The notes under the pieces: model-generated
The model's database searches: none
Told to the model about the DNA's origin: nothing
Seen by the model: the letters and a program-made list of their open reading frames with translations, nothing else
Source: Flavobacteriales bacterium
GTDB lineage: Bacteria > Bacteroidota > Bacteroidia > Flavobacteriales > CAJXXR01
Assembly: GCA_025210805.1 (NCBI GenBank)
Contig: JAOAQX010000023.1
Coordinates: 1 to 64,000 of the forward strand
Direction: 5' to 3'
DNA length: 64,000 bases
Made by a program: the position numbers and the translations under genes
In this document: positions 1 to 64,000 of the stretch, piece after piece
Position numbering within the stretch: the stretch's first letter is position 1
Layout of the letters: every line of letters starts with the position of its first letter

Positions 1-46
1 CCCCTGCGTGACAGGCAGGTATTCTAACCAACTGAACTACCAGACC
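1..46 (-). tRNA. tRNA-Asp (GUC), 5' part, cut by window edge
   Basis: The minus strand reads the 5' acceptor strand GGTCTGG, a D arm and an anticodon arm with GTC in the loop, identical to the complete tRNA-Asp at 95-168. The 3' half lies outside the window. It is the second gene of a tandem tRNA-Asp array read leftwards. Confidence 0.93.
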
Positions 47-94
47 AACTTATGTTGTGTATTAATTAGTAATCTATTCTCTGAATTAAAAAAG

Positions 95-168
95 CGGTCT
101 GGACGGGACTCGAACCCGCGACCCCCTGCGTGACAGGCAGGTATTCTAACCAACTGAACTACCAGACC
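95..168 (-). tRNA. tRNA-Asp (GUC)
   Basis: This is a complete 74-nt cloverleaf on the minus strand. Acceptor GGTCTGG pairs with CCAGACC, with discriminator G. The anticodon arm is CCTGC-CTGTCAC-GCAGG, which gives anticodon GTC (Asp). The T arm contains GGTTCGAGTCCC. The CCA end is not encoded. It is transcribed leftwards together with the copy at 1-46, and decayed copies of the same gene lie just upstream (181-320). Confidence 0.97.
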
Positions 169-266
169 AACTTATTTTTTTATAAGTCTCGGATCAGCGA
201 CCACTCCCGATGATAATCGGGATATTTAACCAACTGAACTACCAGACCAACTTATTTTTTTATAAG
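147..266. repeat. 40-bp direct repeat covering tRNA-Asp 5' end plus leader
   Basis: Positions 147-186 and 227-266 are identical over 40 bp. Each unit holds the first ~22 nt of tRNA-Asp and the 18 nt upstream of it, including a short CTTAT..ATAAG hairpin. The 80-bp period is about one tRNA plus spacer, so the array seems to have grown by tandem duplication, after which one copy decayed. Confidence 0.9.
181..248 (-). pseudogene. tRNA-Asp remnant with replaced anticodon arm
   Basis: The 5' 22 nt (acceptor strand and D arm) match tRNA-Asp exactly. The anticodon arm is replaced by a perfect hairpin, TCCCGAT-TATC-ATCGGGA, that cannot form the normal 5-bp stem with a 7-nt loop. The T arm is recognisable but mutated, and the 3' acceptor strand no longer pairs with the 5' end. 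It cannot be a working tRNA. It lies in the leader of the live tRNA-Asp genes. Confidence 0.8.
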
Positions 267-320
267 CTCAATTCAGTAATTATTTCCAAATTATTTGGAG
301 ATTCTAATCAACTGAGTTGA
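265..320 (-). pseudogene. strongly decayed tRNA-Asp-like remnant
   Basis: Only a D-arm-like stretch (AGTTGATTAGAATC on the minus strand, near 301-316) resembles tRNA-Asp. Where the anticodon arm should be there is again a near-perfect hairpin (TCCAAAT..ATTTGGA, 285-299). Acceptor and T arms are not recognisable. The relation to tRNA-Asp is inferred from the arrangement and is less certain than for 181-248. Confidence 0.45.
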
Positions 321-432
321 AAAATAAATTCATGTCTTTTTATGCTTTTTTACGTAAAAGACAATAGTGTTTACTAATTTTTTAAAGATCGTTTTTGTGT
401 TGTTTACTGTTCGTTTTATCAGTAAAGCGTGG

Positions 433-462
433 CAAATATAGGTAAAAATTCCAATCAAACAA
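433..462 (-). promoter_or_regulatory. promoter of the tRNA-Asp array
   Basis: On the minus strand, TTG (462-460) is followed by 19 nt and then TATATTTG (440-433). This matches the Bacteroidota consensus TTG/TTTG - about 19 - TAnnTTTG. Transcription would start near 427 and run through the two tRNA remnants into the tRNA-Asp genes. No gene start lies closer. Confidence 0.7.
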
Positions 463-533
463 GGCTTTCCCGAATAAAAATAGTTTTTTTTTGAAGGGCT
501 TTTTTGAAAGGGGTTGTAACTCAGAAATCTATA

Positions 534-1436
534 TTATAATAAAAATTTCACTTTTTTTTCTTGAAGATATAAATTTCGAATAATCCCATCTGCCAATCCT
601 ATTTTAGGGACAAAAATTTCCTTGATTCTTGACACCTCAAATGCCTTAGAATATATTTCTAGAGCAGGTAAAATAACATCTGCTCTATCAGGATTCATAT
701 TGAATTGAATTTGTCTTTCTTCAAAGTTGACAGATGATATCTCCTCTTTTATTCTTAACATTTCTGATAATTGTATAGGAGTCCATTTCTTTTTTCCCAA
801 AATTTTAAAGACCCTATTAATATTTCCACCTGATGCAATAGCTTTTAAGTTCGAAATATCTTGAGTGTTTTCTTTAATCCAGTTTTCAAAATCAGTCCAC
901 TTTTTTTCTTCTACTAGATTATTTAGTAGTCTTATTGTTCCAATTTTGAAGGAACGGCTTGCTTTAGCCCTTTTGCCATCAAAAATGGTAATTTCTGTAC
1001 TTCCACCACCTACATCTATATAAAGAAATGAGGCATTTTCATCAAGCATATTTTCTATATGAGTTTGATAAATAATTTTAGCCTCTTCTTCTCCATTTAT
1101 AATATCGATATCCAAAGTTGTTTTTGCTTTGGTTTCTTTGAGAAGTTTGTTTGCATTTGCAGAGTTTCTCATTGCTGAGGTAGCACATGCACGGTAAACA
1201 GCAACTTCATGTGCTTTCATTATATGCTGAAAACCTTGCATAGCTTCTATGAAACGTTGATAGTTTCTTTCAGATATTTTCCCATCAGTAAAAACATCTT
1301 GTCCTAATCTAATAGGGACCCTAATGAGTGAGTTTTTTTTAAAAACTGTTCCATTTTTTGTTTCATTTGCTGTCATTATCAACAGTCTTATGGCATTAGA
1401 TCCGATGTCTATACTAGCAAGTTTTTTACTTACCAT
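534..1436 (-). CDS. ppx: Ppx/GppA family exopolyphosphatase
   Basis: A 300-residue protein of the ASKHA-fold Ppx/GppA family, which removes terminal phosphate from polyphosphate (or from pppGpp in GppA). The N-terminal phosphate-binding motif IDIGSNAIRLL lies near residues 9-19 and the second motif DVGGGSTE near 140-147. The conserved glutamate region NGEEEAKIIY is near 114-123. It has only the two ASKHA domains and lacks the C-terminal HD region of long E. coli-type Ppx, so it is a short-form enzyme. Its start overlaps the end of ppk1 by 11 bp, indicating translational coupling and a paired synthesis/degradation operon. Whether polyphosphate or pppGpp is the main substrate cannot be read from the sequence. 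Confidence 0.93.
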   Translation of the reverse strand: MVSKKLASIDIGSNAIRLLIMTANETKNGTVFKKNSLIRVPIRLGQDVFTDGKISERNYQRFIEAMQGFQHIMKAHEVAVYRACATSAMRNSANANKLLKETKAKTTLDIDIINGEEEAKIIYQTHIENMLDENASFLYIDVGGGSTEITIFDGKRAKASRSFKIGTIRLLNNLVEEKKWTDFENWIKENTQDISNLKAIASGGNINRVFKILGKKKWTPIQLSEMLRIKEEISSVNFEERQIQFNMNPDRADVILPALEIYSKAFEVSRIKEIFVPKIGLADGIIRNLYLQEKKVKFLL

Positions 1437-3468
1437 TGGCTTTTAGTTTAAAGTAATTATAAAGTTCGTATTGTGCTCTCAAAGGTTCTTTTTCTGTAGA
1501 TTTTGCATAAAGATTATTCTGATCTTTATCTATTATTCTTGCTTTCACAGAATCTTTCCATTGTATTTTGAAAAAATCTTTGAGTTCTTGTTGGAGTTTT
1601 TCGTCATAAATGGGACAAGTTAACTCAATTCTTCGGTCTAAATTTCGAACCATAAAATCTGCTGAAGAAATATAGTACTTTTCATTTCCTCCATGATAAA
1701 AATAATAGATTCTTGTGTGTTCAAGGAAACGATCTAAGATACTGATAACTTTAATATTTTCAGAAAGTTTTTTCACTCCAGGAACAAGGCAACAAATTCC
1801 TCTAACGATAATCTCTATTTTAACACCTGCTTGACTGGCTTCGTAGAGTTTGGTAATCAGTTTTTCATCTACTAAAGAGTTCAGTTTGATCCTAATTTTC
1901 GCTTTAGAACCCATTTTTGCTTGACGAATTTCAAAGTTTATTAATCGCACCATTTTATTTCTTGTGTTCCGTGGAGACAAGACAATATGACGATGATAGC
2001 TAGCGTTAAATCTTCCTTCTACAATGTCAAATAAACTTACAACTTCTTTTGTTACTCTTTTGTCTGCTGTAAAAAGGAGTACGTCAGAATAAATTTTAGC
2101 AGTTTTCTCATTAAAATTACCTGTTCCTATTGCAGCATAATAAGTTTGTTCATTAGACTCCTTTCTGGTTATTACGCAAAGTTTTGTATGTATTTTTAAT
2201 CCCTCAAAACCGTGTAATACTCTCACGCCACGGTCTTGTAAGTACTTTGTCCACTCGATATTATTACTTTCATCAAACCGAGCTTTTAATTCTATTACAG
2301 CCGTTACTTGTTTTCCATTTCTGGCTGCGTTTACTAATGCTTTTGCAACTTTGGAATTAGAAGCGAGACGATAAATGAAAATCTGAATTTTTTTCACTTT
2401 AGGATCTATAGACGCCTCTTGGAGCATATCTATAAAGTGATCAAAGCTGTGATAGGGATAATGAAGCAGTATATCTTCCTTTTTGAGTTGAGGGAAGATT
2501 GATTTATCATCCTTTATTTTTGGATGTTTGATAGGAGGGAAGGGTTCAAAGTTTAAATCCTTTCTTCCTAGTGAAGGAAATCCAATAAAATCTTTGAAGT
2601 TGTGGTATTTTCCACCTGGTATTACCGAGTCTGTTTCATCAATATCTAATGCCTTAGTAAGTTTCTCTAAGATATCTTTAGGCATTTTTTTATCGTGAAC
2701 AAAGCGTACAGGGTCACCTGATTTTCTTTGCTGAAGGCTCTTTTTGATTTTTGCAAGCATTCCTTCTGAGTATTCATTATCAAAATCAAGCTCAGCATCA
2801 CGAGTGATTTTAAAGGTATAACTACTTTTTACTTCATAAGGCAAAGTTTCAAATACTTTGTGAAGGTTTAGTCTAATGACGTCATCAAGTAAAACAATTT
2901 CTGTTTTTTCTTCTTTTTTTTGTTTTGGAAGGATAACAAAACGACTTCTATCTGAAGGTATTTCAACAATTGCATGAGCCGATTTTTCCTTATCTTCATG
3001 AGCCAGATCTACTAAAAGATATATTTTTTCATCATTAAGACTTGGAATATTCTTTAGGTTTTTTAGCAGGATCGGAAAAATATCGTGCTTCAAGTTTTCT
3101 TGAAAATAACTCTCAATATAATCTAGATATTCTCCAGAGATCGTATTGTCATTATCTAAATAAATATTCTTTTTTCTAAGCTCTTTGAGAATTGTAAAGA
3201 ATACTTTGTCAAATCGTTTTTGGAGTTCAATGGTTTTCTTTGTGATCTTTTTGAGAAGAAGAATGTTCTCTTCTTTTTCTTTCTCGTTTTTTGTGACTTC
3301 TACAATTCTTTTGGCAGATGCCACACGAACACGATAAAATTCATCAAGATTATTGGAAAATATACCCAAAAAACGCATCCTTTCAATTAATGGATTATTT
3401 TGATCTTCTGACTCTTGTAATACTCTTTCATTAAATGAAAGCCAACTTAGTTCTCTATTGATGAGCAT
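1426..3468 (-). CDS. ppk1: polyphosphate kinase 1
   Basis: A 680-residue enzyme that reversibly transfers the ATP gamma-phosphate to polyphosphate. The N-terminal motif INRELSWLSFNERVLQE is near residues 3-19. The two catalytic PLD-like regions are visible: the autophosphorylated histidine in GLKIHTKL (about His427) and the second essential histidine in EHTRIYYF (about His584). The length is typical for PPK1. It is the first gene of the ppk1-ppx operon, and its last codons overlap the ppx start. The upstream region (3469-3640) faces the SRP RNA gene. I see only a one-mismatch promoter box there (TACATTCG). Confidence 0.97.
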   Translation of the reverse strand: MLINRELSWLSFNERVLQESEDQNNPLIERMRFLGIFSNNLDEFYRVRVASAKRIVEVTKNEKEKEENILLLKKITKKTIELQKRFDKVFFTILKELRKKNIYLDNDNTISGEYLDYIESYFQENLKHDIFPILLKNLKNIPSLNDEKIYLLVDLAHEDKEKSAHAIVEIPSDRSRFVILPKQKKEEKTEIVLLDDVIRLNLHKVFETLPYEVKSSYTFKITRDAELDFDNEYSEGMLAKIKKSLQQRKSGDPVRFVHDKKMPKDILEKLTKALDIDETDSVIPGGKYHNFKDFIGFPSLGRKDLNFEPFPPIKHPKIKDDKSIFPQLKKEDILLHYPYHSFDHFIDMLQEASIDPKVKKIQIFIYRLASNSKVAKALVNAARNGKQVTAVIELKARFDESNNIEWTKYLQDRGVRVLHGFEGLKIHTKLCVITRKESNEQTYYAAIGTGNFNEKTAKIYSDVLLFTADKRVTKEVVSLFDIVEGRFNASYHRHIVLSPRNTRNKMVRLINFEIRQAKMGSKAKIRIKLNSLVDEKLITKLYEASQAGVKIEIIVRGICCLVPGVKKLSENIKVISILDRFLEHTRIYYFYHGGNEKYYISSADFMVRNLDRRIELTCPIYDEKLQQELKDFFKIQWKDSVKARIIDKDQNNLYAKSTEKEPLRAQYELYNYFKLKANGK

Positions 3469-3644
3469 ATTTTTTTCTTTATTGAAGGCATTTGCCTAAG
3501 ATTTTTTGTTTTTAGTTTACCAAAAATTGGAATCCAACGAATGTATCAATTTAAGGTAAAGAATAGGTCAACTCATATTGAAGTTGAAGTTAACAAAAAA
3601 AGAAGTAGGGAGGTTGTTATTTAGAAAAAAAAGGCACAAAAAAA

Positions 3645-3739
3645 GGCAAGCTACTTATGTCACATCGCTACGACCACCTACCCTTGCTTCGATCAAGATC
3701 TGGGGGAGTTCAGCAGGAGCTGATTGCATAAGACTTGCC
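3645..3739 (-). ncRNA. ffs: signal recognition particle RNA (small bacterial type)
   Basis: About 95 nt on the minus strand that folds into one long rod. Ends GGCAAG/CTTGCC pair, then CTTATG/CATAAG, then an ATC..GCT/AGC..GAT segment. The core CTGAACTCCCCCAG ... AAGCAAGGGTAGG is the conserved helix 8 of bacterial SRP RNA (asymmetric loop AGCAAGGG). A run of seven T follows the last stem, as in an intrinsic terminator. A consensus promoter sits six bases upstream. The apical loop reads TCTTGATCGA where most bacteria have TCCGGAAGGA (see findings). The RNA partners Ffh in membrane targeting. An overlapping plus-strand reading frame (3578-3817) is not a gene. Confidence 0.82.
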
Positions 3740-3744
3740 GATGA

Positions 3745-3774
3745 CAAAAGTACGAATTTCGGCTACTTTACAAA
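3745..3774 (-). promoter_or_regulatory. promoter of the SRP RNA
   Basis: The minus strand has TTTG (3774-3771), an 18-nt spacer and TACTTTTG (3752-3745), a full match to TAnnTTTG. The predicted start is at about 3739, exactly the first G of the terminal stem GGCAAG. This agreement supports both the promoter and the RNA's strand. Confidence 0.75.
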
Positions 3775-3803
3775 GTTTTTTACAAGAATAATTTACAGTT
3801 TTT

Positions 3804-4775
3804 TTACTGTTTGTTGATTTTCAAATAAAAAGAATTTTTTCCTTCCTGTATTCGTACAAAATATACACCTGATTGGATACTTTCTAAGCTTACTTTTTGC
3901 TTTTTTACGGGTAATACTTGTTTCCCTAGAACATCAAAAACGCGAATTTCGGCTTGTTCATTCACTAAACTTAGCAAATGGTTTTGATCATAAAACCACA
4001 AAGTAGGTTCATATTCTTCTACAGAAACTGGATTCCAAATTTTATTTGCAAACTCTGGGTGGTCCACAAAAGGGTTTCGGTTGTTTTGATAACCGTAAAT
4101 TTCGTTATTTCTGTTTGTTTCAAAAGCATCTACAGGATCCTGTGCATGCCATTGTAAAAGTGTCGATAATTTTCCATGGTATGGAGCACTTCCGTTATTC
4201 ACTTGCTGGTTTAGTTCTAAATCAACTTCTCCACTCTCACCTTCGTATCTTACAGCCATATAGAATAGCATACGTGCAACATCTCCTTTTACGGCATCTC
4301 TTGGTTCCCATGAATCTCCATCAAACTTGCATTGTGTTGCTTCGTTGTGTGCGTTTCCTCCATTATCAAAATCCAAAGATCCTCTTGAAGAGTTTACACT
4401 GGCATCTGTGGGACGGATATGGTGTAAGTCTGTTCCAACAGGTTTACTATTTCCAAATCCTCCGTGGCTTTTTGCCCAAACGTGCTCTCTGTTCCAATCA
4501 TTTGCTCCACCTCCAAAACTTGATTTTGATTGGGAAGTTCCTTTATATAACAAAATTACGTTACTTGAATTATTTGGATCTTCATCTGTGTTTTTCAGTG
4601 CCGTTTTTAAGGCATTATAGGACAGTTCTGTATGATTGTCAATAATGTCATTGAGCTTATTCTTTAGTGCGTTTCCTGTGAGATTATCGGTTCCATCATA
4701 GTATCCTGCAGGAATTTGTGCCCAAGCATTGATTTGTAACAACGAAAGGCTAAGAATTAATAGTGTTCTGATCAT
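3804..4775 (-). CDS. secreted endonuclease I family nuclease with T9SS sorting domain
   Basis: A 323-residue protein with a signal peptide at about 1-19 (ending AWAQ). Next comes an endonuclease I (EndA/NucM, PF04231-type) domain with the signature NREHVWAKSHG near residues 94-104 and DLHHIRPTD near 115-123, the metal-binding His/Asn region of this family. The last ~70 residues (EIRVFDVLGKQV ... GVYFVRI ... YLKI) are a type A T9SS C-terminal domain. It is therefore probably exported by T9SS as an extracellular or surface nuclease. It is the last gene of the envelope operon, and its start overlaps the stop of the glycosyltransferase by 4 bp (ATGA). Confidence 0.88.
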   Translation of the reverse strand: MIRTLLILSLSLLQINAWAQIPAGYYDGTDNLTGNALKNKLNDIIDNHTELSYNALKTALKNTDEDPNNSSNVILLYKGTSQSKSSFGGGANDWNREHVWAKSHGGFGNSKPVGTDLHHIRPTDASVNSSRGSLDFDNGGNAHNEATQCKFDGDSWEPRDAVKGDVARMLFYMAVRYEGESGEVDLELNQQVNNGSAPYHGKLSTLLQWHAQDPVDAFETNRNNEIYGYQNNRNPFVDHPEFANKIWNPVSVEEYEPTLWFYDQNHLLSLVNEQAEIRVFDVLGKQVLPVKKQKVSLESIQSGVYFVRIQEGKNSFYLKINKQ

Positions 4776-5812
4776 GTGTTTTTCATTATTTGGTTATACG
4801 TTCGATGTTTTTTCAAAAGGAAGTCTAGAATCATAGAACCTTTAAACATCATCTTTGGTAAAGTCTTTATGTTTGTTCTTTTGGTTTTTAAATCTTTGAT
4901 CATTTTGTAAAATGCAAAATGTGCTCTTACAATAGCCCAGCAGTGTTTTGGTTTTCCGTGTAAAAGAAATTGGATTCCAATCATTCCATCAAAAAGTAGA
5001 TGGGTGAAAATGGTCGTCAAAATTTTATTTTTAGGAAGATTTTTATAAAGCATAGCCAAACTATTCTTAAAATTTAAGAAAGTTTTCCTTGGTGATCCAA
5101 TGCTTAACGTTCCTCCACCTACATGATAAACGGTAGCGTTTGGAGCATAATGTATTTCGTATCCATCATTTTGTAGTCGCCAACAGAGATCTATTTCTTC
5201 AAAATGTGCAAAATAAGTCTCATCAAACCCTTGATGCTTGGTATAAAGTTCTGATTTTATAAAAAAAGCAGCACCTGTTGCCCAAAATATTTGAATTTGA
5301 TCATCATATTGTCCCAGATCTTCTTCACGATCATTTACTACTCTTCCTCTACAAAAAGCATATCCGTAACGATCTATAAAACCTCCAGCAGCTCCAGCAT
5401 GCTCAAAGTGTGTTTTTTGATCGTAGGCCAATATTTTTGGCTGACAAGCTGCTATTTTTTCATCACTCTTTAAAAGCTCTATGGGATCTATGAGCCAATC
5501 TTTGCTCACTTCAATATCAGAGTTGAGTAATACCCAATAAGGATATCCTTTTATTTGCTTTAATCCTTCATTATACCCTCCTGCAAATCCAAAATTTTGG
5601 TCTAAAATTACTAAAGGAATGTGTGGGTATTTTTCTTCTAGATAGGCAACAGAGTCATCAGTTGAGGCGTTATCTATTACCCAAATATCGGCTTGTGGAG
5701 AATGCTTGATTACATTTTCCAAAAATTTTTCAAACCAATGTTTTCCATTGTAATTAAGGATAACTACGGCGGTTTCTTTTGGGTTGTTTTCTACTTTCTT
5801 GTGTATTTCCAT
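4772..5812 (-). CDS. family 2 glycosyltransferase
   Basis: A GT-A fold transferase of about 346 residues using a nucleotide sugar, probably in surface polysaccharide synthesis. The N-terminus AVVILNYNG begins the domain, DNASTDDS is the nucleotide-binding aspartate region, and NSDIEV is the DxD-like metal site. WATGAAFFI and FDETYFAHFEEIDLCWR are typical of rhamnosyltransferase-like GT2 enzymes. I chose the ATG at 5812 because it leaves a 22-bp overlap with the acyltransferase. An ATG at 5833 is also possible. The acceptor is unknown. It is coupled on both sides to its neighbours. Confidence 0.85.
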   Translation of the reverse strand: MEIHKKVENNPKETAVVILNYNGKHWFEKFLENVIKHSPQADIWVIDNASTDDSVAYLEEKYPHIPLVILDQNFGFAGGYNEGLKQIKGYPYWVLLNSDIEVSKDWLIDPIELLKSDEKIAACQPKILAYDQKTHFEHAGAAGGFIDRYGYAFCRGRVVNDREEDLGQYDDQIQIFWATGAAFFIKSELYTKHQGFDETYFAHFEEIDLCWRLQNDGYEIHYAPNATVYHVGGGTLSIGSPRKTFLNFKNSLAMLYKNLPKNKILTTIFTHLLFDGMIGIQFLLHGKPKHCWAIVRAHFAFYKMIKDLKTKRTNIKTLPKMMFKGSMILDFLLKKHRTYNQIMKNT

Positions 5813-6645
5813 CGTCTGTGGGTCCAGAGCCAATCGCTTGGATTTTCTAAGATTTGGCGTTCGAGCAAAGCTAAATGTTTTTTAGTGTTTTCGAACTTAG
5901 GTGCGTTATAATTTTCTGAAACTAATTCTATTTTGTAGCTGTAATATCCTCTTTTGAGTCGTTTCATGCTCAAAAAATACATGGGTAATTTAAGTTTTTG
6001 GGATAAATTTTCTGCCCCTAGATACACTGCTGTATTTTGATTTAAAAATGTTGTAGTAAACTCTATTTGATCTACGTGTGGAGTTTGATCCGCAATAAGG
6101 TAGCCAAAAAATGGACGTTTACGATTTTTTAAAACATAGCGAATAAAACTTTTCATTTTTACCGGATGATCACAAAATCTTTTACGAGATCTCAAGGTAT
6201 AGTCTTCAAAGTCTTTATTACTTATTTCTTTGTATGCAATATAAGCTCTTTGGTCAGATTCTATACAAAATTGACGACCGAGCCATTCCCAATTATTAAA
6301 ATGCCCACAAACCATAATAGCACTGCTGTTTTCTTCTAATAATTTTTTGAGCAATTCGGGATTTTCTAATTGTACTCTCTTTGCCATCTCTTTCTTCGAA
6401 ATACTAGAACAATAAAGTGTTTCTACCATAATATCAAAAAAACTTCGATAAAATTCCTTTTCTATTTGAAGTCGTTCATCTGCTGTTTTTTCAGGAAAGG
6501 CATATAAAAGATTCTCTTTCACAACTTTTTTTCGATAGCCAAACAGCTTGTAAATTAATCCGTAAAGAAATGTAGAAAACGCATATAGAATAGATAGTGG
6601 TAAATGTCCAATTCTATCAGCAATTTTAAGTAAAAATCTCAACAT
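5791..6645 (-). CDS. lipid A-type lysophospholipid acyltransferase
   Basis: 284 residues of the LpxL/HtrB (LPLAT) family, inner-membrane enzymes that add a secondary acyl chain to lipid A. The catalytic HX4(D/E) motif is seen as HFNNWEW near residues 114-120. A hydrophobic N-terminal segment (about 13-33) anchors it to the membrane. The length is close to the family norm of ~300. The start ATG shares a base with the stop of the GWxTD gene (TAATG), and its end overlaps the glycosyltransferase, so the operon is tightly coupled. The exact acyl donor and acceptor are not visible. Confidence 0.87.
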   Translation of the reverse strand: MLRFLLKIADRIGHLPLSILYAFSTFLYGLIYKLFGYRKKVVKENLLYAFPEKTADERLQIEKEFYRSFFDIMVETLYCSSISKKEMAKRVQLENPELLKKLLEENSSAIMVCGHFNNWEWLGRQFCIESDQRAYIAYKEISNKDFEDYTLRSRKRFCDHPVKMKSFIRYVLKNRKRPFFGYLIADQTPHVDQIEFTTTFLNQNTAVYLGAENLSQKLKLPMYFLSMKRLKRGYYSYKIELVSENYNAPKFENTKKHLALLERQILENPSDWLWTHRRWKYTRK

Positions 6646-8066
6646 TATTGTCGGTTATTGAAAGTTGAAGAAGGGTCTAATTGAATAATAGACTTCCAAT
6701 TTAATTCCTTTGGTTCACCATCTTGTGTACTATGTAGAAGACGTATTTCTTGAGATCCGTCTATTTCTGTGAATACAAAAATATGATTTTTTGTTCCCAT
6801 TGCGGTTTCATGATAGTGCCAAATTTCATAGGCCTTGCTATGTGCAGTCCATGCTCTTCTTTCAGAATCTTGTGGTTTACCATATTGGATTCTTACTCTT
6901 CCTCGGTCTGTGCGATAACCATATTGCTGACTTTTACCATATTTACTTTCAATTTCTTTTGCAAGTTTTATGAATTTTTTAATTGCAGCTTCTGTTCTTA
7001 CCGGTCTTTTTCGTTCCCAAAAACTGATGAGGTAATTTTGTTTTTGAGCAATATCTTTATTGTCAATTATGTTGTGAATTCCTGCACGATCTGCTTGAAA
7101 ACGTACTGCCATTGCACCTAACAAAAGGTTTATTCTATGTGCATCTTCTAGCTGGAATTCCTTTATTAATGTCTTTTTATATTCTTCTCTAAAAAGTTGT
7201 TGTTTATTTTGGTTTTCTTTAGAATCTTTTTTTCCTAATTTCCCTACTTTACTAAACTCAACTTCGGTCTCGGAAATCACTTCTTTATTTTCGTTAATTA
7301 TTTTGGCCTTAAATACATAATTTCCACTTCTTAATTGATCTATCGGGAAAGTGAGAAACTGAGAGAAGCGTTTTCTACCCATTTTTTGGACACTATAAGT
7401 TCTCTTTATTGCAAAAGGCCTATGTTTTTCATGAGCAAAAGATTCTAGATAAAAAGTCTCGGTACTGTCTAAAAGTTCTGGATAAATATCATAAAACACT
7501 TTTAGCGTATCTTCATTTTCTTTATAAAAATACTTTTTTGATTGAATTTTTGGGATGATGATTCTTCCTCTTTTATAGAATGGATGTTTTATTTTACTAT
7601 GTTCATTGGTTTTTTGAATTTCATTGGCAAGTAAAATATCACTAAAGTATTCTTTAGAAAAATCAATAACTTTAAAAGGAAACTTATGCTCGCTAGTAGC
7701 GTAAGGATTGTTGAAATCCTCTATTTTTATATAGAAATCATAAACAAAAGGTTTTACAGCACAGGAAGTTTTAAATACTACCTCGCTCATTTCTTTTACA
7801 TGTTTACTTATTTTTACACGGTCAATAAAGGCAAATTGCTCTTTATTGGGATCTTTTAAATACATGGTAAGCGAAGCTCCTAAGCTGTCATTTGCCATTT
7901 TTAGGGTCCTAAGATCTACTTTAAAATAAAAATCGATAAAGGTTAAGGAATCTTTATAGATATATTGTTTAGGAGACATGGATGCTTTTATTTGTTGAGC
8001 CTGAGTAAGGTTTGGAATAAATAAAAGCGATAAAAAAAATAAATAGGACAGTTTGAATTGCTTCAT
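6645..8066 (-). CDS. GWxTD domain-containing secreted protein
   Basis: About 473 residues with a signal peptide at 1-23 (ending LTQAQQ). I placed the start at the ATG at 8066, since 12 residues further upstream would precede the signal peptide. The C-terminal third contains YGYRTDRGRVRIQYGKP, the eponymous motif of the Bacteroidota GWxTD family (here Gly-Tyr-Arg-Thr-Asp). The function of this family is not established. It is the first gene of the four-gene envelope operon and is divergent from porQ, with a 208-bp shared upstream region. Confidence 0.82.
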   Translation of the reverse strand: MKQFKLSYLFFLSLLFIPNLTQAQQIKASMSPKQYIYKDSLTFIDFYFKVDLRTLKMANDSLGASLTMYLKDPNKEQFAFIDRVKISKHVKEMSEVVFKTSCAVKPFVYDFYIKIEDFNNPYATSEHKFPFKVIDFSKEYFSDILLANEIQKTNEHSKIKHPFYKRGRIIIPKIQSKKYFYKENEDTLKVFYDIYPELLDSTETFYLESFAHEKHRPFAIKRTYSVQKMGRKRFSQFLTFPIDQLRSGNYVFKAKIINENKEVISETEVEFSKVGKLGKKDSKENQNKQQLFREEYKKTLIKEFQLEDAHRINLLLGAMAVRFQADRAGIHNIIDNKDIAQKQNYLISFWERKRPVRTEAAIKKFIKLAKEIESKYGKSQQYGYRTDRGRVRIQYGKPQDSERRAWTAHSKAYEIWHYHETAMGTKNHIFVFTEIDGSQEIRLLHSTQDGEPKELNWKSIIQLDPSSTFNNRQ

Positions 8067-8274
8067 AAAAGTTTTCGGTCTTAATACTGCAAATGTAACC
8101 AATCCTAAGGTTGATTATTTTGTGAAAATTGCAAAAAATGGTTATTTGAGTAAAATGAGTATGATCAAATACTGGTACACAATATTTATGAATACAAAAC
8201 GTTGGGATATTTGTACTTTATTTGATTAGGAATACAGCCTATTTTGAATAAATTTGAATTTTAGAATCCATTTT

Positions 8275-9333
8275 ATGCAAAAAATATTTTTTGTTTTATC
8301 AATTTCTATTTTACTAGGAAATCTTTCTAAGAGTTTTGCTCAAACAGGAGGAGGGAATTTTTCGATACTCAATCGTGTTGCCGATGCTCATTCGTTGGCA
8401 ATTGGAGGTAATGCCATGTTGAGTTTTGATTCAGACTTAGGGAAAGCTCTGTATAATCCAGCCTTACTTAATGAGAAAATGTTTGAAGCCGTTTCTTATG
8501 ATCATGTATTTTTAAATAGTGGAATTCATTTGTCTCAAATAGGATATGCACGTGAAAATAAAAAATTTGGTTTAAACCAAAGCTTTTCTTTACAAGTAGC
8601 AAACTATGGATCCATGATTCAGACAGATGTTGAAGGCAGACAACTAGGAACATTCACTCCTTATGACATTGTATTACAAACTGGGGTTTCAAAAAAGATT
8701 AATGAACAAATAGCTTTGGGCTTACAAGCTAAACTAATTCATTCTGGTATAACTAGCTTTAATTCTCAAGGATTTTATATTGATTTTTCGGGTATTTATA
8801 TTTCAAAAGATCAAAGAACTAAAGCCTCCATTTTGGTGAGAAATTTGGGTTTTGTTTTTAATAAATTTTCGGATAAAGCGCATACACAAAGTCCGTTAGA
8901 TATTGAGGTGAATATTTCGGGAAAACCAGAACATGCACCATTTAGATGGATGATTAGTTTTGAACAATTACAATCTCCTGATTTAAGGTACGATGATCCT
9001 GATAACTATGTTACTAACTCATTTGATGATTCTGTAACGGAAGATAGACCCTCTATAGGTAATACCGTTTTAAGACATTTAAGTGTGGGAGCAGAGTTGC
9101 TACTTACAGAGCATTTTAATGTTCGTTTGGGTTATGATTTTGGAAGAAGTGAGGAATTATCGGCAAAAGATGTCGGTAAAACGACTGGTTTTTCTTGGGG
9201 TTTTTCATTTAAAGTAGCCAAAAAATATAAACTAAACTACGGTAGATCTACTTATCATTTGGCAGGACCAATGAATGCTATTAGTTTACAAATAAACCTA
9301 AACGATTTTAAATCTAAAAAGAAGGAAATCTAA
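8275..9333 (+). CDS. porQ: type IX secretion system protein PorQ
   Basis: An outer-membrane beta-barrel protein of about 352 residues with a signal peptide at 1-22 (MQKIFFVLSI ... SFAQ). It has the PorQ-like N-terminus GGGNFSILNRVADAHSLAIGG and a beta-rich remainder ending in a strand (ISLQINL). In the T9SS, PorQ works with PorU, PorV and PorZ in the surface attachment complex that processes cargo. The window also contains porX and two T9SS cargo proteins. The ATG at 8275 was chosen because a TTG seven codons upstream precedes the signal peptide. The 3' end overlaps the opposing GNAT gene by 4 bp. Confidence 0.85.
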   Translation: MQKIFFVLSISILLGNLSKSFAQTGGGNFSILNRVADAHSLAIGGNAMLSFDSDLGKALYNPALLNEKMFEAVSYDHVFLNSGIHLSQIGYARENKKFGLNQSFSLQVANYGSMIQTDVEGRQLGTFTPYDIVLQTGVSKKINEQIALGLQAKLIHSGITSFNSQGFYIDFSGIYISKDQRTKASILVRNLGFVFNKFSDKAHTQSPLDIEVNISGKPEHAPFRWMISFEQLQSPDLRYDDPDNYVTNSFDDSVTEDRPSIGNTVLRHLSVGAELLLTEHFNVRLGYDFGRSEELSAKDVGKTTGFSWGFSFKVAKKYKLNYGRSTYHLAGPMNAISLQINLNDFKSKKKEI

Positions 9334-9788
9334 ATTTTTTCTCGATCCATTCTTACTAAAAGCCATTCTTTAAGTATATCCGCATCCTTTTTAAGATAAA
9401 AATCAATTGCTGGTTGATTCCAGTCAAGTACATTCCACTCTAATCGTGCTACCTGTTCTTTTCTGGCAATCTGTCGGGTAGTATTTAGTAACTGTTCGCC
9501 AATCCCATTTCCTCGATACTTTTCTGTAACGATAAGGTCTTCTAAATGCATTGTTTTCCCTTTCCAGGTAGAATACTTAAAAAAGTATAAAGATATCCCC
9601 ACAACTTTTGATTCATGAAGAGCGATAAGCGTATCGAAAATTTTATTTTCACTAAAACCATCCCTAATAAACTCCTCTAAAGTAACTTCTACTGCATCAG
9701 GCTCTCTTTCAAAAACGGCAAGTTCTTTTATTAACTCAAGAATTTCTGAGGCATGCTTTTCTTCAGCTTTTTGAATATGAATATTCAT
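9330..9788 (-). CDS. GNAT family N-acetyltransferase (diamine/thialysine type)
   Basis: 152 residues, single GNAT domain. HLEDLIVTEKYRGNGIGEQLL (about 82-102) carries the acetyl-CoA-binding Q/RxxGxG/A signature as RGNGIG. The pattern FEREPDAVEVT ... FDTLIA ... WKGKTMHLEDL ... WNVLDWNQPAIDFY resembles spermidine/thialysine acetyltransferases (SSAT2-like). An amine substrate is likely by family but unproven. It lies 4 bp downstream of cvpA on the same strand and ends inside the porQ stop. Confidence 0.85.
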   Translation of the reverse strand: MNIHIQKAEEKHASEILELIKELAVFEREPDAVEVTLEEFIRDGFSENKIFDTLIALHESKVVGISLYFFKYSTWKGKTMHLEDLIVTEKYRGNGIGEQLLNTTRQIARKEQVARLEWNVLDWNQPAIDFYLKKDADILKEWLLVRMDREKI

Positions 9789-9792
9789 TTTC

Positions 9793-10338
9793 TTAAATGT
9801 TTATATTAGAAAGTGTTTGTGGACTAAGGAGTTCTTCTATTTCCTCTAATCCAAGTATATCAAGTATTTGAGGAATCATGATAGTCATTGGGTCATATAA
9901 ATAACTTTGAGCTTTCAAGCTGTCTGTCATTAAATTTGGCATAAAAGAATTGAGTACTAGCAGAAGAAGTCCAATAATGATAAAAGAAGAAATAAAACCA
10001 AATGCAGCACCGCCTAATCTATTAACAAAAGAAAGGTTAGCGATTTCGAATAGATAATCCACCAGTTTTGCTATTAAGCTAATAGCAAGCATAATCGCAA
10101 GTAAGATCGTGATAAAAGCAACGACTGTTAAGGCGGTATTTCCTAGCTGAATATAGTTTTGTAGAAAATCTTTTACTTGACTCAAGAAAATAATGCCTCC
10201 AATAAATCCTAAAATCAAACCAAAGAATGAGGCAGCTTCAAGAATTAAACCTCTCCAAAAACCTTTTGCTATTGCTATAATAATTGGGATTGCAATGGCA
10301 TAATCTAACCAAGTAAAGGAATTGAGTAAATCGGTCAT
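9793..10338 (-). CDS. cvpA: CvpA family membrane protein
   Basis: 181 residues with four hydrophobic helices (about 15-30, 33-52, 64-88 and 105-128). The N-terminus FTWLDYAIAIPIIIAIAKGFWRGLILEAASF matches the CvpA pattern (D..i......Gf..G.i.e). In E. coli the homologue is needed for colicin V production and envelope homeostasis, and the biochemical role is unknown. It is the first gene of a short minus-strand unit with the GNAT gene, divergent from the 118-residue gene. Confidence 0.85.
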   Translation of the reverse strand: MTDLLNSFTWLDYAIAIPIIIAIAKGFWRGLILEAASFFGLILGFIGGIIFLSQVKDFLQNYIQLGNTALTVVAFITILLAIMLAISLIAKLVDYLFEIANLSFVNRLGGAAFGFISSFIIIGLLLLVLNSFMPNLMTDSLKAQSYLYDPMTIMIPQILDILGLEEIEELLSPQTLSNINI

Positions 10339-10384
10339 AATACTATAGAATAATGTAATTTTGCAATAAAATTAAACTATTTCA

Positions 10385-10741
10385 ATGAATTTGGAGGAAG
10401 TAAATCAAAAGTGGGAGCAAATTGTAGATTTTATGTCTCAAAAATTTGCCGATGGTGAGGAAAAATTAGATATGCAAGCTATTTTATTCTTTGTTGGAAT
10501 TCAAGAGCTTGGTCAAGGTTTTAGAGAGTTTTCTAAACAAGAGAAGATGGATTTATTACATATTGCTATTTGTAAGCTTTTATCAGAATATGGTTATTAT
10601 GATTTTGATAAAAAGGATGAGGATGGATGGCCTCATTACTTACCAAACAAAGAAATGCCTCCTTTGAGTCCCAAAAAACAAACGGAGCTCATGAAAGAGG
10701 CAATTGTAAATTATTTTGAAAAGGCTTCAATACCTTTTTAG
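10385..10741 (+). CDS. conserved hypothetical protein, 118 aa
   Basis: Soluble, acidic and mostly helical. No signal peptide or transmembrane segment is seen. The sequence (MNLEEVNQKWEQIVDFM ... GYYDFDKKDEDGWPHYLP) is not one I can assign to a functional family, although small proteins of this type are common in Flavobacteriales. It stands alone on the plus strand between the divergent cvpA and a convergent lipoprotein gene. Codon use is like its neighbours, so I take it as real. Confidence 0.75.
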   Translation: MNLEEVNQKWEQIVDFMSQKFADGEEKLDMQAILFFVGIQELGQGFREFSKQEKMDLLHIAICKLLSEYGYYDFDKKDEDGWPHYLPNKEMPPLSPKKQTELMKEAIVNYFEKASIPF

Positions 10742-10847
10742 AAATTATATCGATTACTTGTTAATACGCCTTTGTTTCACGCATTCACAAAGAGTTTTAA
10801 CCATGTATCGGTATTATACTGGTGAGTAAATTAACACCACAAATGTA

Positions 10848-11213
10848 TTACTCGGTAGGGTAGATATAAATCAATCTTTCGATGGTTTCATTAGCTTCTA
10901 GCTTAATATCTGCTTTACCGAATTTCCCTTCTTCTTGAACCGCTAATTTAAAGTGAATATTAGCTTCGTGTTTGAACTCAAAAGAGACTTTACCTTCTGC
11001 ATCACTTTTTTTAGTTTGTTCAATATCATCCAATAATTCTTTTGTAGGGTTTTCAATGAATACAGTAGATTCTACATGAACCCCTTCTTTAGGTAACTTA
11101 GTGGTATAATCCACTACACTTATATTTACTTTGTAAACATCAGCCTCCTTACAGGAGAAAATAAACATTGAAAGAATAAAAACGAAAGAAATTTTCTTTA
11201 AAATCTGCCACAT
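10848..11213 (-). CDS. small lipoprotein with Ig-like/carboxypeptidase-regulatory-like fold
   Basis: 121 residues from the ATG at 11213. The N-terminus is a lipoprotein signal ending FIFSC, with the lipid-attachment cysteine near residue 21. The rest is beta-rich, with VNISVVDYTTKLPKEGVHVES and a DAEGKVSFEF element, as in carboxypeptidase-regulatory-like or transthyretin-like beta sandwiches. A structural rather than enzymatic role is likely. The upstream 11-residue extension is rejected because it would precede the signal. Confidence 0.7.
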   Translation of the reverse strand: MWQILKKISFVFILSMFIFSCKEADVYKVNISVVDYTTKLPKEGVHVESTVFIENPTKELLDDIEQTKKSDAEGKVSFEFKHEANIHFKLAVQEEGKFGKADIKLEANETIERLIYIYPTE

Positions 11214-11423
11214 AATGTAATAGTCTAAATACTTGTTGAAAAACAAATATAGTAATATATAATAGGATTAACAACCGAAGAATCATGAAAAAACCGCTTC
11301 TTCTAGATTTTATTGTGGATTTAATGGGATAATGGAGGTCTGAATGCCTATTTTTTTGGATATTTGCCAAACACGAAAAATGTCGTTTATCAAGAAATAT
11401 GCTTTAAAACAAAATCGGAGAGA

Positions 11424-12449
11424 ATGCTAGAGAAAGTTGACGAATTACATAAAGAAATAGCTGATTATCAGGTGAAATCTATTGAAGATGTTGAATCTTT
11501 TAGAATTCACTTTTTGGGTGCCAAAAACGGATTAGTTTCCGCACTTTTTAATGAGTTTAAGAATGTGCCTAATGATCAAAAGAAAGTTTTTGGGCAAAAA
11601 TTGAATGCTTTAAAGAAATTTGCGAATGAGCGTCTTCAAGAACTCAAAAATTCTTTTGAAGAGCAGCAAATTCTTCAAGGAAGTCCCGAAGATTTAACGC
11701 TTCCAGGGATTGCTTTACCTCTTGGTTCTCGCCATCCTATTTCTTTAGTGAAAAACGAAATAGTATCCATTTTTAAGAAAATAGGTTTTTCTATTTCAGA
11801 AGGAAATGAAATAGAGGATGATTGGCATAATTTCACGGCTTTAAATCTACCCGAAGAACACCCTGCAAGAGATATGCAGGATACATTTTTTGTGCAAACA
11901 AATCCTGACTGGATGTTGAGAACGCATACTTCTTCTGTTCAAATAAGACACATGGAAAAAACGGAAGTTCCGATAAGAACTATTTCTCCTGGTCGTGTTT
12001 TTAGAAATGAAGCAATTTCGGCAAGAGCCCATTGTATTTTTCACCAAATAGAGGGATTATATATTGATGAAAATGTTTCTTTTGCAGATCTTAAACAGAC
12101 TTTACTATATTTTGTTCAAGAATTTTTTGGTAAAGAAAGTAGAATACGCTTAAGACCGTCTTATTTTCCTTTTACAGAACCAAGTGCAGAGGTTGATGTT
12201 TACTGGGGATTAGAAACAGAGGCTGATTACAGAATAACAAAAGGTACAGGTTGGCTAGAAATTATGGGATGTGGTATGGTAGATCCTAATGTCCTTAAAA
12301 ACGTAAACATAGACCCAGAAAAATATTCAGGTTTTGCTTTTGGAATGGGACTAGAAAGAATAGCAATGCTCAAATATCAAATTGATGATTTAAGAAAGTT
12401 TTTTGAAAACGATACCCGTTTTTTAGAACAGTTTAAAGGAGCATTTTAG
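11424..12449 (+). CDS. pheS: phenylalanyl-tRNA synthetase alpha subunit
   Basis: About 341 residues, catalytic subunit of the alpha2-beta2 class II synthetase charging tRNA-Phe. The N-terminal coiled coil (1-80) is followed by class II motif 2 (FRNEAISARAHCIFHQIEGLYID) and motif 3 (GFAFGMGLERIAMLKY). The ATG at 11424 (MLEKVDELHKEI) fits the family start, and the frame open upstream is not expected to be translated. pheT is not adjacent, so the subunits are encoded apart. A strong terminator follows at 12489. Confidence 0.97.
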   Translation: MLEKVDELHKEIADYQVKSIEDVESFRIHFLGAKNGLVSALFNEFKNVPNDQKKVFGQKLNALKKFANERLQELKNSFEEQQILQGSPEDLTLPGIALPLGSRHPISLVKNEIVSIFKKIGFSISEGNEIEDDWHNFTALNLPEEHPARDMQDTFFVQTNPDWMLRTHTSSVQIRHMEKTEVPIRTISPGRVFRNEAISARAHCIFHQIEGLYIDENVSFADLKQTLLYFVQEFFGKESRIRLRPSYFPFTEPSAEVDVYWGLETEADYRITKGTGWLEIMGCGMVDPNVLKNVNIDPEKYSGFAFGMGLERIAMLKYQIDDLRKFFENDTRFLEQFKGAF

Positions 12450-12488
12450 GAAGAATATACCTATTGGATAGGGCTTTAATATTATATA

Positions 12489-12520
12489 ATCCTTGATGAA
12501 ATTCATCAAGGATTTTTTTT
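12489..12520 (+). terminator. intrinsic terminator after pheS
   Basis: An 11-bp stem (ATCCTTGATGA/TCATCAAGGAT) with a short loop is followed by eight T. It lies about 40 bp downstream of the pheS stop. Confidence 0.9.
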
Positions 12521-12534
12521 GTGAAAATGTTTGC

Positions 12535-12568
12535 AAAAAAAAAGTAGATTGTCTTTAGACAATCTACT
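12535..12568 (-). terminator. intrinsic terminator for the cyclase-DUF4296-pyrC operon
   Basis: A perfect 11-bp stem (AGTAGATTGTC/GACAATCTACT, loop of 4) is followed on the minus strand by nine T. It faces the pheS terminator 15 bp away, so the two convergent units are separated by back-to-back terminators. Confidence 0.88.
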
Positions 12569-12778
12569 AAAACTGATATGAACGTTTAGCAATTCCTAAA
12601 TAGAATTACTTAACACTTCGAAATTATGCAAATTTTGATGAATATGGTAACAATTGTATTTAAAACAATAAAAAAACTAATTAATCTTTTTAAAAAGATA
12701 ACAGCGTGCTAACTTAGTTGCAATAAGGGGTTGTTGTATTTATGTTATTTGTATTTAGTTGTGATAATATCAATTGTT
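12569..12778. other. 210-bp untranslated stretch before the minus-strand terminator
   Basis: No reading frame, tRNA or recognisable RNA family is seen between the cyclase stop and its terminator. The stretch is A+T-rich. It contains a weak promoter-like TACAATTG on the minus strand and may be a long 3' UTR or hold a small RNA ending at the terminator. Confidence 0.4.
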
Positions 12779-13540
12779 TTATTGTTTTCCCTCCAGTGTT
12801 AGAGGGTATAGAAGAATTCTACTTGGTGAAGCATCAGATGCAAATCTTGGGAAACTTATGTTAATGAGGTAGTTTCCGTCTGGAATATCGTTTTTAATAA
12901 AAACCATTTCTGTTATGGAATGATACTTTCGAATATTCCCATTAAAATTCCAAAAGGCTTTATGTCCTGCGAGTTTACCGTTATCTTTTTCTTTGTCAAT
13001 AGAAGGAAGATCCACCAATAAATGTTTTACACCTATTTGAACGAGGTACTCTATCGCTTCTTGTTCAAAATATGGAGGATTTGTATTTGAGTAATTAATG
13101 GACTTTTTAAGAGAATCATTCGGGAATGTTCTTACTACAAGGGCTGTATTTAAGTTTGTATCAGCAATCGCATTCTGAATTCTTTCTTTTGTGACTACTA
13201 AGTCTTCATTTTTATTTTCCAGTTCAACGGTAATTAGCGATCCTTCATACATACCTGGCTGAATAAATTGATCAACAGTGTTCATACCTCTAGAAATATG
13301 CCCGAAACATTCTGTATGTGTTCCATGGGCGTGAGGGTTAAACTGAATATTTCTGAAGTTTACTGAAGCTCCAGAATCAACTTCTCCAACAAAATCTCCC
13401 ATTTTTACAGGGTCAATTTTTAGATGATCCAAATACCAAGCAAGTACTGAATCTGAACTATTCATTGGGATAGAAATGTCTATTGGTTTAGATAAATCTA
13501 CTTGATAAGTTTTATTGTTTAATTGTAATTGTGCTATCAT
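12779..13540 (-). CDS. cyclase family protein (kynurenine formamidase-like)
   Basis: 253 residues of the PF04199 metal-dependent hydrolase family, which includes bacterial kynurenine formamidase and isatin hydrolase. The family motif HxGTHxDxPxH appears as HAHGTHTECFGH near residues 71-82, with Glu in place of the usual Asp and Phe-Gly in place of the Pro region. A conserved VVRT and LLVDLPSID segment follows. The substrate is uncertain. It overlaps the end of DUF4296 by 29 bp and is the last gene of the pyrC operon. Confidence 0.82.
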   Translation of the reverse strand: MIAQLQLNNKTYQVDLSKPIDISIPMNSSDSVLAWYLDHLKIDPVKMGDFVGEVDSGASVNFRNIQFNPHAHGTHTECFGHISRGMNTVDQFIQPGMYEGSLITVELENKNEDLVVTKERIQNAIADTNLNTALVVRTFPNDSLKKSINYSNTNPPYFEQEAIEYLVQIGVKHLLVDLPSIDKEKDNGKLAGHKAFWNFNGNIRKYHSITEMVFIKNDIPDGNYLINISFPRFASDASPSRILLYPLTLEGKQ

Positions 13541-13901
13541 TGGGCCAGAAATTTGATTCCTCTTTTTTTATATCTGCTTCGAGTTCTTCAAGAAGTGGTT
13601 TGAACTGTTTTTTACTGATGTAGCATTCAGTACTCGATTCTATATCTGCTTTTTCTACTTGGTGTTTGTGGTAGATAAAAGCATAAGATTCATCAAGGCT
13701 CAAACTATCATAAGGAGACACTAAAGCACTGTTCTTAAAAGCTGTTTCAAAGAGATAAACATCTTTTAAAACAGCTTTTAGTTTATTTTGCTCTAGTTTA
13801 CATTCTACTATATTGTTATCTTGATTGTTACAAGATAGTGATAAAAATAGAATTGCCCAAATAAGGATTTTATTTGCGATCAAAAGTGAGTCTTTTTCCA
13901 T
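13512..13901 (-). CDS. DUF4296 domain lipoprotein
   Basis: 129 residues from the ATG at 13901. It has a lipoprotein signal peptide (ILIWAILFLSLSC) with the modified cysteine near residue 24, then a DUF4296-type helical region (LKDVYLFETAFKNS ... DESYAFIYHKHQVEKADIESS). The family function is unknown. In Flavobacteriales a DUF4296 gene is often found beside pyrC, as here. It overlaps the pyrC end by 32 bp and the cyclase start by 29 bp. Confidence 0.78.
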   Translation of the reverse strand: MEKDSLLIANKILIWAILFLSLSCNNQDNNIVECKLEQNKLKAVLKDVYLFETAFKNSALVSPYDSLSLDESYAFIYHKHQVEKADIESSTECYISKKQFKPLLEELEADIKKEESNFWPNDSTITIKQ

Positions 13902-15204
13902 GACCAATTCCTTGGATTTCCCCGTTTTTATAAACGATTTTTCCATTAACGAAGGTCGTTGTTACTGCATGTTTAAAAGTTCTTCCTTCAAAAGGAGACC
14001 ATCCGCATTTATAAAGAAGATTGTCCTTTGAAACTTCCCAATCTTTTTTCTCTACCAAAACGATATCTGCATAATATCCTTCTCTAAGAAAACCTCTTTC
14101 TTCAAGTTGGAAGCATACAGCAGGAGCGTGACTCATTTTTTCTACAACTTTTTCATAGCTTATTTTACCTTCTGTTACGGCATCTAGCATGAGTGGGAGT
14201 GCGTGCTGAACGAGTGGACCTCCACTAGGTGCTTTTAGGTAGGAATTAGATTTTTCTTCTAAAGTATGTGGAGCGTGATCTGTAGCAATAATGTCTAGTC
14301 TGTCATCCAACAGTGCTTTCCATAATTCGTCTTGGTCTGCTTGAGATTTTACCGCAGGATTCCATTTTATAAAAGTTCCTTTTTCATCATACTGACTGTC
14401 GTCAAAGTTCAAGTGGTGCACACATACTTCGGAGGTTATTCTCTTTTCTGAAAGTGGTTTTTCGTTGGTGAAAAGATGTGTTTCTTTAGCCGAAGAAATA
14501 TGAAGAATATGGAGTCTTGCATTGTGCTTTTTTGCCAATTCTACTGCCTTTGAAGAACTAATATAGCAGGCTTCTTCATCTCGAATTATCGGATGTTGTC
14601 TTATCGGGATTTCTTCACCAAATTCCTCAATAGCTTTTTGAGTGTTTTTTCTAATCGTTGCTTCATCTTCACAATGTGTCGCAATTAGCATGGGAACTTT
14701 AGAGAAAATATTCTCTAATGTTTCTGTACTATCTACCAGCATATTTCCAGTAGAAGATCCCATAAAGACTTTTACTCCAGCTACATTTTTTGGATTTGTT
14801 TTGAGGACTTCTTCAATATTGTCATTACTAGCTCCCATGAAGAAGGAGTAGTTAACGTAACTATTGTTTTTTGCAATATTAAACTTATCCTCAAGAAGTT
14901 CTTGAGTAAGTGTTTGCGGGTTTGTATTTGGCATTTCCATAAAACTGGTGATTCCACCAGCTGCTGCTGCCGCACTTTCTGTTTTTATCTCAGCTTTGTG
15001 AGTCAGTCCAGGTTCTCTAAAATGAACTTGGTCATCAATCACTCCAGGTAAAAGAATTTTCCCTTTAGCATCAATAATTTCTGCTTCAGAATCGTTGATG
15101 TTTTTTGCGATTTGCTTAATTCTTTCTCCTTCTATGAGAAGATCCGCTTCAATTGCATTTCCTTCGTTAACAATTGTAGCGTTTTTTATTAAAATTTTAT
15201 GCAT
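13870..15204 (-). CDS. pyrC: dihydroorotase
   Basis: 444 residues, class I dihydroorotase of the amidohydrolase superfamily, closing carbamoyl-aspartate to dihydroorotate in pyrimidine synthesis. The metal motif DDQVHFREPG (about 57-66) contains the HxR, with further ligands in HCEDE, HILHIS and ATDHAPHT. The length fits class I. pyrE lies about 23 kb away, so the pathway is dispersed. Its start overlaps the preceding glycosyltransferase gene by 8 bp. Confidence 0.95.
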   Translation of the reverse strand: MHKILIKNATIVNEGNAIEADLLIEGERIKQIAKNINDSEAEIIDAKGKILLPGVIDDQVHFREPGLTHKAEIKTESAAAAAGGITSFMEMPNTNPQTLTQELLEDKFNIAKNNSYVNYSFFMGASNDNIEEVLKTNPKNVAGVKVFMGSSTGNMLVDSTETLENIFSKVPMLIATHCEDEATIRKNTQKAIEEFGEEIPIRQHPIIRDEEACYISSSKAVELAKKHNARLHILHISSAKETHLFTNEKPLSEKRITSEVCVHHLNFDDSQYDEKGTFIKWNPAVKSQADQDELWKALLDDRLDIIATDHAPHTLEEKSNSYLKAPSGGPLVQHALPLMLDAVTEGKISYEKVVEKMSHAPAVCFQLEERGFLREGYYADIVLVEKKDWEVSKDNLLYKCGWSPFEGRTFKHAVTTTFVNGKIVYKNGEIQGIGHGKRLTFDRK

Positions 15205-15952
15205 CTTTTTGTTTGTACTTTCTAAAGAAACTTTTCCACTTCAGTAGCCATATTCCGAAAACAGCTTCTTTGAATATTTTCATACTCATTTTAGAAACTC
15301 CATTGATTCTATCAGTAAAAATCACAGGGACTTCCACAATTTTAAACCCATGTTTCCAAGCTGTATATTTCATTTCTATTTGAAATGCGTAACCTATGAA
15401 TTTGATTTTTTCAAAATCAATCATTTCCAAGACATTTCTGTGGTAACATTTGAAACCTGCTGTGGTATCAAAAATAGGAACTCCTAAAATTATTTTCACA
15501 TATTTTGATGCAAAAAAGGACATGAGTACTCTTCCAACAGGCCAGTTAACCACATTCAGAGTATTGTTCATATACCGAGAACCCACAGCTAAATCTGCAT
15601 CTGTTTGTTCCACTTGATAGAGAAGTCTATCTAGATCATCTGGATTATGCGAAAAATCGCAATCCATTTCAAAAATATAGTCATAACCATGATCCAATGA
15701 CCATTGAAAACCTTCTAAATAGGCTGTTCCAAGTCCCAATTTTCCTTTTCGTTCTTTTATGTGAAGACGATCTGGATAGGTCTTTTGAAGTCCTTTAACA
15801 ATTTCCGCGGTACCATCAGGAGATCCATCATCCACAATCAAAATGTGATAGTGTGTAGGAAAAGAAAAAACTTTATGGATAATTCCCTCAACGTTTTCTT
15901 TTTCGTTGTAGGTAGGTATAATGACTATTTTATTATTCAAATTCTGCTTCAT
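15197..15952 (-). CDS. polyprenol-phosphate mannosyltransferase-like GT2
   Basis: About 251 residues similar to dolichol/polyprenol monophosphomannose synthases, which load mannose from GDP-mannose onto a lipid carrier. Motifs are IIPTYNEKENVEGI, VDDGSPDGTAE and the catalytic EMDCDFSHNPDDL, followed by GSRYMNNTLNVVNWP. No C-terminal membrane domain is present, so it is the short soluble form. The frame opens at a GTG, but the ATG two codons later (15952) is preferred. It is co-transcribed with pyrC (8-bp overlap). Confidence 0.88.
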   Translation of the reverse strand: MKQNLNNKIVIIPTYNEKENVEGIIHKVFSFPTHYHILIVDDGSPDGTAEIVKGLQKTYPDRLHIKERKGKLGLGTAYLEGFQWSLDHGYDYIFEMDCDFSHNPDDLDRLLYQVEQTDADLAVGSRYMNNTLNVVNWPVGRVLMSFFASKYVKIILGVPIFDTTAGFKCYHRNVLEMIDFEKIKFIGYAFQIEMKYTAWKHGFKIVEVPVIFTDRINGVSKMSMKIFKEAVFGIWLLKWKSFFRKYKQKDA

Positions 15953-16011
15953 GCTCACAAATAAAGTAACAAATATAGTTTATTTTTAAGGAATGCTTTT
16001 GATAAAAAAGC

Positions 16012-16959
16012 TTAATTTCTTTGAGTTTTTCTAAAGGTTTTTTCAGCTTTGTCAAGTACAAATTCTGTATAATCCGTTGATTTTTGCCTGCCACAATCTA
16101 AAAACCATACGTTTTCGTAATTTTTCTTAATTTTTCTCATCCAGGTCATTTGTCTTTTTGCAAATTGATGAATGGCTGTTGCTAATTTTTGTTCTAATTC
16201 AGTTTTGTTATATTTTCCCGCTAAAAAAGCATTCACAAAACGATATTCTAAACCCAAATAATCCATTCTATCTGACGAAATTCCTTTATTTAGAAAATAA
16301 TCAACTTCTTCAATAAGACCATTTTCTAATCTTTGTTTTAATCTTTTGTTTATTTTTTCTCTTCTAATTTCGGCATCAGAAAAACAAATGAAGAAATAGG
16401 GTTGAAAATTAGGTAAGTTATTTTGGGGTAGGGGATTGTTTTTTAAAAAGTCATGAATTTCTATGGCTCTCACTAATCTTTTATGAGAATCGGAATCTAC
16501 GGAATATTGTAAATTATAGTTCTTTAATACTTCCTGTAATGCCTTTTTTTCTTGAGATTCAAGTTGTTCCCTTAGTTTTATGTTTTTGGGTATTTGTGTA
16601 AAGACACCCGGATTGTATATCGCATCAAGGTATTGTGCACTTCCTCCACAATGGATGATGTTTTGATCTTTTCCTTGAAGATTTTCCCAAACAGAAAGAA
16701 AATCTTTTTTATAACGTTCAATATGATAACTTTCTTCAGGAGCTACGATATCAATTAGTTCATAAGGGATCTTTTTTCCATTATATTCATATTCTTCCAA
16801 GTCTTTTCCTGTTCCTATATCAAGTCCTTGATATACTTGTCTTGAATCTGCACTTATAATGGTTGCTTGTGTTTCATAGGCTAGAGAAACCGCTAATTGA
16901 GTTTTTCCTGATGCTGTCGGACCTGTGATGATAGGAATTAAATGAGTCTTTTTAGCCAT
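16012..16959 (-). CDS. miaA: tRNA dimethylallyltransferase
   Basis: 315 residues. It adds the isopentenyl group to A37 of tRNAs reading UNN codons. P-loop GPTASGKT is near residues 13-20, SADSRQVYQGLDIGTGK near 40-56, and HCGGSAQYLDA and YLGLEYR are also family motifs. The length is typical. Its first 8 bp overlap the end of the upstream 254-residue gene. Confidence 0.95.
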   Translation of the reverse strand: MAKKTHLIPIITGPTASGKTQLAVSLAYETQATIISADSRQVYQGLDIGTGKDLEEYEYNGKKIPYELIDIVAPEESYHIERYKKDFLSVWENLQGKDQNIIHCGGSAQYLDAIYNPGVFTQIPKNIKLREQLESQEKKALQEVLKNYNLQYSVDSDSHKRLVRAIEIHDFLKNNPLPQNNLPNFQPYFFICFSDAEIRREKINKRLKQRLENGLIEEVDYFLNKGISSDRMDYLGLEYRFVNAFLAGKYNKTELEQKLATAIHQFAKRQMTWMRKIKKNYENVWFLDCGRQKSTDYTEFVLDKAEKTFRKTQRN

Positions 16960-17716
16960 GCCATTGAAATTTATAGTTGCCCAAAGCTATTATTTTCATG
17001 GCATTTTCGCTTCCATATTTTTGAGGATATGTTTGATTTTTTTCTAAATAATAAATGAGTTCTTTTGGGTCTTCTGATTTATCAAATCCTGATTTTTCAT
17101 ACAAATTTGTTTGATAACTGCCTTTTTCAGAATATGTCATAAGCTGTATCGGTTTTTTATCTAAAATAAAGGCCTTGAGTATTTTAGAGAAACCACCTTG
17201 AACTCTGTATTGATGATGGTTACAAAATCGAAGGATTTCATAAGAGCGTCCTTCTCTTTCTTTCCATCTAATTCCCGATGAAAAAACACTAAGAGCAATG
17301 AGCGTGTTTTGTGTATCATATAAACCCAATCTGATTTTTCCTGTTATAGGAGGTAAAAGGTGGTTGGTTTTTAGAAAACTTGCTGCTGTGGGCTTATCTA
17401 CACGTCTTACTTGCGTTTTTCTTCCATGAATTCTCGGGATATTTCCTAGTTTAGATTGAATTTTAGATTTTACTAAATGTGACTGAAATGTCCATTGATT
17501 TTCCCAAACAATCAGTGAATTTTCTTCATAAAATTCTGAAATAGAAATACATTTATTTGTTTGAAATGGGATATAGAATAGCTTTGAAATAAAAGAATTT
17601 GCTTTAAAAATAAAGCAAATTCCTTCCTTCGTCTCACAAATTTCTTCAATTGGTAGTGTTTTACGAAGATACACTTCCAAAGTGTGGATATTTTGGATTT
17701 TTTTATTTTCTAACAT
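16952..17716 (-). CDS. unknown protein with GNAT/Mom-like core
   Basis: 254 residues, no signal or membrane segment. Residues ~105-230 (GRKTQVRRVDKPTAASFLKT ... IRLGLYD ... ALSVFSSGIRWKE ... YEILRFCNHHQYRVQGGFSKIL ... LMTYSEKGSYQTNLYEKSGF) resemble the acetyltransferase-like domain seen in phage Mom-type DNA modifiers and in the C-terminal regions of some phage homing proteins. That assignment is my inference from the pattern and not an established annotation. It sits between miaA and the phosphatase with overlaps on both sides (8 and 14 bp), so it is part of a chromosomal operon. Its substrate could be nucleic acid, but nothing proves it. Confidence 0.6.
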   Translation of the reverse strand: MLENKKIQNIHTLEVYLRKTLPIEEICETKEGICFIFKANSFISKLFYIPFQTNKCISISEFYEENSLIVWENQWTFQSHLVKSKIQSKLGNIPRIHGRKTQVRRVDKPTAASFLKTNHLLPPITGKIRLGLYDTQNTLIALSVFSSGIRWKEREGRSYEILRFCNHHQYRVQGGFSKILKAFILDKKPIQLMTYSEKGSYQTNLYEKSGFDKSEDPKELIYYLEKNQTYPQKYGSENAMKIIALGNYKFQWHG

Positions 17717-19319
17717 CTAGTATCTTTCCGGTTCCTCCATTGGGTGATGCTATATGGAAAAAGCTACTCACTGTAGAAATAATGTCGGTTATTGAAGCTC
17801 GACGATAGGATTGCCCTTTTTTAATTTCCCAACCATACCAAATTAAAGGAACGTGGGTGTCATAAGTATAGGAGCTTCCGTGGGTGGTTCCATGATGCAT
17901 ATAATCCATCCAGTTTGGATTCAAGGTATAGGCTAAATCCCCTGATCTTGCTGGTTGAAATCCTTTTTGTATAAGTTTTCCTGTGTATTCTTGACTGAGA
18001 CCTTGCTCTAGAGTAGATCTCAAAAATACTTGATGAATCCCTTTGTATTCCAAGAGTTTTTCCATTAAAAATTCTTCAATATCATCTCTTTCCAAGTCAT
18101 TCTTTGCAAGTATTTCTTTGTTTAAAAATATTTGTTGATTACTGATGTTTTCAATGATATTTCCTGTTCCAAACTGTTTCTGACAATGATTGTTAAGCTT
18201 TTCTTCTAACCTTTCTGTTTCAAAATAGTTTGCAGGTGATTGATTGTCTTTAAGAAATTGAGCATTGTATGCTCCACCATGATCAGCTGTCAAAAACATC
18301 ACAAAATGATCTTTACCAATCTCTTTTTCAAGATAGTTAATTAGCCTTTCAAGGTCTTTGTCTAACCTTAAATAGGTATCTTTTATTTCCCAAGACTGCG
18401 TTCCAAACTGATGTCCTATTTTATCAGGAGAAGAAAAACTAATGGATAAAAAATCTGGTGTTTGATCTTTTCCTATTTCATTGTTTTCTATAAGGTCTAT
18501 ACTGAAATCTACTAAATACGTATTTCCAAAAGGTGTACTAGATAAGGTTTTTCCGCCTTTTGCTTTATATATTTCAGGTAATTTATGAGGAAAAGTAGGT
18601 TTTGTTTCTGTTTCAAAAGGTTTTTCATACAAATTATTATCTTTTGTATAAAGTTCTTGATACGCTCTCAGTGGCTCCCAGTTTTTACTCAAATATTTTT
18701 TCGGAAGTCTTTTGTTGTTAAATTTATCAAGCCATTTTGGAGATTTATCCAGATAAAAATTTGAAGTAATCATGGATTCATTTTTTCCATCAAACCAAAA
18801 GGCAGCATTTCCAATGTGTCCTAATGGTAAAATAGACCCTCGATCTTTAATAGAAACGGCATAGGTTTTTGCTTGGAATTGTGTGTAAATTTTCAATTCA
18901 TCAGCAAAGGTGTGTGCCATCATATTTTTTGGAGACATTTGTCCTGCTGGACTATTTTTTACACCAATACTTTTGGCATTTTCATCCCAAACACAGTAGC
19001 GCATTTCTTTTGCGTTTTTGTCATACCAGTTATTGGCAATTATTCCATGATATCTTGGTGAAGTACCCGTATAGATGGAAGCATGTCCTGGTCCTGTATA
19101 GGTAGGAACATAATTATAATGTGTGTTTCTTGAGCTGAAACCTTGATTAATCATTTTTTTGAAACCTCCCTCTGAGAATTCATCCCAAAATCTAGAAAGA
19201 TAGTCATACCTCATTTGGTCAACAACAATCCCTACAACTAGTTTGGGTTGTTTTTCTTTTTGTGCAAAGCTATTAAAGCCACAGGCTACGAGGGCAAGGG
19301 AAAGAATTATTTTTTTCAT
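17703..19319 (-). CDS. pafA: PafA-type alkaline phosphatase superfamily enzyme
   Basis: 538 residues with a signal peptide at 1-19. It belongs to the alkaline phosphatase superfamily and matches PafA, the secreted phosphomonoesterase known from Flavobacterium and Elizabethkingia. Visible are DQMRYDYL (first metal Asp), YVPTYTGPGHASIYTG with the nucleophile Thr near residue 75, IANNWYD with the conserved Asn near 96, IKDRGS (the Lys/Arg pair of PafA), and ADHGG for the second metal site. The Lys-Asp-Arg element favours monoesterase over phosphodiesterase activity. A periplasmic role in phosphate scavenging is likely. It overlaps the GNAT-like gene by 14 bp. Confidence 0.87.
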   Translation of the reverse strand: MKKIILSLALVACGFNSFAQKEKQPKLVVGIVVDQMRYDYLSRFWDEFSEGGFKKMINQGFSSRNTHYNYVPTYTGPGHASIYTGTSPRYHGIIANNWYDKNAKEMRYCVWDENAKSIGVKNSPAGQMSPKNMMAHTFADELKIYTQFQAKTYAVSIKDRGSILPLGHIGNAAFWFDGKNESMITSNFYLDKSPKWLDKFNNKRLPKKYLSKNWEPLRAYQELYTKDNNLYEKPFETETKPTFPHKLPEIYKAKGGKTLSSTPFGNTYLVDFSIDLIENNEIGKDQTPDFLSISFSSPDKIGHQFGTQSWEIKDTYLRLDKDLERLINYLEKEIGKDHFVMFLTADHGGAYNAQFLKDNQSPANYFETERLEEKLNNHCQKQFGTGNIIENISNQQIFLNKEILAKNDLERDDIEEFLMEKLLEYKGIHQVFLRSTLEQGLSQEYTGKLIQKGFQPARSGDLAYTLNPNWMDYMHHGTTHGSSYTYDTHVPLIWYGWEIKKGQSYRRASITDIISTVSSFFHIASPNGGTGKILDVRK

Positions 19320-19337
19320 TACAAAAACTTAATGTGA

Positions 19338-19365
19338 TAAAAAAAGCCTCTCGAAAAGAGAGGCT
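19338..19365 (-). terminator. intrinsic terminator after frr
   Basis: An 8-bp stem AGCCTCTC/GAGAGGCT with a 5-nt loop is followed on the minus strand by seven T. It lies 15 bp past the frr stop, between frr and the phosphatase gene. Confidence 0.88.
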
Positions 19366-19379
19366 GTTGTTTGATTTTA

Positions 19380-19943
19380 TTAAACCGTCATGATTTCTTT
19401 TTCCTTCTCAGAATAAATCGTCTCGGCTTTAGTGGTAAAGTCACTGACATATTTTTGAACAGTGTTTTCTGCATCTTTACCCATGTCTTCTGCTAAACCA
19501 TCTTTTACCAATTGTTTGATATAGTTATTGGCATTTTTTCGTGCGTTTCTAATTCCAACTTTACAGTTTTCAACTTCAGATTTTGCTTGTTTTGCAAGTT
19601 CTGCACGTCTTTCTTCTGTAAGTGGAGGAATAGAAATGATAATCATTTCACCATTGTTTTGAGGATTCAGTCCAAGATTTGCTGCCATGATCGCTTTTGA
19701 AATAGGATCCAACATGCTTTTCTCCCAAGGTGCTACTGAAAGTGTACGGGCATCTGGTGTAGTTACATTGGCAACTTGATTCAATGGAGTAGGCGTTCCA
19801 TAGTAGTCCACATATACAGAATCTAACATAAAAGTACTGGCTCTACCAGCTCTAATTTTTGTGAATTCTTTTTTTAGGTGATCGATCGCCTTGTTCATTT
19901 GTTCCTTTGCCTCATCATAGCAAAGACTGAGTTCTTCGTTCAT
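19380..19943 (-). CDS. frr: ribosome recycling factor
   Basis: 187 residues. It splits post-termination ribosomes together with EF-G. Family motifs are FTKIRAGRAS, YGTPTPLNQVANVTTPDARTLSVAPWE and PPLTEERRAELAKQAK, with the usual length (about 185). The start at 19943 (MNEELSLCYDEAKEQM) fits. pyrH, the common partner upstream in other bacteria, is not adjacent. The 112 bp upstream to the next gene hold no other feature. Confidence 0.97.
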   Translation of the reverse strand: MNEELSLCYDEAKEQMNKAIDHLKKEFTKIRAGRASTFMLDSVYVDYYGTPTPLNQVANVTTPDARTLSVAPWEKSMLDPISKAIMAANLGLNPQNNGEMIIISIPPLTEERRAELAKQAKSEVENCKVGIRNARKNANNYIKQLVKDGLAEDMGKDAENTVQKYVSDFTTKAETIYSEKEKEIMTV

Positions 19944-20055
19944 AATGGTTTGATTATTATGTTTTCTTTGTCCAAAAAAGTAAAATGCTTACAAGTTGGA
20001 TTCCAAATTTACGTTTTCCCTTGATTTTTGGAATATTCTTGTTCACTTTTTTTGA

Positions 20056-20676
20056 TTAATACAATAAATCTGTCTCTCCTTTTCCTTCTCTAAGGATCTC
20101 TATATCTCCATTTGTTAAATTCACAACTGTAGAAGCTTCGTTTCCTCCATATCCTGCATCAATTATAAAATCTACTTCATTTTGATACTTTTCATAGATT
20201 AATTCTGGGTCTGTACTATACTCTAATATATCATCATCAGAGCGAAGAGAGGTGGATACAATGGGGTTTCCCAGTTCTTTAACAAGAGCTCTGGCGATAT
20301 TTGAATCAGGTACTCGAATTCCTATTGTTTTCTTTTTGCTGTTAAAAATTTTAGGAACTGAACTGTTGGCATTCAAGATAAATGTATAGGGTCCAGGGAG
20401 TGTTCTTTTCAATAATTTAAAAGTAGGATTGTCTATTTGTTTGATATAGTCTGATAAATGACTTAAATCGTGACAAACAATAGAAAAATTCGCTTTTTCT
20501 AATTTGAGCCCCTTCATTCTTGCTACTTTTTGAAGAGCCTTTTTATTGGTGATATCACAGCCTATTCCATAAACAGTGTCGGTAGGATAGATAAAAACGG
20601 CACCATTACGAATCATTTTAGCAATTTTTTCTAGTTGCCTTTCGTTAGGGTTTTCTTCGTATAATTTAATGATCAT
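20056..20676 (-). CDS. Sua5/YciO/YrdC family protein
   Basis: 206 residues with a single YrdC-like domain. PTDTVYGIGCDI (about 31-42), KKALQKVARMKG, LPGPYTFIL and IGIRVPDSNIARALV are family hallmarks. Members make threonylcarbamoyl-AMP for tRNA t6A37, but the YciO branch has a less clear role, and this protein, with KxxxxxKKTIGIRVP and a short C-terminus, looks closer to YciO. tsaE, another t6A gene, is at 40.4 kb. It starts one base after the transaldolase stop. Confidence 0.85.
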   Translation of the reverse strand: MIIKLYEENPNERQLEKIAKMIRNGAVFIYPTDTVYGIGCDITNKKALQKVARMKGLKLEKANFSIVCHDLSHLSDYIKQIDNPTFKLLKRTLPGPYTFILNANSSVPKIFNSKKKTIGIRVPDSNIARALVKELGNPIVSTSLRSDDDILEYSTDPELIYEKYQNEVDFIIDAGYGGNEASTVVNLTNGDIEILREGKGETDLLY

Positions 20677-20677
20677 G

Positions 20678-21328
20678 TTAACCTATTTTTTTGCTATCCG
20701 CAATAAATTTTTCTAGACCAATATCTGTTAAAGGATGATTAAGCAATCCTTTGATAGATTTAAGCGGAGCAGTTACCACATCAGAACCTGCTTGTGCACA
20801 GCTAAGCAAATGATTTGTATGACGTATAGAGGCCGCTAAAATCTCGGTTTGAAATCCATAATTTGCAAATACTTGTTTGATATCGTGAATAAGTTCCATA
20901 CCATGTTGAGAGATGTCATCTAATCTTCCAACGAATGGTGAAACAAATTTTGCACCTGCTTTTGCTGCCAATAGTGCTTGTCCTACAGAAAATACTAAAG
21001 TACAATTTGTTGGAATATTGAGTTCATTGAGTTTTACAAGCGCTTTTAGACCTTCTTCAGTAATGGGAATTTTTACAACAATTTGGTCTGGGTTTAGAGC
21101 GTAAAGTGCTTTTCCTTCTTCCACCATTTCTTCCCATTGAGTAGAAAATACCTCTGCACTCACAGGCTTCCCTTTACAAATATTACAGATGGCTTGGTAA
21201 TGTGTATTTACATCGGTAACACCTTCTTTTGCCATGAGTGACGGGTTTGTAGTTACTCCGTCTAAAATTCCAAGATTTTCAGCTTCTTGAATGTCTTTTA
21301 AATTAGCAGTATCAATAAAAATTTTCAT
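20678..21328 (-). CDS. fsa: fructose-6-phosphate aldolase/transaldolase
   Basis: 216 residues of the small transaldolase (TalC/FSA) family. MKIFIDTANLKDIQEAE, DGVTTNPSL and VVKIPIT with the Schiff-base lysine near residue 85 are visible, as are CTLVFSVGQALLAAKAGA and FVGRLDD. The length is that of the ~220-residue group, shorter than classical transaldolase B. Transaldolase activity in the pentose phosphate pathway and aldolase activity are both possible. It is in an operon with the YciO-like gene. Confidence 0.92.
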   Translation of the reverse strand: MKIFIDTANLKDIQEAENLGILDGVTTNPSLMAKEGVTDVNTHYQAICNICKGKPVSAEVFSTQWEEMVEEGKALYALNPDQIVVKIPITEEGLKALVKLNELNIPTNCTLVFSVGQALLAAKAGAKFVSPFVGRLDDISQHGMELIHDIKQVFANYGFQTEILAASIRHTNHLLSCAQAGSDVVTAPLKSIKGLLNHPLTDIGLEKFIADSKKIG

Positions 21329-21382
21329 GCTTGTTTTCTTAAAATATTCTGTTAATGATTGAAAATAGGGTAATTGTGTTTT

Positions 21383-21694
21383 TTAATCGTAAATTTCACT
21401 TGCATCTCCAAGATAAATGAAAGGAATAGGGGTGTTTAAACATCCTTTAAAAGTGTAATCAGATTTATAATAATTTACTCTGAAACTCTTTTTCTCGTTT
21501 TTCATGTTTTCTGGTAGTGCATGTACCTTGTAATACTCACTTTCACTAACAACCATTACCCAACCACATCCATCGAGTGCAGGATCCCCACGGTATTCCA
21601 TTTTCACGGTGATAAAGTCTTTTACATAGTCATCACAAGAGTGAAAGAGGCTCATGATTGACAATATTGATAATGAAAGTAGGTATTTTCTCAT
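21383..21694 (-). CDS. small hypothetical lipoprotein, 103 aa
   Basis: The N-terminal signal (LLSLSILSIMSLFHSC) ends in a lipobox with cysteine at about residue 20. The rest contains VKMEYRGDPALDGCGWVMVV and is probably a small beta fold with a Cys pair (CGW ... GCLNTP). No family is recognised. It lies 5 bp after the aminotransferase gene and is probably co-transcribed with it. Confidence 0.75.
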   Translation of the reverse strand: MRKYLLSLSILSIMSLFHSCDDYVKDFITVKMEYRGDPALDGCGWVMVVSESEYYKVHALPENMKNEKKSFRVNYYKSDYTFKGCLNTPIPFIYLGDASEIYD

Positions 21695-21699
21695 ACTTT

Positions 21700-22557
21700 T
21701 TATTGTTTGAAAGGTTCTTCAAAGGCTGAATTTCTTACTTTTTCTGCAAGATCTTTTGCTTTAGAGTAAAGATATTGTTTTTCTTGAAATTGAGAAATAT
21801 ACTGTACGCCAAAAATAGCATTGGTCACTAAGATTTCATCAGCAGTTTGTAGTTCATACAATCTCAATTTATCATCTTTAATGGTGTATCCCTCTTTTTC
21901 CAAAGTTTTGATGAGCTGTTTTCTCATAATTCCATCTAATGCTCCTTTTTGAGGACTAGGAACGATAGCTTCTTCACCCTTTAGAACAAAGATATTTGCA
22001 TTTTGAGACTCAATAATCTCTTTGTTCGTATTGAAAATAAATGCTTGATCAATTTTGTTTTCTAGAGCAAAAATAGATGCCAAAACATAAATTAGAGCAT
22101 TGCTGGTCTTTATAGAACTGAGTTCTGTAGCAGCTTTTGAGTGATCATAAAATGCATCGGCTTTAAGCCCATTTTCTTGGAAAACAATTTTATTTTCATC
22201 TAAAGGGGATACTTCTATAAAAAATGCGACAGATAGATCGTTTGGTAAATATTTACCTCCACCTTTTCTGTAAAATTGAATTCGGATATTAGCTGTTTTA
22301 TTCAATAAACCATTGTGCTCTATAGTCTCAATAATTTGTTGATAAAAATACTCCATATTCCAAGCTTTTGGAATATTCATACGCATCATGCACATGGATC
22401 CCATTGCTCTAAAATAATGGTCTTCATAAAAATGAATAACCCCATTTTGGTATAACATGGTTTCAAAAAGACCATCGCCGAAACGTAAAGCTCGATTTTC
22501 TGGAGACAATTGAAAGGCTTCTTCAGATATCAAATTTCCTTGAAAGTTAATCATCAT
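21700..22557 (-). CDS. class IV aminotransferase
   Basis: 285 residues, PLP-dependent fold type IV. RALRFGDGLFETM (about 22-34) is the family's N-terminal signature. The catalytic lysine is in SIKTSNALIYV near residue 150, and the phosphate-binding segments are AFIFNTNKEIIESQNANIFV and TNAIFGVQYI. It could be aminodeoxychorismate lyase (PabC) or a branched-chain or D-amino acid aminotransferase. The short length fits PabC-like enzymes, but no pab partner is adjacent. The start codon overlaps the tpiA stop by one base (TAATG). Confidence 0.85.
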   Translation of the reverse strand: MMINFQGNLISEEAFQLSPENRALRFGDGLFETMLYQNGVIHFYEDHYFRAMGSMCMMRMNIPKAWNMEYFYQQIIETIEHNGLLNKTANIRIQFYRKGGGKYLPNDLSVAFFIEVSPLDENKIVFQENGLKADAFYDHSKAATELSSIKTSNALIYVLASIFALENKIDQAFIFNTNKEIIESQNANIFVLKGEEAIVPSPQKGALDGIMRKQLIKTLEKEGYTIKDDKLRLYELQTADEILVTNAIFGVQYISQFQEKQYLYSKAKDLAEKVRNSAFEEPFKQ

Positions 22558-23333
22558 TAGCGAGTCGTTTTTTGGGTAGTCAATGCATTAATTAATGCGA
22601 TAAAATCGGTAGATTTTAATGCTGCTCCACCTATCAAGCCACCATCTACATTAGGTTTTGAGAAGATCTCGTTTGCATTTGCTGGTTTACAACTTCCACC
22701 GTAGAGAATAGAGGTATTTTGGGCCGTTTCTTTAGAATATTTTTCCTCTAAACAAGCTCTTAAAAAGGCATGAACCTCTTCAGCTTGCTCAGGGCTGGCT
22801 GTTTTTCCTGTTCCTATTGCCCAGACAGGTTCATAAGCCAAAATAATATTGGAGAATTGCTCTTCATTTAGCTGAAAAATCGCTTGTTCCATTTGGCTTT
22901 TTAGTATTGCCAAAAAGTCTTCATTTTCTCTCTGATCTTCACTTTCCCCAATGCAAAAAATAATTTCCATTCCTTCTGAAAGGGCATGATTAACCTTATT
23001 CTTTAATACTTCATCAGTTTCGCCAAAGTAGCTTCTTCTTTCACTATGTCCTAGAATGACTGTCTTTAAACCTAAAGACTGAAGCATTTCTACAGAAATT
23101 TCACCAGTGTAAGCACCAGATTTTTCTGAATGACAATTTTGTGCAGCGACTTCTACAGGTGTGTTTTTAGTTTCTTTTTCTATAGGAAAAAGATGTGTGT
23201 ATGGTGGACAAAGAATGGTTCTTTGATTTTCTAAAGTTGTGGGGTATTGATCAACAATTTCTTGACTTAGCTGAATACCTGTTGTAATATCTGTATTCAT
23301 TTTCCAGTTTCCTGCAAGAATGTATTTTCTCAT
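22557..23333 (-). CDS. tpiA: triosephosphate isomerase
   Basis: 258 residues. It interconverts dihydroxyacetone phosphate and glyceraldehyde 3-phosphate. AGNWKMN (Asn and Lys), ILGHSERR (catalytic His) and LAYEPVWAIGTGK (catalytic Glu) are complete, and ILYGGSCKPANA and GGLIGGAAL close the phosphate site. Its start is 2 bp after the permease stop and its end overlaps the aminotransferase, so all three are one operon. Confidence 0.97.
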   Translation of the reverse strand: MRKYILAGNWKMNTDITTGIQLSQEIVDQYPTTLENQRTILCPPYTHLFPIEKETKNTPVEVAAQNCHSEKSGAYTGEISVEMLQSLGLKTVILGHSERRSYFGETDEVLKNKVNHALSEGMEIIFCIGESEDQRENEDFLAILKSQMEQAIFQLNEEQFSNIILAYEPVWAIGTGKTASPEQAEEVHAFLRACLEEKYSKETAQNTSILYGGSCKPANANEIFSKPNVDGGLIGGAALKSTDFIALINALTTQKTTR

Positions 23334-23335
23334 TT

Positions 23336-24403
23336 TTATGTGTTTTTTACTCGAGGATCCAAAGCTCGATAAATTAGATCAACAAAGATATTAATCATAA
23401 TAAAAACAAGTGCAATAAATAGGACAATTCCTATAATTAATGGAAGATCGAGCGTTTCTAAGCTTTCAACAAGGAGTTTTCCTATTCCATCCCAAGCAAA
23501 AATGTATTCCACGAACACGGCTCCTGCTAAAAGAGATGCAAACCATCCTGAAGTTGCCGTAATGATTGGGTTTAATGCATTTTTGAGCGCATGTCTCCAC
23601 AAAACTTGACTTTTTGTAAGTCCTTTTGAGAATGCCGTACGGATATAGTCCTCTTGCATCACTTGTTCTAGTGAGGTTTTAGTGAGTTGAGATATTACTG
23701 CCAAAGGGCGAATCCCAAGGGTAATACCAGGTAAAATTAAATTTTTTAATTGAAGATATTTTCCGCTTCCATAATCGTCCATCTCGTATAAGGAACCGAT
23801 CATATTGAGTGTGGTATATTCTGATAAATAAAATCCAAAAAACCATGCAATTAATATGGATGCAAAAAAAGAAGGCAAAGCCATTCCTGTCATGGTGAAG
23901 ATTTCAATCAAATTATTCAATATTTTATTATTGGATTTTTGAAGAAATATTCCTAATAAAACACCTAAAATAAAGGCAATTAGAATAGAAAAACAGGCTA
24001 AGATAAAGGTGTTGAATATTTTGGGGAGCATGATATCGCTCACTTTTTTTCCTTTTTTCTGAAAAGACTCTCTCAGGTATGGTTTCTTGAGAGCAATTGC
24101 TTTTTGTTTTCCAAGGGGAATGATTGTTCCAGCGTATTTTTCCTCTGTCCAGTAATGTACAAGATGTTCATTCTCTTGGTGATGGTAAGAAATAGGAGAG
24201 AGGTCGTTTATCCAAAACAGAAATTGTTTATGAAGGGGTAAATCGAGCCCATATTTTTGTCTAATATCTTGAAGTTGTTTCTCATTTTGATGCTGACCGA
24301 GCATCATTTGTGCAGGATCTCCTGGCATAATATTAAACAAGAAAAACACCAAGCATAATACACCGAAAAGGGTGACCAAGCTATGAGAAAGTTTCTTAAG
24401 CAT
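23336..24403 (-). CDS. peptide-type ABC transporter permease (DppB/OppB-like)
   Basis: 355 residues with about six membrane helices: one N-terminal, then a large periplasmic loop, then the BPD_transp_1 domain. The cytoplasmic EAA-like loop is WRHALKNALNPIITATSGWFASLLAGAVFVEYIFAWDGIG. The N-terminus (LFNIMPGDPAQMMLG ... YGLDLPLHKQF) is typical of DppB. No second permease, ATPase or binding protein is next to it. It sits between lgt and tpiA as an orphan subunit. The partner genes are presumably elsewhere. Confidence 0.88.
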   Translation of the reverse strand: MLKKLSHSLVTLFGVLCLVFFLFNIMPGDPAQMMLGQHQNEKQLQDIRQKYGLDLPLHKQFLFWINDLSPISYHHQENEHLVHYWTEEKYAGTIIPLGKQKAIALKKPYLRESFQKKGKKVSDIMLPKIFNTFILACFSILIAFILGVLLGIFLQKSNNKILNNLIEIFTMTGMALPSFFASILIAWFFGFYLSEYTTLNMIGSLYEMDDYGSGKYLQLKNLILPGITLGIRPLAVISQLTKTSLEQVMQEDYIRTAFSKGLTKSQVLWRHALKNALNPIITATSGWFASLLAGAVFVEYIFAWDGIGKLLVESLETLDLPLIIGIVLFIALVFIMINIFVDLIYRALDPRVKNT

Positions 24404-24411
24404 GGCAAATT

Positions 24412-25239
24412 TTAGGGAAGGTTATGTTTATATTGTGCCGATTTTTTGAGAAGAAATAATCCTAAAAGAATAAAAGGAATACTCAACCATTGTCCTGTAC
24501 TTAACAGTCCTAGGATGCTTTCAAATCCACCTTGTGATTTTTTTGTAAACTCAATAATAAATCTTGCCGAAAAAATTAATAGAACCATCCACCCAAACAT
24601 ATACCAAGGTTGTTCCATTTTATTTTCTTTGACCATTCTTTTCATTATAAAAAAGATGACAATATAAGCAATGGCTTCATATAACTGAGATGCATGACGA
24701 GGAAGGTTGTCTACTTTTTTGAAGACTACTGCAAAAGGAACATTCGAAGGATTTCCTATAATCTCTGAGTTCATAAAGTTTCCCATTCTGATAAAGAAAG
24801 AAGCTAAAGCAATAGCAGGAGTCAGGCGATCAAAAACCCATGAGGCAGGTTTTTGAACCACTTTTTTTGCGTACAACCAAAGTGCAATAATCACAGCTAA
24901 AGATCCACCGTGACTTGCAAGTCCTTGAAAACCTGTAAAGTGAAAACCACCTTTAAAGGAAACTGGTAAAAATGTTTCTATAGGGTTTGCAAGAATATAG
25001 TCGATTCCTTCGTAAAACAATACATGCCCTAATCTTGCTCCTAAAATTGTGGCAATTACTACGTAGAATAGTAATTTATCCATTGCTTTATCACCCACAC
25101 CGTCTTTAGCAAAAATTTTTCGGGTGATATTATAGCCCAAAATAAAGGCAATTGCAAAACAGACACTGTACCATCTTAGTTGAAATGAACCTAATGTAAA
25201 TATGACTTCGTTTGGATTCCAATGGATAACGTTAAACAT
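24412..25239 (-). CDS. lgt: prolipoprotein diacylglyceryl transferase
   Basis: About 275 residues with seven membrane helices. It transfers diacylglycerol to the lipobox cysteine of prolipoproteins, of which this window encodes at least six. The Lgt signature is RMGNFMNSEIIG, with the essential region GLASHGGSLAV. The ATG at 25239 (MFNVIHWNPNEVIF) is preferred over a TTG five codons upstream. It is the first gene of the lgt-permease-tpiA-aminotransferase run. Confidence 0.96.
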   Translation of the reverse strand: MFNVIHWNPNEVIFTLGSFQLRWYSVCFAIAFILGYNITRKIFAKDGVGDKAMDKLLFYVVIATILGARLGHVLFYEGIDYILANPIETFLPVSFKGGFHFTGFQGLASHGGSLAVIIALWLYAKKVVQKPASWVFDRLTPAIALASFFIRMGNFMNSEIIGNPSNVPFAVVFKKVDNLPRHASQLYEAIAYIVIFFIMKRMVKENKMEQPWYMFGWMVLLIFSARFIIEFTKKSQGGFESILGLLSTGQWLSIPFILLGLFLLKKSAQYKHNLP

Positions 25240-25354
25240 GCTATATTTCTTCAAATTTTATAGCTGCAAGTTAATTATTTTTTCAACTTTTTTGGTTTAA
25301 TTCGTTTAGAACTTTTTTATTTTACATCAATATTAATTTCAAATAAATTCCACA

Positions 25355-25389
25355 CAAAGGCAAAAATCAATTTTTATCTCTTGCCTTTG
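25355..25389. other. inverted repeat between queE and lgt
   Basis: Perfect 9-bp arms CAAAGGCAA/TTGCCTTTG are separated by 17 bp in the 204-bp gap downstream of queE and upstream of lgt. No T-run follows on the minus strand, so it is a weak terminator candidate or a structure in the lgt leader. Confidence 0.4.
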
Positions 25390-25443
25390 ATTCGGTTTTT
25401 TATTGATCAACGCCCAATTTCCATAAAATAGAATTTTAAGGAA

Positions 25444-26052
25444 TTAGGGAATATCCATATATTTATGGGTTTGAATAGAGATCTTCCATTGTGGGTTTTT
25501 CTTAACAAATTCCACGATTAGAGGCATTACTTGTTCTTTCCTGTCCCATTCTGGCTGGAGGTATAACAAGCAATTTTCTGTTACTTTTTTTGCACTTTCT
25601 TGGGCAAATTTGAAATCATTGGTTCTTGAAATGACAACTTTTAGTTCATTTGCCAGCTTCCAACTTTTTTCTAAAGGGAGTTTTCTTTTCTTTGGAGATA
25701 ATGTAAACCAATCCCAGTTTCCGCTAGGCTGGAATGAACCTGATGTTTCTATATGAGCTCTAATATTCCTTTTTGCTAAGGCCTTGCAGAGTTCATCAAG
25801 GTGGTGCATGAGTGGTTCACCTCCTGTAACCACAACTGTATGAACATTTATTGGGATTTTAGAAAGAATGTGATTGATACTTTGCCATTGATTTTCTTCT
25901 ATTTCCCAACTTTCTTTTACATCACAAAAAGGACAGCCTACATCGCAAGCTGCCAATCTGATAAAATAAGAAGGGGTTCCCATGTATTTCCCTTCTCCTT
26001 GTATGGTATAAAAAGCCTCCATTATAGGAAGCTGTTTCTCTCTGTTGTCCAA
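25444..26052 (-). CDS. queE: 7-carboxy-7-deazaguanine synthase
   Basis: 202 residues, radical SAM enzyme of queuosine precursor synthesis. The iron-sulfur motif is CDVGCPFCD (C-x3-C-x2-C, near residues 36-44), GGEP follows, and the N-terminus LPIMEAFYTIQGEG is the family start. That N-terminal motif begins before the first ATG (26022), so the TTG at 26052 is the likely start. It begins 5 bp after the esterase stop. No preQ1 riboswitch is seen upstream. Confidence 0.93.
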   Translation of the reverse strand: MDNREKQLPIMEAFYTIQGEGKYMGTPSYFIRLAACDVGCPFCDVKESWEIEENQWQSINHILSKIPINVHTVVVTGGEPLMHHLDELCKALAKRNIRAHIETSGSFQPSGNWDWFTLSPKKRKLPLEKSWKLANELKVVISRTNDFKFAQESAKKVTENCLLYLQPEWDRKEQVMPLIVEFVKKNPQWKISIQTHKYMDIP

Positions 26053-26057
26053 ATTTG

Positions 26058-27080
26058 TTATTTTTTTGCGGTGCGAATTACAAAATTCACAAAGCTTTCT
26101 TTATTGGTATTTCCTGGTCCTGCAGCAATATCATGCACTACATTATTTTGTTGGAAAATATTTTCCAAATAGGTTGCATGATTTGCATGATGAAACAAAA
26201 TACCTAAATTAAGAGGTGGAACCAATTGCTGTTGCGTATTATTTACCCAAACCTCTGGATCATCTGAACTGGCAAATTTAGGAAAATCTACTCTTTTTCG
26301 ATAATCTATAATATCTTGGTTTTCAAGTTGATTTACATCTGCCATTCCGTAAAACGAATTTAAACGTTGGGCAATAGCCGGGCTTAGTTGTACAAGTACA
26401 TCAATAGAAAAATTATATTCACTAAATACGTCTTCCCATTTTTTAAGATCATAAGTAGATTGTGTTTCAAAAACGGCAATTCCTTTTACACGTGTAGATT
26501 GTGTTTCTTGGGCAAGCGAAGATTCGGGTTTTGCTAAGTCATCTTGTAGTCCTAACCATAAGCTAGAACCCGCACCAGCACTGTTTCCTGATAAAACTAT
26601 ATGAGCTTTGCTAATATTGTATTTATCATGATTGAGTCTTATATATTGAATAAATTCTTTGACATCTTCCAGACATTTTATTACCCCTCTGTCATCTACC
26701 TCCTTTAGTAATTCATAGTTTATTGAAGCAAATGCAATGCCTTCACTTGTAGATTGATTTATTGCTTCCTTTATTGTGGGAATATTGTAGGCATTTTCTT
26801 TTTGCCCACTCGTAAAACCACCTCCGTGGATATAAACAATTAAGGGTGTTGGCTGATTGCTTTTTGGAATAAAAAAATCAAATTTATTTTTAGAATGTTT
26901 CCCATACGAATGATCTTTGTAAAACTTTACGTCCTTATCCGTCAGGGTAAAAGGAGGTGTGCTGGTTTGGAAATTTGCTTGATTCGTATCATTCTTATCA
27001 TCTTTTTTACAACTATAAGTTAAAGTCAAGGTAAGAATTAAACATAAACTTAAAATCAAATTCTTTTTGTAGGTTCTCAT
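26058..27080 (-). CDS. lipoprotein alpha/beta-hydrolase (carboxylesterase-like)
   Basis: 340 residues with a lipoprotein signal ending TYSC (cysteine about residue 24). The oxyanion motif YIHGGGFTSG lies near 83-92 and the nucleophile elbow LSGNSAGAG near 162-170. A C-terminal histidine is likely in HHANHATYLE. This matches the HGGG-type carboxylesterase/lipase group. It is probably tethered to the periplasmic or outer-membrane face. The substrate is unknown. It precedes queE on the same strand. Confidence 0.85.
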   Translation of the reverse strand: MRTYKKNLILSLCLILTLTLTYSCKKDDKNDTNQANFQTSTPPFTLTDKDVKFYKDHSYGKHSKNKFDFFIPKSNQPTPLIVYIHGGGFTSGQKENAYNIPTIKEAINQSTSEGIAFASINYELLKEVDDRGVIKCLEDVKEFIQYIRLNHDKYNISKAHIVLSGNSAGAGSSLWLGLQDDLAKPESSLAQETQSTRVKGIAVFETQSTYDLKKWEDVFSEYNFSIDVLVQLSPAIAQRLNSFYGMADVNQLENQDIIDYRKRVDFPKFASSDDPEVWVNNTQQQLVPPLNLGILFHHANHATYLENIFQQNNVVHDIAAGPGNTNKESFVNFVIRTAKK

Positions 27081-27163
27081 TGTTTAGTATTTTAGATGTT
27101 CTAAATTACGAATAACGATAGAAATATGGTTCTGATATTATTTTAAAAAAATAATTGAGCCAT

Positions 27164-27171
27164 TAGATTTG
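27164..27171 (+). promoter_or_regulatory. possible -7 box of the amidohydrolase gene
   Basis: TAGATTTG matches TAnnTTTG and lies 30 bp before the ATG at 27202. There is no good TTTG at the right distance upstream (only TTTT near 27141), so the assignment is moderate. Confidence 0.4.
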
Positions 27172-27201
27172 TGTATCGATTAAAACTTACAAAAGTATAT
27201 T

Positions 27202-28287
27202 ATGAGTAGAAAATTAAGAATAAACGGGCATTCGCACTTACTTCCTTATCCCACTGAGATTCCTCAATTTATGAAAGATAAGGAGATATTTTGGGTAGAT
27301 GAAGAGCGCGAATATATGTTACAAAAAGGTTGGAAAAGACCTGTGACAGATTCAAGTTTTTTTCTCAATGAAAAGCTCGAATGGATGGAGAAAAACAAAA
27401 TTGATCATGCCGTTGTTCTTAATTTAAGTCAGTTGTATGGAAATGGACTCCGCCTAGAAGAAATGAAACATGCCTTAAGATTTCAAAACGATTTTAACGC
27501 AAGAGTGCAAAGTGATCATCAAGATAAATTTACTTGTGGTTTTGTGGTGCATCCTGGGTATATTCAAGGAGCATTGTGGGAAATAGAACGTTGTGTGAAT
27601 GAGTTGGGACTCAAGGTACTCTGTTTGCCTACGCATTTTATGGATACAATTGGACAGTGGCGAAATATTTTTGCCGAAGAAACTTTACCAATTTTTGAAT
27701 TAGCAGATAAGTATAAACTTGCTGTTGAGATACATCCTTATGATGGAGACAAAATGATTAAGCTCGAAAATGTGGCTTGGAGGTTTCACTTAGTATGGAT
27801 GCTGGCTCAGTGTGGGGATGCTTATCACTTTTATACTTTAAATGGAATGCAAGAAAAATTTCCAAATATGAGGGTCTGTTTTGCACATGGAGGGCAGTTG
27901 GCTCAAATGAATTTGGGAAGAAGAATTCAAGGTTTTGATGGACGACCAGATTTATTTGAAGGTTATACCCATCCAAGAAAAGCTGTAGGACATCCTAATA
28001 TCTTTTTTGATACTTTGGTTCACGATACCGAATCATTGGATTTGATGATCAAAAGACAAGGGATTTCTCAAGTAATTATGGGCTTAGATGATCCTTATCC
28101 TTTAGGAGAAATGGAGTCTGAAAGACAGTCTTCTTACCCTGGTAAAATTTTAGATTTAGCCTTAGAAGAACAAAAAATAAACGAGCAAGATTATAAAGAT
28201 ATTTGGGAAGATAATGTACTCAATTGGCTTTTCGGTAACGATAATCAAGCAAAAATCGATTTGAGAAATAAAATTATTGGATCCTAA
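27202..28287 (+). CDS. amidohydrolase family protein (ACMSD-like)
   Basis: 361 residues, amidohydrolase_2-type TIM barrel. The metal pair NGHSH (His10, His12) is at the start. Further ligands are expected in EIHPYD, FAHGGQ and the Asp of GLDDPYPLG. This layout resembles 2-amino-3-carboxymuconate-semialdehyde decarboxylase and related enzymes. With the kynurenine formamidase-like cyclase at 12.8 kb it might belong to tryptophan breakdown, but the two are far apart and other genes of that route are not seen. It overlaps the opposing methyltransferase gene by 14 bp at the 3' ends. Confidence 0.82.
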   Translation: MSRKLRINGHSHLLPYPTEIPQFMKDKEIFWVDEEREYMLQKGWKRPVTDSSFFLNEKLEWMEKNKIDHAVVLNLSQLYGNGLRLEEMKHALRFQNDFNARVQSDHQDKFTCGFVVHPGYIQGALWEIERCVNELGLKVLCLPTHFMDTIGQWRNIFAEETLPIFELADKYKLAVEIHPYDGDKMIKLENVAWRFHLVWMLAQCGDAYHFYTLNGMQEKFPNMRVCFAHGGQLAQMNLGRRIQGFDGRPDLFEGYTHPRKAVGHPNIFFDTLVHDTESLDLMIKRQGISQVIMGLDDPYPLGEMESERQSSYPGKILDLALEEQKINEQDYKDIWEDNVLNWLFGNDNQAKIDLRNKIIGS

Positions 28288-29455
28288 GGGTTTCAAAGAA
28301 TGAAACTTTATTATTTTGATGGGTTCCAATAATGAGAAAATCTTTATTGGAACCTTTTTTTAGTTTGAATTTCTTAAAATAGAATTCTGCTTTCTCCTTA
28401 GCATTTTTACAAATAATTTCACATGGCTTGTTTTTAAAAGCCTTTTGAAGATCCTTTTTAGAGGTGAACTCTTGCTTTATTTCGAAAATTCTTCCTTGAA
28501 ACTGATCAAGCATTTGATTTCCAAAATACAAATGCGTATGCGTGCTCATTTTTACTAAGTTCTGCTCTTGACAATAAATATCAGCAAGACCCGCTTTCAT
28601 GATTGATGTATTGGGTAAATAAATATATTTTTTCTCTTCATTTTGAGGTTCTAAGAGCATACATTTTGTTTCCCATTTTGTGCTTTCCGATAGATATTCA
28701 GACCAAGAATCATTATGAAAGTTGGAAGCGGTAATATAGGTATTACCAGAATAATTTTTTTCAAGCTCTATTAAAATTTCTTTGCATTCGTTTTGAACAG
28801 ATATTACAAAAATGTTCTTGAGGAAAGGAAGTCTTTTTTTGAGTAAAAAAAGATCGATCATAGGGGAGAGCTTTACCCAAATTTTGGATGTTTTTTCCCA
28901 TAGCATTTCCTGAATCTCCAATAAATTTGGGGTACAATCTTCTAGTCTAAACACCTTTTTATCGGCTTTTCTTCTTGCTGGATCTAAGAAAATACAATCG
29001 TACTTTACATGATTATTTTCTAAAAATAGAACACTATTTCCAGTAAATGTTTCAATGTTTTTTAAACCTAATACTTCAAAATTATATTTAGATAGTTGTG
29101 ATAATGTTTCGTTTTGCTCACAGTAAACAAGTTGTTCAAAATTTTGTGACAAAAATGAAATATCAATTCCCATTCCACCAGTTAAATCTATGAATTTTTT
29201 TCCTTTAGGAAGCTTACTCGCTTTATATAGTGCCGTAATTTCAGATGATGATTGTTCGAGAGATAGACTGGGAGGAAAAAGAAGATTTTCGTTTTCAAAC
29301 CACGAAGGAATCTTTTTCTCAATCTTTTTTCTTGCTTGAATTTGTTCTGCAATTTTTTTATAAGAAATCCCTTCTTGATCTTTTTTAAAAAACCAATCTT
29401 TTACAGATGTATGAAGATTGGTTCTCAAAATTTCTTTTTCTTTTTCGTTAAGCAT
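28274..29455 (-). CDS. class I SAM-dependent methyltransferase with THUMP-like C-terminus
   Basis: 393 residues from the ATG at 29455. The Rossmann domain has motif I FIDLTGGMGIDISFL and motif IV IFLDPARR. The C-terminal part (about 290-390, with the pattern ASNFHND ... IMKAGLAD) matches the THUMP-like domain group common in Bacteroidota. An RNA or nucleotide target is likely by family. It is third in the conserved rsmE-DUF4159-methyltransferase run. An upstream frame extension of 13 codons is rejected because it would run into DUF4159. Confidence 0.83.
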   Translation of the reverse strand: MLNEKEKEILRTNLHTSVKDWFFKKDQEGISYKKIAEQIQARKKIEKKIPSWFENENLLFPPSLSLEQSSSEITALYKASKLPKGKKFIDLTGGMGIDISFLSQNFEQLVYCEQNETLSQLSKYNFEVLGLKNIETFTGNSVLFLENNHVKYDCIFLDPARRKADKKVFRLEDCTPNLLEIQEMLWEKTSKIWVKLSPMIDLFLLKKRLPFLKNIFVISVQNECKEILIELEKNYSGNTYITASNFHNDSWSEYLSESTKWETKCMLLEPQNEEKKYIYLPNTSIMKAGLADIYCQEQNLVKMSTHTHLYFGNQMLDQFQGRIFEIKQEFTSKKDLQKAFKNKPCEIICKNAKEKAEFYFKKFKLKKGSNKDFLIIGTHQNNKVSFFETLRIQ

Positions 29456-29459
29456 ATTT

Positions 29460-30095
29460 CTATTGGTGAAAAGCAAATTGCAAAATATTGGCACCCATTT
29501 TTAGCGCTTTATCTCTAATTTCTTTGGAATCGTTATGAACTTCTTGGTCTTCCCATCCGTCTCCTAAATCACATTCGTAAGTATATACACAAAGAATTCT
29601 CCCTTCCCAAACAAGCGCAAAGGCTTGCGGGGGTTTATTGTCATGTTCATGTACTTTGGGTAAACCATTAGGAAACTCATATTTTTGCGAAAAAATAGGG
29701 TGAGAAGCAGGTAATTCTACCCAATCTAGTTCAGGAAATACTTTTTTCATTTCTGGACGAATAAATGGATCCATTCCATAATTATCATCAATATGAAGAA
29801 AACCTCCTGACAAAAGATATTTTCTTAAATTTTTCGCTTCTTTTTCCGAAAAAACAACATTTCCATGCCCCGTCATGTGAATAAATGGAAACTGAAAAAT
29901 CTCTGTACTTTCTACAGATACATATTCATATTCCTTTTCTATATTCGTTTGTAAATTATCGTTACAAAATGCAATCAGGTTTTTTACAGATGTGGGATTT
30001 GCATACCAATCTCCACCGCCTTGGTACTGTAATACACCTAACTTTATTTGAGCAAATGAACTCAAACTGATAAATAAAAAGAGAATTTTATACAT
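29460..30095 (-). CDS. DUF4159 domain protein
   Basis: 211 residues with a signal peptide at 1-15 (ending SFAQ). The DUF4159 core includes LQYQGGGDWYANPTS, MTGHGNVVFSEKEAKNLRKYLLSGGFLHIDDNYG and ASHPIFS. The fold is related to glutamine-amidotransferase-like domains, but the function is unknown. It overlaps rsmE by 8 bp upstream and is followed after 4 bp by the methyltransferase. Confidence 0.85.
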   Translation of the reverse strand: MYKILFLFISLSSFAQIKLGVLQYQGGGDWYANPTSVKNLIAFCNDNLQTNIEKEYEYVSVESTEIFQFPFIHMTGHGNVVFSEKEAKNLRKYLLSGGFLHIDDNYGMDPFIRPEMKKVFPELDWVELPASHPIFSQKYEFPNGLPKVHEHDNKPPQAFALVWEGRILCVYTYECDLGDGWEDQEVHNDSKEIRDKALKMGANILQFAFHQ

Positions 30096-30792
30096 AATGA
30101 AGTGTATTCAAAGTTTGACAGGCGACTAAACCCGCGGTTTCTGTTCTGAGTCTGTTTGCAGATAAATCCAGTTCCGAAAATCCTTTTTCTATTGCCAGTT
30201 TAATTTCTTCTGGAGAGAAATCGCCTTCTGGACCTATCAAGATAAGGTATTCTTTATTTTGGGGAAGCTGGGTGATTCTTACTTTTTTCGAACTTATTTC
30301 ACAATGAGCAATATACTTTTCTGCTTGATGAAAATCTCGGCTTAAAAACTCATTAAAGCTTTGAAAAGAGTTTATTTTGGGCATAAAAAATTGTTTAGAC
30401 TGCTTGAGTGCAGAGATAATTCTCTTTTCTATACGATCTATTCTTAGTTTATTTCTTTCTGAATTTTGACATTTGATAAAACTAATTTCATCCAGACCAA
30501 TTTCTGTTGCTTTTTCCACCAACCATTCTATCCGGTCCATATTTTTTGTGGGAGCTATGGCAAGGTGAAAAGAATAGGTTCTATTTTTTTTATGCTGGAT
30601 CGCTTCTATATGCTCTAAACGTGCTTTTTTGCCTAAAATATCTAATTCTCCAATAAATTCTTCGCCAAAACCATTGGTAATATGAATTTTATTTCCGCTT
30701 TTTAGCCTCAAAACACGAATGCAATGTTTGGCTTCTTCTTCTGAAAGAAAAGGATTTTCTAGCGTGAATTCTTTGGAATAAAATAAGGGCAT
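30088..30792 (-). CDS. rsmE: 16S rRNA m3U1498 methyltransferase
   Basis: 234 residues, SPOUT-fold methyltransferase. The N-terminal PUA-like part is followed by the trefoil knot with LILIGPEGDFSPEEI and the C-terminal LSANRLRTETAGLVA. Both are strong RsmE signatures. It heads the rsmE-DUF4159-methyltransferase operon. Confidence 0.95.
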   Translation of the reverse strand: MPLFYSKEFTLENPFLSEEEAKHCIRVLRLKSGNKIHITNGFGEEFIGELDILGKKARLEHIEAIQHKKNRTYSFHLAIAPTKNMDRIEWLVEKATEIGLDEISFIKCQNSERNKLRIDRIEKRIISALKQSKQFFMPKINSFQSFNEFLSRDFHQAEKYIAHCEISSKKVRITQLPQNKEYLILIGPEGDFSPEEIKLAIEKGFSELDLSANRLRTETAGLVACQTLNTLHYV

Positions 30793-30842
30793 CTTAAAAC
30801 TTATTGGTGTTCTTAAAACAAATATATAGAAATGACACTAAT

Positions 30843-30919
30843 CAAAAAAAAGACTTCCCAAAATGAATTAGAAAGTCTATTATTCTTTAGGATAATTTAA
30901 TACCAGAAAGGGTATTAAA
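30843..30919 (-). terminator. tandem hairpins after the coiled-coil gene
   Basis: Just past the stop at 30928 (minus strand) there is a perfect 9-bp hairpin (TTTAATACC/GGTATTAAA, 30896-30919) without a T-run. A second one follows (AGACTT/AAGTCT, 30851-30878) with eight T on the minus strand. The second is the likely terminator. Confidence 0.7.
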
Positions 30920-30927
30920 GGTAAAAT

Positions 30928-31515
30928 TTATCCTCTATTATTTTTGTTGATTTCGTCTTGAAGCTGTCTTTTTATTTTCTGCTCTCTATCCAAAGCATTT
31001 TTACGATAGTTTTCAAATTCTATTTCTAAACTCTCTAAAGAATTTCGTGCTTCTCTTGTTTTTTTGATAGAATCTTTAAAACGGATAAAGAAATAAATAA
31101 GAATAACCAAAAGTGATCCGATAATAACCCAAAGAATTAAGCTATAGTTGCTTTTACTCAGTTGCATCCCTAAGAAATCCATCTTATCAATCTTAGATTG
31201 AGAATCAGAAAGTTCTACTTTGAGTTCCTCTATTTTATTATGTTTGTCATCTATGGTTTTTAGTTGCTTTTCGATCACCCCAGCTTGCTCATCAATTTTA
31301 TTATGATACTGCTTAATACTGTCTATCACTTGAAGATGTAGTTTCTTCAAATCTTGCTGAGGAACTACTTTATAGTTCTTGTATCTACCAGATTTATTAT
31401 AGATCCAGTCTATTTTATCAGATACAGGTAGATTATCAAAATTACCCGAGTCTTGTGCAAAAGAAAACTGTAAGCTCATGAGTAGAGCAAATACAAAAGA
31501 AACTGTTTTATTCAT
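30928..31515 (-). CDS. exported coiled-coil membrane protein, unknown function
   Basis: About 195 residues. A signal peptide at 1-20 (ending SFAQ) is followed by a periplasmic coiled coil (about 55-115), one transmembrane helix (about 128-147, NYSLILWVIIGSLLVILIYF) and a cytoplasmic coiled coil to the end. Two coiled coils on either side of a single helix suggest a scaffold or bridging protein. Homologues are sometimes labelled tRNA methyltransferase in databases, but nothing in the sequence supports an enzyme. The ATG at 31515 starts the signal peptide. Confidence 0.7.
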   Translation of the reverse strand: MNKTVSFVFALLMSLQFSFAQDSGNFDNLPVSDKIDWIYNKSGRYKNYKVVPQQDLKKLHLQVIDSIKQYHNKIDEQAGVIEKQLKTIDDKHNKIEELKVELSDSQSKIDKMDFLGMQLSKSNYSLILWVIIGSLLVILIYFFIRFKDSIKKTREARNSLESLEIEFENYRKNALDREQKIKRQLQDEINKNNRG

Positions 31516-31630
31516 AAGTTTTTTTTTAGGCTTCAACAAATCTAAAAATTTGATGGGACTCCTCCCAAAATATTACGCTGAAATCCTAAGAAAAAGGTAT
31601 AAAAAGAAGAAAAATGAATATAATTCAACT

Positions 31631-32449
31631 TTAATATTGTTCTTTTTCGTTAGGAAAATCACTACTTTTTACATCTCCAACATATTCTGATACTGCCGTT
31701 GCTATATCTTCATAAAGGTTTGCGTATCTTCTCAAAAATCTTGGGTTAAATTCATGAGTCATCCCAAGTAAATCATGAGATACGAGTACCTGACCATCTG
31801 TTTTGTTTCCTGCTCCAATTCCTATTGATGGAATATGCAATGTTTTGGTAACATCGGCAGCAAGTGTTGCGGGTATTTTTTCAAAAACTACAGAAAAACA
31901 TCCAAGTTCTTCAAGGAGTTTAGCGTCCGCTCTTAGTTTTTGTGCCTCGGCTTCCTCTTTTGCTCTCACTGTATAAGTTCCGAATTTATAGATCGATTGT
32001 GGTGTGAGTCCAAGATGTCCCATTACTGGAATTCCTGCCGAAATGATTCTTTTTATTGATTCTTGAATTTCTGCACCACCTTCTAGTTTTACAGCATGAG
32101 CACCCGATTCTTTCATGATCCTTACTGCAGAATGCAATGCTTCTTTAGAATTTCCTTGGTATGATCCAAAAGGTAGATCAACGACTACTAAAGCACGTTT
32201 TACCGCTCTAACGACACTTGATGCATGGTAAATCATTTGATCTAGCGTTATTGGGAGCGTTGTTTCGTGTCCTGCCATAACATTAGAAGCAGAATCTCCT
32301 ACCAAAATAATATCTATTCCGGCTGTATCAATGATTCCTGCCATTGTAAAATCATAGGCAGTGAGCATAGAAATCTTTTCTCCTTCTTGCTTCATGAGTT
32401 GCACGACATTGGTCGTTACCTTTTTGTATTCACCTTTGGCTACTGACAT
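31631..32449 (-). CDS. panB: 3-methyl-2-oxobutanoate hydroxymethyltransferase
   Basis: About 272 residues, first enzyme of pantothenate synthesis. [32 protein letters not shown] (metal-binding Asp), [16 protein letters not shown] and GHLGLTPQS are PanB hallmarks, and the catalytic glutamate follows in FEKIPA. The ATG at 32449 fits the family start. It is divergent from a lipoprotein gene with 69 bp between the starts. coaD of the same pathway is at 39.5 kb. Confidence 0.96.
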
Positions 32450-32459
32450 ATATTCTTTT

Positions 32460-32495
32460 TTTGTAAACAACAAAACTATAAAAAATATATATTTG
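32460..32495. promoter_or_regulatory. overlapping divergent promoters between panB and the lipoprotein gene
   Basis: On the plus strand TATATTTG (32488-32495) lies 23 bp before the ATG at 32519, with TTTG at 32460-32463. On the minus strand TAGTTTTG (32478-32471) lies 21 bp before the panB ATG. Both -7 boxes match TAnnTTTG exactly. The -35-type boxes are spaced at 24, longer than usual. Confidence 0.55.
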
Positions 32496-32518
32496 CTAAT
32501 TACAAACTTTATCGATTT

Positions 32519-33631
32519 ATGAAAAATATTCTTTTCGGTTTTTTAACCGCCTTGCTTTTTGTCTCTTGTGAAAATGATCTAGAAATTTTTTCTGAGAAAG
32601 ATACACCCACCTATGTTTATGGGATTTTAAACCCTTTGGAAAAAGAACATTTTGTGGTGGTTCAAAAAACATTGAAAAAGAATGCGTTAAAGGATATTAC
32701 TTTTGATGAACTTTATTATGGAGATGACGAGGCATCTGTAAACGTTATTGTAACGAATGCTGATGGTCAAAAAACAGTTCATGAATTAGATCCTATTATT
32801 TTAGATAGTTCTAATCCTGATTATCCAAAATTGACTAAGAAGAAAGTCTACAAATGGGATTATGTAGTACAGTCGTTTACCAATGGTGATTCTTATCAAT
32901 TGGAGGTTACATTTAGTGATCCAAATAAAGAAAAAATCTTTAATAAAATTCCTTTTAAGTTTGTAAAAAGAGCCACAATTGATGAACCTAGCAATCTAAA
33001 ATTTGGAGTATTGGATTTTGGATTAATAACACCACAATTAGAAACTCCTTTAAACATCACTTGGAAACAAAGTGGAGTAGGTAGAAGTTTTCTGTATATC
33101 AATCTTGGATATGTAGAAAGAAATACTCTTACAAACGAGGTAGATACTATTATTTCTCAAGTTCCATTGTACAATAAAGTAGTGTTTTCTGAAGAAAAAG
33201 TAGCTAAATTGCAATTGATTGATGTACAAAGAGCTTTAGAAAAAGATCTTACAGAAAAACCTAATGTAGAGAGAGAATTACTAGGCGTGAAGCTGAATCA
33301 GCAATCAAAGGTGATGACTTATTGTTTAGGTTTCGATTTTTGGGCTTATTCTCCTGTTTTGTCTTCTTATCAAGATATTGTGTTTAATGAAAATGCTTTA
33401 AATCAAGATAATCCTGATTTTACAAATCTTGAAAATGGGGTAGGTGTGTTTAGTTTTCGTCAGAATTTTTCTTATGACGTAAGAGCGGAAAGAATTGGAC
33501 TGAATGAATATACCGTAAAAAAAATACTTTGTAATGAGCAGTATAAGAAATACAACTTTGGAATCCCTAAGAAAAAATTAGGAACGAATCAGTTTGAAAT
33601 AGATTTTTCAGCAGATAGATGTAATCAATAG
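32519..33631 (+). CDS. lipoprotein, DUF4249-like
   Basis: 370 residues with a lipoprotein signal ([10 protein letters not shown], cysteine about residue 17). Then [23 protein letters not shown] and a long beta-rich body follow. The start pattern and size resemble the DUF4249 family of Bacteroidota surface lipoproteins, often found next to TonB-dependent receptors. No receptor is adjacent here. The family assignment is tentative and the lipoprotein nature is clear. A strong terminator follows. Confidence 0.65.
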
Positions 33632-33653
33632 ATCTTTTTTGAGCAGAACTTCA

Positions 33654-33691
33654 AGAGGCTATCCTAATACAGTTAGGTAGCCTCTTTTTTT
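33654..33691 (+). terminator. intrinsic terminator
   Basis: A long stem AGAGGCTA..CCTAA/TTAGG..TAGCCTCT with a 5-nt loop is followed by seven T, 23 bp after the lipoprotein stop. Confidence 0.92.
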
Positions 33692-33766
33692 ATGCTAATG
33701 ATTTTTTAATACTCTTTTAGTATGATTAATCATCCCATAGAAACAAAATTATTATCTTCGTAGGGT

Positions 33767-35833
33767 ATGAAAAAAATACTTACATTTTTAGCTACTAAAC
33801 AAAATCTGGTTACTAAGATTTTCATTTTGGGTTTCTCTATCCTCATTCTTACTTTTCTACTTCCTCGAGAAATAAGGTTTAAGTATGAATTTCAGGAAAA
33901 CAAACCTTGGCAACACGAAAACCTCTATGCCGATTTTGCATTTTCTGTTGAAAGAAATAGTAAGGAATTAGAAGCAGAAAGAACAAGTATTAAGAAAGAA
34001 GCTAAGCAGTATTTTTCTAAGAACGATCAAGTTAAAAAAGAGAAAATCGATGCTTTTTTATTGTGGTGGCAAACGAATTATGAGCAAATCACAAGCCTAG
34101 ATTCTATTCCAGAAAATGCACCACAAATATTAGCATTTAAAGAGCTCAAAGAGGTGGGTGTTAAATATTTTGAAAAAGTATATTCTAAAGGGGTTATTAG
34201 CAATAAGGCCTCTACAACTGGAACAGTTTGGGTAAATGATGACCATAAAGTAAAGAGATTTGATCCTAAAAAGTATTATAGTTTATCTTCGGCTCTTGCC
34301 GAATTAAAAACAGTTCAAACTGTTCATTTTGAAAATAGTGAATTACCGGAGATTTTAGTGCCGTATATCCTTCCAAATATTGTGTTTGATGAGGCTTTAA
34401 CAAATAAGCACTTAAATCAGATTTTAATAAAAATACCACAATTTAAAGATTATACAGAGCCAGGGTCTTTGATCGTTTCAAAAGGACAAGTGGTTGATGC
34501 TAATCTCCTCCAGAAATTGGAATCGTATCAAAAGGAATTTGAGAAGAAAAATACGAATAATGTTAATATTGCTTTATTATTTTTAGGGCAGTTATTAGTG
34601 ATTTCTTTGAGTTTAATATTGTTATTTATATTTATTGGACAGTTTTATAAGGAAATTTTGATTCAAAACAATAATTTGTTGTTTATCTATCTATCAATCA
34701 TTGTGATGACAATTTCTACAAAAATGGTAATGGATTTTGCTCCAGAATGGGTATTTGCTATTCCTTTTTGTCTTTTACCTTTGATTCTTAAATCATTTTA
34801 TGAAACCCGTTTAGCGCTTTTTGTACACATTATTGCTACTCTGATTATTGGTTTTGTGGTGGCTAACAGTTTTCAATTTGTTTTTCTTCAATTGATAGGA
34901 GGAATTACCTCAATTCTAACAGTACAAAGTCTTTATAGACGTTCTGATTTATTCCTTTCTGCTGTAAAAATTATTGTAGTATATCTTGTTTCTTATATTT
35001 CAATTGAGTTATTACAGAGTACTTCTTGGTCAAGTTTGGAGCTTTTTCCATTGGTTTTACTTGCGATAAGTGGAATGCTTACTATTATTGCCTATCCTTT
35101 AGTATATGGTATTGAAAAGGTATTTGGGCTTGTTTCTGATATTTCCTTATTAGAGCTTACTGATACAAATAACCCCCTGTTAAAGGAATTACAAGAGAAA
35201 GCACCAGGAACATTTCAACATTCTTTGCAAGTGGCAAATCTAGCAGAGTCGGCCATTTCTGATATTGGAGGAAACTCATTATTGGTACGTGCAGGAGCTT
35301 TATATCACGATATTGGGAAAATGAAAAATCCGAGATTTTTTATCGAAAACCAAAATACCAGTGTGAATCCTCATGATGAGATGGATTTTAATCAAAGTGC
35401 TAAAATTATTATCGATCACGTAATAGATGGAATAGAGCTGGCAAAAAAGTACAAACTTCCAGAAAGGATTATCGATTTTATTAGAACCCACCATGGAGAT
35501 AGTACTGTGCAGTATTTCTATAGAATGTATTTGAAAAATTTTCCTGAAGGGGAATTAACAGAAGAAGCATTTAGATATCCAGGACCAAAACCATTTTCAA
35601 AAGAAACAGCGGTACTTATGATGGCAGATTCTGTAGAAGCAGCTTCCAAAAGTATTCAATCACCTGATGTGCAAAAAATAAATGCTTTGGTTGATAAGAT
35701 TTTAGATAATCAAATGCTAGAAGGTCAATTCAATAACTCTGATATTAATTTAAGAGAGATTGAACAGATTAAAAAAGTATTCAAAAATAAACTGAGGAAT
35801 ATTTATCATTTAAGAATAGAATACCCAGACTAA
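33767..35833 (+). CDS. 7TM-HD domain phosphohydrolase (PgpH-like)
   Basis: 688 residues. One N-terminal membrane helix (about 16-33), a large extracytoplasmic 7TMR-HDED domain, a bundle of about seven helices (about 265-465), and a C-terminal HD domain with HSLQVANLAESA, GALYHDIGKM and THHGD. Relatives such as Listeria PgpH hydrolyse c-di-AMP, so a second-messenger phosphodiesterase role is likely but inferred. The HD motif is intact. It is a single gene between two terminated or convergent units. Confidence 0.92.
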   Translation: MKKILTFLATKQNLVTKIFILGFSILILTFLLPREIRFKYEFQENKPWQHENLYADFAFSVERNSKELEAERTSIKKEAKQYFSKNDQVKKEKIDAFLLWWQTNYEQITSLDSIPENAPQILAFKELKEVGVKYFEKVYSKGVISNKASTTGTVWVNDDHKVKRFDPKKYYSLSSALAELKTVQTVHFENSELPEILVPYILPNIVFDEALTNKHLNQILIKIPQFKDYTEPGSLIVSKGQVVDANLLQKLESYQKEFEKKNTNNVNIALLFLGQLLVISLSLILLFIFIGQFYKEILIQNNNLLFIYLSIIVMTISTKMVMDFAPEWVFAIPFCLLPLILKSFYETRLALFVHIIATLIIGFVVANSFQFVFLQLIGGITSILTVQSLYRRSDLFLSAVKIIVVYLVSYISIELLQSTSWSSLELFPLVLLAISGMLTIIAYPLVYGIEKVFGLVSDISLLELTDTNNPLLKELQEKAPGTFQHSLQVANLAESAISDIGGNSLLVRAGALYHDIGKMKNPRFFIENQNTSVNPHDEMDFNQSAKIIIDHVIDGIELAKKYKLPERIIDFIRTHHGDSTVQYFYRMYLKNFPEGELTEEAFRYPGPKPFSKETAVLMMADSVEAASKSIQSPDVQKINALVDKILDNQMLEGQFNNSDINLREIEQIKKVFKNKLRNIYHLRIEYPD

Positions 35834-35859
35834 TTTCTATTGATAAATTGCGTTTATTT

Positions 35860-36075
35860 TTATTGATCTTTACAAACCGCACCTACGTCTTTTAGTTTCT
35901 GTATAAATTGATCAAAGCTTAAATCTCCTGCTTTTCCAGAGGTATCATAATTGTCTTCACAATATTCTATTGTAACATTGTCTGCAGAACACTCCACACA
36001 CTTTGTTTTATTACAAGAAAAGGCTAGGAGTATCAAAAAACAAGCTGATAGACTGATGATAATGTTTTTTTTCAT
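35860..36075 (-). CDS. small cysteine-rich lipoprotein, 71 aa
   Basis: A lipoprotein signal (FLILLAFSC) is followed by a ~50-residue mature part with CVEC, CEDN and VCKDQ, five Cys beyond the lipidated one. No family is recognised. It is convergent with the PgpH-like gene and is preceded by the fumC terminator, so it has its own transcript. Confidence 0.7.
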   Translation of the reverse strand: MKKNIIISLSACFLILLAFSCNKTKCVECSADNVTIEYCEDNYDTSGKAGDLSFDQFIQKLKDVGAVCKDQ

Positions 36076-36136
36076 AGATATATTAATTGAATGTCACTAA
36101 GCTAATATTTATTTTTTGAACAAAAGGAGCAATAAT

Positions 36137-36173
36137 AAAAAAAAGCACAAGTTTTATAAGAACTTGTGCTTTT
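36137..36173 (-). terminator. intrinsic terminator after fumC (bidirectional form)
   Basis: A 13-bp stem (36141-36153 with 36161-36173) contains GCACAAGTT/AACTTGTGC and has T-runs on both sides. It lies 67 bp past the fumC stop. Confidence 0.88.
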
Positions 36174-36239
36174 TGTGTTTGAATGTCTCATTTTAAGTAA
36201 CACATTTCTGGGGCTTATTTAGTAACACCAAAAATGCTA

Positions 36240-37637
36240 TTACTTCATAGAACCAGTCATGTTTTCTGGTTTTACCCATTCGTCATATTGTTCTGCAGTT
36301 ACGTATCCTAGGTTAATTGCTTCTTCTTTTAAAGTTGTTCCGTTTTCATGAGCTGTATTGGCAATTTCTGCTGCTTTGTAATACCCTATTTTAGTATTTA
36401 AAGCCGTTACAAGCATCAAAGAATTATTAAGAAGTTCTTCAATTCTTTTGTGATTTGGTTCAATTCCTGCTGCACAGTTGTCATTAAAAGAAACAGATGC
36501 ATCACCAATAAGTTCTGCACTTTGAAGAAGGTTATAAGCCATCATAGGTTTGAAGACATTTAATTCATAATGTCCTTGAGTTCCACCTATCGTAACAGCT
36601 ACGTCATTACCCATTACTTGTGCACAAACCATAGTCATAGCTTCTGCTTGTGTAGGGTTTACTTTTCCTGGCATTATTGATGAACCTGGTTCATTTGCAG
36701 GGATAATCAATTCTCCAATACCACTTCTTGGTCCTGAAGCCATCATACGGATATCGTTTGCGATTTTGTTTAGTGAAACAGCAAGTTGTTTTACTGCACC
36801 ATGAGATTCCACAATTGCATCATGTGCTGCAAGAGCTTCAAATTTATTTTCAGCGGTGATAAATGGCAATCCTGTGAACTTGGCAATATACTCGGCAACT
36901 TTTACATCGTACCCTGCTGGAGTGTTGAGACCTGTTCCTACAGCGGTTCCTCCTAAAGCTAATTCTGCCAAATGAGGTAAGGTGTTTTTTAATGCTTTTA
37001 GACCGTGATTTAGTTGAGAAACATATCCCGAAAATTCTTGTCCGATAGTCAATGGTGTTGCATCCATTAGGTGTGTTCTACCTATTTTTACAACATCTTT
37101 AAATTCAATAGCTTTTGCTTGAAGTGTATCACGAAGTTTTTCTACACCAGGAATGGTGTTTTCAACAATTTTTTTGTAACAGGCAATATGCATTCCCGTT
37201 GGGAATGTATCATTTGAAGATTGTGATTTATTTACGTCATCATTTGGTAAAAGAACTTTTTCTCCTTCTCCAATAGTTCGTCCTGCAAGTTCTTGCGCTC
37301 TGTGGGCAATTACTTCATTTACATTCATATTGGATTGAGTCCCAGATCCTGTTTGCCAAATTACTAATGGAAATTGCTCATTGAGTTTTCCTTCAATAAT
37401 TTCATCGCATACTTTTCCTATCAAATCTCTTTTTTCTTCAGACAATACTCCCAATTCACAGTTGGTGTATGCTGCAGACTTTTTTAGGTAAGCAAAGGCA
37501 TGTACTATTTCAATAGGCATCGAAGCTGAAGGTCCTATTTTAAAGTTATTTCTTGATCTTTCTGTTTGAGCACCCCAATATTTATCGGCAGGTACTTTTA
37601 CTTCACCAATAGTGTCTTTTTCTATACGAAATTCCAT
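36240..37637 (-). CDS. fumC: class II fumarate hydratase
   Basis: 465 residues, iron-independent fumarase converting fumarate and malate in the TCA cycle. The signature [30 protein letters not shown] and [11 protein letters not shown] are all present, and the length is typical. It is a single gene with its own promoter (37661-37692) and terminator. Confidence 0.97.
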
Positions 37638-37660
37638 AATCGTTCAATTTTTTTCTGTAT

Positions 37661-37692
37661 CAAATGTAATTAAATCGCTGTCAAGTTACAAT
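37661..37692 (-). promoter_or_regulatory. promoter of fumC
   Basis: The minus strand reads ATTG (37692-37689), 20 nt, then TACATTTG (37668-37661), a full match to the Bacteroidota consensus. It lies 23 bp before the fumC ATG. Confidence 0.65.
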
Positions 37693-37792
37693 GATATTCC
37701 ACACATTTTTTTAGATATTTTAAGTTGGTCATTGTTCAAGTACTTTCTTGCTTCCAGTATTCATGTTTACTTATAAGAATACATTGTTCTTG

Positions 37793-37831
37793 AAAAAAGA
37801 AAACCCTCGAAAAATAAATTCTTCGAGGGTT
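37793..37831 (-). terminator. intrinsic terminator of the pyrE-SRPBCC unit
   Basis: A perfect 10-bp stem AACCCTCGAA/TTCGAGGGTT is followed by a T-rich tract on the minus strand. It lies 25 bp past the SRPBCC gene stop. Confidence 0.88.
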
Positions 37832-37855
37832 ATATGATTCTTAATGTGGTCTTTG

Positions 37856-38251
37856 TTATTCTTTGAAATCCAGTGTTCCTAATTTCTGATTGAGTTTATT
37901 AATAAAGTTTTGTAAGGGCTTTTTAGCCATCATTTCTACCATAGGATTAAAACTTCCTTCAAAGCCTACAATAGATTCGGTTTGTGCACCTTTTTCTTCT
38001 AAATTAATTACTAAATCAAAATTCAATTTTCCAATAGAAACAAAAGAAAGAGAATCGTTTTTTTCTTTATTCCTTTTTAAGGAAATGGTTGTTCCTCCCA
38101 TGATATCAAACGATACCGTATCTTGATCTAGTTTGAGATTTGTAACCTCGTCAGGGATACTATTTTTTAAGAACTCTAGATTCTCAAATTTTTTTAGTAT
38201 TTCGGTCTTACTCGCAGAAATGTGTTTGGAATCAGATTGTAGATTTAACAT
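37856..38251 (-). CDS. SRPBCC-fold protein
   Basis: 131 residues. The alternation of short beta strands with a long C-terminal helix (MVEMMAKKPLQNFINKLNQKLGTL) and the pattern SASKTEILKKFENLEFLKNSIPDEV fit the START/SRPBCC hydrophobic-ligand fold. The ligand is unknown. Such a gene commonly follows pyrE in Bacteroidota. It begins 12 bp after pyrE. Confidence 0.75.
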   Translation of the reverse strand: MLNLQSDSKHISASKTEILKKFENLEFLKNSIPDEVTNLKLDQDTVSFDIMGGTTISLKRNKEKNDSLSFVSIGKLNFDLVINLEEKGAQTESIVGFEGSFNPMVEMMAKKPLQNFINKLNQKLGTLDFKE

Positions 38252-38263
38252 AGTAACAAATGA

Positions 38264-38917
38264 TTAGTTATTCCACTCTGAAGGGTTTTCTCTCCAAGCA
38301 CCAAGTGTTTCGTGTTCTTCTTCTGAAATATAACCAGTTTCTAATGCTTTTTTGAGTAAAGAAGGGTAGCTTGAAAGCGTATGAAGTTCACAACCTGCAT
38401 CTTCAAAATTTTTCTTCGCAATATCAAAATCATAAGAAAAAATGGCTGCCATTCCTTTTACAACGCATCCAAACTCTACGAGTGCCTTGTATGCATTTAA
38501 GCTGCTCATTCCTGTGCTAATCAAATCTTCAACAACTACAACGCTTTGTCCTTTTTCAATATAACCTTCAATTTGGTTTTTTCTACCATGCTTTTTAGGT
38601 TCTGGTCTTACATATACAAAAGGAACACCCAATGCTTCCGCAATAAGTACTCCATGAGCAATGGCTCCAGTGGCAACACCAGCGATAACATCTGGCTTGC
38701 TAAAATTGTCTAGAATAAGATTTTTGAGTTCTTCTCTCACATAGTTTCTTGTAGAAGGATGCGAAAGGATGATTCTATTATCACAATAGATTGGAGATTT
38801 CCATCCACTCGCCCATGTAAAAGGGTTTGCTGGTTGTAATTTTATTGCCTTAATTTGCAATAGAAATTCTGCCGTTTTAAGTGCAGTTTGAGTTTTTGAA
38901 TCTAAACTATTTGTCAT
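38264..38917 (-). CDS. pyrE: orotate phosphoribosyltransferase
   Basis: 217 residues, joins orotate and PRPP to form OMP. The PRPP loop is VVVVEDLISTGMSSLNA, with IAGVATGAIAHG and FVYVRPEPKKHG (catalytic Lys region) upstream. The frame is open far beyond, but that part is antisense to the NUDIX gene. The ATG at 38917 (MTNSLDSKTQ) matches the family. A TAnnTTTG box (TACATTTG, 38928-38921) ends only 3 bp before the start codon. Confidence 0.96.
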   Translation of the reverse strand: MTNSLDSKTQTALKTAEFLLQIKAIKLQPANPFTWASGWKSPIYCDNRIILSHPSTRNYVREELKNLILDNFSKPDVIAGVATGAIAHGVLIAEALGVPFVYVRPEPKKHGRKNQIEGYIEKGQSVVVVEDLISTGMSSLNAYKALVEFGCVVKGMAAIFSYDFDIAKKNFEDAGCELHTLSSYPSLLKKALETGYISEEEHETLGAWRENPSEWNN

Positions 38918-38924
38918 GCCACAA

Positions 38925-39515
38925 ATGTATGAAGTTTTTATAAAGAGTAAAAGAATTTTGTTAAAGGAAAGTAAACAAAATAATGTTAATTTTTCTAACC
39001 CCTTGGAACTAAATAAAACGGTACTAAATTTTATAGAAAACAAGGCTGAAGTTCTTGATTTAGAATGTGTTGATTTAAAAGAAGCTTGGCGAAAATTTAA
39101 AAAAATATTTTTGTATATAAAAGCCTCTGGAGGGTTGATATTCAATGAAAAAGAGGAGTTTTTAGTAATAAAAAGAAAGGGTTTTTGGGATTTGCCTAAA
39201 GGCAAAATAGATCCTGGAGAAAAAAAGAAAAAAGCAGCTTTAAGAGAAGTAGAGGAGGAGACAGGAGTGATCATAGATTCCTTGGGTAAGGAGTATCCTT
39301 CTACCTATCATATTTATCATTGTCCATATAACAAAAAACTTGTCTTGAAACGTACATTTTGGTTTCAAATGTTTGCCGATTCAAAACAAGCGCTTGTTCC
39401 ACAAGAAGAGGAAGATATAACAAATGTTTTCTGGCTTCCTTGGGAAGAAAAAACAGAATTTATTGAGAAGACTTATCCGACGTTATCTTCACTTCTTCGG
39501 GAAGAAAACGACTAG
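38925..39515 (+). CDS. NUDIX hydrolase
   Basis: 196 residues from the ATG at 38925. The Nudix box is complete: GKIDPGEKKKKAALREVEEETG (about 104-125, matching Gx5Ex7REUxEExGU). An N-terminal ~70-residue part precedes it and has no clear domain. It probably hydrolyses a nucleoside diphosphate derivative. It starts 7 bp from the pyrE start on the opposite strand and its 3' end overlaps coaD by 56 bp. This pairing with pyrE and coaD is common in the phylum. Confidence 0.9.
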   Translation: MYEVFIKSKRILLKESKQNNVNFSNPLELNKTVLNFIENKAEVLDLECVDLKEAWRKFKKIFLYIKASGGLIFNEKEEFLVIKRKGFWDLPKGKIDPGEKKKKAALREVEEETGVIIDSLGKEYPSTYHIYHCPYNKKLVLKRTFWFQMFADSKQALVPQEEEDITNVFWLPWEEKTEFIEKTYPTLSSLLREEND

Positions 39516-39939
39516 CGTCAGATCCATTTTTGATAATATCTCTTATGATTGTAGAAGAAATTGAGGCATATTCAGGTTTTGTATATACAAGAATGGTTTC
39601 AATGTTGGGAACTAAAGTATTGTTCATTTGAGCGATACTTTTTTCGTATTCAAAATCATTTGAATTCCTAAGACCTCTGAGAATAAAATTAGCATCTTTT
39701 TCTTTACAGTAATTTACGGTTAGCCCTTGAAAAGAGTCCGTTTCTATATTATCAAATTCAGCAAAAGTTTGCTCTATCCATCTCATTCTTTGCTCTAGTC
39801 CAAACATATATTTCTTTGTACTATTGTTTCCTATGGCTACAATAATTTTATCAAACAAAGGACGCATTCTTAGCAAGATATCTTCATGACCTTTGGTGAT
39901 GGGATCAAAAGATCCTGGGAAAATGGCAATTTTTTTCAT
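39460..39939 (-). CDS. coaD: phosphopantetheine adenylyltransferase
   Basis: 159 residues, makes dephospho-CoA from ATP and phosphopantetheine. IFPGSFDPITKGHEDIL carries the (H/T)xGH nucleotidyl-transferase motif, and NFILRGLRNSNDFEYE and ISSTIIRDI are also characteristic. The length is typical. It overlaps the convergent NUDIX gene by 56 bp. OsmC and tsaE lie upstream on the same strand. Confidence 0.96.
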   Translation of the reverse strand: MKKIAIFPGSFDPITKGHEDILLRMRPLFDKIIVAIGNNSTKKYMFGLEQRMRWIEQTFAEFDNIETDSFQGLTVNYCKEKDANFILRGLRNSNDFEYEKSIAQMNNTLVPNIETILVYTKPEYASISSTIIRDIIKNGSDASRFLPEEVKITSDKSSQ

Positions 39940-39943
39940 CGTA

Positions 39944-40351
39944 TTATTTTTGTTCCCAATGGAACGTTAAGTTCTGTTTTACTTCTATATGCAAACTTTT
40001 GCTTACAGGGCAGGCTCTTCCTGCTGCTTCAAGAATTTTTCTTTCTTTTTCAGAAAAGTCCCCTTTGATATAAAAATCGATCAAAATTTCGGAAACTCTT
40101 CTAGGATTAGATCCCATGAATTTTGTAACTTCTGCTGTGGAATCATCAATAGATAATTGCATATCTGCTGCCTTAATTCCCATAATTGTCAATACACATT
40201 GAGCAAGAGAAGTGGCCAATAAATCTGTTGGAGAAAATGCTTCTCCTTTTCCATGATTATCTATTGGTGCATCTGTTATAATGGTGTTTCCAGACTTTAG
40301 ATGCTTTGCTTCTGTTCTTAGGTTTGATTTATAAAGTATTTTACTCGTCAT
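39944..40351 (-). CDS. OsmC family protein
   Basis: 135 residues, single OsmC/Ohr-type domain. The conserved cysteines are in SLAQCVLTIMG (about Cys52) and GRACPVSKSLH (about Cys113), which form the peroxide-reactive pair in OsmC/Ohr. The role is likely hydroperoxide reduction, though many YhfA-type members are uncharacterised. It lies between tsaE (9 bp) and coaD (4 bp), probably co-transcribed. Confidence 0.88.
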   Translation of the reverse strand: MTSKILYKSNLRTEAKHLKSGNTIITDAPIDNHGKGEAFSPTDLLATSLAQCVLTIMGIKAADMQLSIDDSTAEVTKFMGSNPRRVSEILIDFYIKGDFSEKERKILEAAGRACPVSKSLHIEVKQNLTFHWEQK

Positions 40352-40360
40352 TTTTTATCA

Positions 40361-40786
40361 TTAGATTGTTACACAATATGCTCTCCTGTTTTCTCCTGTT
40401 TTTTTTATTTCGATAATAGAATGATCTTTTGGTAGGAGAGAAGGAATTTTTTCTGGCCATTCTATTAAACAAATGTTTCCACTTTCAAAATATTCTTCAA
40501 TTCCTATATCCCAAGCCTCATTTTCATCTTCTAGTCTATAAAAATCAAAGTGATAAATTTTTGTGTTTGTTTCAGTCAAATATTCATTTACAATAGAAAA
40601 ACTGGGACTTGTTACCTTGTCGATCACTTTTTTACACTCACAAAATTCTTTTATAAATGTGGTTTTTCCAGCACCTAAATCTCCTTTTAATAGAATGATA
40701 TTTTTAGGATGAGAATGAATAATTTGCTGAGTAATGGACTGCAAATCTTTTAGTTCATTACAGGGGTAGATTGTATTTTTACTCAT
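40361..40786 (-). CDS. tsaE: tRNA t6A synthesis ATPase TsaE
   Basis: 141 residues, ATPase that drives the TsaB-TsaD complex in threonylcarbamoyl-adenosine formation. The P-loop is GDLGAGKTTFIKEF and SPSFSIVNEY and HFDFYRLEDE follow, all typical. It overlaps porX by 8 bp, a gene pair often seen in Flavobacteriales. Confidence 0.95.
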   Translation of the reverse strand: MSKNTIYPCNELKDLQSITQQIIHSHPKNIILLKGDLGAGKTTFIKEFCECKKVIDKVTSPSFSIVNEYLTETNTKIYHFDFYRLEDENEAWDIGIEEYFESGNICLIEWPEKIPSLLPKDHSIIEIKKTGENRRAYCVTI

Positions 40787-42326
40787 TGGATAGTTCTATA
40801 AACGGACAAAGCATTTCTTCCATAGAAATTCCACCATGTTGATAGGTGTCTTTGTAATAGTTTACATATTTCTTATAATTATTTGGATAAGCCAAATATT
40901 TATAAGGTTTGGCAAATACAAAAGTACTCGATAAGTTAGATTTTGGAAGATGAAGTTCCTCTGGATTTGTTACAATCATTACTTCTTTTTCTGATAATGA
41001 GAGCTGTTTACCCGTTTTATATCTCAAATTGGTACTGGTTTCTTTGTCTCCAATAATTTTTATGGGCTCTTCTATAGAAATCATTCCATGATCTGTAGTA
41101 ATGAGTACATCAATTTTGGCTGCAGCCAATTTTTTTAGAATTTCATATAAATTAGAATTCTTAAACCAAGTAAGTGTTAGATCTCTATATGCTTTTTCTG
41201 AGCTCGATAATTCCTTGATCATATCTAAACTCGTTTTAGCATGAGAAAGCATATCAACAAAGTTAAAAATCAAACAGTTAAATTGATTTTGACTCCAGTC
41301 TGAGAATTCGTTTGAAATCATATCTCCATAATCTTTTTTGAAGATTTTTTCAAACATAAATTCATGATCAAACCCTAGTCTTGCTAATTGTAATTCTAAA
41401 AAATATTCTTCAAAATCATTTTTGCTTCCTTCCTCATGATCATACATCCATTTATCAGGATATCTTTTCTGTATTTGTAAAGGAGTCAGTCCGCTAAAGA
41501 AACTATTTCTTGTGTACTGAGTAGTTGTAGGTAAGTTGGAGTAGTAAAATCTTTCTTTTTGGCGATTAAACAGCTCAGATAATAATGGGCGGATGATTAC
41601 ATACTGATCATACCGTAGATTATCTACAACAATTAAACAGGTTTTTTTGCCTGCTTTCAGTTTTGGAAATACCATTTTCTTAAAAGCAGTATGGGAAAGG
41701 GTAGGAGCTTCTTCTGGAAAAGCATACCACTCTGGGTATTGATTTTTAATGAATTTAAAAAACTCTTGATTGGCTTCTCTTTTTTGCGTTTCAAGAATTT
41801 CAGACATTGAAGTTTCTGCTTCGTGTAATTTTATTTCCCAGTTGGTAAGTTTTTGATAAATCTGAAGCCAGTCTTCAAAAGATTGTGCCATAGAAATATC
41901 CATACTCAAAGATCGAAATTCTTTTTGGTAATCTGAGTTGCTTTTTTCCTTAATTAATCGATTGCTATCCAGTTGTTTTTTTATGGTCAAAAGAATTTGC
42001 ATAGGATTCACGGGTTTGATCAAATAATCAGAAATTTTTGACCCAATTGCCATATCCATGATACTTTCTTCCTCACTTTTAGTAACCATTACAATGGGCG
42101 TAATAACACCATCATGAATTTTTTCCAAAGTATCTATTCCCGACATTCCAGGCATATTTTCATCTAGGAAAATGATGTCAAAATTTTCTTGATCAATAAG
42201 CGATAATGCATCTTCTCCATTATTTGCAGTTTTTACTTGGTAACCTTTGTTTTCAAGAAACATGATATGGGGTTTCAAGAATTCTATTTCATCATCTACC
42301 CAAAGTATTTTGGCGTTATAGCTCAT
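40779..42326 (-). CDS. porX: T9SS response regulator PorX
   Basis: About 515 residues. The N-terminal receiver domain has WVDDE and the phosphorylated aspartate in IIFLDENMPG (about residue 54), with KPVNP as the conserved Lys. A linker helix region follows, then a PglZ domain of the alkaline phosphatase superfamily (TCLIVVDNLRYDQY ... TTDHGM). PorX controls type IX secretion together with the kinase PorY and a sigma factor in P. gingivalis, and its PglZ domain cleaves oligonucleotides in published work. The ATG at 42326 was chosen over one three codons upstream. porY is not in the window. Confidence 0.93.
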   Translation of the reverse strand: MSYNAKILWVDDEIEFLKPHIMFLENKGYQVKTANNGEDALSLIDQENFDIIFLDENMPGMSGIDTLEKIHDGVITPIVMVTKSEEESIMDMAIGSKISDYLIKPVNPMQILLTIKKQLDSNRLIKEKSNSDYQKEFRSLSMDISMAQSFEDWLQIYQKLTNWEIKLHEAETSMSEILETQKREANQEFFKFIKNQYPEWYAFPEEAPTLSHTAFKKMVFPKLKAGKKTCLIVVDNLRYDQYVIIRPLLSELFNRQKERFYYSNLPTTTQYTRNSFFSGLTPLQIQKRYPDKWMYDHEEGSKNDFEEYFLELQLARLGFDHEFMFEKIFKKDYGDMISNEFSDWSQNQFNCLIFNFVDMLSHAKTSLDMIKELSSSEKAYRDLTLTWFKNSNLYEILKKLAAAKIDVLITTDHGMISIEEPIKIIGDKETSTNLRYKTGKQLSLSEKEVMIVTNPEELHLPKSNLSSTFVFAKPYKYLAYPNNYKKYVNYYKDTYQHGGISMEEMLCPFIELSNE

Positions 42327-42501
42327 ATCTTTCAAATATTTTTTAATTCTTAGTTCTTTTTAATTGGAATTTATGAATCGATTTCATTCATACCATTCTT
42401 ATTGTAGTTTTTCTGGTAGGTATCATTTCGATATATTACTAAAACCCATCTTTCCGAACTTTAAAAATACGAAAAGTCTTTGTTTTTATTGTGTTTTGGT
42501 G

Positions 42502-43266
42502 TTATAAAATACCATCAACTCCTGCTCCAAAAAGTGCAAAATCAAATACTGCAGGATCTTTGGGCTTGAGTTTTCTCAATGTTTGATCTAACTCTTGGAG
42601 TGCTTTAAAGTCATTTTGTTTTCTTTTCAATAAACCGAAGGCTCTTGCAACTCTACCAGAATGGGTATCTAAAGGGCAGGATAAAAATTGTGGATCCAAT
42701 GATTTCCAAAGACCAAAATCTACTCCATTTTCATCTTTCCTTCCCATCCATCTTAAAAACATGTGAAATCTTTTTGCTGCTGAACCTTTTAAAGGATTTG
42801 GCAAATGCTTTGAAGCTCTATGAGTGGGTTGTGGCAAGAAAAAATCTTCTTTAAAACGAGAAATTGCACCAGAATAATGACATTCTTCAGGAGCTATAAA
42901 GGTTTTAAAATATTCTTCAAGATTTTGTTGTTTAGAAAAAATTTCTTGAAATCTTGTTAGGAAAAAAATCAAATCTTCTGTTTGAAAAGTTCTGTATAAC
43001 CACCCTTCAAGTGATTGAATATCCGAAGATTCAAAGTTTTTGATAAATTCAAAAGGCGAATAATCCATTCGCCTCATGAGTTCATTTGATTTTTTTAGAA
43101 TTTGATCTCTTCTTCCCCAAGCAATTACAGAAGTAAGAAAACCACTCATTTCTATATCTTCTTTTCGTTTAAAACTATGTGGGATAGAAATAGGGTCAAG
43201 CTCAATAAAGTTTGGTTGATTATATTTTTCAACCAAAAGATTTAATTCTTCAAGGCTTATTTTCAA
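42502..43266 (-). CDS. TIGR02757 family protein (DUF2400)
   Basis: 254 residues, helical. Conserved stretches are FLTSVIAWGRRDQILKKSNELMRRM, LKGSAAKRFHMFLRWMGRKD and LDTHSGRVARAFGLLKRKQND. It appears related to helix-hairpin-helix DNA glycosylase-like folds, but no activity is known. It overlaps the Crp/Fnr gene by 4 bp and would be its downstream partner in one transcript. Confidence 0.88.
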   Translation of the reverse strand: MKISLEELNLLVEKYNQPNFIELDPISIPHSFKRKEDIEMSGFLTSVIAWGRRDQILKKSNELMRRMDYSPFEFIKNFESSDIQSLEGWLYRTFQTEDLIFFLTRFQEIFSKQQNLEEYFKTFIAPEECHYSGAISRFKEDFFLPQPTHRASKHLPNPLKGSAAKRFHMFLRWMGRKDENGVDFGLWKSLDPQFLSCPLDTHSGRVARAFGLLKRKQNDFKALQELDQTLRKLKPKDPAVFDFALFGAGVDGIL

Positions 43267-43919
43267 AGATTGATGATTTTGATTTTGTTTCTACCAAGTT
43301 CTACCAACCCATCTTTTTCAAGTTTTTTCAATAAACGCGAAATTACTTCTCTCTTAGACCCTAACTCAGAAGCAATTTGCGCATGAGTAACATGTATTTT
43401 TGACGTATTACTAACTGCTTGATGCTTTTTTAGATAGTCTATTAAACGTTCATCTAATTGTTTGAAAGCTATATTGTCAATCGTTTCTAGTAATTCTTCA
43501 AACTTTGATTGCCAAGAATTTATCACAAACTGAAACCAATAAGGATGATCTCTCATCAATTTAGGCATTAAAGTAGCTGGAATAGCAAATATCTCTGTTG
43601 TTTCAACTGCTTGAGCCCTAATTTTTGATTGAATATGTGTACCTAAACAATGAATAGAAGCTACACAAAGGTTTCCTTTTTGAATATGATAGAGGTATAG
43701 TAAATCTCCCTCATCAGTTTCCTTAAAAACCTTTAATGAACCATGTACCACAAGTGGTATAAAGTTGATGTTTTTCCCAGTTTCCATAATGGAATCTCCT
43801 TTTTCTAACTCAAAAAAACGACCATCCATAATGATTAGCTTAACCAATTCGGGGTCTTGAGCGAGATCTGGGAAGAATTTCGCTATTTTTTTTTCAACTA
43901 TTTCGCTGTTAATTTCCAT
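43263..43919 (-). CDS. Crp/Fnr family transcription regulator
   Basis: 218 residues. The N-terminal cyclic-nucleotide-binding fold is at about 25-140, and the C-terminal winged helix at about 150-218 has the recognition segment ASELGSKREVISRLLKKLEKDG. The two cysteines (CVASIHC) in the sensor domain are not in an Fnr iron-sulfur pattern, so the signal is unknown. The ATG at 43919 is chosen, since the frame runs 72 codons further upstream but those are not family-like. It has a good promoter at 43944. Confidence 0.92.
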   Translation of the reverse strand: MEINSEIVEKKIAKFFPDLAQDPELVKLIIMDGRFFELEKGDSIMETGKNINFIPLVVHGSLKVFKETDEGDLLYLYHIQKGNLCVASIHCLGTHIQSKIRAQAVETTEIFAIPATLMPKLMRDHPYWFQFVINSWQSKFEELLETIDNIAFKQLDERLIDYLKKHQAVSNTSKIHVTHAQIASELGSKREVISRLLKKLEKDGLVELGRNKIKIINL

Positions 43920-43943
43920 GTTTGTTATTACTTTGTGCACGAA

Positions 43944-43976
43944 CAAATATAATTTGTTTTTTGCTAAAGTGACAAA
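43944..43976 (-). promoter_or_regulatory. promoter of the Crp/Fnr-TIGR02757 unit
   Basis: The minus strand has TTTG (43976-43973), 21 nt, then TATATTTG (43951-43944). The -7 box lies within the inverted repeat CAAAT-TAT-ATTTG, which a dimeric regulator could recognise. The gap to the ATG is 24 bp. Confidence 0.65.
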
Positions 43977-44061
43977 AGTCCTTTTAGTTTCTTGATATTT
44001 AGAAGCTAATATTATGATTATAAGGAACAAATTAATTTTGAAAAAAAAGACAAAAATAGAA

Positions 44062-44820
44062 ATGGCTACAGTTTCGGTAATTATCCCTGTATATAAAGCA
44101 GAAAAGAGCATTATTAGAGCATTGGATTCTATCAAAAATCAAACGAGAAAAGTAGATGAGATTATCTTAGTGAATGATGGTTCTCCAGATGATTCTGCCA
44201 TGGTAATTGACAAATATCATAAAGAAAACCCTGAAATGAATATCCATTATTTTCTACAGAAGAATCAAGGTCCTTCGGTAGCAAGAAATAAAGGTGTTTC
44301 TATGGCAACTTCAGCATACATAGCCTTTCTTGACTCAGATGATGCTTGGCTACCCAATAAAATTGAAGAGCAATTAGTTTGTTTTGATCAAAATCCCGAT
44401 TTGAATATGTTAGCAGGTCTTAGAGCTCAAGACAAAGGATCAGGAGCTTTTAGAAAGGTAAATTTTAATCAACTTTTATTGAAAAATTATTTTGTTACTT
44501 CCTCAGTGATGGTCAAAAAGCAAGCTGTTCTTGATGCTGGAGGTTTTCCTGAAAATCAAAAATATTCTGAGGATTATCATTTATGGCTAAAAATTGCCCA
44601 AGATGATAGCCAGGGAATTATAGAAAAACCTTTATTTATTTATGCCGAGGAAAATGAAAAAATTAACAAGGAAGGACTTTCTGGGCAGATGTGGGAAATG
44701 GAAAAAGGGGAGTTATCAAATTATCAAAGTTTATATTCTTTGAAAAAAATAGGTTTATTTAAATACCTATTTTTATGTTGTTTCTCTCTCTTAAAATATT
44801 TCAAAAGGAGACTATTTTAG
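44062..44820 (+). CDS. family 2 glycosyltransferase
   Basis: 252 residues from the ATG at 44062. The GT-A start TVSVIIPVYKAEKSIIRALDSI is followed by VNDGSPDDS, QGPSVARNKG and FLDSDDAWLP (DxD-like). SEDYHLWLKIA holds the expected catalytic base region. It is similar to WcaA-type surface polysaccharide transferases. The acceptor is unknown. It is divergent from the Crp/Fnr gene, and TAATTTTG at 44033 is a possible -7 box. Confidence 0.87.
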   Translation: MATVSVIIPVYKAEKSIIRALDSIKNQTRKVDEIILVNDGSPDDSAMVIDKYHKENPEMNIHYFLQKNQGPSVARNKGVSMATSAYIAFLDSDDAWLPNKIEEQLVCFDQNPDLNMLAGLRAQDKGSGAFRKVNFNQLLLKNYFVTSSVMVKKQAVLDAGGFPENQKYSEDYHLWLKIAQDDSQGIIEKPLFIYAEENEKINKEGLSGQMWEMEKGELSNYQSLYSLKKIGLFKYLFLCCFSLLKYFKRRLF

Positions 44821-45006
44821 AGACAAAACGTATTCAAGAGACTTGTGAAACAATTTCTAACGTTCATTTACCTGTAGTTATGAGATTTGTAAATTAATGA
44901 AAATCAACATCAAACACAATACGGGGAGTCTATGATTTATTAGTCGATTAATATTTAATAAATGATCACGTTTTTTATAGTGATATTCTATAAATACCAA
45001 GTCTAA

Positions 45007-45033
45007 TTGTCTCAATACTTTTGACTATATTTG
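45007..45033 (+). promoter_or_regulatory. promoter of the T9SS cargo gene
   Basis: TTG (45007-45009) and TATATTTG (45026-45033) are separated by 16 bp, and the -7 box is a full consensus match 36 bp before the ATG at 45070. Confidence 0.55.
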
Positions 45034-45069
45034 TGAGGATACCTATTTTTATTAAAAAAGAACCGAAAT

Positions 45070-48000
45070 ATGCTGAAGTATATTTACACATTTTGTTTTG
45101 CAATTTTATTTAGTTTTTCTTACAACTCCCAAGCACAAGCCCCTTCAGACCCTGGAGTGATTGTTTCGGCAATGTCTGGGATAGATACAATTTTCAATGA
45201 TGGTGATACGCTGCAAATGGTATACACAATGGATCCAGATACCTTTTCAGGAGAAACGGTAAGTTGGTCTATAACGCCCATTACGGGACAAGCAGTTATC
45301 GATCCTATGACTGGAATAGTTACAGGAGTTCTCAACGGAACAGTTTCAGCTGTAGCCACAATAACTCATAATGGTGAAACATATCAAGGATCCAGCATTG
45401 TAACGATTTTAAATCAATTACCTTTTTTCACACTTTCACCTGTGGGAGATACCGCAAGAGCAATTTGCGGTACGAACTCTACGCAGTTTGAAATGGAAGT
45501 AGATGTAAAGGCAACAGCCCAAGGAAACATCACTTTTGTAGCGAACAATCTTCCTGTAGGAGCAAATGCCACTTTTTCTCCCAGTACGCTTAATGCAGAT
45601 GGAAATGTTCAGATTCAAATAACCAATGCGAATAATACCGCATCTAATACATTGTTTTCGATAATTGCTACAAATGATTTTTCAAATTCTGTAGATTCTC
45701 AACAGTTTAATTTGGAAATTACGACAAACTCACCATCGATCACTTTTTTAACTTCCCCAGCAAATAATGCTGTTTTACAGCCGCAAATAATCTCTTTAGA
45801 TTGGAATGATGCATTTTTTGCTTCTTCTTATGAAATCCAGATAGATACAAATACGTCATTTGCAAATCCAGTTTATACTGGAACTTCTGGGATCTCAGAA
45901 CATCAAGCATTTTTTAATGCAACCTATAACAAAGAGCATTATTGGAGAGTACGAGCCATAAATGTTTGTGGAAACGGAACATGGTCTGATACATGGAAAT
46001 ATACAACTCAACCTACAGCAGGAGTAGTGGGGTGTAAAGACTCAAATGCTTTAAATTATAATCCTGCAGCTATTTTTAATGATGGTTCTTGTACCTACCC
46101 ATATCATGGATGTTTGGATGCTAGTGCATTAAATTATAATGCCAATGCAAACACAGATGATGGTTCTTGTATTTATAATGGAGTAGGGATAATTGCAACA
46201 AAAGTAGGACCCTTTACCTATACTTTTCAGGCAACTGGAAATGTGGGTGCCTTTTCTTATGTTTATTGGAATTTTGGAGATGGAAGTGCAATCCAGTATG
46301 GAAACCCAATCACACATAACTTTACTTCAAATGGGAATTATTTAGTTAATGGTTTTGCAAACGTTGCAAATGCTGCTACTTACAATCCTTTTGTGTCCAT
46401 ATCTATCAATGCCTGGGGATGTACAGATCAAACAGCCTTTAATTACCATCCACAAGCAGCAATTGATGATGGAAGTTGCCAACCAATAGTTCTTGGATGT
46501 ATAGACACTTCCGCCTTAAATTATAATGCAAATGCAAATACCAATGATGGAACATGTATTCCTAAAGTATTTGGATGTATGAATGACACTATGTTTAACT
46601 ATAATCCAAATGCCAATGTAGATGATGGATCATGTATTGAAAAAGTCTATGGATGTATTGACACAAGTGCATTGAATTTTGATGCCAATGCAAATACGGA
46701 TAATGGAACATGTATTCCAAAAGTTTTGGGATGTATGGATTCAACAGCATTTAATTATAATGCAAATGCCAATGTAGATGATGGTAGTTGTGTAGCAATT
46801 GTGAATGGATGTACCAATCCATTAGCATCAAATTATATGAACAATGCGAATACCGATGATGGTTCATGTGTGTTTACTCAACCTACGGATAGTATTTGGA
46901 GTGTAGTCAATACACCTGATAACCACACGATCCTTATTCAAAATATGGTTGATGTTTCTGATTTAAGTGTAGGATTAGATTCAGGAGATTATATTGGCGT
47001 TTTTTACACAAAAGGAGCTCAATTACAATGTGGAGGAAAAAGCATTTGGAATGGATCAAATTCTGCAATTACTGCTTTCAAAAAACTGGCAAACATAGAT
47101 AACGGATTTGAAGAAAATGAGAACTTTGTTTGGAAACTATGGAAAGCAAGTACAAATCTAACTTATGATTTGAATACAGTTTATAATGCTTCTCAGCCAA
47201 ATCAAGGCGTGTTTGAAACAGATGGAATCAGTGAAGCGATTAAATTCGAAAATGGTTCTACTCATACTTTAGATTTAGTGACAGGATGGAATTTTGTTTC
47301 TACCAATGTTATTCCAGACAATGATTCTATTCATCAAGTTTTACAATCAATAGAAAATAGAGTTTTCCTTGTGAAAGACGAAAATGGATCAGTTTATTGG
47401 CCAAGTGCAGGTGTTAATAATATTAATAAGTGGAATATTGCAGAAGCTTATAAAATAAATATGACAGCTGACACAAGTTTGTTGATTACAGGAACAAGTA
47501 TTTTGCCAGAACAACACACAATTACACTCAATCAAGGATGGTCTTATATTGGGTATCCTAGAAAGAATAATGCAAATATAGCAAATGTTCTTAGCGGTAT
47601 TTCTAATAATATTTTCCTTGTGAAAAATGGTGCAGGAGCAGTTTATTGGCCAAGTTTCAATATTAATAATATTGGAAACATGAACGTAGGTGCGGGTTAT
47701 CAAATAAGAATGTTAGAAGACACTACATTTACATTTCCTGCAAATTCTACTCCTATTCTGTCAGCAAAAAAACAGCAGCCTAAGACAGCTAATTTCTATC
47801 ATGGTGTAGCTAAAAGTCAAAGAAATATGCACATTATGATTCCTGAAAATACTTGGCAAAACAAACCAGAGCTTCACGCTGAAATAGGTGTTTTTGTAGG
47901 AGACAAACTAGTAGGAGCAGGAGTTTATCAAAACACTCATTTACCTATAACAATATTTGGAGATGAAGCTAAAAGCATTGACGGAAAAGACCTAACTTTC

Positions 48001-48366
48001 AAAATAAATTCAGGTGGGAAAGAACAAAATCTAAACCTTGAATTTAATAATTTCCAACAGAAAAGTACTTTTATAGAAAACGAAATTTTGATTGTAAAAA
48101 AGGCGAAGTTGACAAATTCTGTGCAGGTTTTGGAACCGATACAAATAGATTTCATCAAAGAAACTATTATAATTTCTCAGGAGAACAGCGACTTGGTTTC
48201 ATACCAAGTGAGAATTACAGACAACCTCGGAAGATTGATTATTCAAGAGCAATTTGAAACCGAAGAAGTGAATATAAAGTTAGATGATTTAAAGATAGGG
48301 ACTTATTTTGTTGAGATTAAGACAAACAGTTATTCCTCTACAGAGAAAATTGTTATCAAGGAATAA
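45070..48366 (+). CDS. large T9SS-secreted repeat protein
   Basis: 1098 residues. Signal peptide 1-23 (ending SQAQA). Then come an Ig-like (Big_2-type) domain at about 27-105, a fibronectin-like domain at about 222-315, and eight copies of a Cys-bracketed repeat (residues 321-600) of the form GC.....A.NYN..A..DDGSC, interrupted by a PKD-like domain (FGDGSA, about 375-445). Two tandem copies of an ~80-residue domain with GWxxxxx ... VFLVK ... VYWPS follow (734-815 and 818-895). A T9SS type A C-terminal sorting domain closes it (about 1024-1098). It is likely anchored or released at the surface, perhaps an adhesin. No enzymatic domain is seen. It has its own promoter and terminator. Confidence 0.88.
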   Translation: MLKYIYTFCFAILFSFSYNSQAQAPSDPGVIVSAMSGIDTIFNDGDTLQMVYTMDPDTFSGETVSWSITPITGQAVIDPMTGIVTGVLNGTVSAVATITHNGETYQGSSIVTILNQLPFFTLSPVGDTARAICGTNSTQFEMEVDVKATAQGNITFVANNLPVGANATFSPSTLNADGNVQIQITNANNTASNTLFSIIATNDFSNSVDSQQFNLEITTNSPSITFLTSPANNAVLQPQIISLDWNDAFFASSYEIQIDTNTSFANPVYTGTSGISEHQAFFNATYNKEHYWRVRAINVCGNGTWSDTWKYTTQPTAGVVGCKDSNALNYNPAAIFNDGSCTYPYHGCLDASALNYNANANTDDGSCIYNGVGIIATKVGPFTYTFQATGNVGAFSYVYWNFGDGSAIQYGNPITHNFTSNGNYLVNGFANVANAATYNPFVSISINAWGCTDQTAFNYHPQAAIDDGSCQPIVLGCIDTSALNYNANANTNDGTCIPKVFGCMNDTMFNYNPNANVDDGSCIEKVYGCIDTSALNFDANANTDNGTCIPKVLGCMDSTAFNYNANANVDDGSCVAIVNGCTNPLASNYMNNANTDDGSCVFTQPTDSIWSVVNTPDNHTILIQNMVDVSDLSVGLDSGDYIGVFYTKGAQLQCGGKSIWNGSNSAITAFKKLANIDNGFEENENFVWKLWKASTNLTYDLNTVYNASQPNQGVFETDGISEAIKFENGSTHTLDLVTGWNFVSTNVIPDNDSIHQVLQSIENRVFLVKDENGSVYWPSAGVNNINKWNIAEAYKINMTADTSLLITGTSILPEQHTITLNQGWSYIGYPRKNNANIANVLSGISNNIFLVKNGAGAVYWPSFNINNIGNMNVGAGYQIRMLEDTTFTFPANSTPILSAKKQQPKTANFYHGVAKSQRNMHIMIPENTWQNKPELHAEIGVFVGDKLVGAGVYQNTHLPITIFGDEAKSIDGKDLTFKINSGGKEQNLNLEFNNFQQKSTFIENEILIVKKAKLTNSVQVLEPIQIDFIKETIIISQENSDLVSYQVRITDNLGRLIIQEQFETEEVNIKLDDLKIGTYFVEIKTNSYSSTEKIVIKE
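46030..46869 (+). repeat. eight coding repeats of about 26 residues
   Basis: Each unit begins GC and ends DDGSC or NDGTC and spans about 78 bp. Copies 1-2 lie at 46030-46170, copies 3-8 at 46417-46869, with a PKD-like domain between. Copies 4 and 6 are near-identical to each other, as are 5 and 7, which shows a later duplication of a two-unit block. The Asp/Asn-rich ends suggest metal binding. Confidence 0.88.
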
Positions 48367-48409
48367 GGCAAGTGCTGATCATAGACTAAGTTATTTGTAA
48401 ACAACTTAA

Positions 48410-48448
48410 AAGCAAATTATCATTTTTTGATAGTTTGCTTTTTTTTTG
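48410..48448 (+). terminator. intrinsic terminator after the T9SS cargo gene
   Basis: A 13-bp stem (48410-48422 with 48428-48440) with a 5-nt T loop is followed by a run of T. It lies 44 bp past the stop. Confidence 0.9.
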
Positions 48449-48466
48449 ATTCTTATCTATACATCC

Positions 48467-48513
48467 CCCTTATCCCATTTATGGTGTCATTTACCCATGG
48501 GTAAGGATAAGGG
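48467..48513. promoter_or_regulatory. nested palindromes upstream of dusB
   Basis: The outer arms CCCTTATCC (48467-48475) and GGATAAGGG (48505-48513) are a perfect 9-bp inverted repeat. Next to the right arm lies the perfect 14-bp palindrome TTACCCATGGGTAA (48491-48504). No T-run follows. It is a candidate operator or cruciform between the cargo gene terminator and the dusB promoter. Confidence 0.45.
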
Positions 48514-48567
48514 TTTAAATATAATAATTGTACTCTTTTGAATCTTTTCATTTTTTCATGAAAGAAT

Positions 48568-48575
48568 TATATTTG
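48568..48575 (+). promoter_or_regulatory. -7 box of dusB
   Basis: TATATTTG matches TAnnTTTG and lies 14 bp before the GTG start. No well-spaced TTTG is found (the nearest, at 48537-48540, is 27 bp away). Confidence 0.5.
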
Positions 48576-48589
48576 CAAAAAAAGAAGTT

Positions 48590-49585
48590 GTGGTTAAAAT
48601 TGGAGATATAATACTGCCAAAAAATCCTTTGATATTGGCGCCTATGGAAGATGTTTCAGATCCTCCTTTTCGAGTTTTATGCAAAGAGAATGGAGCTGAT
48701 TTGATGTTTACAGAATTTATTTCTAGTGAAGGTTTAATTCGTGATGCAGATAAAAGCACTATTAAACTAGATATTCTTCCTGAAGAAAAGCCAGTTGGAA
48801 TCCAAATTTTTGGTGGAAATATTGACTCAATGATTCAGGCAACAAAAATAGTTACCGAAGCCCGCCCAGATATTTTGGACATCAACTATGGTTGTCCCGT
48901 AAAAAAAGTAGTGGGAAAAGGAGCGGGAGCAGGGATTTTACAAGATATTCCTAAAATGGTAGAAATGACCAAGGCTGTTGTAGATCATACAGATTTGCCA
49001 GTAACGGTTAAAACCCGTTTGGGTTGGAATGAAAACAGTATCCAAATAGAAGAAGTAGCAGAAAGACTTCAAGAAGTAGGTATAAAAGCATTGTCTATTC
49101 ACGGGCGTACAAGAAAACAGATGTATAAAGGTAGTGCAGACTGGACCTTAATCTCAAAAATTGCTCAAAATCCTAATATAGAAATTCCTATTTTTGGAAA
49201 TGGAGATATAGATTCTCCTCAAAAAGCCCTTCAAATGCTCGAGGAATATCCTGTTGATGGTTTGATGATAGGAAGAGCAACAATAGGAAATCCATGGATT
49301 TTTAGAGAGATAAAACATTTTTTAGAAACAGGAAATATACTTCCACCACCAACAATTGATGAAAGAGTAGATACTGCAATAAAACACCTCCAAAAAGCTT
49401 TAGAATGGAAAGGACCTGTGCTAGGAATTGTAGAAACTAGAAGGCATTATGCAGGTTATTTTAAAGGATTAAGAGGAATAAAGCCCTATAGAATGAAACT
49501 GGTAACTTCTTCGGAAATACCTGAAATATTGGCAACTTTAGAACAAATTCGAAAAGATTTTCGAGATATGATTTTTCAATCATAG
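48590..49585 (+). CDS. dusB: tRNA-dihydrouridine synthase
   Basis: 331 residues, FMN-dependent reduction of uridines in the tRNA D arm. LAPMEDVSDPPFR, INYGCPVKKVVGKGAGAGIL (catalytic Cys), VKTRLGW and SIHGRTRKQMYKG are DusB hallmarks. The start is a GTG at 48590, because the family N-terminus (KIGDIILPKNPLILAPM) begins before the first ATG. It is followed after 16 bp by fmt, so a tRNA-related operon begins here. Confidence 0.95.
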   Translation: MVKIGDIILPKNPLILAPMEDVSDPPFRVLCKENGADLMFTEFISSEGLIRDADKSTIKLDILPEEKPVGIQIFGGNIDSMIQATKIVTEARPDILDINYGCPVKKVVGKGAGAGILQDIPKMVEMTKAVVDHTDLPVTVKTRLGWNENSIQIEEVAERLQEVGIKALSIHGRTRKQMYKGSADWTLISKIAQNPNIEIPIFGNGDIDSPQKALQMLEEYPVDGLMIGRATIGNPWIFREIKHFLETGNILPPPTIDERVDTAIKHLQKALEWKGPVLGIVETRRHYAGYFKGLRGIKPYRMKLVTSSEIPEILATLEQIRKDFRDMIFQS

Positions 49586-49601
49586 AAATAACAGAAGAAT
49601 A

Positions 49602-50579
49602 ATGACCGAAAAAAAAGGATTGAGAATCGTATTTATGGGAACGCCAGATTTTGCTTCCTATATACTTGAAAAGATGATCGAAGAAAATCATCAAATAGTT
49701 GGGGTAGTAACCCCCCCTGATAAACCAGCAGGTCGTGGAATGAAACTTCAATCAAGTGCGGTAAAAAAAGTAGCTGTGGAGCATGGCTTAGAACTGGCAC
49801 AGCCAGAAAAACTCAAAAATGAAGAATTTATTGATCAACTCCAGCAATGGAATGCAGATATTTTTGTGGTGATTGCTTTTAGAATGTTACCAAAAATTGT
49901 TTGGAGTATTCCATCCAAAGGAACATTTAATCTGCATGGATCTCTTCTTCCTCATTATCGTGGTGCTGCACCCATTCATTGGGCCGTTATCAATGGAGAA
50001 AAAGAAACGGGAGTAACCACCTTTTTTATCGATGAAAAAATAGATACTGGAGCAATCATCGACTATAAAAAATGTGCTATAGAAGAGAAAGATACTGTCG
50101 GTTCTGTTTACTCAAAGCTGATGAAATTAGGAGGAGAATTGGTATTGGAAACTTTGGATAAAATTATCAATGATGAAGTAAATACTCGAAATCAGCATGA
50201 ACTTTTTGAAGATGAAAATCAACTTAAACATGCTCCAAAAATTTTCAAGAAAACTTGTGAAATAAATTTTGATCGCCCTGTAGAAATTGTCTACAACCAT
50301 ATCCGTGGTTTGAATCCATTTCCTGGAGCTTTTGCAAAATTGACGGCAGAAGATTTTAAAAAACAGATTAAATTTTTCAATTGCCGTTTTGAAAAAAGAG
50401 CAATTGAAGGTTCGATAGGTAGCTTTTATCACCACCAAAAAGAAATACATATTAACTGTAAAGATGGTGTTATTATTGTTGATGAATTACAGTTGGAAGG
50501 TAAAAAAAGGATGAAAGCTAAAGACTTTATTTCTGGTTTTAATTGGGAGAAAAAATATCAGTTTATCTATGAACAATAA
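49602..50579 (+). CDS. fmt: methionyl-tRNA formyltransferase
   Basis: 325 residues. It formylates Met-tRNA for translation initiation. IVFMGTPDFASYIL, PPDKPAGRG and the folate-site SLLPHYRGAAPIHWAVINGEKETGVTTF with the catalytic Asn-His-Asp set are complete, and the C-terminal OB-like domain is present. It overlaps the GNAT gene by 11 bp. Confidence 0.97.
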   Translation: MTEKKGLRIVFMGTPDFASYILEKMIEENHQIVGVVTPPDKPAGRGMKLQSSAVKKVAVEHGLELAQPEKLKNEEFIDQLQQWNADIFVVIAFRMLPKIVWSIPSKGTFNLHGSLLPHYRGAAPIHWAVINGEKETGVTTFFIDEKIDTGAIIDYKKCAIEEKDTVGSVYSKLMKLGGELVLETLDKIINDEVNTRNQHELFEDENQLKHAPKIFKKTCEINFDRPVEIVYNHIRGLNPFPGAFAKLTAEDFKKQIKFFNCRFEKRAIEGSIGSFYHHQKEIHINCKDGVIIVDELQLEGKKRMKAKDFISGFNWEKKYQFIYEQ

Positions 50580-51072
50580 AGTGAAAATTGATTTGGTGAA
50601 ATCTGGAGATTTTCTAGAAATTGCCGAAATTTATAATCACTATATCCAAGCAGGAAATGCTACAATGGATAGAAGTTTGAAGAACAGAGAGAGTATCGCT
50701 AAGTGGGTACAAGATTTTAGTCAAAGAGAGTGCTTACTAGTTGCCACAGAACAAGAAGAAGTTGTGGGTTGGGGAATATTAAAAAAATATTCTGATAGAG
50801 AAGGTTATCGCCATGCAGCCGAGGTCTCTATTTATCTAAAACCTAAACAAACAAGAAAAGGATTGGGCTCTCAAATCCATGAAAACCTCATTGAGAAGGC
50901 ACGTTTATTTGATTATTACCATCTTACCGCAAAAATATTTGCAGACAATCAAAGAAGCATTCAATTTTTTAAATCTTTTGGCTATCGAAAAGTAGGAATT
51001 CAACATAAAATTGGAATGATAGATAACCAATTTTTAGACATGATTATCTTAGAAAAACTCATTAAGGAATGA
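50569..51072 (+). CDS. GNAT family acetyltransferase (phosphinothricin-type)
   Basis: 167 residues. The N-terminal IAEIYNHYIQAGNATMD and VSIYLKPKQTRKGLGSQIHENLI (acetyl-CoA motif RKGLGS), plus IFADNQRSIQFFKSFGYRKVG, match the phosphinothricin/methionine sulfone acetyltransferase-like group. The substrate is unknown. It overlaps fmt upstream (11 bp) and the dioxygenase-like gene downstream (4 bp). Confidence 0.87.
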   Translation: MNNKVKIDLVKSGDFLEIAEIYNHYIQAGNATMDRSLKNRESIAKWVQDFSQRECLLVATEQEEVVGWGILKKYSDREGYRHAAEVSIYLKPKQTRKGLGSQIHENLIEKARLFDYYHLTAKIFADNQRSIQFFKSFGYRKVGIQHKIGMIDNQFLDMIILEKLIKE

Positions 51073-51773
51073 ACGAAAAAATACAAAAGCTCGTAGATTT
51101 TTTGTCAAGTGATAAAAACTTGGCACCAATTGCTATCAAGCAGTTCTTGATGGAGCTAAAATTAGCGGAAAAAGATCTTATGCATTGGGCAGATTTTCAC
51201 CATCCTAAGCACGAAGGATATGGTAGAAAAATGGTTTACCAGGGCTCTAATTATGAAGTAATGGTAATGTCTTGGATGCCAGGTGATTTCTCTGGAGTGC
51301 ACAATCATGGATATACTCAGTGGGGAGCTGTGCAAGTTTTTGGGAATGCATCTCATTATATTTATAGAATGGATGCTGAAAATGATCTAAAAATTGCCAG
51401 AAAGGAAAGCTTTCAATCAGGAGATATTGCAATGGTAAACAATGCATTAATTCATCAAATGGGAAACCAAACAGCACAACCTTATCTCAGTTTACATATT
51501 TATGGAACACCAGATAGTATGGATGATGTTACTGCAGATTCATTAATTTATGAAATTGAGAAAAATCGTATTGTAAAAACTACTGGAGGTGCTTTTTTTA
51601 TGCTTCCAGAGGAAGAAGTGGAATATGTTGATCAGCTTACATGTAAAGATCTAAATACACAATATGAGTTTGTTGCAACAATTTTCCCAAAGTCCCTGTA
51701 CTTTAAAAATAAGGACAAACAGCAGATTAAAAAATGGATCTGTGAAATAGAAAAAGAAGATGTTTTGATGTAA
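51069..51773 (+). CDS. cysteine dioxygenase-like cupin protein
   Basis: 234 residues. The cupin core has SWMPGDFSGVHNHGYTQWGAVQVFG (His-x-His metal pair), the third His is in NALIHQMGN, and SLHIYG closes the barrel. This pattern matches bacterial cysteine/thiol dioxygenases, which oxidise cysteine or mercaptopropionate thiols. The exact thiol is not clear. It is the last gene of the dusB-fmt-GNAT unit and is followed by a terminator. Confidence 0.8.
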   Translation: MNEKIQKLVDFLSSDKNLAPIAIKQFLMELKLAEKDLMHWADFHHPKHEGYGRKMVYQGSNYEVMVMSWMPGDFSGVHNHGYTQWGAVQVFGNASHYIYRMDAENDLKIARKESFQSGDIAMVNNALIHQMGNQTAQPYLSLHIYGTPDSMDDVTADSLIYEIEKNRIVKTTGGAFFMLPEEEVEYVDQLTCKDLNTQYEFVATIFPKSLYFKNKDKQQIKKWICEIEKEDVLM

Positions 51774-51813
51774 TCGTAGATATTTTATTATCAATTGATT
51801 AGCATGATCTCAG

Positions 51814-51847
51814 AACCAGTATTGAACATATTCGATACTGGTTTTTT
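51814..51847 (+). terminator. intrinsic terminator of the dusB-fmt unit
   Basis: A 9-bp stem AACCAGTAT/ATACTGGTT with an inner GAA/TTC pairing is followed by six T, 41 bp past the stop. Confidence 0.9.
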
Positions 51848-51934
51848 GTTGAATAATAGAAAATTTTATCTCATTTTAACCAAAAAGCAAATAATTATGA
51901 ATGGCAGAAGATGGGATTTTCATACTTTTATCCT

Positions 51935-53749
51935 ATGGACAAGAAATGGGTTGTAAAATACGGATTAAAAATAGTATTTCTCTTTATTGTGGGGACTACA
52001 TTTGCTCAAAATGATGCAAATATTGCACAAAAGTATTTTCAGGCAACAGAATACGATAAAGCATTAATAATATATGAGAAACTCTATAAGCAGCATAGAG
52101 GAAATGCCTATTATCAGCAATTGTTTAATTGTTATTATGCTCTAAAGGATTGGCAAAAAGCGGAGAAAATAAACAAAAAACGGCTAAAAAAATATCGAAA
52201 AGATCTATATGCCCATCTTGACAAATTTCTTTTGGCTAAGGCTCAAAAAAAATCTGATGCAGAAAGTGTTTTTGATTCATTTTCTAAAAGTGGAATGGTT
52301 AATTTTAGAAATATTCAAGGAATTTCTTTAAAACTAGAAAGAAATAATCTTGTGGAATATGCTGTGAAATTATATGAAGATGAGTTGACTAGGCAATATA
52401 ATTTTCGAACAGCATATTATTTGTTGAGATTATATAATTATACAGAAGAAAAAGAAAAATTGGTAAGTAATTACTTTCTTTTGATCAAGAACTCACCAGG
52501 AAGTTATAATAGTATTTTAGGTAATATGCAAAAATCGGTTGCTGATTATCCAGAAATACTCCCGATAATAAAAAAACAGGCGCTCATTTCTCTAAAAGAG
52601 GAGGAGAATCAAAAAATGCAGGAATTATTAATATGGGTATTCACCCATCAAAAAGAATTTGATAGAGCATTTAGACAAGAGAAATCTTTAGAAAGAAAAC
52701 ACAAATTACGAGGAGATCGAATTTTAAATTTTGCCATACTTTGTGCATCCAATGAAGCGTGGAACTCGGCAATTTCGGCTTTAGATTTCCTGATGGACGG
52801 AACACATCAACAAGATATAACAAAAGCTGCTCACGAAGCTAAATTACGTGTGCTTTTTCGTTCTTTAGAATCTCAAAAAAACGTGACAGAAGAGGAGCAG
52901 AATCTCTTATTTGAAGAATTTGATGCCTATTTTTTAAAATATCCAAGAGGAAGCAGCAATCTTGCTAGTCAACAGCTAGAGGCAAAGTCCTATCTGAATT
53001 TTAAAAATGATCCTAATAAAGCATCAAATATTCTAATTCAATGCTTAGAGTATCCGCTAAATAAAAATAAAGAACTGGCTAATAGTAAATTACTTTTGGC
53101 AGATATTTTGGTAGAAAAAAACCAAATGTGGGATGCCTTACTCTATTATAATCAAGTAGAAAAGGATTTCGAATTTGACAAATTGGGGCATTTAGCTCGG
53201 TTTAAAAAAGCAAAAGTTAGTTTTTACCAAGCAGATTTTCAGTGGGCATTTGATCAGTTAAAGGTACTAAGGAGTGCTACTTCAAAAGTAGTGGCGAATA
53301 ATGCCATGGAGCTTTCTTTGTTGATTCAAGAGAGTTTAAATTTAGATTCCAATATTTTTTCCTTACAAATGTATGCTCGTGCAGATCTGTATTTTCATCA
53401 AAAAAGGTTTACGGAAGCACAAAAAAAACTCTCAAAGTTGTTAGAGTTGAGTGATTCAGATTATCTGATTGATGATGCCTATTATTTGCTTTTTAAGATT
53501 GCTCAAGCTCAAAATAATTTTGAAAGAGAAGAAAAATACCTGAATGCTATTTTGGGCTTACCCGAAAGTATTTTAAAAGATAATGCCCTTTTTGAAAAGG
53601 CCAAATTATTTCAATTCTCTTTGAATAAAGAAGACAAAGCAAAAGAATTGTATGAAAAACTCTTGATAGATTACCCATCAAGTTATTGGGCAAGTCAAAC
53701 AAGAATCAATCTGAAAAAACTAAAAAAAACTCATGAAAATAATCTATAA
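51935..53749 (+). CDS. tetratricopeptide repeat protein
   Basis: 604 residues from the ATG at 51935. The signal peptide is at about 1-25 (ending TTFAQ) and the rest is alpha-helical with TPR units, clearest at both ends (AQKYFQATEYDKALIIYEKL near 32-51 and QKRFTEAQKKLSKLLEL and EDKAKELYEKLLIDYPSSYWA near the C-terminus). It probably scaffolds periplasmic complexes. No partner can be named. It overlaps DUF4286 by 17 bp, a gene pair frequent in the phylum. Confidence 0.85.
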   Translation: MDKKWVVKYGLKIVFLFIVGTTFAQNDANIAQKYFQATEYDKALIIYEKLYKQHRGNAYYQQLFNCYYALKDWQKAEKINKKRLKKYRKDLYAHLDKFLLAKAQKKSDAESVFDSFSKSGMVNFRNIQGISLKLERNNLVEYAVKLYEDELTRQYNFRTAYYLLRLYNYTEEKEKLVSNYFLLIKNSPGSYNSILGNMQKSVADYPEILPIIKKQALISLKEEENQKMQELLIWVFTHQKEFDRAFRQEKSLERKHKLRGDRILNFAILCASNEAWNSAISALDFLMDGTHQQDITKAAHEAKLRVLFRSLESQKNVTEEEQNLLFEEFDAYFLKYPRGSSNLASQQLEAKSYLNFKNDPNKASNILIQCLEYPLNKNKELANSKLLLADILVEKNQMWDALLYYNQVEKDFEFDKLGHLARFKKAKVSFYQADFQWAFDQLKVLRSATSKVVANNAMELSLLIQESLNLDSNIFSLQMYARADLYFHQKRFTEAQKKLSKLLELSDSDYLIDDAYYLLFKIAQAQNNFEREEKYLNAILGLPESILKDNALFEKAKLFQFSLNKEDKAKELYEKLLIDYPSSYWASQTRINLKKLKKTHENNL

Positions 53750-54038
53750 CGTTACCGTAAATATCGAAGAAACTGTACACACAGAATGGCTTCAATGGAT
53801 GAAAGAAACCCATATTCCAGAGGTTATGGCTACCGGAAAATTTATTGATAATCGATTCTGTAAAGTACTTTCAGATGATCCGCAAGGAATTACTTATTCT
53901 ATCCAATATTTGTGTGAAAATCATGAAATTTTGGAGGATTATATGAAAAATGATGCTCCTAAATTACAAAGAGCACATAACGTAAAATACGAAGGTAAAT
54001 TTGTTGCCTTCAGAACTTTATTAAAAATGGTTGAGTAG
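53733..54038 (+). CDS. DUF4286 family protein
   Basis: 101 residues, small alpha-beta fold. [37 protein letters not shown] and the end [17 protein letters not shown] match DUF4286, a dimeric alpha-beta barrel-like family without known function. It sits between the TPR gene and the ABC ATPase, with only 1 bp before the latter. Confidence 0.9.
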
Positions 54039-54039
54039 G

Positions 54040-54741
54040 ATGGATGCAGTAATTGATGTTAGGGATATTCACAAGCATTTTATACTTGGGGATCAAAAAT
54101 TAGAGGTTCTAAAAGGACTTGATCTAAAAGTTGATAAAGGAGAGTTTGTAGCTTTTATGGGACCTTCAGGTTCTGGGAAATCTACCTTAATGAATGTTTT
54201 AGGTTTTTTGGATACGCCAAGTTCTGGTAGCTATATTTTTAATGGGAAAAACGTGAGTAACTTAGGCGATAGAGAGTTGGCAAAAATTAGAAATATTGAA
54301 ATAGGTTTTGTTTTTCAAACTTTTAATTTACTCCCTAGGTTAACCACTTTGGCAAACGTTGCTTTACCTTTAGTTTATTCTGGTATTCCTAAAAAGGAAA
54401 GAGAACGAAGAGCCACAGAAGTATTGGAAAAAGTAGGTTTAGGAGACCGGCTTGACCATAAACCCAATCAGCTTTCTGGTGGGCAAAGGCAAAGGGTTGC
54501 TGTTGCAAGAGCATTGGTCAATAATCCTTCAATAATTCTTGCTGATGAACCTACGGGTAATTTAGATTCTAAAACTTCTAGAGAAATCATGGCACTATTT
54601 CAAGAGCTTAATGATGCAGGAAACACCTTGGTAGTTGTAACTCATGAAGACGATATTGCCGCTCACACCAAAAGAATTATTCGATTACGTGATGGCGTTT
54701 TGGAGAAAGATGAAATAAATGAAAATAGAGTGATGATTTAG
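54040..54741 (+). CDS. ABC transporter ATPase, LolD/MacB type
   Basis: 233 residues. The Walker [11 protein letters not shown]-loop [13 protein letters not shown], signature [15 protein letters not shown], Walker [13 protein letters not shown] and H-loop VVVTHE are all intact. The [19 protein letters not shown] start is typical of the LolD/MacB group that powers lipoprotein or substrate export with FtsX-like permeases. The permease is not adjacent. The ATG at 54040 was used. Confidence 0.92.
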
Positions 54742-54760
54742 TATATAACGATCATCACTC
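54728..54760. terminator. inverted repeat at the convergent ABC/parC boundary
   Basis: Perfect 10-bp arms GAGTGATGAT/ATCATCACTC with a 13-bp loop. The left arm covers the last codons of the ABC gene. Both strands carry A/T-rich DNA next to it but no clean T-run, so it may be a weak bidirectional terminator. Confidence 0.5.
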
Positions 54761-54767
54761 ATTTAAA

Positions 54768-57362
54768 TTATTCTTCTTGTGGATTTCCTTCCATTTCATC
54801 AAAAAGGGTAGGAGTCTCTTTCTCTTCCTCTATTTCTACTTGTGGTTCTTCATAAGGAATAGATTCTAGCTCTTCCACATCTTTTATGGTAAATCCACTT
54901 AGCTGATTCCCCATGGCAGAAAAGCCTTTGATTTCTATAAACTCATCAGCAATAATCGTTTCGGATTCACGAAGATCTTTACCTCTTTGTTTCCTAAAAT
55001 GAATTTGAAATTGAGGTTTCCATGCAGTAGACACAAATTCTAAGCGACATTTTTCATCGGGTAGAAACTCTGTAAATGGTTTAGAGCTTGGTTCTGCAAC
55101 AAACCTTTTGATATAGTGTTTTTCCTTTTCAGGATAATAATATACTGCGGTGATTGGTTTTTCTGAATGCCACTTCTCAATTTTTAACCAATTTGATTCA
55201 AAATGCGTTGTTAAATCTGGAGTAATCACTCGGTATTTCCCATCATCAGTAATCTCAATCAATTTATCTTTTGGTCCAAAAGCCCCTAGAAGTTCACCTC
55301 TTTCTTCTCGGTTAAGCCTCATAATACTTTCGTCTAACCAGATTTTTACAGGTTCTAATGTGGAGTTTCCTTCTGCTTTGAATTCTATTTTTTTGATTGG
55401 AAATTTTGAAACAAGATTTCCTTTAACTCCTCTACCTTTAATGGCGAGATCTGCAAAGTTTAATTCAAACTTTAATTTTCGAGTTCTAGACTGTGTTTTG
55501 AGGTTTATTTCTACTAATTCTGCTTCTCCATTTGGGTTTGCAGAGAAATAGAGAATTTTAGATTTCTTATGATCTGAAGAAATTCTATATTCTTTATCTC
55601 TTGTGATGGTTTTTACTGCAAAACGTTTTTGGTAAGTAAACTTTGTTGCTCCATCTTCGTAGATCACATTATAAATCTTACGTGTGTTTCCTTTTTTGAA
55701 AACATTGACATAGAGAATATCTTTCCCTAAGAATTTTTTATCATCTACTTTACTTACTACCATAGTACCATCTTTTCTAAATACTATGATATCATCAATA
55801 TCAGAACAATCACAAACGTATTCCTCTTTACGCATAGAGGAACCTGTTCCTACAAAACCTTCTTCACGGTTTACATAAAGCTTTTCACTAGCTATTGCCA
55901 CTCTATTTGCCTGAATAGTTCCGAAATTTGTAATTTCAGTTTTTCGTTCTCTTCCTTTTCCATATTTTTCCTTAATATTTTTGAAAAAATCTATGGTATA
56001 GTCGATAATATTGGTCAAATGATGCTGGTATTCTGCAATTTTTCCTTCAATCTTGAGAATGTTCTCTTCAGCTTTAAAGGAGTCATATTTAGATATTCTT
56101 TTGATCTTTATTTCTGTAAGTCTTGCAATATCATCATCGGTAACGGCTCTTTCAAGATTTCCAATAAAGGGTTCAAGACCTGTTCTTATTTCTTGAATAA
56201 TCTCTTCCCAAGTTTCTGCTTCTTCTATTCTTAGATAAATTCTATTTTCAATAAAAATTTTCTCTAAGCTAGAGAAATGCCATTGTTCTTTTGCTTCACC
56301 CAGTTTTATTTTAAGTTCACTAGTGAGTAGATCAACAGTATTTTGTGTATTGAATCTTAAAATATCTGAAACACCTATAAATACAGGTTTGTCTTCATGA
56401 ACTACACAACAATATACAGAGATATTTACCTCGCAATCTGTAAATGCATAAAGTGCATCTATCATCTGATCTGGCGAAATATTGGGTGCTAAATGAACTA
56501 ATATTTCTACATGTTCTGCTGTGTTATCTTCTACTTTCTTTATCTTTATTTTACCCTTATCATTAGCTTTTAGGATAGAATCAATAAGAGAGGATGTTGT
56601 TGTCCCAAAAGGAATTTCGCTTATTTTGAGTGTTTTATTGTCCTCTATAGAAATTCTTGCTCGAACTTTAATTTTTCCTCCCTTTTTCCCATCATTATAG
56701 TTTGAAAAATCAGCCAAACCTGCTGTTGGGAAATCAGGTACTAGTTTAAAAGAACGATTTTTTAGAATGGCAATACTTGCATCAATAAGCTCATTAAAAT
56801 TATGAGGCATTACTTTAGTAGAAAGTCCAACAGCAATTCCCTCTACACCATGATACAGAAGTATTGGGTACTTTGCAGGGAGAACTTCAGGTTCTTTTCC
56901 TCTTCCGTCATAAGAACTTAACCAATTGGTAATTTTATGATTAAAAAGAGTTTCTAATGCAAAAGGGGTAAGGCGAGCTTCTATATATCTTGAAGCGGCT
57001 GCTCGATCCCCTGTAAAGATATTTCCCCAGTTACCTTGCGTATCTATTAATAAGTTTTTTTGACCAATATGAACTAGTGCATCTCCAATAGAAGTGTCTC
57101 CATGTGGATGATATTTCATGGTATGCCCAATGATATTTGCAACCTTGTGATATCTTCCATCGTCAATTTCTTTCATAGAATGAAGAATTCGCCTATGAAC
57201 AGGTTTTAATCCATCTTCTAAGGCTGGAACGGCTCTTTCAAGAATTACATAGGAGGCATAATCCAAAAACCAATCTTTGAAATGCCCAGAAACATTCTTG
57301 ATGCTTTCAATATTTTCTGATGAGTTATTTTGATACGGTTCTTCCATATTCTTCGTCGGCAT
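54768..57362 (-). CDS. parC: topoisomerase IV subunit A
   Basis: 864 residues. The catalytic tyrosine is in AAASRYIEAR (about Tyr126). ALEDGLKPVHRRIL, HTMKYHPHGDTSIGDAL and the GIAVGLSTKVMPHNF loop precede the coiled-coil tower, and beta-propeller-like repeats fill the C-terminus. The acidic C-terminal tail is short. Bacteroidota ParC is often named gyrase/topoisomerase IV subunit A. An alternative start (ATG at 57347) reduces the overlap with the preceding membrane gene from 38 to 23 bp. Confidence 0.94.
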   Translation of the reverse strand: MPTKNMEEPYQNNSSENIESIKNVSGHFKDWFLDYASYVILERAVPALEDGLKPVHRRILHSMKEIDDGRYHKVANIIGHTMKYHPHGDTSIGDALVHIGQKNLLIDTQGNWGNIFTGDRAAASRYIEARLTPFALETLFNHKITNWLSSYDGRGKEPEVLPAKYPILLYHGVEGIAVGLSTKVMPHNFNELIDASIAILKNRSFKLVPDFPTAGLADFSNYNDGKKGGKIKVRARISIEDNKTLKISEIPFGTTTSSLIDSILKANDKGKIKIKKVEDNTAEHVEILVHLAPNISPDQMIDALYAFTDCEVNISVYCCVVHEDKPVFIGVSDILRFNTQNTVDLLTSELKIKLGEAKEQWHFSSLEKIFIENRIYLRIEEAETWEEIIQEIRTGLEPFIGNLERAVTDDDIARLTEIKIKRISKYDSFKAEENILKIEGKIAEYQHHLTNIIDYTIDFFKNIKEKYGKGRERKTEITNFGTIQANRVAIASEKLYVNREEGFVGTGSSMRKEEYVCDCSDIDDIIVFRKDGTMVVSKVDDKKFLGKDILYVNVFKKGNTRKIYNVIYEDGATKFTYQKRFAVKTITRDKEYRISSDHKKSKILYFSANPNGEAELVEINLKTQSRTRKLKFELNFADLAIKGRGVKGNLVSKFPIKKIEFKAEGNSTLEPVKIWLDESIMRLNREERGELLGAFGPKDKLIEITDDGKYRVITPDLTTHFESNWLKIEKWHSEKPITAVYYYPEKEKHYIKRFVAEPSSKPFTEFLPDEKCRLEFVSTAWKPQFQIHFRKQRGKDLRESETIIADEFIEIKGFSAMGNQLSGFTIKDVEELESIPYEEPQVEIEEEKETPTLFDEMEGNPQEE

Positions 57363-57837
57363 TTTGGTGTGTGGCTATACTTTGGAGACCTCTTAATACG
57401 GCTTTACGCTCAGTTCTTGTTAAAAGAATTAAATCTACAGATCTACTTCTTTTTAATGAACGTTTACTGTTTATTGTTATAGACAAATAAGGTCTTAAAA
57501 ATTTTCTATGTAATCGGGCTCTACGTATTTTTCTTTTGGGTAGATCAAGATTAACATTTCTTTTAAAAAGAAAATTACCAAGAAATATTCTTCGAGATCT
57601 AATGATAATAACTTGGTCTTCATCGTTGTAATAGAAATGTGTGGGCCTATACAACAGCAATAATATAGTAAGACCTAGAAATACTTCAAATAGATGATAA
57701 GATGCTATTTCTGTTCCCACTAATCCATAATAATATGGTGGTTTACTTTGAATATGATAAAATATATAAGTAGCTAATGCGAGTAATGCTAAAATGACAT
57801 AGTATTTTGTTTCTCTCTTTTTTGTATCAACAATCAT
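57325..57837 (-). CDS. predicted membrane protein between parE and parC
   Basis: 170 residues. Two membrane helices (about 12-28 and 48-63) precede a very basic soluble region ([15 protein letters not shown] ... [17 protein letters not shown] ... [11 protein letters not shown]) that might contact nucleic acid or membrane phospholipid. No family is recognised. It starts inside the parE stop (4-bp overlap) and ends inside the parC start, so its expression is tied to topoisomerase IV. Confidence 0.75.
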
Positions 57838-59687
57838 GATATTTCGTCTTTTTCTATTCTTAAATTTTCAACAATAAATTTTTGTCTATCAGGGGTGTTT
57901 TTTCCCATATAGAATTTCATTAAATCTTCTACAGAAGTATTTTTACCTATAATAACAGGATCTAATCGAATATCCTTACCTATAAAATACTTGAATTCAT
58001 TCGGGGAAATTTCTCCAAGTCCCTTAAATCGGGTAATTTCAACTTTTCCTCTAAGTTCATCTATAGCAGACTGTTTTTCTTGATCATCATAACAATATCT
58101 TGTTTCTTTTTTATTTCTAACCCTAAAAAGAGGTGTTTGTAAAATGTACAAGTGTCCGTTTTGAATAAGCTCTGGGAAAAATTGAAGAAAAAAAGTAATA
58201 AGGAGTAAACGGATATGCATTCCATCTACATCGGCATCGGTAGCAATAACTACATTGTTATAACGCAATCCATCCAATCCATCTTCTATATTTAACGCCG
58301 CTTGAAGCAGATTAAATTCTTCGTTTTCATAAACGATTTTTTTTGTTAAACCAAAAGAATTTAAGGGTTTCCCTTTTAAACTAAAAACGGCTTGGGTGCT
58401 TACATTTCTAGATTTTGTGATAGATCCACTAGCAGAGTCTCCCTCGGTAATAAACAGAAAAGTATCCAGTAAATTATCCCCTTTTTTATCGTTATAGTGA
58501 ACTCTACAGTCTCTTAGTTTTTTGTTGTGAAGATTTGCTTTTTTCGCTCTTTGACGACTGAGTTTTTTTATTCCTGCGAGTTCTTTTCGTTCTCTTTCTG
58601 CCTGAATAATTTTCTTTTGAATAGCGTCGGCAACTTCAGTATGTTTATGAAGATAATTATCTAAATGATTTTTGATGAAATCATTTACAAATGTTCTTAC
58701 AGTAACACCATCGGGCTCCATTTTTAAAGACCCTAGTTTGGTTTTTGTTTGGGATTCAAATACGGGCTCAACAACTTTTATGGCAATTGCTCCCACGAGT
58801 GCTTGTCTTACATCTGAAGCATCGTAGTTTTTACCATAAAAATCACGAATGGTTTTCACCAAAGCCTCTCTCAGTGCTTGCTGATGCGTACCTCCTTGTG
58901 TAGTATGTTGTCCGTTTACAAAAGAATAATAATTTTCGTTGTACTGATTTCTTACATGGGTAATTGCTACCTCAATATCTTCATCTTTGATATGAATAAT
59001 AGGGTAGAGGAGGTTGTCTGTATTGATATTATTACTCAATAGATCTTTAAGTCCATCTTCAGAGAAATATTTTTCTCCATTAAAAGCAATTGTTAATCCT
59101 GGATTGAGGTAAACATAATTCCAAATCATTCGTTCTACATAGTCATGAACGAATTTGTAATTAACAAATATTTCAGAATCTGGAATAAAGGTAAAGCGTG
59201 TTCCTCGTCTTACCGTAGTTTCTTGTAATTCTTCTTCTTGAGAAATTTCTCCACGCGAGAATTCTACAATTTTTGTTTGTCCATCACGAATAGATTGTAC
59301 TTTAAAATACTCTGAAAGTGCATTTACAGCTTTTGTACCTACACCATTTAGACCCACCGATTTTTTAAAGGCTCGAGAGTCATATTTTCCTCCAGTATTT
59401 ATTTTTGAGACACAATCTATCACTTTTCCTAAAGGAATTCCTCTTCCATAGTCTCTAACGATTACTCGATTACCTTGAATAGAAATTTCAATGGTTTTAC
59501 CAGCTCCCATTACAAATTCGTCAATGGAATTGTCTATAATCTCTTTAAGTAGAATATAAATTCCATCATCTTGAGAGGAGCCGTCACCTAGTTTTCCGAT
59601 ATACATTCCAGGACGAGATCGGATGTGCTCTTTCCAGTCCAGTGATCGGATATTATCTTCGGTATATTTTACAATTTTTTCTCCCAT
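57834..59687 (-). CDS. parE: topoisomerase IV subunit B
   Basis: 617 residues. The GHKL ATPase has [26 protein letters not shown] and [27 protein letters not shown]. The TOPRIM domain has [14 protein letters not shown] and [12 protein letters not shown]. The length (about 620) suits ParE. It is the first gene of the parE-membrane protein-parC operon. The 171 bp between ychF and parE hold the ychF terminator and no clear promoter. Confidence 0.96.
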
Positions 59688-59816
59688 TTTATGATGAAAA
59701 TTTTATTGATTTTTCTCTTAGAAGCGTTTGTTGTTTCTCTTTGTATTGAATGATATTCTAACGTCGGGTTAAAAATAATAAATTCTCTGCAATTATCCCT
59801 TTTGATGGCAAAAGTT

Positions 59817-59841
59817 AGGGTGAGAATTTTATATTTCACCC
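59817..59841 (-). terminator. weak terminator after ychF
   Basis: A 6-7 bp stem GGGTGA/TCACCC with an 11-nt loop lies 18 bp past the ychF stop. The T-run on the minus strand is short, so it is a modest call. Confidence 0.45.
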
Positions 59842-59858
59842 TTCATTTTATTTAAGAT

Positions 59859-60950
59859 TTATACATTAAATCTAAAGTGCATGATATCCCCATCTTCAAC
59901 GATATAGTCTTTTCCTTCAATGGAAAGTTTTCCTGCCTCTCTACAAGCCGATTCAGACTTGAGTTCCACATAATCTTTATATTTGATTACTTCTGCACGA
60001 ATAAATCCTTTTTCAAAATCTGTATGAATAACACCTGCAGCCTGTGGAGCAGTTGATCCCTTTTTTATGGTCCAAGCTCTTACTTCTTTAACTCCAGCTG
60101 TAAAATATGTTTGAAGATTCAGTAAGTCATAGGCTGATTGTATGAGCTTATTTACTCCTGGTTCATCTAATCCAGCATCATCTAGAAACATTTGACGCTC
60201 ATCATAATCTTCTAGTTCGTTGATGTCTGCTTCCAATCCGGCTGCCAATTTTAGAACTTGAGCATTTTCAGTTTCTGCTATTTCTCTAATGGCTTTTACA
60301 TGAGCATTATCTACTTTTAGGATTTCTTCATCCACATTACAAAGGTAGAGTACTGGTTTGGCTGTGAGTAAATGAAGATCCTTTATCAAAGGTAGTTCAG
60401 CATCGTTAAGCTCTAAGCTTCTTGCAGAACCTCCAGATTCTATATGATTAAAGAGTCTTTCTAGAACTTCAACTGTTTTTTGAGCAATTTTATCTCCAGA
60501 TTTAGCAACTCTTTTTTGGTTTGTAAGTTTCTTCTCTATTGTTTCAAGGTCTTTTATCTGTAATTCCATGTCAATAGTTTCTTTGTCCCTTACAGGATCT
60601 ATTGAACCATCTACATGGGTGATATTATCATTTTCAAAACAACGCAAAACATGTATAATTGCATCTGTTTCACGAATATTTGCCAAAAATTTATTCCCTA
60701 ATCCTTCTCCTTTACTCGCTCCTTTTACAAGTCCTGCTATATCCACGATTTCTACAGTTGCAGATTGTACTTTTTCAGGATTGACGATTTGTTCCAAGTT
60801 CTCTAAACGATTATCTGGTACTGGAATGGTTCCTACATTTGGTTCAATAGTGGCAAAAGGGTAGTTTGCTGCCAATGCTTTTGCATTAGATAGGCAATTG
60901 AATAAAGTTGACTTACCTACATTGGGTAAACCTACAATTCCACATTTCAT
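59859..60950 (-). CDS. ychF: redox-regulated ATPase YchF
   Basis: 363 residues, Obg-like P-loop protein. GLPNVGKSTLFN is the Walker A, and DIAGLVKGASKGEGLGNKFL is the switch region with the family's NxxE-type specificity loop (YLCNVDEE), which favours ATP. The C-terminal TGS domain (AWTIKKGSTAPQAAGVIHTDFEKGFIRAEV) is complete. It probably binds ribosomes. It is divergent from the tRNA operon at 61.3 kb. Confidence 0.96.
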   Translation of the reverse strand: MKCGIVGLPNVGKSTLFNCLSNAKALAANYPFATIEPNVGTIPVPDNRLENLEQIVNPEKVQSATVEIVDIAGLVKGASKGEGLGNKFLANIRETDAIIHVLRCFENDNITHVDGSIDPVRDKETIDMELQIKDLETIEKKLTNQKRVAKSGDKIAQKTVEVLERLFNHIESGGSARSLELNDAELPLIKDLHLLTAKPVLYLCNVDEEILKVDNAHVKAIREIAETENAQVLKLAAGLEADINELEDYDERQMFLDDAGLDEPGVNKLIQSAYDLLNLQTYFTAGVKEVRAWTIKKGSTAPQAAGVIHTDFEKGFIRAEVIKYKDYVELKSESACREAGKLSIEGKDYIVEDGDIMHFRFNV

Positions 60951-61285
60951 ATAGTGTTGTATTTCTTGTGTTGATTCTTTAGTATTACAAAAAAACTAAA
61001 AAAGGAGGGATAAATCAAGGTTTTTTGGCTCAAATTGTCAACAATTCCTTTGAAACAAAAAAAAACATTTTTTTCAGTAGATCTATAAAGAGACATTCTG
61101 ATTGTTTTCAATTTTGTTTTGAGAAAATAGTGAGGGGCTTCGTGGATATTTCCAGTACTGAAATAAGTAGCTAGGGCTGTTTTTGGATAATTTGAAAATT
61201 AATTAATGTTTTGGAAATATTTTTTTAAAACTAATCCTTTTGGGAATCAATAACTAAGGGAATTTATGCTAAAAAAAGCTCATAA
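60951..61285. other. non-coding stretch between ychF and the tRNA operon
   Basis: A+T-rich. I see no reading frame of merit, tRNA or terminator. A small hairpin ATTTC..GAAAT lies near 61159-61175. The region must contain the ychF promoter, but no clean TAnnTTTG box was found on the minus strand. Confidence 0.5.
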
Positions 61286-61320
61286 TTGTTATTCATGATT
61301 GCAAAAAGAGTGTATATTTG
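61286..61320 (+). promoter_or_regulatory. promoter of the tRNA-Ser-Pro-Arg operon
   Basis: TATATTTG (61313-61320) is a full consensus -7 box 45 bp before tRNA-Ser. A TTG at 61286-61288 is 24 bp upstream, a little far. The predicted start is near 61326. Confidence 0.6.
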
Positions 61321-61365
61321 CAACGCTTTAAACGAAAAGCACACGTTGTTTGAAAAGACTTCAAT

Positions 61366-61447
61366 GGAGAGGTGGCAGAGTGGTAATGCAGCAGCCTGCT
61401 AAGCTGTGCACCTTAGGGTGTCCCGGGTTCGAATCCCGGTCTCTCCG
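61366..61447 (+). tRNA. tRNA-Ser (GCU)
   Basis: 82 nt with acceptor GGAGAGG/TCTCTCC, anticodon loop CTGCTAA giving GCT (Ser AGC/AGU codons), a variable arm, and T arm GGGTTCGAATCCC. The discriminator is G and CCA is not encoded. A small hairpin follows before tRNA-Pro, likely a processing spacer. Confidence 0.95.
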
Positions 61448-61483
61448 CATTCTTATTAAGAATGCACTTTTTGATAACCAACT

Positions 61484-61558
61484 CGGGGTGTAGCGTAGCC
61501 CGGTTATCGCGCCACGTTTGGGACGTGGAGGTCGCAGGTTCGAATCCTGCCACCCCGA
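61484..61558 (+). tRNA. tRNA-Pro (UGG)
   Basis: 75 nt with acceptor CGGGGTG/CACCCCG, anticodon loop TTTGGGA giving TGG (Pro), and T arm AGGTTCGAATCCT. The discriminator is A and CCA is not encoded. Confidence 0.96.
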
Positions 61559-61570
61559 CTTTTTTTTAAT

Positions 61571-61644
61571 GGTCGCGTAGCTCAGCTGGATAGAGCATCT
61601 GCCTTCTAAGCAGACGGTCATAGGTTCGAATCCTATCGCGATCA
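61571..61644 (+). tRNA. tRNA-Arg (UCU)
   Basis: 74 nt with acceptor GGTCGCG/CGCGATC (one G-U), anticodon arm TCTGC-CTTCTAA-GCAGA giving TCT (Arg AGA/AGG), and T arm AGGTTCGAATCCT. It lies 12 bp after tRNA-Pro. Its 3' 31 nt are repeated exactly at 61723-61753. Confidence 0.96.
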
Positions 61645-61646
61645 CA

Positions 61647-61680
61647 CAAAAGCCTTCAGATTTTTCTGGGGGCTTTTTTT
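61647..61680 (+). terminator. terminator of the tRNA operon
   Basis: AAAAGCC ... GGGCTTTT with inner pairing TCAGA/TCTGG and a T loop, followed by seven T, 3 bp after tRNA-Arg. Confidence 0.8.
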
Positions 61681-61691
61681 GTATAATAAGC

Positions 61692-61754
61692 ATGGGATAG
61701 TGCATTCCGATTTTTAATCGGAACGGTCATAGGTTCGAATCCTATCGCGATCAC
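61692..61754 (+). pseudogene. tRNA-Arg remnant with replaced anticodon arm
   Basis: Positions 61723-61754 match the tRNA-Arg 3' part plus one flanking base (61614-61645) over 32 nt. Before it, GGGATAGTGCAT resembles the D-arm end. The anticodon arm is replaced by TTCCGAT-TTTTA-ATCGGAA, a 7-bp hairpin that could also be read as a 5-bp stem with loop TTTTTAA. The 5' acceptor strand and most of the D arm are absent, so no cloverleaf can form. It lies past the operon terminator. Confidence 0.85.
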
Positions 61755-61768
61755 GTAAAAAATACTGA

Positions 61769-61836
61769 ACCGCTGTATATGAGTCCATACATGCGGTGGT
61801 GGGAGCGGCTTTAGCTAGGGGAGGAGTCATCTACTC
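61769..61836 (+). other. structured non-coding stretch
   Basis: A 9-bp hairpin (CCGCTGTAT with ATACATGCGG, one bulged T, 61770-61796) is followed by a G-rich segment with a small AGC/GCT stem and a GAGT-CATCT-ACTC hairpin (61824-61836). No reading frame or known RNA family is recognised. It directly follows the tRNA-Arg remnant. Confidence 0.45.
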
Positions 61837-61908
61837 AATTTAGTATACGTCTTATTTAATTATTAGTGTTCTGAAATTTGGTTCTACAATATGAATCAAC
61901 ATCCATTC

Positions 61909-62553
61909 TCATTTGTTAATGAAATTTTTTATTTTGCTCCAAATACTCTGTTTTGTAGGTTCAAATCGAAATCTGTTATCTTCATTTTTTACAGCTTCTT
62001 CAATAAATTCTCTTGGATTCGTTAGAAATTCAATAGCACTTGATTTTTTAATATCTTCAAAAATGATTTCCATTTTAGGTTCAAACAAAACACCATCTGT
62101 ATTCATAAGTAGTAAGTTATTTTTTATACAAATACTTATCATACCTTCCATGAATTTTTTTGCTGTTTCTAAGTTTCTTAAGTCTGTTCGGAATTGGAAT
62201 TCACTTATCTCAAGTGTTTTATTATTAAGTGCAATATGGCAATCATTATCTTCTTCTTTTTCTGAATCACCTTTCCAACTAATAAAGTATTTATCATTAC
62301 TCCAATTATCTCTTTTTACAAGTTTGTCGATTTGACTCATAGTTTCTTGAATATTTAGAGTAGAACTTTTCCACCATTTGATTGTTTGAGCATCTTCAAA
62401 TTCTGGGGCAGGAAATCCATTATCAAATTTTACGGTTTCCCAATAATCTTTCCAAGCTTTTTTATCAATAAAAAGTGTGTTTGGAACTTCTCCAAATTTT
62501 TCAACTACTGCACTCTTTGGAAGAATGGTGAGTTGATATTGCCAAATAGCCAT
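61909..62553 (-). CDS. hypothetical protein, 214 aa
   Basis: Soluble, acidic, Trp-rich at the N-terminus (MAIWQYQLTILPKSAV ... KKAWKDYWETV ... IKWWKSSTLN). No signal peptide or membrane helix. No family is recognised. Size, acidity and lack of a conserved catalytic motif are compatible with an immunity-type protein, but no toxin gene is adjacent. It lies in the accessory-looking right end, separated by ~80 bp from a broken small gene upstream. Confidence 0.65.
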   Translation of the reverse strand: MAIWQYQLTILPKSAVVEKFGEVPNTLFIDKKAWKDYWETVKFDNGFPAPEFEDAQTIKWWKSSTLNIQETMSQIDKLVKRDNWSNDKYFISWKGDSEKEEDNDCHIALNNKTLEISEFQFRTDLRNLETAKKFMEGMISICIKNNLLLMNTDGVLFEPKMEIIFEDIKKSSAIEFLTNPREFIEEAVKNEDNRFRFEPTKQSIWSKIKNFINK

Positions 62554-62632
62554 AGTTTTTTGTGTTTGATAATCAGGCTTTATGAGTTGTTATGATTTTG
62601 TTAATCAAGCTCTTTAAACCAGATTTAGGTTG

Positions 62633-62780
62633 TTATAATTCCCAATATCCATTTTTTTCGTGAATTATTCTTAAAATTGGTTCGTTCTTTTCAAGTACTG
62701 CCTTATTTAGAGATTTTTTTTTCTTCTCTAAATTTCCTCCAAGGCTTATTCAATAATTGTTTATGGGTTTTGGTGTTCAT
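62633..62780 (-). pseudogene. small gene broken at a 9-A tract
   Basis: On the minus strand an ATG at 62780 opens MNTKTHKQLLNKPWRKFREE and stops soon after a run of nine A (complement of 62714-62722). The next frame beyond the run continues with KAVLEKNEPILRIIHEKNGYWEL and a stop at 62633. Loss of one A would join both parts into a ~48-residue protein whose end (ILRIIHEKNGYWEL) looks like genuine protein sequence. It may be a frameshifted relic, a sequencing error or a slippage-controlled gene. Confidence 0.4.
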
Positions 62781-62893
62781 CTGTTCGACTACCCGCCTTG
62801 GGTCGGAAATTCTTAACGAAAATCAAATATTATACTACCAAAAAGACATCTGCCATTTCTGAGCTTCCTTGGTAAAACATGTGGTTAAGCATA
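62781..62893. other. short gap without a recognised feature
   Basis: Between the LysR stop and the broken small gene there is A+T-rich DNA with one G+C-rich patch (CCCGCCTTGGG near 62792-62802, a 3-bp stem with a 5-nt loop). I see no gene in it. Confidence 0.4.
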
Positions 62894-63748
62894 TTACTTA
62901 TTTAAAAAAAAATCAACCTCATTATTTGAAAGATAATCTATCAGTTCTGCAACCTTTTTATTTTTCAAGCTTTTCCGAGCAAAAGACAAACCTATTTCCC
63001 TGAAATTTTTTGGTCCGTTATAATTTTTCACCTTGAATCCCGCCCAACCTCTAACAAAATATTCAGGTAGAAATGTAATACCAAGTCCAGACATTAATAA
63101 CGTTAGTACCTCATTTTTGCTTTGGCAATTTGCAATAGTATTCCATTTCTCTCCTGAGTTATTTAAAATTGCAAGACTTTGTTGATGTGCTTCACAAGGA
63201 GGACAATGGATAAAAGGTTCTCCGCTTAAGTCCATTATTTCAATGGTTTCTTTTTCTACCAATGGATTATTCTCAGGAATACAAAGCACATAATTCTCTT
63301 TTACAAGTGGTAGAAACAAATGTTCTTCAAATTTCCATTCTCTAATTAATAGGTTTATTTCACAATCACGCCCGGTTGGTCTCACGTCCCATTCCATATC
63401 ACCTAAAACCTTTGACGCCTCCTTGAAAAAATCATTTTTAAATTCTTGAGGAAGACTTTCTGCTATTCCAATAATTATTTTGTGCTTAAAATTCTCCTCT
63501 TTAAACATTTCGGGAATTGCATTTAATTCCCCCAAAATTCTTTTGGCAATGGGATATAAATAATGTGCATCTTCCTTTATTTCAACACCTCGTTTATGTC
63601 GCCGAAACAGTTCTTTTCCAATTTTTTCCTCTAACTGTTTTAGCCCATTTGAAATATTTGGTTGTGAAACAAAACATTTTTCAGCAGCTCTCGACAGGTT
63701 TTGTTCTTCGTAAATCGCTACAAAAAACCTTAACAATCTGTCATCCAT
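62894..63748 (-). CDS. LysR family transcription regulator
   Basis: 284 residues. The N-terminal helix-turn-helix is at about 1-60 (LLRFFVAIYEEQNLSRAAEKCFVSQPNISNGLKQLEEKIGKELF), followed by the two-lobed effector-binding domain (about 90-284) with CPPCEAHQQS and LLMSGLGITFLPEYFV. CPPCE near residue 186 is unusual and may be redox-active, but this is only a possibility. It is divergent from a short-chain dehydrogenase, which is the expected regulated gene. Confidence 0.93.
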   Translation of the reverse strand: MDDRLLRFFVAIYEEQNLSRAAEKCFVSQPNISNGLKQLEEKIGKELFRRHKRGVEIKEDAHYLYPIAKRILGELNAIPEMFKEENFKHKIIIGIAESLPQEFKNDFFKEASKVLGDMEWDVRPTGRDCEINLLIREWKFEEHLFLPLVKENYVLCIPENNPLVEKETIEIMDLSGEPFIHCPPCEAHQQSLAILNNSGEKWNTIANCQSKNEVLTLLMSGLGITFLPEYFVRGWAGFKVKNYNGPKNFREIGLSFARKSLKNKKVAELIDYLSNNEVDFFLNK

Positions 63749-63770
63749 AATTATTTCTTATAATAATTAT
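63747..63770. promoter_or_regulatory. inverted repeat overlapping the LysR start
   Basis: ATAATTATT (63747-63755) and AATAATTAT (63762-63770) form a perfect 9-bp inverted repeat with a 6-bp spacer, overlapping the LysR start codon. LysR regulators usually bind T-N11-A type dyads near their own promoter, so this is a candidate operator for autoregulation. Confidence 0.5.
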
Positions 63771-63783
63771 TCAAAATTAGTAT

Positions 63784-63814
63784 TTTGACGATATAAATAT
63801 ACAACATACTTTTG
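63784..63814 (+). promoter_or_regulatory. promoter of the short-chain dehydrogenase gene
   Basis: TTTG (63784-63787), a 19-bp spacer and TACTTTTG (63807-63814) form a full Bacteroidota promoter, 56 bp upstream of the ATG at 63871. It lies 14 bp beyond the inverted repeat, a layout consistent with LysR-type control. Confidence 0.75.
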
Positions 63815-63870
63815 TAATGTCTTTATTTAATTGACCTTATTGGTTATAAAGATTTAAAATACTTATTATC

Positions 63871-64000
63871 ATGAAAACTAGTAACAAATTAATTGTAATT
63901 ACCGGGGCAAGTTCAGGTTTCGGTTTAGAAATGGCAAAACAATTCGTTAAGGATGGTTACCCGTTACTTTTATTGGCTCGCAGAATTGAAAAAATGGAAG
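63871..64000 (+). CDS. short-chain dehydrogenase/reductase, 5' part
   Basis: The first 43 codons are within the window. MKTSNKLIVITGASSGFGLEMAKQF shows the TGxxxGxG cofactor-binding motif of classical SDRs, and LLLLARRIEKMEE continues the Rossmann fold with an Arg pair after the second strand, which favours NADP(H). The remainder and substrate are outside the window. It is divergent from the LysR gene. Confidence 0.88.
   Translation, partial: MKTSNKLIVITGASSGFGLEMAKQFVKDGYPLLLLARRIEKME

What the first reader, a model, noticed from the sequence alone, without database searches (positions are those of the whole stretch)
181..320. Two decayed tRNA-Asp copies with hairpins in place of the anticodon arm
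Upstream of the live tRNA-Asp genes, the copy at 181-248 keeps the 5' 22 nt exactly but has TCCCGAT-TATC-ATCGGGA where the anticodon arm should be. A more decayed copy (265-320) has another perfect hairpin (TCCAAAT..ATTTGGA) at the same place. Random decay should destroy pairing, but here it is longer than the original 5 bp. Either a small palindromic element inserts at the anticodon position, or the remnants are kept as leader structures for processing or attenuation.
Basis: partly seen in the sequence, partly recalled or inferred. Interest (0 to 1): 0.6.

Follow-up and report, generated by a model that had tools for sequence, protein, structure and literature searches.

The report
Endonuclease gene scars beside tRNA genes
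The two odd tRNA copies are scars of a little-known family of mobile genes, common in Bacteroidota bacteria, that sit beside transfer-RNA genes, carry a small DNA-cutting enzyme, keep the tRNA working and leave a tRNA fragment whose anticodon arm has been swapped for a standard hairpin.

Summary
Both tRNA-Asp copies exist and carry perfect hairpins, and the same thing recurs: a tRNA-Arg copy at window 61690-61754, a third Asp copy on another contig (C34) and two Asn copies (C10). The hairpins share the stem TYCCGAT..ATCGGRA. Across genomes I found a strict rule. Copies upstream of a live tRNA keep its exact 5' half; copies downstream keep its exact 3' half; both have the anticodon arm replaced by this hairpin. 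Between live tRNA and copy there is often a small GIY-YIG endonuclease gene: 44 of 87 loci, and the one broken small GIY-YIG gene of this genome lies just after the Asp copy on C34. The endonucleases are under purifying selection, cluster by target tRNA, and come and go at one tRNA-Arg locus within one genus. Best reading: scars of free-standing homing-type endonuclease elements that invade tRNA genes and leave a working tRNA behind, related in principle to fungal mitochondrial mORFs and phage SegB. Cleavage, and why the hairpin stem is so conserved, are not shown. I found no description of such elements in the open literature searched. One narrow hairpin pattern occurs in 29 of 392 Bacteroidota genomes (control 0).

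The parts
1..46 (-). Live tRNA-Asp gene (5' part), cut by the contig end
   Evidence: Rfam tRNA, 30.3 bits, truncated
94..168 (-). Live tRNA-Asp (GTC), parent of the orphan copies
181..248 (-). Upstream-type orphan copy A of tRNA-Asp: nt 1-22 exact, anticodon arm replaced, 3' side degenerate
   Evidence: same type as the upstream units
205..222 (-). Hairpin of copy A, TCCCGAT-TATC-ATCGGGA
265..320 (-). Upstream-type orphan copy B, older and more decayed
285..299 (-). Hairpin of copy B, TCCAAATAATTTGGA (two compensatory changes relative to A)
61571..61645 (+). Live tRNA-Arg (TCT), last gene of a Ser-Pro-Arg operon, parent of the next part
61690..61754 (+). Downstream-type orphan copy of tRNA-Arg: 3' half exact, anticodon arm replaced, 5' side lost
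   Evidence: (30.2 bits)
61705..61723 (+). Hairpin of the Arg orphan, TTCCGATTTTTAATCGGAA

Best explanation
The copies are footprints of a family of small mobile elements built around a free-standing GIY-YIG endonuclease gene that colonises tRNA genes. SHOWN: the full element is [live tRNA]-[terminator]-[GIY-YIG ORF, about 80-120 aa]-[orphan = tRNA nt ~19-26, hairpin, nt 44-76] (downstream type), or [orphan = nt 1-26, hairpin, nt 44 to ~56]-[ORF]-[live tRNA] (upstream type). The live tRNA stays whole. ORFs are under purifying selection, and their tree follows tRNA isotype and element type. One tRNA-Arg site is occupied, decayed or empty in different species of one genus. Tandem [ORF-orphan] arrays and ORF-less orphan arrays are common. 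INFERRED: the enzyme cuts the tRNA gene in or near the anticodon arm. Repair from an element-bearing copy puts the element between the two halves of the gene while supplying the missing half, so the tRNA is restored and the displaced half is left behind. The hairpin replaces the cut site in that displaced half. Repetition or unequal recombination builds arrays, and loss of the ORF leaves scars. The window's Asp copies A and B and the Arg copy are such scars. The broken GIY-YIG gene on contig C34, 3' of an Asp orphan, is the only small one left in this genome.
For: Recurrence of the hairpin copies at Asp, Arg and Asn in this genome. Strict geometry: upstream units keep nt 1-26, downstream units keep nt 44-76, always on the parent's strand (130 units on the same strand, 1 on the opposite). 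GIY-YIG ORFs at fixed spacing in 44 of 87 unit loci, Pfam PF01541 E 1e-10 to 1e-18, invariant catalytic Tyr, Tyr-x-Gly, Arg, His and Glu, dN/dS 0.10-0.15 in close pairs. Of 18 regions around small GIY-YIG genes in six genomes, 11 had a predicted tRNA and 12 a tRNA or orphan. Tree clusters by isotype: 15 changes against 29.7 shuffled, 0 of 200; a Lys clade spans four lineages. Element type: 2 changes against 7.6 shuffled. Same tRNA-Arg slot in 30 genomes of one genus: 5 intact arrays, 8 remnants, 17 empty, with flank synteny. The only small GIY-YIG of the own genome is broken and lies beside the Asp orphan on C34; its C-terminal piece matches elements near Val and Arg tRNAs at 1e-20 to 1e-18.
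Against: No cleavage or mobility has been shown. The live tRNA keeps an ordinary anticodon arm with no clear recoding, so how an occupied site escapes recutting is unexplained. The same TCCCGA stem at many isotypes is more than simple displacement of a half gene predicts. Some arrays of near-identical orphans have no ORF in the locus (for example L153). In the window no ORF is left beside the Asp or Arg orphans; the link to C34 rests on a contig end inside tRNA-Asp. L257, first taken as an empty site, holds what looks like a decayed hairpin.
Confidence: 0.72

Rival explanations
1. The swapped hairpin is itself the working part: a site (DNA palindrome TCCCGA-N5-TCGGGA, possibly extruded, or an RNA hairpin) that the GIY-YIG protein or a host factor binds. 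The elements move by a hairpin-directed route, and the tRNA halves give homology.
For: The stem is nearly the same at 11 or more isotypes and in several phyla, with compensatory variants. Small GIY-YIG restriction enzymes recognise short symmetric DNA (PMC2630997). A second class of hairpin, TCCGCC..GGCGGA, goes with Met-type elements at another tRNA position.
Against: One genome carries both TTCCGA and TCCCGA classes and only one small GIY-YIG gene; decayed scars lose the hairpin; no binding data.
Confidence: 0.3
2. Host-maintained tRNA-like RNAs: orphan copies are kept as leader, decoy or processing structures for the tRNA operon.
For: C34, Val and Arg orphans score as weak tRNAs, and some fold better than shuffles (z -2.5 and -3.1).
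Against: Present in a minority of genomes even within a genus; the two types keep opposite halves; abandoned scars lose pairing; complementarity of the two sides is weak on average (mean z -0.47 and -0.32).
Confidence: 0.08
3. Attachment-site remnants of tRNA-targeting islands or phages with tyrosine integrases.
For: Islands are known to duplicate tRNA 3' ends next to an intact tRNA (general knowledge); the downstream copies here also keep an exact tRNA 3' end.
Against: Units of 72-360 bp cannot hold an integrase; the gene found at fixed spacing is GIY-YIG; copies of 5' halves are as common as 3' halves; the anticodon arm is replaced, not preserved; only 2 viral contigs carry the pattern.
Confidence: 0.04
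4. Ordinary decay of duplicated tRNA genes, with chance hairpins or REP-like palindromes.
For: Some Bacteroidota genomes have 58-79 dispersed TCCCGA..TCGGGA palindromes.
Against: 122 of 130 orphans found without asking for a hairpin have one; fixed position; in C. jejuense 7 of 8 palindromes of the class are in tRNA copies.
Confidence: 0.03

Closest known systems
Fungal mitochondrial mobile ORFs that restore the gene they enter (Allomyces atp6, Glomus atp6/atp9/cox2/nad3; PMC3630166)
   Same: Free-standing endonuclease ORF, in some cases GIY-YIG, that carries a copy of the gene end, so that the gene is restored and the native end is displaced downstream
   Different: Protein genes, not tRNA; mitochondria; no conserved hairpin at the displaced end; no upstream type; tandem arrays not described in the passages read
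Phage T4/T6 SegB (GIY-YIG homing endonuclease in tRNA regions; PMC13096335)
   Same: Free-standing GIY-YIG enzyme associated with tRNA genes, cuts inside them, drives tandem amplification of tRNA plus its own gene
   Different: Lytic phage genes, not chromosomal elements of Bacteroidota; no orphan halves with a swapped anticodon arm described; no isotype preference reported
tRNA-targeting integrative islands
   Same: Part of the tRNA gene is duplicated and the live gene kept whole
   Different: Use an integrase and long cargo; keep the anticodon arm; no GIY-YIG
REP palindromes and RAYT transposases
   Same: Short perfect palindromes, some with similar sequence in the same genomes
   Different: Here the palindrome sits at one fixed tRNA position and goes with GIY-YIG, also in a genome with almost no dispersed copies

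Membership tests
Free-standing GIY-YIG homing endonuclease element | GIY-YIG catalytic domain with intact motif | tested here: met
Free-standing GIY-YIG homing endonuclease element | ORF kept by selection for the protein | tested here: met
   dN/dS 0.10-0.15 in close pairs
Free-standing GIY-YIG homing endonuclease element | Presence/absence at one site among close relatives | tested here: met
   17 empty, 13 with element or remnant in one genus
Free-standing GIY-YIG homing endonuclease element | Enzyme tied to one target gene | tested here: met
   tree follows tRNA isotype (15 changes against 29.7); inheritance by tRNA homology could give the same pattern
Free-standing GIY-YIG homing endonuclease element | Occupied site protected from cutting | tested here: inconclusive
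   no clear recoding of live anticodon arms; the orphan arm is replaced
Free-standing GIY-YIG homing endonuclease element | Cleaves the target, biased inheritance | not testable with these tools
   needs enzyme assays and crosses or conjugation
Gene-restoring mORF (Allomyces type) | Host gene whole, displaced fragment beyond the ORF | tested here: met
SegB | Phage-encoded | tested here: not met
   2 hits in 2.9 million viral contigs; only weak PHROG matches
tRNA-targeting integrase island | Integrase within the element | tested here: not met
   72-360 bp units with at most one GIY-YIG ORF
Group I intron in tRNA anticodon loop | Catalytic intron RNA interrupting the gene | tested here: not met
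   only tRNA families reach threshold; the gene is not interrupted
REP/RAYT | Palindrome dispersed through the genome | tested here: inconclusive
   dispersed in 4 of 6 genomes, not in C. jejuense (8 sites) or Pollutibacter (3 sites)

The most novel reading that the evidence does not exclude
A phylum-wide class of mobile elements whose mobility depends on a standard palindromic hairpin (TCCCGA..TCGGGA) written into a decoy tRNA anticodon arm. The hairpin is a recognition site shared by nucleases that each stay with one tRNA isotype: a transposition-like route distinct from known homing.
Probability: 0.3. Interest if true: 0.88.

Novelty: new variant of a known kind. Interest (0 to 1): 0.76.

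Why it matters
If right, tRNA genes of a whole bacterial phylum are invaded by minimal endonuclease elements that have gone unnoticed because each piece looks like a tRNA pseudogene or an anonymous GIY-YIG ORF. It would explain many tRNA fragments and contig breaks at tRNA genes, offer about 85-aa nucleases with possible tRNA-gene specificity, and give a natural system for asking how a selfish gene can enter an essential RNA gene without killing the host. The conserved swapped anticodon stem is a clear, testable puzzle.

Tried and rejected
Rfam and ARAGORN on the window: no known RNA at the copies. Hairpin as a dispersed element of this genome: rejected; 20 CCGAT..ATCGG sites, of which 5 are in tRNA copies and at least one is a terminator. 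Recoded live anticodon arms as immunity: no clear sign. Orphans as long fold-back (attC-like) structures: suggested by the folds of copies A and B, but weak on average. Phage origin: 2 viral contigs. Literature searches for this arrangement in Bacteroidota found nothing; subscription papers and preprints are not covered.

Full report
OBSERVATION. The window is the first 64 kb of contig C23 of a 3.12-Mb, 34-contig genome. Its order includes 0.2-0.6-Mb genomes, which suggests Flavobacteriales (inference). On the minus strand, reading towards the contig end, come copy B (320-265), copy A (248-181), a live tRNA-Asp (168-94) and a second tRNA-Asp cut by the contig end (46-1). Copy A is exact for tRNA nt 1-22 and has TCCCGAT-TATC-ATCGGGA; copy B has TCCAAATAATTTGGA.

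RECURRENCE IN THE SAME GENOME. Contig C34 begins inside a tRNA-Asp 3' half and continues with a third Asp copy (C34:106-178) bearing the same hairpin as A but an intact T arm and 3' acceptor strand. In the window itself, 45 bp after the live tRNA-Arg of a Ser-Pro-Arg operon, lies an Arg copy (61690-61754) with hairpin TTCCGATTTTTAATCGGAA and an exact 3' half. On C10, two Asn copies with TTCCGATTATTCATCGGAA sit between two live tRNA-Asn genes. So one hairpin class appears in three unrelated tRNA contexts.

RECURRENCE ELSEWHERE. In 395 genomes of the order, a hairpin plus T-loop pattern found copies after the same Ser-Pro-Arg operon and upstream of tRNA-Ala. In a sample of 392 Bacteroidota genomes a similar narrow pattern occurs in 29 (24 of 179 genera), and its reversed control in none.

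GEOMETRY. Each unit was compared with the live tRNA of its locus. Units upstream carry the parent's nt 1-26 exactly, then the hairpin, then a short piece of the variable loop and T stem. Units downstream carry about eight nt of the D stem, the hairpin, and nt 44-76 exactly. 130 units lie on the parent's strand and one on the other. The hairpin is an anticodon arm of 17-19 nt whose stem has been replaced by TCCCGA/TCGGGA (or TTCCGA/TCGGAA); its loop contains the parent's anticodon in 31 of 102 distinct units, against 10.7 on shuffling. Without asking for a hairpin, 64 of 71 upstream and 58 of 59 downstream orphans have one; this includes 13 of 13 downstream orphans in loci picked through GIY-YIG genes in six genomes, three of which loci had first been found through the hairpin. 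Met-type elements have another hairpin (TCCGCC..GGCGGA), starting after the anticodon loop, and an Asn type has it in the variable loop.

THE GENE. Between live tRNA and orphan lies a small GIY-YIG ORF in 44 of 87 unit loci; in several downstream-type elements its stop codon is the TAG of the D-stem remnant TAGAGC. Pfam PF01541 matches at E 1e-10 to 1e-18; the catalytic residues are invariant and close pairs have dN/dS 0.10-0.15. The tree follows tRNA isotype (15 changes against 29.7, 0 of 200 shuffles as low) and element type (2 changes against 7.6). In six genomes, 11 of 18 regions around small GIY-YIG genes have a predicted tRNA and one more an Asn-like orphan; a few of these regions had led to the choice of genome. 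In the window's genome the only small GIY-YIG gene is broken and begins about 80 bp after the Asp orphan on C34.

LIFE CYCLE. At the Ser-Pro-Arg slot in 30 genomes of one genus, 5 have intact ORF-hairpin-3'-half arrays, 8 have partial remnants and 17 none by these criteria. Flank synteny brackets inserts of several hundred bp, and some 'empty' sites hold a decayed hairpin, so pairing is lost once an element is dead.

MECHANISM. I favour homing-type mobility: a break in the tRNA gene repaired from an element-bearing copy, with the missing half supplied by the element and the original half displaced. Fungal mitochondrial mORFs restore their target genes in this way (PMC3630166). Phage SegB, a GIY-YIG enzyme, cuts tRNA genes and drives tandem amplification of tRNA plus its own gene (PMC13096335). 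Shown here: anatomy, geometry, selection on the ORF, isotype association, presence/absence. Inferred: cutting, its position, repair route. Unexplained: why the displaced arm always takes the same stem, and how occupied loci escape cutting.

NOVELTY. I found no report of such elements in the open-access library (nine of ten searches used; subscription literature not covered). The principle is known; the tRNA target in bacteria, the two mirror-image types, the swapped-stem orphan and the breadth in Bacteroidota appear new.

Noticed in passing
G000 C3:178260-178456 (L040 860-1060): A string of hybrid, truncated tRNA-like sequences (weak Rfam tRNA hits), perhaps a decayed phage or island tRNA array.
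   Followed up: no
G000 C6:116521-116555 and C6:91712-91732 (L041, L042): tRNA-Leu-like fragments next to or away from a live tRNA-Leu; possible older scars without a clear hairpin.
   Followed up: no
L103, L108, L115, L120, L155, L160: Some orphans carry a second palindrome (for example TCCCCAAAGCTTTGGGGA, TCCGCCGAAGGCGGA) in place of the T loop.
   Followed up: partly
L069-L072 and L242: tRNA-Asn 3' halves with CCCGATAGCTATCGGG in the variable loop; in L242 this repeats together with a GIY-YIG ORF.
   Followed up: partly
G395, G397, G398, G400 genomes: 58-79 dispersed TCCCGA..TCGGGA palindromes per genome against 0-4 in controls, some seemingly inside coding regions; origin unknown.
   Followed up: partly
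L163, L096, L140; window copy B: A few upstream orphans have a 3' side strikingly complementary to their 5' half, forming one long hairpin.
   Followed up: partly
L066, L067: Live tRNA-Ser genes whose long variable arm contains TTCCGATTGTATCGGAA, the same palindrome class.
   Followed up: no

Follow-up and report, generated by a model that had tools for sequence, protein, structure and literature searches.

REP palindromes are tied to RAYT proteins, Y1 transposases that are single-domain DNA-processing enzymes, and have non-autonomous derivatives. The rtT repeats of the Escherichia coli tyrT operon are tandem repeats bearing the 3′ end of a tRNA gene; to our knowledge, they contain neither a nuclease ORF nor a tRNA arm replaced by a palindrome. 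Integrative elements target tRNA genes and leave a tRNA fragment upon integration, and group I introns may carry GIY-YIG genes. In phage T6, SegB is a free-standing GIY-YIG homing endonuclease that cuts within tRNA genes and, together with homologous recombination, leads to tandem amplification of a tRNA segment (PMC13096335).

In this work, we relate a tRNA-Arg remnant in a 64,000-nucleotide stretch (the window) of a Flavobacteriales genome to a family of very small tRNA-linked elements that is apparently undescribed. Like SegB, these elements have a stand-alone GIY-YIG nuclease that adjoins tRNA genes, and they form tandem tRNA/nuclease units, a likeness that involves no direct sequence comparison. 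Unlike SegB, which is phage-borne in that account (PMC13096335), their copies lie in cellular genomes, with one partial relative of the nuclease coming from a single scan of viral contigs. Split tRNA halves and palindromic modules are features of the elements for which no counterpart was found in the same partial account (PMC13096335). As with REP and RAYT, short palindromes are tied to a single-domain enzyme and non-autonomous derivatives exist, but the enzyme is of the GIY-YIG type and not a Y1 transposase, and the location is tied to tRNA genes. Their tandem repeats bear a tRNA 3′ end, as rtT repeats do, and they use tRNA genes as a target and leave a tRNA fragment, as integrative elements and introns do. 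Unlike integrative elements, however, they show no recombinase in their units of ~350–490 bp (the unit ORFs were inspected, without a dedicated recombinase search), and unlike group I introns they have no intron core at eight loci and hold an intact tRNA inside a split one. In how they behave, they come closest to free-standing homing endonucleases. No description of such elements was found in the open-access PMC literature, with most subscription papers and preprints outside that scope, and the portions of PMC12306157 and PMC2635572 accessible to us describe none.

Module-bearing tRNA copies in the window and its genome

The intact tRNA-Arg(TCT) of the window is the last member of a Ser-Pro-Arg cluster and the sole gene with a TCT anticodon in a genome-wide tRNA survey (Table 1). 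The remnant behind it keeps the final 32 nt of the gene exactly, as the earlier note had claimed, and has a hairpin where the anticodon arm should be, again as claimed, with a stem one pair longer than the note had counted: the palindromic module TTCCGATTTTTAATCGGAA forms a perfect 8-bp stem with a 3-nt loop. On the D-arm side, the remnant is partly retained (61690–61704), and as a whole it still scores 30.2 bits against the Rfam tRNA model, for which the cut-off is 29. A role of the module as a terminator was rejected, given that no T-run follows it and that it occupies positions ~28–44 of the tRNA.

Table 1 Features of the two tRNA loci in the window.
Feature	Position	Strand	Basis
Second tRNA-Asp, 5′ part, truncated by the contig end	1..46	-	Rfam, sequence
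Intact tRNA-Asp(GTC)	94..168	-	ARAGORN
Upstream tRNA-Asp copy with retained 5′ half, module and decayed 3′ half	186..248	-	sequence
Palindrome in the upstream Asp copy: TCCCGATTATCATCGGGA on the minus strand (222-205)	205..222	.	sequence
tRNA-Ser(GCT) and tRNA-Pro(TGG)	61366..61559	+	ARAGORN
Intact tRNA-Arg(TCT)	61571..61645	+	ARAGORN, Rfam
Terminator-like hairpin with T-run, between intact tRNA-Arg and remnant	61646..61681	+	sequence
tRNA-Arg remnant with a trace of the D-arm, a palindromic module and an exact 3′ half	61690..61754	+	sequence, Rfam
Palindromic module TTCCGATTTTTAATCGGAA replacing the anticodon arm of the tRNA-Arg remnant	61705..61723	.	sequence
Last 32 nt of tRNA-Arg, unchanged from the intact gene	61723..61754	+	sequence

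In many relatives, a nuclease element is present in the same Ser-Pro-Arg cluster. The window differs from these in that no nuclease ORF lies between the intact tRNA-Arg and its remnant, so the assignment of this locus rests on analogy with short ORF-less units in relatives that consist of a module and a 3′ half (L084, L143 and L145). By that analogy, we propose that the nuclease gene has been lost by deletion, so that an intact tRNA remains, followed by a module and a 3′ half.

The counterpart that had been described for tRNA-Asp is also present, with a like palindrome at the same place in the tRNA as in the Arg remnant. This module is identical to that of a downstream Asp copy on another contig, C34. 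The last bases of the truncated tRNA-Asp (CGCAGGGG) match the start of C34, where a tRNA-Asp continues; because the two ends share these letters and both lie inside tRNA-Asp, the minus strand of the contig that holds the window (C23) probably joins the plus strand of C34. If so, the joined locus would probably read, in order, 5′-half copy, module, intact Asp, intact Asp, module with 3′ half, and broken nuclease gene. This last gene (C34:322–498) is the only GIY-YIG relative in the genome at E ≤ 1e-12; it is frameshifted and directly follows the terminator of the downstream tRNA-Asp copy that bears a module. Two module-bearing tRNA-Asn copies are found on contig C10, between two intact tRNA-Asn genes. 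In the tRNA survey, the only intact Asp(GTC), Asn(GTT) and Arg(TCT) copies found are those at the module-bearing loci, and the genome holds decayed versions of the element at Arg, Asp and Asn.

Other RNA features were seen in this genome. A Bacteroidales small SRP RNA (Rfam) lies at 3640–3747 on the minus strand of the window. Tightly packed, degenerate tRNA-like pieces from several isotypes, which differ from the module-bearing copies, fill C3:178200–178660 (L056, 400–660), and a 5′-side tRNA-Leu-like fragment without a palindromic module stands beside an intact tRNA-Leu(CAA) at C6:116521–116555 (L057).

Frequency and form of the palindromic module

The palindrome CCGAT-n(0–12)-ATCGG occurs twice in the window, compared to 0.13 occurrences expected from shuffles, and CCGAT-n-ATCGG has 28 sites in the 3.12-Mb genome, compared to 11 for the backward pattern. 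Five of the 28 sites fall within tRNA-like copies (one Arg, two Asp and two Asn), a footprint of ~3.8 kb in which 0.03 would be expected (P ~3e-10), which excludes chance for the link to tRNAs. A sixth site, a terminator-like hairpin behind tRNA-Leu (C7:223782), was left out of the tRNA-like count. The wider class TYCCG-n-CGGRA is represented by 99 sites in the same genome (22 in the control); it is common outside tRNAs, and some of its sites lie inside other dispersed repeats. The earlier note had reasoned that the coincidence would mean less if the palindrome were spread at random with no tRNA link: the link itself stands far above chance, whereas the wider class is frequent outside tRNAs as well, so that this expectation was met only in part. 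In one genome where our search found no such nuclease (G019), there are 60 sites of the class compared to 11 in the control. Since palindromes are abundant there without a nuclease having been found, the module cannot be called specific to the element.

Among dispersed repeats, one in the genome of the window carries TCCCGAAAAATCGGGA-type palindromes, often with a CAAGCTATTC flank (for example, L211–L215, L221–L223 and L225). In another genome (L189), the acceptor stem of a tRNA-Asp remnant is interrupted by a CAAGCTATTC flank together with a palindrome.

Conservation concerns a palindromic module bounded by TYCCG/CGGRA and not one fixed sequence. We collected 40 distinct modules, in which the outer pairs 1 and 3–5 are set by the search pattern. 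At the free positions, pair 6 is Watson–Crick in 39 of the 40 modules, with two pair types, and pair 7 in 36 of the 40, with four pair types; neither shows a G-T pair. Judged from this alignment, the free pairs covary and it is palindromy itself that is conserved. Spacer length varies among the 40 modules. The segment of the tRNA that is replaced is nearly constant per isotype (Ala 28–44, Arg ~29–43, Val ~29–45, Ser 28–35, Asp 51–58 or 28–44). We rejected, as a general rule, an arm-for-arm replacement that preserves the tRNA fold, because only positions 28–35 are replaced in Ser and because many Asp elements have their module in the T-arm instead of the anticodon arm.

Intact tRNA genes nested in split ones

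A search for the end of the D-arm followed by the palindrome returned 60 sites in 30 of the 395 genomes of the order and none in the control; one of these sites (in G180) was judged by its letters not to be tRNA-like. The copies are often in tandem and lie mostly near the tRNA-Arg of the Ser-Pro-Arg cluster, with others near tRNA-Ala. With a pattern agnostic to the arm, applied to 120 genomes of one family, the copies in tRNA context among the matches listed have either a functional arm or a palindrome, two of the palindromes being imperfect; a dozen of the matches listed have unrelated inner sequence and were judged, by letters only, not to be tRNAs. Among the matches listed, the intact tRNA beside an element has the same anticodon arm as in element-free genomes.

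Many remnants start within the 3′ end of an ORF of ~80–100 codons that begins just behind the terminator of the intact tRNA, and the nuclease ORF often terminates within the remnant (..RIEHPDF* or ..SAG*). Which half of the tRNA survives depends on the side of the intact gene: among upstream copies with a module, 32 of 36 have the 5′ half and 2 of 36 have the 3′ half, whereas among downstream ones the 3′ half is present in 59 of 92 and the 5′ half in only 13, counts that include related genomes and tandem copies. Under a strict module test, 60 distinct loci in which a tRNA is followed by the GIY-YIG gene, some of them first found via the palindrome, have a module on both flanks in 17 cases, on the 3′ flank only in 23, on the 5′ flank only in 4 and on neither in 16. 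Several of the last group have other hairpins (L163, L175 and L237) or decayed remnants. Together, the asymmetry of the retained halves and the flank counts indicate an intact tRNA and a nuclease gene inside a split tRNA, with one module per junction.

As read from these loci, a complete unit begins with the 5′ half of a tRNA, a palindromic module, an intact tRNA of the same type and a terminator, and continues with a predicted GIY-YIG ORF of ~80–100 codons, a second module, the 3′ half of the tRNA and, often, a copy of the terminator. The same sequence comparisons establish its recurrence at many isotypes across the phylum searched, its amplification in tandem (with a unit period of 358 bp in G039 and ~490 bp in G388) and its ORF-less derivatives. 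Within one genus, two genomes (G271 and G447) have one downstream gene directly behind the intact tRNA-Arg and its terminator, and a third (G388) has ~1.6 kb of nuclease units before that gene; in all three, an upstream 5′ half carries a palindrome or near-palindrome. By this comparison of gene order, occupied and ORF-less versions of one tRNA-Arg locus exist within a single genus. A mirror order, in which a palindrome-bearing remnant is followed by the nuclease gene and then the intact tRNA, is seen at two tRNA-Met loci (L208 and L210) and one tRNA-Ile locus (L197).

A GIY-YIG nuclease beside ten tRNA types

The nuclease ORF matches PF01541 above the Pfam cut-off in all four proteins compared (E values from 1e-16 to 2.7e-6), and 17 of 17 diverse nucleases share nine invariant columns, including Y5, Y16, G18, R27, H31, E63 and K67. 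We take Y5, Y16, G18, R27 and E63 to be the signature tyrosines, glycine, arginine and glutamate of GIY-YIG enzymes, and the Pfam matches and invariant residues together settle the fold family. More distant matches are weak: the closest solved chain is 1zg2 (UPF0213 BH0048, E = 0.023), two of four proteins match the group I intron endonuclease model TIGR01453 below its cut-off, and one of two weakly matches a PHROG homing endonuclease. In ten pairs with measurable dS and sequences that are not near-identical, dN/dS ranges from 0.05 to 0.18; three further pairs are saturated, and one near-identical pair gives 0.69. As far as such ratios can tell, the nuclease is under purifying selection.

In protein searches that used no tRNA condition, 25 of 196 genomes from the order had GIY-YIG matches at E ≤ 1e-12, with a patchy distribution, as did 38 of 392 from the phylum at E ≤ 1e-16. 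From both searches and leftover loci we classified 75 distinct copies, which are not independent events because tandem arrays give more than one copy per locus. A same-strand tRNA lies within 1.5 kb of 69 of the 75. Remnants of the nearby tRNA accompany 64 copies, and 51 of these remnants contain a TYCCG-n-CGGRA palindrome; elsewhere other hairpins take its place (for example, L163 at Pro, L175 at Asp, and L208 and L237 at Met). The six copies without a tRNA comprise four at contig edges (L155, L168, L172 and L190), the C34 copy of the window's own genome (L174) and one with none nearby (L235). Four tRNA-adjacent copies have no remnant (L202, L227, L230 and L233), and L161 has lost the end of its ORF. 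At one tRNA-Ala nuclease locus (L171), two Flavo-1 RNAs (RF01705; 351–426 and 2800–2877) flank the locus. Flavo-1 RNA in a relative and the Bacteroidales SRP RNA of the window suggest that the phylum is probably Bacteroidota.

The loci involve ten amino-acid types: Arg(TCT, CCT), Val, Ala, Asp, Asn, Pro(TGG, CGG), Ser, Met, Ile and Lys. That a palindrome of the same class at the same place in unrelated tRNAs points to a shared cause, as the earlier note had argued, is thus supported by a GIY-YIG element found beside all ten. On a tree of the nuclease, isotype labels are clustered, with 19 changes compared to a shuffled mean of 40.6, a result to which near-copies contribute; the tree has 83 columns only and two frame-shifted rows that are junk.

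Origin of the remnants

We consider it highly probable that the Arg, Asp and Asn remnants are decayed footprints of one very small, tRNA-nested GIY-YIG element family. They could instead reflect ordinary decay, in which tandem tRNA duplicates degenerate, a common palindromic repeat lands in them by chance and the nearby GIY-YIG genes have no connection with them. TYCCG-n-CGGRA palindromes are indeed frequent elsewhere (99 compared to 22 sites), also in other repeats, but 51 of the 64 remnants next to a GIY-YIG gene contain a module, the replaced stretch hardly varies within an isotype and the asymmetry between 5′ and 3′ halves is unexpected from free decay of full copies; moreover, among the matches listed for one family, copies in tRNA context show a functional arm or a module and no other decayed arm. 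We regard such decay as improbable. It is very improbable, in our view, that the remnant is an attR left by an integrase-type island that attached at the tRNA 3′ end: such islands classically leave an intact tRNA with a 3′ half behind it, which speaks for this origin, yet the ORF of the unit encodes a GIY-YIG nuclease and not a recombinase, the units are a few hundred base pairs long and in tandem, 5′ halves are present upstream, and plain integration leaves the replacement of the anticodon arm unexplained. A group I intron with a GIY-YIG ORF in the anticodon loop, since decayed, has in its favour that such introns invade tRNA genes and bear homing endonucleases, as reported in PMC3984707, along with the sub-threshold TIGR01453 matches of two of the four proteins. 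We find it barely tenable, as Rfam detects no group I intron, nor any other intron family, in eight nuclease loci, the ORF does not lie inside an intron there, and an intact tRNA stands between the halves.

For a tRNA-nested GIY-YIG element, spread of the homing type is the likely mechanism, phage SegB being nearest in behaviour. The nuclease would cut the DNA of a tRNA gene, and the break would be repaired by recombination with a copy of the element, steps that we infer without any cutting or movement having been observed; the element may then spread like a free-standing homing endonuclease and grow in tandem, and the adjacent intact tRNA would keep the cell alive. Counting against the element as a whole is the unchanged arm of the intact tRNA, since an arm-specific nuclease should cut its own host too, a difficulty that is unresolved; the copies without a remnant or a tRNA, the 16 loci with a module on neither flank and the palindromes of G019 count against it as well. 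The role of the module is the least certain part. Of its possible roles we favour, tentatively and with the doubts prevailing, that it replaces the recognition or cutting site of the nuclease in the broken tRNA copies and so prevents re-cutting. Alternatively, and equally unproven, the module is a hairpin on which the nuclease acts: as a working part of the element, it would be a DNA hairpin end recognised by the nuclease, with movement similar to that of REP and RAYT and with tRNA genes as landing sites. Modules at both junctions fit this possibility, as do ORF-less derivatives that retain the module and 3′ half and amplify in tandem, and the conserved palindromy, whose changes on both sides without G-T at pairs 6 and 7 suit DNA better than RNA, and whose varying spacer is easier to reconcile with a hairpin than with a fixed dimer site. 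However, the unit contains no transposase-like ORF (at periods of 358 bp in G039 and ~490 bp in G388), modules are numerous in G019, where our search found no such nuclease, and we know of no GIY-YIG enzyme that works as a hairpin-end mover; we therefore keep this as a possibility on the unlikely side. Doubtful as well, though worth stating, is that the unit is a cleave-and-rescue element, in which the nuclease would break an essential tRNA gene and the same unit would supply a working copy of it, with modules marking and inactivating the broken halves and with spread from tRNA to tRNA across the phylum, the nuclease type changing with isotype. A host of such a unit could not lose it without losing the tRNA, as the unit supplies the working copy.

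Discussion

tRNA genes are known to receive large elements equipped with a recombinase of their own. The elements described here span a few hundred bases, hold a single small nuclease gene and appear to have spread into many different tRNA genes of a phylum, with an intact tRNA lodged inside the broken one. If confirmed, the unit would rank as a selfish element of essential genes that is very small, the equivalent on bacterial chromosomes of SegB in phage, as well as a source of changes in tRNA copy number and of pseudo-tRNA clutter in annotation. It also raises the testable question of how a tRNA-linked nuclease spares the copy that its host needs.
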